Shown here: piece after piece, positions 1 to 33,300 of the stretch
How positions within the stretch are numbered: position 1 is the stretch's first letter
How the letters are laid out: the number at the start of each line of letters is the position of its first letter
Assembly (NCBI GenBank): GCA_026390315.1
Contig: JAPLGE010000066.1
Location: 1-33,300, forward strand
DNA length: 33,300 bases
From: Candidatus Bipolaricaulota bacterium
Lineage (GTDB): Bacteria > Bipolaricaulota > Bipolaricaulia > UBA7950 > UBA9294
Direction of reading: 5' to 3'
Notes under the pieces: generated by a model
Seen by the model: the letters and a program-made list of their open reading frames with translations, nothing else
The model's database searches: none
Told to the model about the DNA's origin: nothing
Translations under genes and position numbers: made by a program

Positions 1-118
1 CGGAGCGGAGCCCGCGCTCCGTCTCATCGAACGCTGTGAGGACTTCCGCTCTCTCGCTCGAAAGCGTGGGGCGCGCTTGGAGACTCTCCTCTCTCAAGCG
101 GGCCACCCGCTCAGTCAT
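1..118 (-). CDS. Glycyl radical enzyme (pyruvate formate-lyase family), N-terminal fragment running off the window
   Basis: Minus-strand ATG at 118-116 overlapping the activase stop (ATGACTGA). Translation MTERVARLREESLQARPTLSSERAEVLTAFDETERGLRS resembles the N-terminus of PFL-like glycyl radical enzymes; adjacent to its activase. Confidence 0.7.
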   Translation of the reverse strand, partial: MTERVARLREESLQARPTLSSERAEVLTAFDETERGLRS

Positions 119-1049
119 CGCCAAGAGCTTCACCTCCCACAGTCACCGGGAACTCATATCGTCTGAAGAGTCGCACGATCTGCGCCATTCGTTCCTCGTC
201 CGGCGGCGTGACCTCTCCCAGGCGATACAGCCGCCCGAGGCGGGTGTACTTCCCGACCCCTATTCGGTGGTACGGCAGGAGGTCGACCGGAGGGGGATTC
301 CGAAGGGACCCCACGAACTCGCCCAGGGCGCGAAGCTCCCTCTCTGAGTCGTTGATGCCCGGGATGACGGCCACGCGAACGATCAACGTCTGACCGAGCC
401 GCGATAAGCGCTCGAGGTTCTCCAGGATGAGAGCGTTCGGGACGCCCGTCAGCTCGGCGTGCCGACCCGAATCCATGAGCTTGAGGTCGTAGAGGAAGAG
501 GTCCGTCGCCTCCCTGACCCTGGCGATCGTCTCCCAGGGCGCGAACCCGCAGGTGTCGACGGCCGTGTGGATCCCTCGCTCGTGGCATGCCCGCAAGACG
601 GCCGCGAGGAAGTCGGGCTGCCAGAGAGGCTCACCGCCGGAGAAGGTCGCGCCGCCGCCTGACTCGTCGTAGAACGGAACGTCGCGCACGATCTCGCCCA
701 CAGTGTCGCCGATCGTCACCGCGCGTCCGACGATCTCGAGGGCCTGCGACGGGCAGGCCCTGGCGCAGGTCCCGCAGCGCGTGCAGCGGCTTCGATCGAC
801 GGAGATCCCCTCGCCCGAGAACGAGAGCGCCCGCTCTGGGCAGACCCCAAGGCAGCTTGAGCAACGCTGGCAGCGAGACGGACGGACGACGAGCTCCGGC
901 TCGGCGCCCTGGCTCTCCGGGTTGTGGCACCATCCGCAGCGCAAGGGGCAGCCCTTGAAAAAGACAGTCGTACGGATCCCAGGGCCGTCGTGGATCGCGA
1001 ACCGCTTGATGTCGAAGATGACCCCTTCTTCCATCTCGCCTCTCACCAT
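111..1049 (-). CDS. Glycyl-radical enzyme activating enzyme (radical SAM, with two extra [4Fe-4S] ferredoxin-type clusters)
   Basis: FDIKRFAIHDGPGIRTTVFFKGCPLRCGWCHNPESQ (CxxxCxxC radical SAM motif), then CxxCxxCxxxCP twice (CQRCSSCLGVCP, CTRCGTCARACP), YDLKLMD, and ATFSGGEPLWQ. ATG at 1049 overlaps the upstream stop (TGATG). Confidence 0.95.
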   Translation of the reverse strand: MVRGEMEEGVIFDIKRFAIHDGPGIRTTVFFKGCPLRCGWCHNPESQGAEPELVVRPSRCQRCSSCLGVCPERALSFSGEGISVDRSRCTRCGTCARACPSQALEIVGRAVTIGDTVGEIVRDVPFYDESGGGATFSGGEPLWQPDFLAAVLRACHERGIHTAVDTCGFAPWETIARVREATDLFLYDLKLMDSGRHAELTGVPNALILENLERLSRLGQTLIVRVAVIPGINDSERELRALGEFVGSLRNPPPVDLLPYHRIGVGKYTRLGRLYRLGEVTPPDEERMAQIVRLFRRYEFPVTVGGEALGDD

Positions 1050-1648
1050 CACGCCGAATTCCTTCCCAGGCGGGTCTCGCTGTGCCACTCCAAGAACTTC
1101 TGCGTGCTCGCCACGAGGACGCGCGCCCCTTCCTTGGGCGATGTCTCATAGCCGTGGGGACGTGTCGCGAGGAAGTGGTAGCTGTCGCCCGGGGAGAGGG
1201 GGTAGGTCTCCTCCTCGATTCGCAGGACCAGGTGCCCCTCGAGGACGTAACCGAACTCCTCGCCGGTGTGGGTGGCGAGCGGGTGGTGGTAGCTGGGCGG
1301 GAACTCGTTGATCAGAACCTCGATGATCCGGTCTGGGAAGTTCCCGCTCAGATAGCGGTACGTGACCGGAGAGCTGGCGATTCGGATGCAAAGCTGATCC
1401 GCGGCCGGAACGATCGGGAAGACGAACTCACTCCGAGCGGCCGCGACCTTGCTGCTGGAAAGGAGGGCCGATGCCTCCACGCCCAGCGCCTCACAGATGT
1501 TGTGAAGCGAAACGATGGAGAGAGACGAGAGGCCTCGCTCGGCCTGGGAGAGGAAGCTCACCGAGAGCCCGGTCAAGGAAGCGAGCTTCTGGAGAGTCCA
1601 TCCCTTCTTCAGCCGTAGGTCGCGGATCGCATTTCCGATGTCTTCCAT
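1049..1648 (-). CDS. XRE-family transcriptional regulator with C-terminal cupin domain
   Basis: N-terminal HTH (IRDLRLKKGWTLQKLASLTGLSVSFLSQAERGLSSLSIVSLHNICEALGV) and C-terminal cupin (HTGEEFGYVLEGHLVLRIEEETYPLSPGDSYHF). Confidence 0.93.
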   Translation of the reverse strand: MEDIGNAIRDLRLKKGWTLQKLASLTGLSVSFLSQAERGLSSLSIVSLHNICEALGVEASALLSSSKVAAARSEFVFPIVPAADQLCIRIASSPVTYRYLSGNFPDRIIEVLINEFPPSYHHPLATHTGEEFGYVLEGHLVLRIEEETYPLSPGDSYHFLATRPHGYETSPKEGARVLVASTQKFLEWHSETRLGRNSA

Positions 1649-1656
1649 GGTGTGTT

Positions 1657-1685
1657 AAGTGTAGCGGAATTTTTTCACTTGACAA
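1657..1685 (-). promoter_or_regulatory. Putative promoter/operator of the XRE-cupin gene
   Basis: Minus strand TTGTCA (1685-1680), 16 nt, TACACT (1663-1658). Inverted AAGTG (1657-1661) ... CACTT (1676-1680) overlaps both hexamers. Confidence 0.45.
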
Positions 1686-1803
1686 GGGGGGCGCGAGGGT
1701 CCTTCTGTACACGAAGGCCATTCCGGAGACGTGCTGAGGTGGAGCCGCGCGTCTGTTGGGCTGTGAAATCGCTCCGCCCCGGCGTCAGCATTGGGAGCCG
1801 GCA

Positions 1804-2967
1804 CTACTTCAGCGCTTCCTGGTCCTTGAAGGGGCGGTAGGGCGAAAGGATCTCGAGGATCTCCTGGTCCTTGGCGGAGAGGTCGTCCTGGGTCACCATG
1901 CGCGCCAAGAGCTCGCCGAGGCCGGGGCCGAGCATGAAGCCTTGCCCGCACATCCCGATCGCCAGGAGATACCCGTCGACCTCACGCGACCTGCCGACGA
2001 GCGGGGAGCCGTCGGGAGTCATCGGGTAGAGCCCGCGCCAGGTCCGACGCACGCGGAGGTTGGAAAGGCGCGGGATGAGATCGACCATGCGCTGGGAGAC
2101 CATCGGCAGGAACTCGCTCGTCTCGCGGCGGTCCATCCCCCAGATGCTCGGGCTTGGCGTGATGCAGAAGACGACCTGGCCGCTCCGGAGTTGGAAGAAG
2201 TAGTAATTCGCCGAGCCGGGCGCGGGGCGGGTGTCGACGAGCATCGGGCGCAGGAAATGTCCCACCGGTTCGGTGATCCCTCCTTCGTGAGAGTCAGGCG
2301 TCACAGGGTGGTCGAATCCGAGGAGAGTCCCGACCTCTCGCGCCCACGGGCCGGCGGCGTTCACCACGATGTCCGCGCCAAACTCCCCCCGAGGCGTCGT
2401 CACCCCGGCGACCCGGCCGCCGCGAACCGCGATCTCCGTCACCGGCGCCTGGTAGCGGAACTCGGCCCCGGCGCGCTTTGCCTCGTCGTAGAACGCATGC
2501 CCCAGGAGGATCGTCGAGCAGTGGCCGTCATCGGGGGCAAAGGTGCCGCCGAGGAGGCCGTCTGGGTTCAGATCTGGGACGGCCTCGAGGAGCTCTCTTC
2601 GGTCGAGCCAGTCGATGTTCAGGCCGTAACGATGCTGCACACCGAGGAGGTCCTTGAGGATCCTCTCCTCGCGCTCCCGGTAGGCGACGAAGGAGTAGCC
2701 ACCCTTCGACCACTCGACGTTGTGGCCGTAGGCCTCCTCCCAGGTCGAGACGATCTCCAGGCTTCGTAGACAGAGGCTGATCTTCGCCGGGTCGGAGTGG
2801 GTGGCGCGGATCCCCCCGATCGCGGCCTTCTGCGAGCCCTGGCCTTGGCTTGAGAACCGGTCGAGGACGAGGACCCTGACGCCGGCCCTGGCCATGGCGA
2901 AAGCCGCGGGGACCCCGACACTCCCTGCGCCGATGATGATCACGTCGTAGCGGGCGGCCCTACTCAT
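1804..2967 (-). CDS. FAD-dependent oxidoreductase, DAO/sarcosine oxidase beta/HcnC-like
   Basis: N-terminal dinucleotide-binding motif YDVIIIGAGSVGVPAAFAMARAGVRVLVLDR; C-terminal RRTWRGLYPMTPDGSPLVGR and GMCGQGFMLGPGLGELLA typical of DAO-fold oxidases. Overlaps the upstream alpha-like subunit by 8 nt. Confidence 0.9.
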   Translation of the reverse strand: MSRAARYDVIIIGAGSVGVPAAFAMARAGVRVLVLDRFSSQGQGSQKAAIGGIRATHSDPAKISLCLRSLEIVSTWEEAYGHNVEWSKGGYSFVAYREREERILKDLLGVQHRYGLNIDWLDRRELLEAVPDLNPDGLLGGTFAPDDGHCSTILLGHAFYDEAKRAGAEFRYQAPVTEIAVRGGRVAGVTTPRGEFGADIVVNAAGPWAREVGTLLGFDHPVTPDSHEGGITEPVGHFLRPMLVDTRPAPGSANYYFFQLRSGQVVFCITPSPSIWGMDRRETSEFLPMVSQRMVDLIPRLSNLRVRRTWRGLYPMTPDGSPLVGRSREVDGYLLAIGMCGQGFMLGPGLGELLARMVTQDDLSAKDQEILEILSPYRPFKDQEALK

Positions 2968-5053
2968 GGTCCACCTCCGCGCCGGCGAAGACGCCGAGGG
3001 GAACCTCGACGAAGAGGGGGCGGCGGACCGGCCCAGTGACCTCCTCTGGGGGCACGCCTTCTTCGCGGAACAGGCGTTGCACGAGGGCCGTGCAGGTCTT
3101 GCCGCCGCAGGCGCCCATCCCGGCGCGGGTCACGGCCTTGATCTCGTTCATGTCGCGGTAGCCTTTCCGGATGAGGTCGCGGATCTCGCCAGCCGTCACG
3201 CGCTCGCAGCGGCAGACGATGACGTCATCGGTGAGGCGCTCCAGGGCCTCCGGGAGCGCTTCGGCGATCCAGGGCTCCTGGACCCGGATCCCGGCGATCC
3301 GCTTCGCGATGGCCCTAGGGACTCGCAGCTTGACGAGGACCGTCCGGTCGTTTCTCTCGATCGCGCGGACGCTCGCCACCTCCGCTTCTCCCAGGACCAG
3401 GCCCTCCGTATCGAGGACCGTGACGCGGCCCCTCTCCTTGAGCCGTTCACCTGAGAACTCGAAGGGAAGCGTGACCAGGGGGTATTCGGGATCCTTTCGG
3501 TAGTCGACGAGTGTGACGGCGAGCCCGGGACAGATCGTAACGCATCGCTCACAGCCCAGGCACGCCTTCTTCTCGGCCCGGCCAAGGAAGCGCGGCACGA
3601 GGCGGATGTCGGAGGGGTCGGTCTCGATCAGCCCGCGCGGGCAGACGGACGAGCAGGGGTTACACGGGATCTCCTGCGAGCAGTGGAGGACGGGGAGGAC
3701 GCCCTCCTCCTCGTCCGGTGTCTCCTCCTCGGTCGTCTTCCCCGGGCGGGACTTGAGGATCTCCGCGGTGCGGGTCCACTCCGGCGGCGTATTCTCGACG
3801 TCGAGGCCGAGCGCGCGTGCCGCCTCGAGGCCCTTGATCTTCCCGGAGAAGATCGCGGCCGAGGCCTCGGCAATCTCCTCCGCGTCGCCGGCGGCGAGGA
3901 CGGTCATCCCGAACTCCTTCGCCGCCTCGACGAACTCCGCCACGGGGTCGAGCCCGACCGCGATGAGGACCGTGTCGCAGGCAAACGACCGCTCCGTCCC
4001 GGCGATCGGCCGGAAGCGGGAGTCGACCCGGGCGATCGTCACCGACTCCACTAGGTCGTTTCCGTTCGCGGAGAGGATCGTGTGCGATGTGTAGATGGGG
4101 ACCCCCATGCGGGCGAGCTTGTCCTTGTGGACCTTGTACCCGCCGCACTCGGGCATCGCCTCGACCAAGCCGACCACCTCGATCCCCGCCTGGAGGGCGT
4201 GGTAGCCCGCGATCAAGCCGACGTTTCCCCCACCGACGATGAACAGGCGCTCGGCTGGCCGTACGAGGTCGCGATTGACGAGCGTCTGGAAGGCGCCCGC
4301 CCCGTACACGCCGGGGAGGGTGTTCCCCTTGAAGCTGAGGGACTTCTCGCGGGCCCCGGCCGCGACGAGGAGGACTTGCGGCGAGACGAGCGCGTACCTC
4401 GTTCCCTCGCGGAGGATTCCGACCTTTCCGTCGCTGAACACGGCGAGGGCGACGCTCTCAAGCCACACGTCGACGTCCTTCAGGGCACGAACCTCCCTCT
4501 CGAGGAGGGTCGCGATGTCGATCCCGCGGGTTCCTGCGTGGACGGCCTCGATCGACCCGAAGAAACGGTGGGTCTGGAGGACGAGCTTCCCGCCGAGGCG
4601 GTCCTTGTCGTCGACGAGGAGGGTTTGGATCCCACGTTTTCCGAGCTCGGCTGCGGCGGAGAGTCCGGCCGGACCGCCGCCGATGATGAGGACGGGGACC
4701 TCACGGGTCGCGGGAGGCCGCATCGCGGGAGTCTCTTCGACACGCGGTAGCTCCGGAAGGCCCTCCATCGGGTCGACCCGCATCCCAGGTCGGACGGGAG
4801 TCATGCACGCCTTGACCGGCTTGCCATTCGCGAGGACGAGGCACTGGGCGCACTGGCCGTTGGCACAGAAGATCCCCTGCGGCGCCCCGTCCCTCGGGTG
4901 GTGGCCGAAGGTTCGCACGCCGCTCGCGAAGAGGGCGGAGGCGATCATCTCGCCTTCCTTTGCCTCGAGGTTCACGCCGCGCCAGCGGAAGGGGATGGTC
5001 GCTCTAGGGGTGACAGCCAGTATGGGGTGCCGATCAATGCGGTGTTCGGTCAT
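2960..5053 (-). CDS. Multidomain FAD/NAD(P) oxidoreductase: N-terminal [2Fe-2S] ferredoxin + pyridine nucleotide-disulfide oxidoreductase + dicluster 4Fe-4S segment + BFD-like [2Fe-2S] (sarcosine oxidase alpha/HcnA-HcnB-like fusion)
   Basis: GIFCANGQCAQCLV (2Fe-2S), VLIIGGGPAGLSAAAELGKRG (FAD), LFIVGGGNVGLIAGYHAL (NAD), CSQEIPCNPCSSVCPRG and CLGCERCVTICPG (4Fe-4S type), CRCERVTAGEIRDLI...GACGGKTC (BFD-like). SD gaggag upstream of ATG 5053. Confidence 0.9.
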   Translation of the reverse strand: MTEHRIDRHPILAVTPRATIPFRWRGVNLEAKEGEMIASALFASGVRTFGHHPRDGAPQGIFCANGQCAQCLVLANGKPVKACMTPVRPGMRVDPMEGLPELPRVEETPAMRPPATREVPVLIIGGGPAGLSAAAELGKRGIQTLLVDDKDRLGGKLVLQTHRFFGSIEAVHAGTRGIDIATLLEREVRALKDVDVWLESVALAVFSDGKVGILREGTRYALVSPQVLLVAAGAREKSLSFKGNTLPGVYGAGAFQTLVNRDLVRPAERLFIVGGGNVGLIAGYHALQAGIEVVGLVEAMPECGGYKVHKDKLARMGVPIYTSHTILSANGNDLVESVTIARVDSRFRPIAGTERSFACDTVLIAVGLDPVAEFVEAAKEFGMTVLAAGDAEEIAEASAAIFSGKIKGLEAARALGLDVENTPPEWTRTAEILKSRPGKTTEEETPDEEEGVLPVLHCSQEIPCNPCSSVCPRGLIETDPSDIRLVPRFLGRAEKKACLGCERCVTICPGLAVTLVDYRKDPEYPLVTLPFEFSGERLKERGRVTVLDTEGLVLGEAEVASVRAIERNDRTVLVKLRVPRAIAKRIAGIRVQEPWIAEALPEALERLTDDVIVCRCERVTAGEIRDLIRKGYRDMNEIKAVTRAGMGACGGKTCTALVQRLFREEGVPPEEVTGPVRRPLFVEVPLGVFAGAEVDHE

Positions 5054-5336
5054 CTCGTCTCCTCATCGTGACCGTGTCATCTCTTGCTTCGTAGGCCCGC
5101 TCGTCTTCCTCCAGTCGGGGCGGGCTTCCTCAAGGGGCTCTGACCAAGATGAATGCGTGGAATCCAGAGAAGCCCCTCATCTCCCTGCTCGTCGGGTCGG
5201 TCGTCGCCCGGGATCCTCGCGGGAAACGATCCTCCTCCGCCAGGAAGAGTGCCCCGACCGCCGTTTCACGAGCCTCTCCCGTCCCGTACTTCTTTCCGGA
5301 GGCCAAGGAATTCTACCGCAGGCGCCCGTCCAGCAA

Positions 5337-5379
5337 GGGGGCCGGTCGACCAGCGTTCTTCCGAAGGCGACCGGCCCCC
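5337..5379. repeat. 12-bp perfect inverted repeat (hairpin) downstream of the small unknown gene
   Basis: GGGGGCCGGTCG (5337-5348) / CGACCGGCCCCC (5368-5379), 19-nt loop; no clear U-tract on either side. Confidence 0.6.
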
Positions 5380-5430
5380 GGGGCCGCGGCGTCGGACGTG
5401 TTCGCCGTTCGCAGCTCGCCAACGCAACAC

Positions 5431-5730
5431 TCACTTCCCTTCTTGCTTTCCGATCATGACATCCACGAGCGCGTTCACCAGGTCGTCGAGAAACGCGCGG
5501 AAGGCCGTTTCTTCTCCCATCACGGAGTACTTCCCGGCCTCGATTCTCCCGCGCAGGGCGAGGAGGCGAGGGCTCGCCGCGCTCGTCTCCTCGAGAATCG
5601 CGATGAGACGGCTCGCGGAATCCAGCAGCCGGAAGGGTCCGTAGAGAGGGGGCTCGTCCAAGAGGTTCCGCGCGCTCGTCACCATGTACCCAACGAGGTC
5701 AAACAGCTCCTGCTCGCGGTCAGCGGACAT
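5431..5730 (-). CDS. Small conserved-looking protein of unknown function (possibly DUF6092-like; from memory)
   Basis: 99 aa, MSADREQELFDLVGYMVTSARNLLDEPPLYGPFRLLDSASRLIAILEE...; overlaps the upstream nitroreductase stop, consistent with an operon. Confidence 0.7.
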   Translation of the reverse strand: MSADREQELFDLVGYMVTSARNLLDEPPLYGPFRLLDSASRLIAILEETSAASPRLLALRGRIEAGKYSVMGEETAFRAFLDDLVNALVDVMIGKQEGK

Positions 5731-6244
5731 CCTGCCTCACCTCCGTGAACGCGACGCGACCCTCGCGACGCGGCGGGGGGGAAGGCGTCTCGGCCGCCCA
5801 GCCTACGGACACGAGCAGGATGGGCTCCACGGCGGCCTCGAGGCCGAGGAGTCGCGCCACGCCCCCGCGGTGGAACGAGGCGATTACGCACGTTCCCAGA
5901 CCCTCGGCGTGGGCGGCGAGAAGCAGGTTCTGCGCGGCCATCGCCGCGTCGACCGGTGCGAGAAAGGTCTCGCCCAGGGTCCCGCCGCGGCGACGGACCT
6001 CGGCGAGGTCCTGGCAGACGGCCACGAGCGCCGGCGGATCGCCCAGGAGTCCGGGGCTCACCGCCTTGAGCCGGCGCACGCTATTCCGGGTGGTCAGGAC
6101 CACGAACCGCCACGTCTGGGCATTCCCGCCTGACGGAGCCCAGACTGCGGCCTCGACCAGCCGTTCGAGGCGTTCCCGCTCGACCGGCCGCTCCGCGAAC
6201 CGCCGCACGCTGCGCCGCCCCTTGATCGCCTCCCAGAGCTCCAC
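5720..6244 (-). CDS. Nitroreductase family protein
   Basis: MELWEAIKGRRSVRRFAERPVERERLERLVEAAVWAPSGGNAQTWRFVVL; GTG start overlaps the HyuB stop (TAGTG). Confidence 0.93.
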   Translation of the reverse strand: MELWEAIKGRRSVRRFAERPVERERLERLVEAAVWAPSGGNAQTWRFVVLTTRNSVRRLKAVSPGLLGDPPALVAVCQDLAEVRRRGGTLGETFLAPVDAAMAAQNLLLAAHAEGLGTCVIASFHRGGVARLLGLEAAVEPILLVSVGWAAETPSPPPRREGRVAFTEVRQDVR

Positions 6245-7983
6245 TAGGCACCTCCTCGCAGCCGCGCGGTCGCAGCGTGGTCCACGTGGGGAGGATCGCC
6301 GACGATGGCGACCCCGTACACCTCTTCGGCCGTCTTGAGGGTGACGTAGCCGTCGGCCACGTCATCCAAAACCGCCTGAGGATCACGGTTGTGCGGGTTC
6401 CCGTATCCTCCGGCCATCCCCGTGACGAAGCGAGCGACGTCGCCCTTCTTCAGCTCCCGGCTCGAGAAACGCCCTCGCTCTTCGACCCTCCCGTCCGTCG
6501 TGAGCACCGCGGCGAGGTTTGGGGTCCCGTCGTGGCCTCCGGCGAGGCCCCAGGGTGGAAAACGGTTCCTCCCGCAGCTTGCGGTGACGAAGGTCTTCGA
6601 GTTCGTCATTCGGTAGTCCTTCACGAGACCGAACCCGCCGCGCCATTGGCCGTGCCCTCCGTTCTGGATGTTGAGCGCGAACTGGCCGACGATGAGCGGA
6701 TAGCGCGTCTCGGCCACTTCCACGGAGAGGACGTACGTCTCCCCGTCCGCGGAGCAGACGAGACCGTTTTCTCCGTCCTTGCCCTTTCCTGCTCCCCAGC
6801 CGCCGGCGTTCGGTTCGACGGAGAAGAACCATTCTCCGGTCGAGTCGTCGATTCCGCTCACGATCGACCCGCAGACGCTCAGGAAGTGCCCGGCGGTGAT
6901 TCGCTCGGGAATGACGTTCGCCAGGGCCTTCCAGACGACGTCTCCCGCGTAGCTGTTCGATTCCCAGTACGTGCTGACCGGCGCGGGCCGCTTGGGGTTG
7001 AACACGGTGTCCTCCGGCACGATGACCTTGAGCGGAGCGAAGAAACCCTCGTTGGGGTCGGCATGTGGAGAGACGACGGCCTTGTACGCGAACTTCGCGG
7101 TACTCAGCACCACGGACAGAGGCGCGTTGATCGGCCCGGGACAGGTCTTGGCGGTGCCCGTGTAGTCGATGATGAACGCGTCATCCTGGATGGTGACCTT
7201 AACCTTGACCAGGACCGGGTCTCCTCCGAGCCCGTCGTCGTCGATCCACTCCTCTGCGGTGAACTGGCCTTTGGGAAGCTTCTTCAGTTCGTCCAGGGCG
7301 AGCTTCCGACCCTGCTCGAGGTAGACCTCGATCGACTCGAGGACCGTCTCCAAGCCGTACTTGTCGCAGATCTGAACGACGCGCTTTGCGGCCACCTGGA
7401 GGGAAGCGGCCTGGGCCCGCATGTCGCCGAGCGTCATGTCGGGGATGCGCCCGTTCCGGGCCAGGATGTCGACGATGCCTCGGACCTCCTTCCCCCGCTC
7501 GAACAGCTTCACCACGGGGAACTGGATCCCTTCTTGATAGATGTCCGTTGCGCTGGGGGACCAGCTCCCGGGGTCTTTGCCTCCGATGTCGTTCCAGTGG
7601 GCCTTGTTCGCCGCGAATAGGATCGGGCGACCCTCGTAGAAGATGGGCATCACCAGGACGACGTCGTTCTGATGAGTGGCTCCTCCCATGTACGGATCGT
7701 TCGTGATGACGATGTCCCCTTCCGCGAGGCCGTCGAGGCCGAACTTGGCGACGGCGTCGGCCACGGCGTCGGTGAGGACGCCGATGAAGGGCGGGATCCC
7801 GTTGGCCTGAGCGATCATGCGTGCCTTGGCGTCGGTGATGGCGCACCCGTAATCCAAGACCTCGTAGATGACGGAGCTCTTGCTCGTGCGGCCCAGGGCG
7901 GCGAACATCTGCTCGGCGGCGGAGACAAGGGCTCGCTTGATCACTTCGACGGTGAACGGATCGATGGAGCGCTTCGTCTTCAT
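6244..7983 (-). CDS. hyuB: Hydantoinase B/oxoprolinase family protein (HyuB-like)
   Basis: MKTKRSIDPFTVEVIKRALVSAAEQMFAALGRTSKSSVIYEVLDYGCAITDA...GDIVITNDPYMGGATHQNDVVLVMPIF; ATG 7983 overlaps the HyuA stop (ATGA). The longer ORF in the track (to 9462) is read-through inside HyuA. Confidence 0.93.
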   Translation of the reverse strand: MKTKRSIDPFTVEVIKRALVSAAEQMFAALGRTSKSSVIYEVLDYGCAITDAKARMIAQANGIPPFIGVLTDAVADAVAKFGLDGLAEGDIVITNDPYMGGATHQNDVVLVMPIFYEGRPILFAANKAHWNDIGGKDPGSWSPSATDIYQEGIQFPVVKLFERGKEVRGIVDILARNGRIPDMTLGDMRAQAASLQVAAKRVVQICDKYGLETVLESIEVYLEQGRKLALDELKKLPKGQFTAEEWIDDDGLGGDPVLVKVKVTIQDDAFIIDYTGTAKTCPGPINAPLSVVLSTAKFAYKAVVSPHADPNEGFFAPLKVIVPEDTVFNPKRPAPVSTYWESNSYAGDVVWKALANVIPERITAGHFLSVCGSIVSGIDDSTGEWFFSVEPNAGGWGAGKGKDGENGLVCSADGETYVLSVEVAETRYPLIVGQFALNIQNGGHGQWRGGFGLVKDYRMTNSKTFVTASCGRNRFPPWGLAGGHDGTPNLAAVLTTDGRVEERGRFSSRELKKGDVARFVTGMAGGYGNPHNRDPQAVLDDVADGYVTLKTAEEVYGVAIVGDPPHVDHAATARLRGGA

Positions 7984-10040
7984 CGAGTGACCTCCGTGAT
8001 GATGAGGTTGGAGAAGCGGTCGGCGACCGCTTCCTGGTCCGGGCAGACGACGGTGGTGCACGCCGGCTCCTCGACGATCGCCGGGCCCCGGAACGTCTCT
8101 TCGATCGGAAGGAGTCCGCGCTCGTAGACCTTGCTCTGGAGGGACCCCACCCCCTCGAAGTGGACCGCCCGCTCTCCCTTGGTGGCCTGCGCAAGGGTCC
8201 GCCGGTCCTTGCGGCGGGGCTTGAGGCGGGGCTTCTCCTCCTCGCCCCAGCCGACGAGGCGGAAGTTCACGATCTCCACCGGGTCGTCTTGGCGGAAGGA
8301 ATAGGCCTGGTCGTGAAGCTCGTGGAACCGATCGATGACCGATTCTAGGCCCCGCGCGTCGCGCAGGGCTCCGTCTCCGACCGGCGCGCGCACCGTGTGC
8401 TCCTGGCCCTTGTAGCGAAGATCGAGGGACCGCTCGATGGTGACGCGGTCGAGAGGGAATCCTTCTGCTCTGAACTGGTCTCTTGCCCCCGCCTCTAGCT
8501 CGGCGAAGCCGGCGACGATCTCCGCCAGTCGCTCGCCGGAGCAGGGCATGACGTGCGTGCGAATGAAGTCGTGCCGGAGGTTCGTCATCAGCATCCCCCA
8601 GGCCGAGAACTGACCCGGCGCGGCCGGGACGATGACCTTCTTCATCCGCAGCTCGCGGGCGAGGGTCGTTCCGTGCAGGCCTCCAGCTCCCCCGTAGGCG
8701 ACGAGGGTGAAGTCGCGCGGGTCGTAGCCGCGCTCGATCGACACCCGCTCGAGGGCGGCCTGCATGTTGGCGTTCGTGAGGCGGAGGATCCCCAGGGCGG
8801 CCTCCAGGGGGGATAGGCGGAAGGGTTCGGCGATCTGGCCGACCGCGGCTTCGGCTCGAGCTGGGTCGAGGCGCATCTCGCCGCCGAGGAAGTACTCGGG
8901 ATTGAGGCGGCCGGTGAGCAGATTCGCGTCGGTGACCGTTGGCTGCGTCCCTCCCAGCGCGTAGCAGGCCGGTCCCGGATCGGCGCCGGCGCTGCGCGGC
9001 CCGACGTGGAGCGCCCCTCCGGAATCGATCCAGGCGATCGATCCGCCACCCGCGCCGACCTCGACGATGTCCACGACGGGGATCTTGAGCGGATAGCCGG
9101 CCCAGACGGCCGTCTTCTCCAGGTGATAGTCCGTGTTGATCTTCACGTGCCCGTGGTCGATGAGGCTCACCTTGGCGGTCGTCCCACCCATGTCGAAGGC
9201 GATGACACTCGTCTCGTCGAGGAGGTCGGCGATCACCTTCGCCCCGATCACTCCTCCCACCGGTCCCGACTCCATCAGGTGAATGGGGACCCTTTCCGCC
9301 TGCGCGAACGTCGTGGTGCCCCCGTTCGACTGCATGGCGTACTTGCTGCCGGAGAGACCCATCCCGGAGAGGTGCTGGTCGAGGGTGGCGAGGTACCGGG
9401 CCACGGCCGGCTGCACGAACGCGTTGAGCGCGGTCGAGTTCGTGCGTTCGTACTCGCGCCACTCTCCCGTGATCTCGTGGGAGAGGGTGACCGTCGCCTG
9501 GGGGCAGATCTTCCGGACGATCTCCCCGGTTCGCCTCTCGTGCGTGGGATTGGCGTAGGCGTGGAGGTAGCAGACGGCGATCGCCTCGACTCCTTCCTTT
9601 CGGCAGGCTTCCGCGGCGGCGGCGACGTCTTCTTCGACGAGACGCTGGAGGACCTCGCCTTGGTAGTTCAGTCGCTCGCGGACTTCGAAGCGCAGGCGGC
9701 GCGGGACGAAGGGCTTCGGCTTCTGGTAGAAGAGGTTGTACATGTCCGTGCGGTTGGCGCGCTGGATCTCCAGCACGTCGCGGAACCCCTGGGTCGTCAG
9801 GAGGGCCACCTTGGCCCCCTGGCGTTCGGTCAGCGCGTTGATCACCACGGTGGTCCCGTGGACGAACTGGCGGATCGCTCTCGGGTCCACCTGGCTCTTG
9901 CGGATCGTGTGGGCCACCCCGTCCGCGAAGTTGCGCGGTGTCGTGAGGGCCTTCTCGAGGACCACCGCGCCGGTGGTCTCGTCGAGCCCCACGAAGTCCG
10001 TGAACGTGCCTCCGATGTCGATGGCGAGTCGAACTGGCAT
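7980..10040 (-). CDS. hyuA: Hydantoinase/oxoprolinase family protein (HyuA-like, ATP-dependent)
   Basis: MPVRLAIDIGGTFTDFVGLDETTGAVVLEKALTTP, HGTTVVINALTERQGAKVALLTTQGFRDVLEIQR, SGPVGGVIGAKVIADLL, AFDMGGTTAKVSLI. Confidence 0.95.
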   Translation of the reverse strand: MPVRLAIDIGGTFTDFVGLDETTGAVVLEKALTTPRNFADGVAHTIRKSQVDPRAIRQFVHGTTVVINALTERQGAKVALLTTQGFRDVLEIQRANRTDMYNLFYQKPKPFVPRRLRFEVRERLNYQGEVLQRLVEEDVAAAAEACRKEGVEAIAVCYLHAYANPTHERRTGEIVRKICPQATVTLSHEITGEWREYERTNSTALNAFVQPAVARYLATLDQHLSGMGLSGSKYAMQSNGGTTTFAQAERVPIHLMESGPVGGVIGAKVIADLLDETSVIAFDMGGTTAKVSLIDHGHVKINTDYHLEKTAVWAGYPLKIPVVDIVEVGAGGGSIAWIDSGGALHVGPRSAGADPGPACYALGGTQPTVTDANLLTGRLNPEYFLGGEMRLDPARAEAAVGQIAEPFRLSPLEAALGILRLTNANMQAALERVSIERGYDPRDFTLVAYGGAGGLHGTTLARELRMKKVIVPAAPGQFSAWGMLMTNLRHDFIRTHVMPCSGERLAEIVAGFAELEAGARDQFRAEGFPLDRVTIERSLDLRYKGQEHTVRAPVGDGALRDARGLESVIDRFHELHDQAYSFRQDDPVEIVNFRLVGWGEEEKPRLKPRRKDRRTLAQATKGERAVHFEGVGSLQSKVYERGLLPIEETFRGPAIVEEPACTTVVCPDQEAVADRFSNLIITEVTR

Positions 10041-10333
10041 CCGGCTTCTCCTCCTTCCGTGGACTCCTGAGCCATTATCCCCCGCCCCGGATGGGACACG
10101 CGGGGCGAGCGATGCGTCGTGCGTTCTTCACGGGAAGACAGCGATGCGTCTGCGCTCCCGCGCGACAGCCTCCTCTCTCGAAGTGAGTCTCCGTCCGCCT
10201 TCCCAGCAGGGGCTCGGTTCCGCTCGCCCGCCGCAGCCAGCCGCCGCCGAGCTCGGAACGCTCATCGGGTCGCGCTGCGCGCCTCTGCGGCCGGCGCGAC
10301 CGAAGCGCCTCACCGACACCCTTCACAGCGGTG

Positions 10334-10365
10334 TTCACCATAGTGAAAAACCTTCAGTGGGTCAA
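10334..10365 (-). promoter_or_regulatory. Putative promoter of the hyuA operon with palindromic element
   Basis: Minus strand TTGACC (10365-10360), 17 nt, TATGGT (10342-10337); perfect palindrome TTCAC-CATA-GTGAA (10334-10347) over the -10. Confidence 0.45.
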
Positions 10366-10484
10366 GAAGCAGCGCCGCTCGCCGTCGAAGCGATCGCCGT
10401 TTGGAGCGCGCTTTTCGTCCCCTTCCGCTCGGTTGTGAAAGCCTCCGCCGGGTCCCGTCGGGGTCGATCTCAGTAGAATCAGGC

Positions 10485-10832
10485 ATGCCTCGCTTGAGCG
10501 ACTATGCTTTCGGCCGCGTCATCCTCGACGGGGAGGCGCACACACGCGACCTCGTCGTCACGAGCGGGGAGGTCCTCTCCCCGTGGGTCCGTCAGGAGGG
10601 ACATCGCCTCGTTTCCGAGGATCTCGCCTGGGTGCTGGACCGCGCTCCCCGCGTGCTCGTCGTGGGGACAGGTGCGGTGGGGCGGCTCGTCGTTCCGGAG
10701 GACACGATCAACTACGTCGCGGCGCGCGGGATCGTGCTGGTCGTCAGAAGGACGGCTCGAGCGATCGACGAATTCAACGCGCTCGAGGGGAGAGGTGAAC
10801 AGGTCGCCGCTTGTCTTCACCTCACCTGCTAA
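10485..10832 (+). CDS. Mth938/DUF498-domain (NDUFAF3-like) protein
   Basis: MPRLSDYAFGRVILDGEAHTRDLVVTSGEVLSPWVRQEGHRLVSEDL...PRVLVVGTGAVGRLVVPEDTINYVAARGIVLVVRRTARAIDEFNAL. Confidence 0.85.
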   Translation: MPRLSDYAFGRVILDGEAHTRDLVVTSGEVLSPWVRQEGHRLVSEDLAWVLDRAPRVLVVGTGAVGRLVVPEDTINYVAARGIVLVVRRTARAIDEFNALEGRGEQVAACLHLTC

Positions 10833-10916
10833 ACTGTCTTCTTCTTCCGTCGCGGGAGTCCTGGCGGCTTCCCGGCCGCGACGATAGACTCTGCTCCCCA
10901 AACGGGAGGAGGCACG

Positions 10917-12020
10917 ATGAAGAAAGGACGAGTCGCGTTTTTCCGCCGCTACATGGACACCGTTTGCCCGTCCGGCTACGAGGAGGAGGCTTCGCGCGTC
11001 TGGCGAGGGGAGGCCGAAGGGTTCGCTGACCGCACCTGGGCCGACTCGCACGGGAACTCGATCGCCGTCGTGAACGAAGGGGGCTCCCCCCGTGTGATGC
11101 TTGCAGGCCACGCGGACGAAATCGGCCTCATGATCACCTGCATCGACGACCGAGGGTTCCTCTCGTTCACCGGGATCGGCGGCTGGGACACGCAGATCCT
11201 TCCCGGGCAGAGGGTGCGCATTCAGGGCAAGAAGGGCCCAGTGTTGGGCGTGATCGGGCGGAAGCCGATTCACCTCCTCAAGGACGAGGACCGTAAGAAG
11301 GTCGTGCAGATGGAAGAGCTGTGGATCGACATTGGGGCGAAGGACCGCGATGACGCGGCCGCCATCGTGTCGATCGGCGACCCCGCCGTGCTGGATTACG
11401 GGTTCGCCGAGCTGCGCAACGACCTCGTCGCCGCGCGGGGGTTCGACGATCGCGTAGGCGCGTTCGCCGTTCTGGAGGCGGCGCGCCTGCTCGCCGGGAT
11501 GCGGCCGAAGGCGGCGATCTACGCGGTGGCGACCGTCCAGGAGGAGATCGGGCTCCGCGGCGCGATCACGAGCGCGTTCGGGATCGACCCGAAGGTCGGG
11601 ATCGCCGTCGACGTCTGCCACGCGTCGGACACTCCCGGGATGGACGTCGAGAAGAAGAGGGTCGGCGAGATCCACATGGGGAAGGGGCCGGTCCTCGCTC
11701 GCGGTCCGAACATCAATCCCCCTCTCTTCCGGCTCTTGGAGGAGACGGCGAAGAAGCAGAAGATCGCCTACCAGATCGAGCCCGCGCCGCGCGGCACGGG
11801 GACGGACGCGAACGCTCTGCAGCTCACGCGGTCCGGCGTGGCAACGGGGCTCGTCTGCGTTCCCAACCGCTACATGCACTCCCCGTGCGAAGTGGTGCAC
11901 TTGGGCGACCTCGAGAACATCGCGAAGCTCATTGCCTACACGGTGGCGAGGATCGACGACGAGACGGACTTCATCCCCGCCTGGCGGACGAAGACAAGCT
12001 CGAATCCACAGTCAAACTGA
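10917..12020 (+). CDS. M42 family metallopeptidase (glutamyl aminopeptidase/endoglucanase-like)
   Basis: VMLAGHADEIGLMITCIDDRGFLSFTGIGGWDTQILPGQRVRI, GFDDRVGAFAVLEAARLL, ATVQEEIGLRGAITSAFGIDP; SD gggaggagg. Confidence 0.95.
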   Translation: MKKGRVAFFRRYMDTVCPSGYEEEASRVWRGEAEGFADRTWADSHGNSIAVVNEGGSPRVMLAGHADEIGLMITCIDDRGFLSFTGIGGWDTQILPGQRVRIQGKKGPVLGVIGRKPIHLLKDEDRKKVVQMEELWIDIGAKDRDDAAAIVSIGDPAVLDYGFAELRNDLVAARGFDDRVGAFAVLEAARLLAGMRPKAAIYAVATVQEEIGLRGAITSAFGIDPKVGIAVDVCHASDTPGMDVEKKRVGEIHMGKGPVLARGPNINPPLFRLLEETAKKQKIAYQIEPAPRGTGTDANALQLTRSGVATGLVCVPNRYMHSPCEVVHLGDLENIAKLIAYTVARIDDETDFIPAWRTKTSSNPQSN

Positions 12021-12028
12021 AGGGACCT

Positions 12029-12058
12029 CGCCCGGGGGTACGCCTCGGGCGTTTCCCT
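12029..12058 (+). terminator. Probable terminator after the M42 peptidase gene
   Basis: CGCCCG (12029-12034) / CGGGCG (12046-12051) stem followed by TTTCCCTT. Confidence 0.55.
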
Positions 12059-12064
12059 TCGGGC

Positions 12065-12093
12065 TTGATCAGCGCGTTGCGGCCGGGTATAGT
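12065..12093 (+). promoter_or_regulatory. Putative promoter upstream of the TPP riboswitch
   Basis: TTGATC (12065-12070), 17 nt, TATAGT (12088-12093). Confidence 0.5.
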
Positions 12094-12094
12094 C

Positions 12095-12194
12095 GCGGCG
12101 TAGGGGAGCTCACCGTTGTGGGCTGAGAGGAGGGTGAACCTCGACCCTTTGAACCTGATCTGGGTAATGCCAGCGTAGGAAATGGGAATGCAGC
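12095..12194 (+). ncRNA. TPP (THI element) riboswitch aptamer
   Basis: GGGGAGC...GGCTGAGAGG...GAACCTGATCTGGGTAATGCCAGCGTAGGAAA is the thi-box signature (CTGAGA and ACCTGATCTGG-TAATGCCAGCGTAGG). Downstream genes are thiamine related. Boundaries approximate; P1 suggested by GCGGCGT / ATGCAGC. Confidence 0.95.
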
Positions 12195-12195
12195 T

Positions 12196-12224
12196 TGCGA
12201 CCCGGAAGAAGGGCAAGGGTCGCA
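12196..12224 (+). promoter_or_regulatory. Candidate expression-platform hairpin of the TPP riboswitch
   Basis: TGCGACCC (12196-12203) / GGGTCGCA (12217-12224), 8 bp perfect; 12215-12222 (AAGGGTCG) is also complementary to aptamer 12142-12149 (CGACCCTT). No U-tract, so a translational or Rho mechanism is more likely than an intrinsic terminator. Confidence 0.5.
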
Positions 12225-12454
12225 CATCATGGGCGAACGCGACAGACGGAACCCCGCATCCCGACTTGTTCCCCAAGGCGTAGACAAGAGAACCATCACC
12301 CCGTTCCGGAACACCTGCCTCATCCGCGGCACGCTGAACGCGCACGACACGACCGCCTCCCCTGAGCTCTTGTTGGCTCTCCTAACCGGCTGCAAGGGGG
12401 ACAACCCTTTCACCGAGACTGACGTGGCGCTCCTTCCGCGCCGAGGGGGGGAGC

Positions 12455-13135
12455 TTGGCGACTAGGGAGGTCCTCATTCTCGCGGCCGGACCGTGGTCGG
12501 AGAATCCGATTCCAGAAGACCTCGTGGCACAGGCCCATCTCATCCTCGCCGCAGACGGTGGCTGGGCCCAGGCGGTCGCGCGGGGTATACGCGTCGACCG
12601 TGTGGTCGGTGATCTGGACTCGCTCCGGGGTGACGAGATCGCTCTCCTGCGGCAGAGCGGGACGCCGACCGACGTGCACCCGCGGGAGAAGGACCGGACC
12701 GACCTGGAGATCGCTGTGGACGAAGCCCTACGGCTCTCGCCCGATCGGGTCGTCATCTACGGGGCGGTGGGGGGGAGGATCGATCAGACGCTTGCGAACA
12801 TCTTCCTCCTCGAGAAGCTGGCCGGGGCTGGCGTGGAGGGCGAGCTCCGAACTCCAGAGGAGCGGCTGTTCGTGGCACAGGGAGAGCGGACGCTGACGCC
12901 TGCTGCGGTCGGGGACGGCGTCTCCCTCCTTTCTCTCACGGATCGGGCCGAGGGAGTGACGACGTGGGGGCTCCGCTACGCTCTCTCCGGCGCGGCGCTC
13001 GAGCGAGCCTCCACGCGCGGCGTGTCAAACGAGGTCGAAAGCCTGCCCGCTGGTGTCCGCGTCGGAACGGGGATACTCCTGGTTGTCCTTCGGTTCGCGG
13101 GCGGCCGGCAGGGGCTGGGGAGGATCGCCGCGTGA
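12455..13135 (+). CDS. thiN: Thiamine diphosphokinase (thiamine pyrophosphokinase)
   Basis: AGPWSENP...LILAADGGWAQAVARGIRVDRVVGDLDSLRGDEIALLRQSGTPTDVHPREKDRTDLEIAVDEAL...VIYGAVGGRIDQTLANIFLL is the classic TPK pattern; apparent TTG start; downstream of the TPP riboswitch. Confidence 0.93.
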   Translation: MATREVLILAAGPWSENPIPEDLVAQAHLILAADGGWAQAVARGIRVDRVVGDLDSLRGDEIALLRQSGTPTDVHPREKDRTDLEIAVDEALRLSPDRVVIYGAVGGRIDQTLANIFLLEKLAGAGVEGELRTPEERLFVAQGERTLTPAAVGDGVSLLSLTDRAEGVTTWGLRYALSGAALERASTRGVSNEVESLPAGVRVGTGILLVVLRFAGGRQGLGRIAA

Positions 13136-13935
13136 GGGCACGGCCGCGAGGAGGTCGGCCCGCCTCGGGCCTGCGGCGCGGGAGGGGGCTCCGCCGCGGC
13201 CTCTGGCTTCTCGGGCCGGTGAGCCTCGTTGCCCTCTGGGAGATCGTCTCGCTCTTTCCGAGTCTCCCCGACTACGTCCTGCCTTCGCCCGAGGCGACGA
13301 TCGCCGCGCTGGCCAAGGATGCGGCGTTGATCGGATCGCATCTCCTCGCCACCGTCGCCGCCGCGCTCGGCGGCCTGGCCGTGGCGACGGGGGCGGGCCT
13401 TCTCGTCGCTGCGGCGATGAACGCCCGGCGCCCGCTGGGAGAGGTGATCTACGCGCAGATGGTCTTGTCTCAGGCCGTTCCGCTCATTGCGGTGGCTCCG
13501 ATCGTTCTCATCTGGTTTGGACTGGGGGTCTTGGCGAAGCTCCTGATCGTCGCCTTCGTCTGTTTCTTCCCGATCGCGGTCAGCACGTACGAGGGGTTCC
13601 GCACGGTCCAGATGGAGCAGCTGGACCTACTGAGGACGTTCGGGGCGAGTCGGTGGCAGTACTACCGACACCTGTTCCTGCCCGCCACCCTGCCGGGGAC
13701 TTTCGCGGGGCTGAAGATCGCGGCGACGTACAGCGTCCTTGGGGCGATCGTCGGCGAATGGTTGGGAGGGACGAAGGGGATGGGGATCTACATGACGCGG
13801 GCGCTCCAGTCCTTTCGGACGGAACGTCTGTTCGCTGCGATTCTCGCGGTTATGCTGACGAGCTATGCCTTGTTCAGCGGCGTGAGGTGGGTCGGAAACC
13901 GGCTCACCCCGTGGGTCGAAAGGAGGGAACCATGA
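13132..13935 (+). CDS. ABC transporter permease, ThiX/SsuC-like
   Basis: GTGA overlap with the TPK stop; hydrophobic; VSLVALWEIVSLFPSLPDYVLPSPEATIAAL...YAQMVLSQAVPLIAVAPIVLIWFGLG and YEGFRTVQMEQLDLLRTFGASRWQYYRHLFLPATLPGTFAGLKIAATYSVLGAIVGEW. Confidence 0.9.
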   Translation: MRARPRGGRPASGLRRGRGLRRGLWLLGPVSLVALWEIVSLFPSLPDYVLPSPEATIAALAKDAALIGSHLLATVAAALGGLAVATGAGLLVAAAMNARRPLGEVIYAQMVLSQAVPLIAVAPIVLIWFGLGVLAKLLIVAFVCFFPIAVSTYEGFRTVQMEQLDLLRTFGASRWQYYRHLFLPATLPGTFAGLKIAATYSVLGAIVGEWLGGTKGMGIYMTRALQSFRTERLFAAILAVMLTSYALFSGVRWVGNRLTPWVERREP

Positions 13936-14918
13936 ACGGACGGGCATTTGCCTTGGTGGCGCTCGCTCTCAGCGCCTTCTGCGCCACGGCCGCCGGGGTG
14001 GACCGGGTGCGGGTCGAGGTGGCTCTCGACTGGACTCCGAACACGAATCACACGGGACTCTACGTCGCCTCGGAGAGGGGGTACTTCGCCGAGGAAGGCC
14101 TCGAGGTGGAGATCGTCCAACCCGGTCCGACGACGTCGATTCAGCTCACCGCGACCGGGAAGACGGCGTTCGGGATTTCGATGCAGGAGTACGTCACTAT
14201 GGCGCGCGCTCAAGGGATTCCCGTCGTGTCGGTCGCGGCCGTCATCCAGCACAACACCTCCGGCTTCGCCGCGCTCGCGGATACGGGGATCCGGACTGTC
14301 AAGGACTTCGAAGGCCGCCGCTACGGCGGATGGGGGCAAGACCTCGAACGGGTGATGGTTCGCACGGTCATGGAGGGGGAAGGAGCGAACTTCGCCACGG
14401 TGAGCTTCGTCAACGTCGGGACGATCGAAGCGTTCACCGCCGCCCGTCGGAACCTCGCGGACTTCTTCTGGATCTTCTACGGGTGGAGCGGAATCGCCGC
14501 GACGCTGGAAGGAATCGATTTCAACTACCTTCCTCTGCCGGATCTTGCGGAGGTGCTGGACTACTACACTCCCGTCGTCATCACGAGCGAGCAGGTCATC
14601 GCGGAGCGGCCTGAGCTCGTCCGCTCCTTCTTGCGAGCGCTCGCCAGGGGGTACCGGAGCGCGATCGAGGAGCCTGAGGCCGCGGCAGCGATCCTGCTCG
14701 CGTGCGTTCCGGAGCTCGACCCCGCGCTCGTGAGCGCCTCGCAGGCCTGGCTCTCCCCGCGCTACACCGATCCGGGAGTGGCGTGGGGCGTGCAGAAACG
14801 CGAGGTCTGGGCGCGATTCGCCGACTGGGCTCTCGAGAACGGCCTGATTGACCGACCGATCGACGTGGATCGCGCGTTCACCAATGCGTTCCTGCCCGCA
14901 GGGGTGCCGAGCGATTGA
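13932..14918 (+). CDS. ABC transporter substrate-binding protein, NMT1/THI5 family (ThiY-like)
   Basis: Signal peptide then VEVALDWTPNTNHTGLYVASERGYFAEEGLEVEIVQPGPTTSIQLTATGKTAFGISMQEYVTMARAQGIPVVSVAAVIQHNTSGFAAL; SD aggaggg. Confidence 0.93.
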   Translation: MNGRAFALVALALSAFCATAAGVDRVRVEVALDWTPNTNHTGLYVASERGYFAEEGLEVEIVQPGPTTSIQLTATGKTAFGISMQEYVTMARAQGIPVVSVAAVIQHNTSGFAALADTGIRTVKDFEGRRYGGWGQDLERVMVRTVMEGEGANFATVSFVNVGTIEAFTAARRNLADFFWIFYGWSGIAATLEGIDFNYLPLPDLAEVLDYYTPVVITSEQVIAERPELVRSFLRALARGYRSAIEEPEAAAAILLACVPELDPALVSASQAWLSPRYTDPGVAWGVQKREVWARFADWALENGLIDRPIDVDRAFTNAFLPAGVPSD

Positions 14919-15640
14919 ACGCCATCCTCCGCGCGGAAGGGCTGTGCAAGTCCTACGGCAACTTGGCCGTGCTCGACGGGGTGACGTTCGCGGTCGAGCC
15001 GCGGGAGTCTCTCGCGGTCGTCGGCCCGTCCGGCTGCGGGAAGACGACGCTCCTGCGCCTCCTGCTTGATCTAGAATCCCCCGACCGAGGCGCCGTGGCG
15101 CGCGGCTACGACCACGTGGGCTACCTCCCGCAGGGTGGGCTTCTCTTTCCGTGGAAGACGGTCGTGGAGAACGTCGGGCTCCCGCTTGAGCTTCAAGGAG
15201 TGAGCGCCCGCGAGCGGAGCGGGATCGTGCGAAAAGAGCTTGGACGATTCGGCCTTGCCGGCTTCGAGGGCGCGTACCCGCGGGAGCTCTCCGGAGGGAT
15301 GGCGCAACGAGCGGCGCTCTTGCGCACCGTGCTGACGGGCGCCCCGGTTCTCTTCCTCGACGAACCGTTCGGGGCGCTGGACACGATGACGCGTCAGCGC
15401 CTGCAGGACTGGCTTGGCGGCTTGACTGGGATCCTGGACCGCACTCTCCTCCTCGTGACCCACGACCTGGAAGAGGCGCTCGTCCTGTGTTCCCGCGTCC
15501 TTGTCTTCTCCCCGCGCCCGGGCGCGGTGCGGGGAGAGGTCCGGCGGACCGCCGGGGATCGTGGCGCGAAGATCTCGCGCCTGGATGAGCGGTTTCTCGA
15601 GGACAAGGCGAGGGTGCTCGAGATCCTGGAGAAGGGGTAG
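14915..15640 (+). CDS. ABC transporter ATP-binding protein (ThiZ-like)
   Basis: Walker A GPSGCGKTTLL, signature ELSGGMAQRAALLRTVL, Walker B VLFLDEPFGALD, H-loop LLVTHDLEEAL; TTG start overlaps the previous stop. Confidence 0.94.
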   Translation: MNAILRAEGLCKSYGNLAVLDGVTFAVEPRESLAVVGPSGCGKTTLLRLLLDLESPDRGAVARGYDHVGYLPQGGLLFPWKTVVENVGLPLELQGVSARERSGIVRKELGRFGLAGFEGAYPRELSGGMAQRAALLRTVLTGAPVLFLDEPFGALDTMTRQRLQDWLGGLTGILDRTLLLVTHDLEEALVLCSRVLVFSPRPGAVRGEVRRTAGDRGAKISRLDERFLEDKARVLEILEKG

Positions 15641-15647
15641 ACGAGCG

Positions 15648-16307
15648 ATGAGCAGGACCGAACCGTTCGAGAAAGAGTACGAGCTCTACGACGCGTGGTT
15701 CGATGAGAACCAGAACGTCTACGAGTCCGAACTCCTGGCCGTGCGGCGTCTGCTTCCTACGGGTGGCCGAATCGTTGAGATCGGGGTCGGGAGCGGGCGA
15801 TTCGCCTCGCGCCTGGGCATCGCCGAAGGGGTCGAGCCGGCAGAGAGGATCGCAGCGCTCGCTGAGGCGCGCGGAGTCCGGATCCTGCGAGGCTGTGCGG
15901 AATGCCTCCCCTTGGGCAACGAGACCTGCGATGCCTTGCTGTACGTCACCACGCTGTGTTTCGTCGACGACGTCGACTTGACCTTCCACGAGGCGTCTCG
16001 GGTCCTCAAGCCCGGAGGATGTGTGGTTCTGGCATTCATTCCTAAAGATAGCCGGTTCGGGACGCTCTACGACCGGCTGAAACAGGAAGACGCGTTCTAT
16101 CGTGACGCCACCTTCTACACCGCGAAGGAGGTTCTCGCCGCTCTGGAGAAGGCCGGGCTCCGTTTGATCGAAGCCGTTCAGACCCTGACCGGCCCGCCGG
16201 AGACGGCGAACCAGACCGTTGAAGCCCCGAGCCCTGGGCTCGACCGAGGGTCATTCGTCGTGCTCCGCGCGGGGAAGGCCGAGAAGCGGTCTTCGCGGGC
16301 ACGATGA
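15648..16307 (+). CDS. Class I SAM-dependent methyltransferase
   Basis: RIVEIGVGSGRFASRLGIAEGVEPAERIAALAEARGVRILRGCAECLPLGNETCDALLYVTTLCFVDDVDLTFHEASRVLKPGGCVVLAFI; starts 7 nt after the ATPase stop. Confidence 0.93.
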   Translation: MSRTEPFEKEYELYDAWFDENQNVYESELLAVRRLLPTGGRIVEIGVGSGRFASRLGIAEGVEPAERIAALAEARGVRILRGCAECLPLGNETCDALLYVTTLCFVDDVDLTFHEASRVLKPGGCVVLAFIPKDSRFGTLYDRLKQEDAFYRDATFYTAKEVLAALEKAGLRLIEAVQTLTGPPETANQTVEAPSPGLDRGSFVVLRAGKAEKRSSRAR

Positions 16308-16460
16308 ACTCCTCTCTTGCTCGCCTCGCTCACCTCGGGCCTTGGCCTGAGCACCGAGACATCGCCAAGGATCCTCCGAGCAGAGGCCCTTCCTGCGACT
16401 CCCCAAGCCGGCTCGTCTGCGAAACGCAGCGCCGCGCGTGAGCCTGCGCAGAACGCTACG

Positions 16461-17402
16461 TTACTTGCTGCCGCGCATGCGCGGATCGAAGATGTCGCGG
16501 ACACCGTCTCCCATCAGGTTCCAGCCGAGCCCAAACAGGAGAATCGTCAGCCCCGGGAAGATGATCGTGTACCAGAATATGAGTGGGCTGCCAACCGTTC
16601 CCGACATCCAGTTGCGGGCAAAGGAGATCATCTGCCCCCAGTCCGCGTAGCCGAGCTCCGCGCCAAGGCCGAGGAAGCTCAGTGCCGCGGCCGCGAGAAC
16701 CATAGAGCCGATATCCATCGTTGCCATCACGAATAGCGGGAAGATGGCGTTCGGCAGGAGGTGGCGCGTGATGATCCGCCAGTCGCTCGCCCCGACGGCG
16801 CGTGCCGCCTGGACGTAGTCGAGGTCCTTCACGGTCATGACGTCCCCGCGGGCCAAACGGGCGTACGTCATCCACCCGAACGCGATGAGGGCGACCATCA
16901 CGTTGTCGATGCCGGTGCCCAGAATGGTCGTCATCACCATGGCCGCGATGAGGAAGGGCATGGTCATGAAGATGTCGACGATCCGCATGCTGATCTCCCC
17001 GAACACGCGGCTGTAGAAGGCGGCGAGCGTCCCGATGACGATCCCGATCAGCGCCGATGCGAACGTCACGACGATCCCGATCCGAAAAGCCGTCCGCGTT
17101 CCCCACACCATGCCGTACCAGATATCGTACTGACCAGACGTTGTGCCGAGAATATGCTCCTTGCTCGGAGGCTGGGGCTCGTTCAAGTAGCTGTCTCGCG
17201 GGATCATGTACGGGTTTCTGCCCGGCCTTGGCGGAGCGAGGACGGGCGCTAGGAAAGCGACGACGGCGAAGGCGAGGACCAGAAAGAAGCCCGTTGCCGA
17301 TGTGGGTGTCAGGAAGAACTTGCGCACGGCTCTACTGGAGAAGAAACGACTCAGAGCCCCCCAGACCAGTCTCGTTCCTCTTCGAAGAAGATCCAGCATC
17401 AT
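16461..17402 (-). CDS. Dipeptide/oligopeptide-type ABC transporter permease (DppC/OppC-like)
   Basis: Start MMLDLLRRGTR; PPSKEHILGTTSGQYDIWYGMVWGTRTAFRIGIVVTFASALIGIVIG...ARAVGASDWRIITRHLLPNAIFPL; overlaps the upstream permease stop. Confidence 0.92.
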   Translation of the reverse strand: MMLDLLRRGTRLVWGALSRFFSSRAVRKFFLTPTSATGFFLVLAFAVVAFLAPVLAPPRPGRNPYMIPRDSYLNEPQPPSKEHILGTTSGQYDIWYGMVWGTRTAFRIGIVVTFASALIGIVIGTLAAFYSRVFGEISMRIVDIFMTMPFLIAAMVMTTILGTGIDNVMVALIAFGWMTYARLARGDVMTVKDLDYVQAARAVGASDWRIITRHLLPNAIFPLFVMATMDIGSMVLAAAALSFLGLGAELGYADWGQMISFARNWMSGTVGSPLIFWYTIIFPGLTILLFGLGWNLMGDGVRDIFDPRMRGSK

Positions 17403-18430
17403 TCCAGCCTCACTCTCGGGTCGATGAACGCATACATGACGTCGACGACGAGGTTTGCCGTAACTAGAAGAAGGCCGTTGAACAGGGCGAAGCCCAAGAC
17501 GGCGGCGATGTCCAGTTGGAGCGCCGCGGAGGCCGCGAAGCGTCCCAAGCCAGGGTAGTTGAAGATCGTCTCGGTGATAACCACGCCGCCCATCAACCCC
17601 GCGATGGTCCATCCGGCAACGGTGGCGACAGGGATGAGCGCATTCCTACGGGCATGCCGGTTGATCACAACTCTTTCCGGCAGCCCCTTGGCACGGGCGG
17701 TGGTGACGTAGTCCTGGCGCAGCGTCTCCAACATGGAGGACCGAGTGATCCTCAGGATCAGCGCCCAGGAGATGTAGGAGAGGGTCACGATCGGCAGAAC
17801 CATGTGGCGAAGCGCGTCGAGGAAAACCCGCCAATTCCCATTGAGCACGGCGTCGATGGTGTACATCCTGGTGAATGTGTGCCAGTCTGGCGAGTTGACA
17901 ATGGGTATCGTCCACACGCTGAGCCGGCCTGCCGGGAACCACTTGTAGAAGAAGAGGAGCAGGAGCAGGCCTGCCACGAAAGTGGGCAGCGACCAACCGG
18001 TGATGGCGAGAATGCGCGTAAGATGGTCGCCGATCGTGTTTTGACGGACCGCGGAGAAGACCCCCAATCGGATCGCGAAGAAGACAAGAGGAATGAGAGA
18101 GAAGAGAGCCAGCTCGGCCGTCGTAGGCAGGTACTTAACTAGCGCGTCCTGCACCATCAGGTGAGCCGTCGGGGAGTAGCCTAGTTGTCCGTGGAAGACG
18201 CCGTTTAGCCAGCCCGCGTACTGCTCGTAGATGGGGCGATCGAGTCCGTACTTGTGCACCAGTCTGACGAGTTCCTCGGAGCTGCGCACGTGAGCGAGGG
18301 TGGCGTCGTTGACGTAGAGTGACAGTCGCTTGTAAGGGCCCACCATCTGCACCATGGCGAAGATGATCAATGTCACTCCGAACAGCACCACCGGCAGCAG
18401 AAGCAGTCTCCTTACTATGTATGCAAGCAT
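17399..18430 (-). CDS. Dipeptide/oligopeptide-type ABC transporter permease (DppB/OppB-like)
   Basis: MLAYIVRRLLLLPVVLFGVTLIIFAMVQMV...MLETLRQDYVTTARAKGLPERVVINRHARRNALIPVATVAGWTIAGLMGGVVITETIFNYPGLGRF. Confidence 0.95.
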   Translation of the reverse strand: MLAYIVRRLLLLPVVLFGVTLIIFAMVQMVGPYKRLSLYVNDATLAHVRSSEELVRLVHKYGLDRPIYEQYAGWLNGVFHGQLGYSPTAHLMVQDALVKYLPTTAELALFSLIPLVFFAIRLGVFSAVRQNTIGDHLTRILAITGWSLPTFVAGLLLLLFFYKWFPAGRLSVWTIPIVNSPDWHTFTRMYTIDAVLNGNWRVFLDALRHMVLPIVTLSYISWALILRITRSSMLETLRQDYVTTARAKGLPERVVINRHARRNALIPVATVAGWTIAGLMGGVVITETIFNYPGLGRFAASAALQLDIAAVLGFALFNGLLLVTANLVVDVMYAFIDPRVRLE

Positions 18431-18471
18431 CCTCTCCCTCTGTGAGAAACGAACCGCGCCAAGACTAGAAT

Positions 18472-18504
18472 CGAGGGAAGCGGGGTCTCCCCCCGCTTCC
18501 CTCG
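18472..18504 (-). repeat. Strong intercistronic hairpin between SBP and permease genes
   Basis: CGAGGGAAGCGGGG (18472-18485), 5-nt loop, CCCCGCTTCCCTCG (18491-18504): 14 bp perfect; only weak U content downstream on the minus strand. Confidence 0.75.
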
Positions 18505-18533
18505 GGTATCCTATGGATCTTGCTCCTTGTCTT

Positions 18534-20384
18534 CTACCACTCCTGAACCTTCATCGAGGTGAACATGGCGAGCTCCGCTAGGTCAGGCGTAGCGCCGTCG
18601 GCCTTGTAAATCGTCTTGAAGTTGTAGTTGGACCAGCCCGGATTGTACTGCCAGCCGCCAACCCACGTTCGCTGCCATCGCCGAAGCGTCGGCTCGTGGA
18701 CAATGACGCCGAGGGCGTTATCGTGGCCGAGCTTCTGCAGCTCGTAGTATATGGCTTGGCGCTCGGCCGGGACGCTCGTCGCGCGGCCTTGGGCGATCAG
18801 ACTGTCGAGCTGGGTCGACAGGGCTCCAAGCTTCGAGAACGAAGCCGGGCCGCCGAAAGCGCCCGTGCTCGAGTAGTACGGGGTGACCCAGTTGTCCTCG
18901 TCGGGATAGTCCCAGACCCAACCCATGTAGTAGAACGGCAACTTGCCGGCCGTCTTGTCATCGAGGTAGTTCGCCCACGGCAGCCCCTTGGACTCCACGA
19001 GGAAGCGTGCGTCGAGCTTCTGCAGCTCGTCGCGCAGCATGTCGCAGCCGGTCTGCCGGGCCACGTTGCCCGCGTTGTAGGTGAGGGACATCCGGAAGCC
19101 CTTCTCGAAGACTTTCCCGCCCCAGGCGAGCTTGAACTCTGCCATCGCCTTCTCAGGATCGTAGGTGAATCCCTCCTGATTGGGGTTGAAGTAAGTCATG
19201 AAGTGCGGGATGACGCCGGTCGCTTGCAAGGCCTCGTTCATCATCACCTGCGCAATGAACTTCTCGTAGGGGAACAGGTAGGAGAATGCTCTGCGGACGT
19301 GGACGTCCTGGAAGAAGTCAGGAGTAATGCCATTTCCATCAAGCTTTCCGCTTCCGATGTAGTTGTTCCCCTCCGGCACCATGTACAGGTTCATGTTGAA
19401 ACCAGCGTTCGAACCGCCCGGGAGCCCGTAAAGCGTGCGGAGGCCGGCGGTTCCCTCAACCTGGGACTTGTACTGGACGGGAATGTCCGCCATGTCGGCG
19501 TCACCGTTCACCAGCATCAGCTTTCGGGTTGTCCACTCCTCGACGTAGCGGATTTCGACCCTCTTCACCTTCGCTGCGTTCGTCTTGTCCCAGTAGTTCT
19601 CGTAGCGGGTGAGCGTGTACCCGGTCACCGGGTCTGGCGCGCCCTCGAGCTTGAACTGCGCAGTCCCGCACTCGACGTTATACAGGGCCATATTCTCTTT
19701 GTTCTGGTCGTGGAAGGTGATCCAGTTGTCCTTCGTCCCAGGCCAGCCGCCGTGTTCGATCACGAACTTCTTGCTGTAGATCATGCCCCAGCTGTTGTCG
19801 CACAGCGTGTTCAAAGAATAGGCGTACCAGTATACGGCCTTGATCTCAACCGCCTTTGGATCATCCGCTGGCACGTAGACGCTGTCGATGACCTTCTGGT
19901 ACGCAGCGTCCTGACCCAGCGAGTCGATCAAGCCCGCAAGCGTATCCGATCCAAGGATCCAGGACATCAGGATCCAGCCCGGCCCAGCGGTGATGTCCGA
20001 GATCATGAGTCGGCGGAGGCTGTACACCACGTCTTCCGCGGTGAGGGGGTCGCCGTTGTGGAACGTGACGCCCTGGCGAATGTGGAAGCGCACCGTCGCC
20101 CCGCCAGCCCCGTCGAGCTTGACCAGGCCGTTCGCGATGGATGGGACCTCGGTCGCCAACAGAGGCCGCATTTCGCTCACTGACCCGCCCACATAGCCAA
20201 TCAGGGGTTCATACGTATTGTAGAGAGCCTCCCCGCTCGCCGTGTCGTACGCATAAGCGGGGTCCCACGTATCCCACCCTGCGAATGTTGCGTAAATCAG
20301 CGTATCGGGGTTCGGCACGGCGGCGAAGCCGATCGCGCCGAACGCGAGAACGCACATTAGAACTGCTAACCAAAGTTTCCTCAC
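18534..20384 (-). CDS. ABC transporter substrate-binding protein, family 5 (DppA/OppA-like)
   Basis: GTG start (20384) after SD aggaaggaggg; signal peptide VRKLWLAVLMCVLAFGAIGFAA; GGATVRFHIRQGVTFHNGDPLTAEDVVYSLRRLM; DVHVRRAFSYLFPYEKFI. Confidence 0.94.
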   Translation of the reverse strand: MRKLWLAVLMCVLAFGAIGFAAVPNPDTLIYATFAGWDTWDPAYAYDTASGEALYNTYEPLIGYVGGSVSEMRPLLATEVPSIANGLVKLDGAGGATVRFHIRQGVTFHNGDPLTAEDVVYSLRRLMISDITAGPGWILMSWILGSDTLAGLIDSLGQDAAYQKVIDSVYVPADDPKAVEIKAVYWYAYSLNTLCDNSWGMIYSKKFVIEHGGWPGTKDNWITFHDQNKENMALYNVECGTAQFKLEGAPDPVTGYTLTRYENYWDKTNAAKVKRVEIRYVEEWTTRKLMLVNGDADMADIPVQYKSQVEGTAGLRTLYGLPGGSNAGFNMNLYMVPEGNNYIGSGKLDGNGITPDFFQDVHVRRAFSYLFPYEKFIAQVMMNEALQATGVIPHFMTYFNPNQEGFTYDPEKAMAEFKLAWGGKVFEKGFRMSLTYNAGNVARQTGCDMLRDELQKLDARFLVESKGLPWANYLDDKTAGKLPFYYMGWVWDYPDEDNWVTPYYSSTGAFGGPASFSKLGALSTQLDSLIAQGRATSVPAERQAIYYELQKLGHDNALGVIVHEPTLRRWQRTWVGGWQYNPGWSNYNFKTIYKADGATPDLAELAMFTSMKVQEW

Positions 20385-20514
20385 GACATTCCCTCCTTCC
20401 TGCTCTCTGAGACGGGACTCCCCGAAAGCCACCTGAGTCGGGTTATCCCCCTCCCCGCGGCACCCCTGTGCCGCCGGTCCTCCGATAAGATCCAGTGGTT
20501 TGGCCCCTTAGTAT

Positions 20515-20544
20515 AGCATACCGAGGTGGGGGAAGCGAGGTCAA
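20515..20544 (-). promoter_or_regulatory. Putative promoter of the SBP-permease operon
   Basis: Minus strand TTGACC (20544-20539), 18 nt, TATGCT (20520-20515). Confidence 0.4.
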
Positions 20545-20698
20545 CGACCAAGGTCGGACGCACCCTACCAACCAAGGCTGCGCCCGCTCGAGCGAGCCTT
20601 GACCGATGGTCCCACTCGGAAAACGGACGGCGATCCGGAATGGTGCGGGGTGGGGATCCGGCCGCCGAGGCCCTCCGGCGAGAACGAAACCTTCCTCC

Positions 20699-20728
20699 TT
20701 GACAGGGTCACGAGCCCCAAGTTATAGT
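20699..20728 (+). promoter_or_regulatory. Strong sigma70-like promoter upstream of the tRNA
   Basis: TTGACA (20699-20704), 18 nt, TATAGT (20723-20728); predicted start shortly before tRNA position 1. Confidence 0.7.
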
Positions 20729-20744
20729 ACTCTTGAGGACTATC

Positions 20745-20816
20745 GGGTCCATAGCTCAGTGGGAGAGCAACCGGCTCATAACCGGTCGGTCCCAGGTTCG
20801 AACCCTGGTGGGCCCA
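20745..20816 (+). tRNA. tRNA with CAU anticodon (tRNA-Ile2(CAU) or tRNA-Met); no encoded CCA
   Basis: GGGTCCA/TGGGCCC acceptor stem, anticodon arm CCGGCTCATAACCGG, T arm CCAGGTTCGAACCCTGG; 72 nt, followed by GAAA rather than CCA. Confidence 0.95.
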
Positions 20817-20825
20817 GAAACAACC

Positions 20826-21347
20826 ATGGAGAAGGTCTTCGTCTACGTCGACGGACGCGCGCGCAACGGCCCTGGAGAAGCCGGGATCGGGATTGCGATC
20901 ACCGACAAGGACGGGAACGTCCTTGAGGAGGTCTCGCGGCTGATCGGCCGCACGACCTCGGAGGTGGCCGAGTATCGCGCCCTGATTGAGGGCTGCCGGC
21001 GTGCCCACGCGTACTCGCCGCAGTCCGCCATCTTCTTCGTGGCCAACCAGAACCTGGCGAACGAGGTGAACGGGCTCTTCGGGACGAGACAGCCGCATTT
21101 GAGGCACCTCGTCGAAGTGGCCAAGGCCTTGTTGAACGAATTCCCTCAGTGGCGAGTGAACCTGATCGACTCCGACGCAAACCGCCTCGCGCTTCGTCTG
21201 GTGGAGCAGGCGTTCCACAGCCGCATCCAAGCCCAGATGACCCGCGAGCGGTTGGAGCTTCGGCTCCTGGCGCGGGCTTCGCGCCTGACGGACGAGGAGA
21301 TGGAAGAGCTGATCGCCTACGCGGAACGTCTGCAGGGGAAGGGGTAG
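20826..21347 (+). CDS. RNase HI-fold protein with degenerate DEDD active site and a C-terminal extension
   Basis: VFVYVDGRARNGPGEAGIGIAITDKDGNVLEEVSRLIGRTTSEVAEYRALIEGCRRA is clearly RNase HI-like; third acidic site reads VANQNL (D->N), fourth NRLALRLVEQA (D->L). Confidence 0.88.
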   Translation: MEKVFVYVDGRARNGPGEAGIGIAITDKDGNVLEEVSRLIGRTTSEVAEYRALIEGCRRAHAYSPQSAIFFVANQNLANEVNGLFGTRQPHLRHLVEVAKALLNEFPQWRVNLIDSDANRLALRLVEQAFHSRIQAQMTRERLELRLLARASRLTDEEMEELIAYAERLQGKG

Positions 21348-21349
21348 GG

Positions 21350-21808
21350 GTGCGGATCGTCCTGCAGCGCGTCGCTTGCGCGCGGGTCGAGGTGGGCGGC
21401 CAGATGATCGCCGCGATCCGAAGAGGGCTCCTGCTTCTCGTCGGGATCGGTCGGGGCGACGGGGCAGTCGACCTCGAGAAGGTGGCGCGCCGCCTGGCCG
21501 AGCTACGGGTCTTTGAGGACGGCGCCGGGAAGATGAACCTCTCGCTGCGCGACGCGGGAGGGGAGATTCTCGCCGTGTCCCAGTTCACCCTCTACGGCGA
21601 CACGCGCAAGGGATGCCGGCCGAGCTTCACCGACGCGGCGGAGCCGCACGTGGCGGAGCCGATCTTCGACGCCTTCGTCCAGGCGCTGCGAGGCGAGGGG
21701 ATTCCCGTCCAGACGGGCAGGTTTGGGGCCAAGATGTCGGTCGGGTTAGTGAACGACGGTCCGGTCACCTTCGTGCTTGAGGTTGCGGCGGGAGGCGAGG
21801 GAGGCTAG
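21350..21808 (+). CDS. dtd: D-aminoacyl-tRNA deacylase
   Basis: VRIVLQRVACARVEVGGQMIAAIRRGLLLLVGIGRGD, SQFTLYGDTRKGCRPSF, and C-terminal VGLVNDGPVTFVLEV are DTD signatures. Confidence 0.95.
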   Translation: MRIVLQRVACARVEVGGQMIAAIRRGLLLLVGIGRGDGAVDLEKVARRLAELRVFEDGAGKMNLSLRDAGGEILAVSQFTLYGDTRKGCRPSFTDAAEPHVAEPIFDAFVQALRGEGIPVQTGRFGAKMSVGLVNDGPVTFVLEVAAGGEGG

Positions 21809-21850
21809 ACTTCTGGCCCTCGCGAGGACCGCGAATCCCAAGGAGGCAGT

Positions 21851-22039
21851 ATGCCGGTACCGAAGTATCGCACGTCCCGCTCCAAGGCGCGCATGCGCCG
21901 GGGCCACGAGCGGATGGCCGAGATTGCCGTGGCGGAGTGCCCGCATTGCCACGAGTCGAAGCTTCCGCATCGGGTCTGCCCGCACTGTGGCTACTACAAC
22001 GGGATGGAGATCGTCGCCGCGGCGAAGGGCAAGGACTAA
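21851..22039 (+). CDS. rpmF: 50S ribosomal protein L32
   Basis: MPVPKYRTSRSKARMRRGHERMAEIAVAECPHCHESKLPHRVCPHCGYYNGMEIV, with two CxxC zinc knuckles; SD aaggagg. Confidence 0.96.
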   Translation: MPVPKYRTSRSKARMRRGHERMAEIAVAECPHCHESKLPHRVCPHCGYYNGMEIVAAAKGKD

Positions 22040-22261
22040 GCCTCCGAAGACGGTTTCTCTCCGGGCGCTCGACCAGGGCGCACCGTCAGTTCTTTCGTAC
22101 ACCCGCCTCGCCTGGCGCCGCCTGCTGCGGCTCTCCGAGGACCGCCAGGGGATTCCCTTTCGGCAAACGCTGTGGCCTTGGACGGCCTTGAGATCTGACA
22201 GTCCCCATCCCCCGTCTCCAAACCCGCGTCGTTGTTGACTTTTCCGCCCCACCCATAGAGA

Positions 22262-23647
22262 ATGAGACCGGGAGCTGAGAGGATGTCAGAGAAGCAACCG
22301 GCTGAGGGAGCCTCTTCTGAGGGCGGGTCGAGGGATTGCTGGCGTGAAGTCCTGGCGGCGATCGACGACCGCATTCTTCGCGCCTGTCTTCCCAAAGACC
22401 CTCAGTCGATCACGCAGAGCGGTGACGAGCTGGTGATCGCGGTCGACAGCGAGTTCAAGAAGGAGTACTGCCTTCGCAAGCAGGCGAAGCTCGAGGAGAT
22501 CGTCGCCCGCGTGATGGGCCCCCGCCGGCTCGTGATTGGCGAGCCGCCACTCATCGAGAAAGCCCGCGAAGTGCGGCCGCGCGTGGAGACGAGCGGCCGG
22601 ATTGGCGTTCTCGGGGTCGGGGACGGCGGCGTGAACGCGATCGACCGGATGCGCGAGGAGCACCTGCAGGGCGTGAGGCTCGTGGCCGTCGACACGGACA
22701 AACAGGTGCTGGGGATGTCCCGCGCTCCGGAGTTGCTCCAGCTTGGCGCCGACATCACCGGGGGACGGGGGACCGGCGGCGACGAAACGAAGGGGCGACA
22801 GGCCGCTCAGGAATCGCGATGGGAGATCGCCTCTCTTCTCAAGGGGATGGACCTTGTCTTCGTGACGGCCGGCCTGGGCGGCGGGACGGGCACGGGGGCC
22901 GCCCCCGTCGTGGCGGAGATCGCAAGGGAGAACGGGGCGCTGACGATCGGCGTCGTCACCAGGCCGTTCACGTTTGAGGGGACCGTTCGGAGGGCCCGCG
23001 CCGAAGCGGGTCTCGCCAAGCTTCGCGAGGCGGCGGACGTGCTGATCGTGATCTCGAACGACCGCCTGTTGGAAACGGCGGCCAAGGGGCTGCCGCTGAC
23101 CAAGGCCTTCGAGCTGGCGGACGGGATCCTGCATCAAGGGGTCCGGGGGATCTCGGATCTGATTACGGTGCGCGGCCTCGTGAACCTCGACTTCTCCGAC
23201 ATCCGAAACATCCTGTCCGGCGCCGGCGAAGCGATGATGGGAATGGGGGAGGCTCGCGGCGAGCAGCGAGGGCCCAACGCCGCAAAGCTCGCCAGCGCGA
23301 ACCCTCTCTTGGAGGGCGGGTCGATCCGAGGCGCGCGGAAGCTGATCATGAACATCACCGGCGGGGAGGACCTCACCCTGAGCGAGGTGACGGCGTCTGC
23401 CGACCTGATTCGCCGCGTCGCGGCGACGGAATGCGATTTGGTGTTCGGCGCGGTGGTGAAAGAAGGGTTCAAGGACGGGGTGAGGATCACCGTCATCGCT
23501 GCGGACTTCGAGGAGTCGAGCGAGGAAGAGTCGAAGAAGAAGCAGCTTCCACGGCGTGAGCGGGTCAAGTTGACGAAGGACGTGGATGTCCCCGCGTTCT
23601 TGCGGAGGGGTCGCGAGACCCAGGGCGAGGAGAAAGGGGGAACCTAG
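22262..23647 (+). CDS. ftsZ: FtsZ/tubulin-family cell division GTPase with N-terminal DnaA-domain-I/DnaX-C-like domain
   Basis: GVLGVGDGGVNAIDRM (T1), GRGTGGDETKGRQAA (T3), GLGGGTGTGAAPVVAEIA (T4 tubulin signature), NLDFSDIRNIL (T7), C-terminal DVPAFLRRGR peptide. N-terminal ~95 aa precede the FtsZ fold. Alternative start ATG 22283. Confidence 0.93.
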   Translation: MRPGAERMSEKQPAEGASSEGGSRDCWREVLAAIDDRILRACLPKDPQSITQSGDELVIAVDSEFKKEYCLRKQAKLEEIVARVMGPRRLVIGEPPLIEKAREVRPRVETSGRIGVLGVGDGGVNAIDRMREEHLQGVRLVAVDTDKQVLGMSRAPELLQLGADITGGRGTGGDETKGRQAAQESRWEIASLLKGMDLVFVTAGLGGGTGTGAAPVVAEIARENGALTIGVVTRPFTFEGTVRRARAEAGLAKLREAADVLIVISNDRLLETAAKGLPLTKAFELADGILHQGVRGISDLITVRGLVNLDFSDIRNILSGAGEAMMGMGEARGEQRGPNAAKLASANPLLEGGSIRGARKLIMNITGGEDLTLSEVTASADLIRRVAATECDLVFGAVVKEGFKDGVRITVIAADFEESSEEESKKKQLPRRERVKLTKDVDVPAFLRRGRETQGEEKGGT

Positions 23648-23856
23648 GCGTGGCTCCTCGCGGGCACGCTCCTCGAGACAGCTGACGGAGTCGGATCTAC
23701 GAGGCGCGCCTGGACGCGACCTTGGCCGATCTCTGGGCGGAGCGCCCTGCTGAGCCGGGAGGAGGCTGAGCCAGCCGTGCCACAGGAGGCCGCGCCCTGG
23801 ACGGACGCGGTGCAGGTGCAGGCTGAAGACCGATAGGCTGGAGGTTCCAGGCGATC

Positions 23857-26070
23857 GTGGACGGGGCGACGCGGCGTGAGGAGTTGGCTGACCGTTCTCC
23901 GGACGGGATGCTTCTACAGGCGGAGGGAAGGATCGTCTCCGCGAACCGGGCGGCGGCCCGGATGCTGGGAGCGGAGCGGCCCGACGATCTGGTGGGCCGA
24001 ATGGTTCTTGACTTCGTCGACCCCATCTCCCGCGGGGACGTAGAGCGGAAGCTTGCCGCCGTGAACGGGGGGGCGGGGACGACGCTCCGCGATTGCTGGC
24101 ACTTCCTGCGGACGGATGGGTCGCCGGTCGACCTCGACGTCATGGCCATCTCGTCCGAAGGGGGCGCGGAAGCGCGTGCGACGCACCTGACCCTGCGGGA
24201 CCCAGCCCGGGGGACCGACGCCTCGCGGACTCGACCGGTCGACTTGGAGCAGCTTCGCGAACTGGTGAAGAACATCCCCATCCCGACGTACGTTTGGCGC
24301 CTCGTCGCCGACGACTTCGTCCTTGTCGACCGTAACGAGAGTGCCATGGCGCTGACTCACGAAGGGGTCCCGACGCAACTCGGCGTCTCGGCGAGTCGCC
24401 TGTACGCCGGGCAACCCGAGGCGCGGGAGTTCCTTACGCGCTGCGCGGAGGCCCAGGGAGCGCCGCGACGCGAGATGCAGCGCCACTTCACGACGGCGGG
24501 AGGCCAGGCAAAGACGTTTCTCGTGAGCGGGCGGTTCGTGCCTCCGGACCTCGTCGTTGTCCACACCGACGACATCACCCAGTGGCGCGAGATCGAAGAG
24601 GCGCTCCGCGTGAGAGACTGGGCGATGGAGTCCTCCATCAACGCGATCGCCATGGCCGACCTGGAGGGCAGGCTGACGTACGTCAACCCGTCCTTCTGCA
24701 GGATGTGGGGCTACGAAAGCGGCGCCGAGGTCCTGGGCCGGCCCGTGGCGGAGTTCTGGTGCTCGCTGGAGCAGGCGCAGGGAGTCCAGAGAGTCGTGCG
24801 GGAACGAGGAAGCTGGATGGGCGAACTGGTCGCCCGTAAGAAGAGCGGGGCCGTGTTCGACGTCCACCTCTCCGCCAGCGTCGTCACCGACGAGAACGGA
24901 CGCCCGATCTGCCTGATGGCGTCCTTCGTCGACATCACGCAGGAGAAGCGCATGACGGAGGAGCTCCGCCAGCTTGGCGACTTCAACGCTAAGCTTCTTC
25001 AAGTGGCGAACGTGTGGATCGACGTGCTCGACGAGAGGGGAAACGCGCTTCTCTGGAACGAGGAGGCGGAACGGATCAGCGGCTACTCGCGCGGCGAGGT
25101 GGTGGGTCACGATCGATGGTGGGAATGGATCTACCCTGATCCTGCCTATCGAATGGAGATCCGCCGGAAGCGCCGTGAGGCGATGTTGGAGGGGAAGCCC
25201 TTCTGGGGCGTGGAGTCGACGGTCCGCACGCGGGCCGGCGAGGAACGGGTCATGTCGTGGTACGGGAGGACCCTCTTCGGAAGCGACGGGAAGGTGTGGG
25301 CGTTGGCAGTCGTGGGGCACGACGTGACCGAAAGGAAACGAAGCGAGCAAAGCCTGCGCGAGTACGCGGTCCAGGTGGCGCAGTTGAACAAGGAGAAGAC
25401 GCGCTTCCTCTCGACCGCATCCCACGAGCTGCGCACGCCGCTCACAGCGATTCGGGGATTCGCCGATCTGCTGGCGAGAGAGGAGGGCCTGCGGCCGCCG
25501 CACCGAGAGATGCTCGCGAGGATCCGCGCCCAGGCGGAGCGTCTGGACGCTCTCTTGTCAGACCTCTTGACTCTCTCGCGCGGTGAGCTTGACCGCAGCC
25601 GGCCGTCGCGCTCCCCGGCAGAACTGGGAGTAGTCTTGGAGCGGGTGGTCGAGGTGGTGAAGCCGCAGTTCGCCCTGAAGGGGCACCAGTTCGCGTACGA
25701 AGCCGGCTCCGTCCCGCTGCTCGTTGACGCCGACGAGAAGGACCTGGAGCAAGTCCTCGTGAACGCCCTCGCGAATGCGATCTTCTACACCCCGCCCGGC
25801 GGGAGGGTCTCTGTCAGCCTGCGCGAGCTGGACGAACTGGTGCAGGTTGAGGTGGCCGACACCGGAATCGGCATCTCTCCACAGGAACGCGAGCGGGTCT
25901 TCGAGGAGTTCTACCGGACCGAGGCGGCGAAGCGTGTGAAGAAGGACGGAACTGGCCTCGGCCTCAGCATTGTGAAGCGCCTGGTGGAGGGATGGGGCGG
26001 GTCGGTCTGGGTGGTGAGTCCGGGAGACGGACAAGGGACGAGGCTCTGCTTCACCGTTCCGCGTTCGTGA
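23857..26070 (+). CDS. Soluble multi-PAS sensor histidine kinase
   Basis: Four PAS-like segments, HisKA FLSTASHELRTPLTAIRGFADLL, N box NALANAIFYTPPGGRV, VADTGIGISPQERERVFEEFYR, GTGLGLSIVKRLVEGWGG. No obvious transmembrane segment. GTG start. Confidence 0.94.
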   Translation: MDGATRREELADRSPDGMLLQAEGRIVSANRAAARMLGAERPDDLVGRMVLDFVDPISRGDVERKLAAVNGGAGTTLRDCWHFLRTDGSPVDLDVMAISSEGGAEARATHLTLRDPARGTDASRTRPVDLEQLRELVKNIPIPTYVWRLVADDFVLVDRNESAMALTHEGVPTQLGVSASRLYAGQPEAREFLTRCAEAQGAPRREMQRHFTTAGGQAKTFLVSGRFVPPDLVVVHTDDITQWREIEEALRVRDWAMESSINAIAMADLEGRLTYVNPSFCRMWGYESGAEVLGRPVAEFWCSLEQAQGVQRVVRERGSWMGELVARKKSGAVFDVHLSASVVTDENGRPICLMASFVDITQEKRMTEELRQLGDFNAKLLQVANVWIDVLDERGNALLWNEEAERISGYSRGEVVGHDRWWEWIYPDPAYRMEIRRKRREAMLEGKPFWGVESTVRTRAGEERVMSWYGRTLFGSDGKVWALAVVGHDVTERKRSEQSLREYAVQVAQLNKEKTRFLSTASHELRTPLTAIRGFADLLAREEGLRPPHREMLARIRAQAERLDALLSDLLTLSRGELDRSRPSRSPAELGVVLERVVEVVKPQFALKGHQFAYEAGSVPLLVDADEKDLEQVLVNALANAIFYTPPGGRVSVSLRELDELVQVEVADTGIGISPQERERVFEEFYRTEAAKRVKKDGTGLGLSIVKRLVEGWGGSVWVVSPGDGQGTRLCFTVPRS

Positions 26071-26095
26071 CCGCGGCGAGAAGCGGCTCGCCGTC

Positions 26096-26806
26096 TTGAA
26101 ATGGAGCATGACGTCTCTCACCATCGCGGGGGTGAGCGCGGTGAGTCAAGGAGCACAGATCCTCGTTTGCGAAGACGAGCCAGACATTGCGGAGATCCTG
26201 CGCAGCTTCCTCAGCGCGCAGGGCTACGAGGTCTCGACCACGGCGACCGGCGCGGAGGCCTTGGAGCGGATCGCCGAGATCCAGCCCGACCTTGTCCTCC
26301 TGGATCTTATGCTGCCGGACCAGGACGGCTGGGAGGTGCTCGAGGAGATTCGCAAGACCGGCACGAGGCCGGTCATTCTCCTGACGGCCTTGGGCCGCGT
26401 CGAAGACAAGGTTCGCGGCCTCTCTCACGGCGCCGACGACTACATCTCCAAGCCCTTCGACCTAGATGAGGTGCGCGCTCGCATCGAGGCCGTGCTCCGG
26501 CGGAGCGGGCCTCGTCTCAGGTCCAAGATCTGGATCGACGACGTCCGTAAGGAGGTCCGCGTGAAGGAGCGGACGATCTCCCTCTCTCCGAAGGAGTACG
26601 CGCTCCTGAAGCTCCTCATCTCCCAGCCGGGCCGGGTCTTCTCCACCGAGGAGATCCTGGCTGAGTTGTGGCGGGGGAGTCCCTACGCGAGCGCGCAGGA
26701 CGTCCAGAAGTACGCGTACCTCTTGCGCAAGAAGCTGGAGACCGACCCGGCCCGTCCCGAGTTCCTTCTGACGGTGCGAGGGTTCGGCTACCGACTGGCG
26801 GCCTAG
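26096..26806 (+). CDS. OmpR/PhoB-type response regulator
   Basis: Receiver ILVCEDEPDIAEILRSFLSAQGYEV...DLVLLDLMLPDQDGWEVLEEIR...DDYISKPFDLDEV plus winged helix SLSPKEYALLKLLISQPGRVFSTEEILAELW...VQKYAYLLRKKLETD...RGFGYRL. Exact start uncertain. Confidence 0.95.
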   Translation: MKWSMTSLTIAGVSAVSQGAQILVCEDEPDIAEILRSFLSAQGYEVSTTATGAEALERIAEIQPDLVLLDLMLPDQDGWEVLEEIRKTGTRPVILLTALGRVEDKVRGLSHGADDYISKPFDLDEVRARIEAVLRRSGPRLRSKIWIDDVRKEVRVKERTISLSPKEYALLKLLISQPGRVFSTEEILAELWRGSPYASAQDVQKYAYLLRKKLETDPARPEFLLTVRGFGYRLAA

Positions 26807-26857
26807 TCGCTCAGGGCGAGACCGCCTACGGACTCTCGCGAATCCCGAAGCGCCCCC

Positions 26858-29308
26858 CTAGGGGACCACAGTAATCGCGCGGGTGGTCCGGGACAGGGCG
26901 CCTTCCTCGTCGATGACGATGAGGACGATGGTGTAGGTCTCAGGCACCTGATAAACGTGCGATTCGACGCCTTCGCCCGCGCAGGCTCCCACCGGGCCCG
27001 GGCAGGTTGTCCCGTCGCCGAAGTCCCAGGCGACATGCACGATGTGCCCGGTAGGGCTTGGGTCGTAGGAGCGGTCGGCAACCGTCACGGCCTCGCCGAC
27101 GCGCGGTGAGGCGGTGACGAGGTCGAAGGCCGCCACGGGAGGGGCGTTCCCCACCGTGACCCTCAGCGTGAGGGTTCCCTCACTGCCGTCGTCGTCCCGC
27201 ACGATCAAGGTGACGTCGTAGGTCCCGTCGTCGCCGAAGCGATGCGCTGGCCGCTCCACGGTCGCGGCCGTCCCGTCGCCGAAACGCCACCGCCAAGCGA
27301 CGATCGTCCCGTCTGGGTCAAAGGCCGCCGGCGTGAGCACCACCTCGTCGGCGTCGCTCGGCGACGAAGGCGACCAAGCGAAGGCCGCGGTGGGAGCCCG
27401 ATTGGCGACCTGAATCGTGACTGGCTCCGACAGCGCGGTCGCCCCGTCGTTGTCCGTCACCCGCACGCGCGCTCGGTAGGTTCCATCGTCGGGAAACCGG
27501 TAGGTGAAGACGGGGGTGGTCGTGCTCTCGGCATAGCTCCCGGTGCCCGCGACGTCCCATTCGTAGCGGACGATCCGGCCACGCGGGCTCGGATCCCTCG
27601 ATTCCGTTGCCTCGAGCGTCACCGTCTCCTCGGTCGACGCCTGCGCCAGGTCGAGCTTTCCGTTGGCGCGCAGGATCGCGAGCGGCGGTAGGTTCTGGAC
27701 GGTGATCGTCGCCGACGCCCGGCCTTCCGCGCCGTATCCGTCCTTGACCGTGAGGACGACCGAGCACGTGCCCTCTTCCGCGTAGGAGTGACTCGCCGAG
27801 CTCTGCGGGGACGTGGTCCCGTCGCCGAAGCTCCACAGCCACGAGGCGATCGACCCCTCGGGGTCTTGGGAGCGGTCGGTGAACCTGACCTCCTCGAGCT
27901 CCCAGGGGAAGAGGTTCGAGACCTGAAACGCCGTCACGGGGCGCCGGTTGACGTACAGGGCAAGCGAGAAAGGCGGCGAGACGGCGCCCTGATCGTCGAT
28001 GGCGCGCAGGGAGACGACCCGGCGCCCACCGTCGTCGAAGACGTGAGTGGCCCCGGTCTGCGCCGTCGAGTGATCGATCTCACCATCCGCGTCGAAGTCC
28101 CACTCGTAGCGGACAATCGCGCCGTCCGGGTCGGAGGACAGGCTCGCGTCGAAGAAGGCCTCGACCTGCTCGCTCGGAGTCTGCGGAGACACGTCGAATC
28201 GCGCCACGGGCGGCTGCGTTTCGAGGCGGAGAAGCTGAGCCTGCGACCCCACCTCTCCCGCTCGCGCGGTCACGAGAAGCGTCACGGTGTAGGTTCCGGC
28301 GCGGGCGTAGAGGTGAGTTGCCTTTCTCCCTTCTCCGAGCGAGCCGTCGCCGAAATCCCAAGTCCAGGCGACGATCTCGTCGTCCGGGTCGTAGGACTCG
28401 TCCTGGAACTCGAGGGGTTCGAGGTTCCGCAAGACGGAGCCTCGAGAAGCCGAACGGGCGCTGAAGTCCACGAGGGGCGGCAGATCGGCGACGACGCGCA
28501 CCGAACGGGAAAGAGTGGCGGAGCCTCCCTGGTCGTCCACGACGGCGAGCGAGACGGAGTACGTGCCGGGCTCCGCATAGCGGTGTTCCACGACTCGGCC
28601 TGCGGCCGTCGTGGCGTCGCCGAAGCCCCAGGAAAACGAGCCGATCGCGCCGTTTGGATCGACCGACGCGCCGGCGTCGAACAGGACGGCCTCGCCCGGA
28701 TGCGCCGGATCAGGCGAAAAGGAGAACTCCGCTAGGGGAGCCACGTTGAAGACGGAGTTGGGCTTTCCGGGCGAACCGCACACCACGTCTGATGGAGCGG
28801 CCGGACGGTGAGTCGCCCAGTTCGTGCGGCGGTCCGGGGCGCTTGGGTCGATTCGTTCCATGGTGGCGCAAGGAGGGACGCCCCACTCGCTCGTCCCCGC
28901 CGGCCAACTTCCTCCCTCCTGGTTCGCCGAGTCGACCACCCGCCCTTCCGAGTCGACGAGCCACAGGGTCTCCCCGGCGTCGCTCAACGCTCCGTGGTAC
29001 ACGAGATCGGGGCGGGCGCTCCCGGGAAGAGCTCGATCCCCGCGCCCAAGGATGGTGAACCCGAACGGCGGAATCGTCCCCGAAAGGAGGACGTCCGGAC
29101 TTCCGTCGGACGAGACGAGACGCCACCCCTCGAGGGAGGTCTCGCGATCCATGGTGTTCGCAAGCTCGATCCATTCGTCGGTCCGGTCGGCGGGCGTCCC
29201 GCCCCAGGCGACCTCGTTGATGACCACGCGACGCTCCTGGGCCAGGCCGCCCAGGGAGACGACTAGACTAGCCAAGATGAGCACGGCAACCGGTGACCCT
29301 CTGCGCAC
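26858..29308 (-). CDS. Exported protein: lamin-tail domain + about seven PKD domains
   Basis: GTG start (29308) after gaaggagg; signal peptide VRRGSPVAVLILASLVVSLGGLA; VVINEVAWGGTPADRTDEWIELAN (lamin tail); repeated (W/S)xFGDG...YxxxGTYxVxLxVxDxxG PKD motifs. Confidence 0.9.
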   Translation of the reverse strand: MRRGSPVAVLILASLVVSLGGLAQERRVVINEVAWGGTPADRTDEWIELANTMDRETSLEGWRLVSSDGSPDVLLSGTIPPFGFTILGRGDRALPGSARPDLVYHGALSDAGETLWLVDSEGRVVDSANQEGGSWPAGTSEWGVPPCATMERIDPSAPDRRTNWATHRPAAPSDVVCGSPGKPNSVFNVAPLAEFSFSPDPAHPGEAVLFDAGASVDPNGAIGSFSWGFGDATTAAGRVVEHRYAEPGTYSVSLAVVDDQGGSATLSRSVRVVADLPPLVDFSARSASRGSVLRNLEPLEFQDESYDPDDEIVAWTWDFGDGSLGEGRKATHLYARAGTYTVTLLVTARAGEVGSQAQLLRLETQPPVARFDVSPQTPSEQVEAFFDASLSSDPDGAIVRYEWDFDADGEIDHSTAQTGATHVFDDGGRRVVSLRAIDDQGAVSPPFSLALYVNRRPVTAFQVSNLFPWELEEVRFTDRSQDPEGSIASWLWSFGDGTTSPQSSASHSYAEEGTCSVVLTVKDGYGAEGRASATITVQNLPPLAILRANGKLDLAQASTEETVTLEATESRDPSPRGRIVRYEWDVAGTGSYAESTTTPVFTYRFPDDGTYRARVRVTDNDGATALSEPVTIQVANRAPTAAFAWSPSSPSDADEVVLTPAAFDPDGTIVAWRWRFGDGTAATVERPAHRFGDDGTYDVTLIVRDDDGSEGTLTLRVTVGNAPPVAAFDLVTASPRVGEAVTVADRSYDPSPTGHIVHVAWDFGDGTTCPGPVGACAGEGVESHVYQVPETYTIVLIVIDEEGALSRTTRAITVVP

Positions 29309-29472
29309 GTTCTCCTCCTTCCCGTTGCTCGGCTCAAAGGACCCAAGCGAGGCCCTTTGCCTTCGGAGTCTCTCCGAGCATAGCACATCCCGCGTGTTCG
29401 CCCAATCCGGCGCGGCGGACGGCGGCTCCGCATACCGAACGGGAGAGAAGTCGTGTAGGGTGGGAAAGCGCG

Positions 29473-30462
29473 CTACGCCGGGTTCGTCCGGCTGTTCGGG
29501 CCGTTCTTGCGGCGATCTTTGCGCTCGTAGGCGTCGATGATCCGCGCCACGAGGGGGTGACGGACGACGTCGGCCTTATCCAGGTTGACGAAGGCGATCC
29601 CTTCGATGCCGTCGAGGATGTCCTGGACCGCGAGGAGACCGGACATGCCCTCGGCCAGGTCGACCTGGGTGACGTCTCCGGTGATCACGGCCTTGGAGTT
29701 GAACCCGAGGCGCGTGAGGAACATCTTCATCTGGATCGAGGTCGTGTTCTGCGCCTCGTCGAGGATGACGAAACTCGAGTTCAGGGTTCGCCCGCGCATG
29801 AACGCGAGCGGGGCCATCTCAATCCGCCCGTGTTCGAGGAGCTTCTCGAACTCCGCGGCGGGGATCATGTCGTAGATCGCGTCGTAGAGCGGCCGCAGGT
29901 ACGGGCTGACCTTCGCCTGGATGTCTCCGGGGAGGAACCCCAGCTCCTCACCGGCCTCGACGGCGGGGCGGGTGAGGATGATCCGCTTCACCTTCTCCTT
30001 CTTCAGGGAGTCAATCGCGAGGGCCACGGCGAGGTACGTCTTGCCCGTCCCGGCCGGGCCGATGGAGAAGACGATGTCGTTTTGGCGGATCGCCTCTACG
30101 TAACGCTGCTGGCCGACGGTCTTCGTGCGGATCTCCTCTCCCCAGTGTGTGACTCGCACCACGTCGGAGAGAACCCCGTCTACCTTCTGCCCGTCCCTCA
30201 CCTGAGCGATCAGGTAGCGCACGTCGGCGAGCGTGGGGACGTGGCGGCTCTCGATCAGGTTCAAGAGCTTATCGAACAGAGACCGGACTTGCTCAACCTC
30301 TTCGCGCGTCCCCTCGATCTTGATCGTCTCCCCGCGGGCAAGGATGCGCGCGGGGAAGCTTTTCTCGATCTCGCGGAGGTTGCGGTTGTACTCGCCGAGG
30401 AGGGCCGTCGACTCCGCGTTGTCGCGGAGCGTGATCTCAGCGCATTCCGGTTCGATGGTCAG
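29473..30462 (-). CDS. phoH: PhoH family ATPase
   Basis: VFSIGPAGTGKTYLAVALAIDSL (Walker A), AFMRGRTLNSSFVILDEAQNTTSIQMKMFLTRLGFNSKAVITGDVTQVDL. The frame is open to an in-frame TGA at 30465, and 66 codons of PhoH-like N-terminal sequence (IEPECAEITLRDNAESTALLGEYNRNLREIEKSFPARILARGETIKIEG) lie upstream of the TTG used in the ORF track. Confidence 0.92.
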   Translation of the reverse strand: MTIEPECAEITLRDNAESTALLGEYNRNLREIEKSFPARILARGETIKIEGTREEVEQVRSLFDKLLNLIESRHVPTLADVRYLIAQVRDGQKVDGVLSDVVRVTHWGEEIRTKTVGQQRYVEAIRQNDIVFSIGPAGTGKTYLAVALAIDSLKKEKVKRIILTRPAVEAGEELGFLPGDIQAKVSPYLRPLYDAIYDMIPAAEFEKLLEHGRIEMAPLAFMRGRTLNSSFVILDEAQNTTSIQMKMFLTRLGFNSKAVITGDVTQVDLAEGMSGLLAVQDILDGIEGIAFVNLDKADVVRHPLVARIIDAYERKDRRKNGPNSRTNPA

Positions 30463-31744
30463 TCACTCCTTCGAGGTGTCCTTCTTTCGTTCCGGCGAGC
30501 TTCACCGGCACCTCCATCCCCGGGCCGACCGCGCCGGCCGCCGCGAAGTGGACGTCGAGGTATTGGCGGGTGTAGCCACGCCACCGATTGGCCTTCCGCT
30601 CCTCGACGAGGACCGTCTCCTCGCTTCCCACGAACGCTTGGCGAACCCTTTCCTCCACCTTCGCGGCCAGCTCCTCGAGGTGGCTCGCTCGCTCGCGCTT
30701 CACCTCTTCCGGAACCGATCGAGGGAAGGACATCGCCGGCGTTCCTTTGCGCGGAGAGTAGCGGAAGACGTGCAGGTTCGCAAACCCGACCTCCTCGACG
30801 ATGGAGCATGTCCGCCCGAACGCGGCGTCGTCCTCTCCGGGGAAGCCGACGATCACGTCGGCGCCGAACGTGGCGTCGGGGATCGCGCGCCGGACCCGCG
30901 CGGCCGTTTCGACGTAGGAGGACGCGGTGTAGCCGCGCGCCATGAGGCGGAGGACGGCGTCGTCTCCGCTCTGGAGAGGCATGTGGAAGTGCGGACAGGC
31001 CCGGCGGTCGTCCGCGAACGCCGCGATCAGTCCCTCGGTGACGCCCGACGCGTTGATCGAGCCCAGGCGCAGCCGGCGGAGCCCCTCGATCCGCAGGAAC
31101 TCGCGCACGAGGTCGGGGAGCCCTCCTACTTCAGTCCGATAGGCCGCGAGGTTGATCCCGGAGACGACAATCTCGGGGCATCCGCTCGCGACGAGCCGCC
31201 TGGCCTCCTCGACCGCTGCCGGAATCGGCTTGGAACGGCAGGGGCCGCGCACCTGGTGGGTGCGGCAGAAGGTGCAGCGCAGGTCGCAGCCGTCCTGGAC
31301 CTTGAGAAAGGCGCGGGCCCGGCTCGGATCCCGTGCCGCCCGCTCCTCGGCGAGGGGAACGGGCTCGGCCGCCGCCGCAAGGCCTCGTTCGTCGGCGAGC
31401 GCGCGGGAGACGAGCTCGTTCACTCGCCCCTTCCAGGCGTTCCCGCCCAGGAGGTCGGCGTCGCTCACGCGGGTGAGGCCTTGGGCGACGGCGTCGGCGA
31501 GGCACCCGACGAGGACCACCTTCGCGTCCGGATGCTCGCGCCGCAGGCGGCGGATCGCCTGGCGGGCCTTCTTCTCGGCGAGCGCGGTCACGGTGCACGC
31601 GCTGACGAGGAAGAGATCAGCCTCACCGTTTGAGAGCTCAAAGTCGCGCGCGAGGAGGCCGCGCATCGCCAGGGTCTCGTACTGGTTGACCCGGCAGCCG
31701 AAGGTGAGGATCTCGACGCGCGGGCGTTCGGCCGCTTGGGACAT
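30437..31744 (-). CDS. mtaB: MtaB-like tRNA methylthiotransferase (radical SAM, MiaB/MtaB family)
   Basis: EILTFGCRVNQYET, N-terminal UPF0004-type cysteines, VQDGCDLRCTFCRTHQVRGPCRS (CxxxCxxC), GADVIVGFPGEDDAAF, FRYSPRKGTPA, C-terminal TRAM-like segment. Confidence 0.93.
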   Translation of the reverse strand: MSQAAERPRVEILTFGCRVNQYETLAMRGLLARDFELSNGEADLFLVSACTVTALAEKKARQAIRRLRREHPDAKVVLVGCLADAVAQGLTRVSDADLLGGNAWKGRVNELVSRALADERGLAAAAEPVPLAEERAARDPSRARAFLKVQDGCDLRCTFCRTHQVRGPCRSKPIPAAVEEARRLVASGCPEIVVSGINLAAYRTEVGGLPDLVREFLRIEGLRRLRLGSINASGVTEGLIAAFADDRRACPHFHMPLQSGDDAVLRLMARGYTASSYVETAARVRRAIPDATFGADVIVGFPGEDDAAFGRTCSIVEEVGFANLHVFRYSPRKGTPAMSFPRSVPEEVKRERASHLEELAAKVEERVRQAFVGSEETVLVEERKANRWRGYTRQYLDVHFAAAGAVGPGMEVPVKLAGTKEGHLEGVTDHRTGMR

Positions 31745-32263
31745 CTAGGCGTGACGCTCCACCGTGAACCGATAGAGGCGTACCGGCTCGCTCGGATGGA
31801 TTCCCGCCTTGGCGCGGGCGATCGCGAGCTGCTCGGCCGCCGTGTTCACGCCCTCGAGGTCGGGGAGCAGGAGGCCGCAGCGCCAACCCCGCTCGACAAT
31901 CACGCCGTAGCACTTGGGGTCGAGATCCTCTTCTTGGCAGGCGGCCGGCTCCGAGAGGACGTCGACCGAGTAGACGAGCAGGGCGAGCTCCTTCTCCTCG
32001 ACGGGCGGAAAGCGTGGGTCACCGGTCGCGGACTTGATCGCGTTTGAGATGACCTCGCGGGCGACGTTCGCCTCCGTCGGGAGGAACGTCCCGATGCAGC
32101 CGCGAAGAGCTCCTCCCTTCTTGAGCGAGACAAAGGTGCCGGATCGCCGCGCCATCTCCGCAGGGAGCGGGTCGAAGGGCGTGACCGTCCGGCCCTCCCG
32201 CACGTAGGCCTCGACCGCCTCTCTCGCGAGCTCGACGTACGGATCGTGCGCTTCTCTTGCCAC
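31745..32263 (-). CDS. AMMECR1-domain protein (AmmeMemoRadiSam system protein A-like)
   Basis: [65 protein letters not shown]; stop immediately abuts the mtaB ATG (TAGATG). Confidence 0.94.
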
Positions 32264-32340
32264 GCGACAAGGATACGCCGGCCGCGCGGAGCGTCAACCC
32301 GCCCCGAGGAGGCGGGAGGGGCCGTCGGCCGCCGTTTTGG

Positions 32341-32369
32341 TTGACATTCCCAAGTTCTTGTGCTAGCGT
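32341..32369 (+). promoter_or_regulatory. Putative promoter of the LCP gene
   Basis: TTGACA (32341-32346), 17 nt, TAGCGT (32364-32369). Confidence 0.5.
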
Positions 32370-32389
32370 CGACCTTGAGGGGGTCTACG

Positions 32390-33300
32390 ATGAGGCGGAG
32401 AAGAAGAGGAAGGGGCATTCGTAGGCCGATCTTGATCGGCCTCGTGTGTGTCGTCGTCGCGGCCGGCGCCTTTCTGGGGTGGTACTTCGGGACGCAGCGT
32501 CACGTCGGGCGTCTGATCGCTCGCGGCGGGCGGGCGAACGTCCTCCTGCTCGGCGTGGACAGCATCAGCGGGACGGGTCGGAGCGACACGATCATGGTCG
32601 CAAGCGTCGCGTCGGGCAAGGACGTCGCCCTCCTCTCCCTCCCGCGCGACCTGCGAGTGAAGCTCGACGACGGGCAGTTCCACAAGCTGAACGCGGGCTA
32701 CACCCTTGGCGGGCCGGAACTCGCTCGCAAGACCGTGTCGGCCCTGCTCGGGGTGCAAGTTCCGTTCTACCTTGCGCTCGACTACGAGGGCTTCAAGCGC
32801 CTGATCGACGACATCGGCGGCGTCACGATCACCGTGGACGAGCGGATGGTCTACAACGACGAGCGCGCCGTCCCACCTTTGCACATCAACATTCAGGCCG
32901 GCACGCAGAACATGAACGGCCAGACCGCCCTAGACTACGTGCGCTACAGGAGCGACGCGGCCGGCGACATCGGCCGGATCACCCGCCAGCAGAAGCTCGT
33001 CACCGCGGTCCTGAAGAAGGGTTTCCAGAACAAGGACATCGCCACGATTCGCAAGCTAATCAAGGCAGTGCATCCCTTCGTCCAGAGCAACCTCTCCCTG
33101 ATCGATCTCTACGACCTGGCGAAGCTGCTTCAGGGGATCGACCCGAACCGCGTGCAGATGGCGACGATTCCGACGATTCCCGTGACGATCGACGAGGTGA
33201 GCTACCTTGAGGCTCAGGCCATGGAGATGGAGCGGCTCGTGGCGCGGCTTCTCAAGGGCATCAAGCTCCTTGGCCCGGAAGAGACCAAGGTCGCGGTCTT
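32390..33300 (+). CDS. LytR-CpsA-Psr (LCP) family protein, truncated by the window end
   Basis: ATG at 32390 after gaggggg; RRRRRGRGIRRPILIGLVCVVVAAGAFLGWYFG (TM anchor), VLLLGVDSISGTGRSDTIMVASVASGKDVALLSLPRDLRVKL, FKRLIDDIGGVTITVD, LDYVRYRSDAAGDIGRITRQQKLV. Absent from the ORF track because it has no stop in the window. Confidence 0.92.
   Translation, partial: MRRRRRGRGIRRPILIGLVCVVVAAGAFLGWYFGTQRHVGRLIARGGRANVLLLGVDSISGTGRSDTIMVASVASGKDVALLSLPRDLRVKLDDGQFHKLNAGYTLGGPELARKTVSALLGVQVPFYLALDYEGFKRLIDDIGGVTITVDERMVYNDERAVPPLHINIQAGTQNMNGQTALDYVRYRSDAAGDIGRITRQQKLVTAVLKKGFQNKDIATIRKLIKAVHPFVQSNLSLIDLYDLAKLLQGIDPNRVQMATIPTIPVTIDEVSYLEAQAMEMERLVARLLKGIKLLGPEETKVAV

Follow-up and report, generated by a model that had tools for sequence, protein, structure and literature searches.

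The window, meaning the whole 33,300-nt stretch of Candidatus Bipolaricaulota DNA analysed here, contains an open reading frame at positions 22262–23647 of the forward strand. It encodes 461 aa, in agreement with the quoted translation, and comprises an FtsZ protein preceded by an additional N-terminal domain. The second ATG, at 22283, is the likely start (CDS 22283–23647, 454 aa), as judged from a candidate Shine-Dalgarno sequence, GGGAG, read directly 8 nt upstream of it (22270–22274), and from the many orthologues starting at the same methionine. The choice between the two ATGs leaves the N-terminal domain intact; residues are numbered below from ATG 22262, and all features of the gene are given on the forward strand.

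The protein starts with a disordered, unconserved tail (residues 8–21 of 461, 22283–22324; pLDDT <50 at residues 1–21, mean entropy 2.8 bits). It is followed by a predicted KH-like domain of the DnaA_N/DnaX_C/DciA type (residues 22–95, 22325–22546), delineated with Pfam, profiles, AlphaFold2, Foldseek and conserved columns, then by a flexible linker joining the two folds (residues 96–111, 22547–22594; pLDDT <50), and by the FtsZ GTPase and C-terminal domains (residues 112–416, 22595–23509; PF00091, 2.4e-45; PF12327, 3.5e-25). Pfam places the GTPase domain at residues 114–272 and FtsZ_C at 322–416, and the ftsZ model TIGR00065 matches residues 111–434 with 360.9 bits against a cut-off of 295.2. 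The original prediction that approximately 95 residues precede the FtsZ fold as a domain thus holds, the compact part of the extension being residues 22–95 and the TIGR00065 match beginning at residue 111.

The sequence and the orthologue alignment confirm the FtsZ motifs that had been noted: the tubulin signature GGGTGTG (22877–22897), the T7 loop NLDFSDIR (23183–23206) with its catalytic N-x-D-x-x-D (N308, D310 and D313 invariant), and PAFLRR within the C-terminal peptide DVDVPAFLRR, which is of the FtsA/SepF-docking type (23579–23608; mean entropy 0.65 bits). The key residues of GGGTGTG, of the T7 loop and of C-terminal DVPAFLRR are invariant across 38 orthologues; judging by these retained residues, the fused protein is a true FtsZ and catalytically intact.

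The host genome encodes one other FtsZ, as the original prediction had considered, on a separate contig (C172; 53% identity over residues 111–455) and without the N-terminal extension. Its gene lies directly 3' of ftsQ and ftsA, and hence it is the ordinary FtsZ of the dcw cluster, whereas the fused gene sits outside that cluster. The fused gene is therefore a second copy, a paralogue, and the ordinary FtsZ is retained beside ftsA.

On the 5' side the fused gene is adjoined by an RNase H-like gene, dtd and rpmF, and on the 3' side by genes for a PAS histidine kinase and a response regulator. This order is common to many genomes of family f1, whereas the fused gene of family f4 has other neighbours, and no gene order is common to f1 and f4. 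The neighbourhood was rejected as a clue to a partner of the protein, since replication genes are absent nearby and the order differs between f1 and f4. Nine f1 loci (L087:5500-5835, reverse strand, and eight others) have a further small ORF, membrane-protein-like and of ~111 aa, between rpmF and the fused gene; it is absent from the window. Elsewhere in the window, positions 26861–29386 of the reverse strand encode a protein of 842 aa, probably surface-exposed, in which a Lamin Tail Domain precedes approximately seven PKD domains.

Identity of the N-terminal domain

In the Pfam scan of the fused protein, the tubulin/FtsZ domains were accompanied only by a weak match to DnaX_C (PF20964; 17.1 bits, below the cut-off of 26.2). 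When the 38 orthologues were scanned, the leading families were DnaA_N (n = 12), DnaX_C (n = 11), the STICHEL DnaA_N-like domain (n = 6) and DciA (n = 3), all four from replication or DnaX-like proteins, with the best E-values of 0.00016 for DnaX_C and 0.0037 for DnaA_N. As single sequences stay below the Pfam cut-offs, the homology rests on profiles and fold. In the profile-profile comparison, the domain matched the DnaX C-terminal domains of the same class (94.8%, E 5e-8) and DnaA domain I of the same class (86%, E 5e-6); the scores, 42.7 and 35.2, respectively, were never reached with shuffled columns (200 shuffles per comparison; highest scores 20.0 and 19.8).

AlphaFold2 predicts a helix-helix-strand-strand-helix-helix-strand fold for the domain (mean pLDDT 86, pTM 0.72). 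Residues 22–95 are predicted to fold, and the tail and the linker fall below pLDDT 50. The two top Foldseek matches in the PDB are B. subtilis DnaA domain I (4TPS; TM 0.68 and 0.60, probability 1.00 and 0.99). V. cholerae DciA (8A3V), the M. genitalium and E. coli DnaA N-domains and the E. coli tau C-terminal domain follow lower, among other small alpha/beta folds. The best Foldseek E-value was 0.017, none reaching 0.001, as is usual for 79 residues, and hence the fold and the profile evidence should be read together.

We also considered that a small alpha/beta domain might resemble the replication domains by chance, without being related to them. Such a resemblance would be consistent with the sub-threshold Pfam score of the single sequence and the Foldseek E-values, with the profile search of PDB sequences, where no meaningful match to the domain was found, and with the pairwise comparison to E. 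coli DnaA domain I alone, which did not score above shuffled copies. But both profile scores lie far from their shuffle maxima, four related families head the Pfam list, and DnaA domain I heads the PDB fold list, so that we regard a chance likeness as very improbable. The sequence profiles and the model support the assignment of residues 22–95 to the DnaA_N/DnaX_C KH-like domain superfamily, and the DnaA-domain-I/DnaX-C-terminal-like identity originally proposed is upheld by the orthologue Pfam scans, the shuffle-controlled profile-profile comparison, AlphaFold2 and Foldseek. As to the source family, the profiles favour DnaX_C, and the fold search favours DnaA.

Three other identities were rejected: the fused protein is neither a DnaA initiator, as the AAA+ and DnaA-box-binding domains are absent from the Pfam scan, nor a DnaX clamp loader, as the AAA+ clamp-loader domains are absent from it, and the domain is not a classical nucleic-acid-binding KH domain, as its sequence, read directly, has no GxxG loop.

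Distribution and origin of the fusion

The profile of the KH-like domain is positive in 68 of the 100 Bipolaricaulota genomes (E 1e-25 to 1e-38). All these genomes belong to families f1, f2 and f4 (68/75), the fusion being found in none of the 25 genomes from the other six families, f3 and f5–f9; thus, the domain is fixed in related genomes, which had been proposed as a check. Almost all matches (67 of 68) are in frames of FtsZ length, the exception (G056) lying at a contig edge. The seven f1, f2 and f4 genomes lacking the fusion are MAGs of 58–91% completeness; in one of them (G004) a contig ends within a fragment of FtsZ. The N-terminal extension is a real conserved domain and not noise.

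In the tree of FtsZ cores the fused copies form one clade (100/100), splitting into f4 versus f2 and f1; their canonical counterparts in these genomes group separately (82/93). As the fused clade is single and the canonical group is separate, the tree indicates that the fusion arose once, in the second copy of a duplicated ftsZ, and was then inherited vertically. The stem branch of the fused clade is 0.94, and the fused copy evolves faster. The latter, together with the location of the gene away from the dcw cluster, in which the canonical ftsZ comes after ftsA, would agree with a regulator rather than a ring builder; a replication protein would then recruit this divergent FtsZ to delay the assembly of canonical FtsZ during replication. 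However, the residues of the GTPase, of the T7 loop and of the C-terminal peptide are invariant, as expected for an assembling FtsZ, and we consider such a regulator improbable.

When 84,980 species genomes were searched for the alpha3 motif, written as a degenerate pattern, there were no carriers clearly outside the group, two mislabelled records being allowed for; the pattern is narrow, and absence elsewhere is not implied. Almost all fusion-bearing records are titled Candidatus Bipolaricaulota, Candidatus Acetothermia or uncultured bacterium. Two GenBank MAGs among the carriers, titled 'Neomarinimicrobiota' (L089) and 'Atribacteria' (L099), are probably mislabelled f1 genomes. In family f6 (L134, L137), the sole FtsZ found has an acidic N-terminal extension that opens with a shared peptide of the type DPLDGVM-x-DFYKS; its sequence bears no relation to that of the KH-like domain.

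The conserved surface and the replication proteins of the host

Across the 38 orthologues the domain has 10 invariant columns. In five of six close pairs dN is less than one fourth of dS; the sixth pair, almost identical and with few changes, has a dN of zero. This low dN relative to dS points to purifying selection on the domain. The conservation is strongest in two segments, LRACLP (residues 39–44, 22376–22393), which covers the end of helix alpha2 and a loop and is invariant or almost so, and DSEFKKEYCLRK (residues 62–73, 22445–22480) on helix alpha3. Their mean entropy is 0.54 bits, compared to 1.81 in the rest of the domain, and none of 73 circular shifts is as low; this contrast is descriptive, as the patch was chosen with the DnaA literature and the invariant columns already known.

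In E. coli DnaA domain I, alpha2/alpha3 is a common partner surface, where Glu21 and Phe46 bind DnaB, and Glu21, Trp25, Asn44, Phe46 and Trp50 bind DiaA (PMC5448010). In the joint alignment F65 corresponds to Phe46 and Y69 to Trp50, and C42 replaces Glu21 (counting from the aligned Trp). By analogy, the patch formed by the end of alpha2 and by alpha3 is suggestive of a docking surface for a replication partner, although its conservation may be partly structural, and helicase binding by DnaA domain I is not universal across species (PMC5448010).

Two alternatives would assign the domain a role without such a partner. If it dimerised via alpha1, as E. coli DnaA domain I does, it would cross-link FtsZ filaments as a built-in ZapA-like bundler. 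Indeed, W27, aligned with the dimer-surface Trp6 of E. coli (PMC5448010), is invariant in the 38 orthologues. But other positions of the alpha1 surface vary (entropy ~2 bits at E29 and V30), conservation peaks on the opposite, alpha2/alpha3 face, and the tryptophan is kept in Bipolaricaulota DnaX_C and DnaA_N as well, so that it may be a core residue; self-association thus seems rather unlikely. Alternatively, the domain could bind ssDNA or RNA and tether FtsZ to the nucleoid, in a nucleoid-occlusion-like or chromosome-anchoring role. DciA, which has the same fold, binds both ssDNA and dsDNA (PMC9865707), the E. coli DnaA N-terminus weakly binds ssDNA (PMC5448010), and the basic residues K66, K67, R72 and K73 of alpha3 are conserved. 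Yet the mean net charge of the domain is about zero (0.2), the GxxG loop is missing, as noted above, and the conserved patch also includes F65, Y69, C42, L43 and P44; we consider nucleic-acid binding unlikely.

Docking to a replication protein, the reading that we prefer, should be seen against the replication proteins of the host itself. The original prediction suggested that the host DnaA might lack domain I; this is not the case, as domain I is found (6e-12). The host DnaX has its C-terminal domain (4.8e-9), DnaB is encoded, and DciA is above the cut-off, on the dnaA contig. As all four are retained, the domain on FtsZ is an addition to them, and an explanation of the fusion by the loss of DnaA domain I or by replacement of DciA was rejected, both being present.

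Over the phylum, DnaA_N was found in 69 of the 100 genomes, all of them from f1, f2, f4 or f6; the 19 genomes from f3, f5, f7, f8 and f9 gave no match. A recognisable DnaA domain I is therefore missing in five of the nine families; in f5, f7 and f8, DnaA starts just ahead of domain III, the frames (G037/L156, G052/L157, G059/L161) starting ~50–70 residues before Walker A. The fusion is confined to families with DnaA domain I, a pattern that would be compatible with a shared partner; as each trait seemingly changed once, the co-occurrence amounts to one coincidence and not to a test. Two side observations concern the same proteins. The DnaX C-terminal domain of f4 (L080–L083), a family that also has the fusion, carries YHYESL in place of FHKESLEK of other families. 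One genome (G005:C21:4232-7271) has two DnaA matches with identical scores 1.7 kb apart, either an assembly repeat or a recent tandem copy.

The usual division-site regulator is MinC. The search for MinC_C was positive in 6 of 14 control genomes but in no genome among the 100 of Bipolaricaulota, and MinC is missing also from the families without the fusion. A phylum where no MinC was found is a place to seek other modes of division control.

Possible role and relation to known systems

How bacteria time the Z-ring relative to chromosome replication has long been an open question; to our knowledge, the known links between division and replication use separate adaptor proteins. In the model we propose, a duplicated FtsZ would once have acquired a KH-like docking domain of the superfamily of DnaA domain I, the DnaX tau C-terminus and DciA. 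The FtsZ part, with the residues of its GTPase and C-terminal peptide intact, probably enters the Z-ring, either alone or mixed with canonical FtsZ. Via its alpha2/alpha3 face, the flexibly tethered N-terminal domain (linker of ~16 residues) probably docks onto a replication protein, the first candidates being DnaB, DciA or a polymerase III subunit, and the assembly or the position of the Z-ring would then respond to the replication machinery.

That the paralogue docks a replication protein in this way and couples Z-ring assembly to replication is a tentative reading, to which we give slightly less than an even chance. It is based on the fold and the homology, the fixation (68/75 vs 0/25), the single origin and the purifying selection, as well as on the retained FtsZ residues, the alpha2/alpha3 patch, the presence of DnaB, DciA, DnaA domain I and DnaX_C in the host, and the missing MinC. 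Counted against it are the absence of replication-gene neighbours, the non-universal binding of helicase by DnaA domain I, the possibly structural nature of the conservation, the post hoc choice of the patch, and the lack of MinC in families without the fusion. A coupling by direct fusion, where the second FtsZ itself contacts the replisome or the initiation complex without an adaptor, is a possibility that we hold with somewhat more reserve. The domain may thus physically link cell division to chromosome replication. If true, a single molecule, an FtsZ paralogue present throughout the clade and equipped with a replication-type docking domain, would link the two processes, and the link would be testable by single point changes and pairwise binding.

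The original prediction knew of no FtsZ with this architecture, and in the open-access literature searched on FtsZ paralogues and fusions we likewise found none described in a title or abstract. Nor was any paper found there that combines FtsZ and Bipolaricaulota, and FtsZ co-occurs with Acetothermia only in a soil metatranscriptome study. In its excerpted text, a survey of the FtsZ-like family reports other added domains only, such as the extra N-terminal PK domain of four planctomycete FtsZ-like proteins (PMC2875224). The dual FtsZ systems (archaeal FtsZ1/FtsZ2; FtsZl1/FtsZl2) likewise have two FtsZ-type copies per cell; a replication-type domain is not reported for them in the excerpts of PMC2875224 or in the abstract of PMC12583498.

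Compared to DnaA domain I (PF11638), its best PDB fold match, the fused domain has the same order of helices and strands and the same phenylalanine plus aromatic residue on alpha3, but it resides on FtsZ instead of an AAA+ initiator, and alpha2 differs, with C42 where E. coli has E21. The DnaX tau C-terminal domain (PF20964) is the best profile match and shares the alpha3 F-x-K motif in DnaX of the same phylum; however, it is C-terminal in DnaX, whereas the domain is N-terminal in FtsZ, and the fused protein has no clamp-loader domains. DciA/DUF721 (PF05258) has a KH-like fold, with the weak Pfam match in 3 of 38 orthologues and the Foldseek match 8A3V, but the fused domain is without the DnaB-docking extension of DciA, and the host has its own DciA beside dnaA. 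Finally, the GTPase fold, the T7 loop and the C-terminal peptide are common to the fused protein and canonical bacterial FtsZ (TIGR00065), to which the paralogue, encoded outside the dcw cluster, adds a 74-residue N-terminal KH-like domain and a linker.
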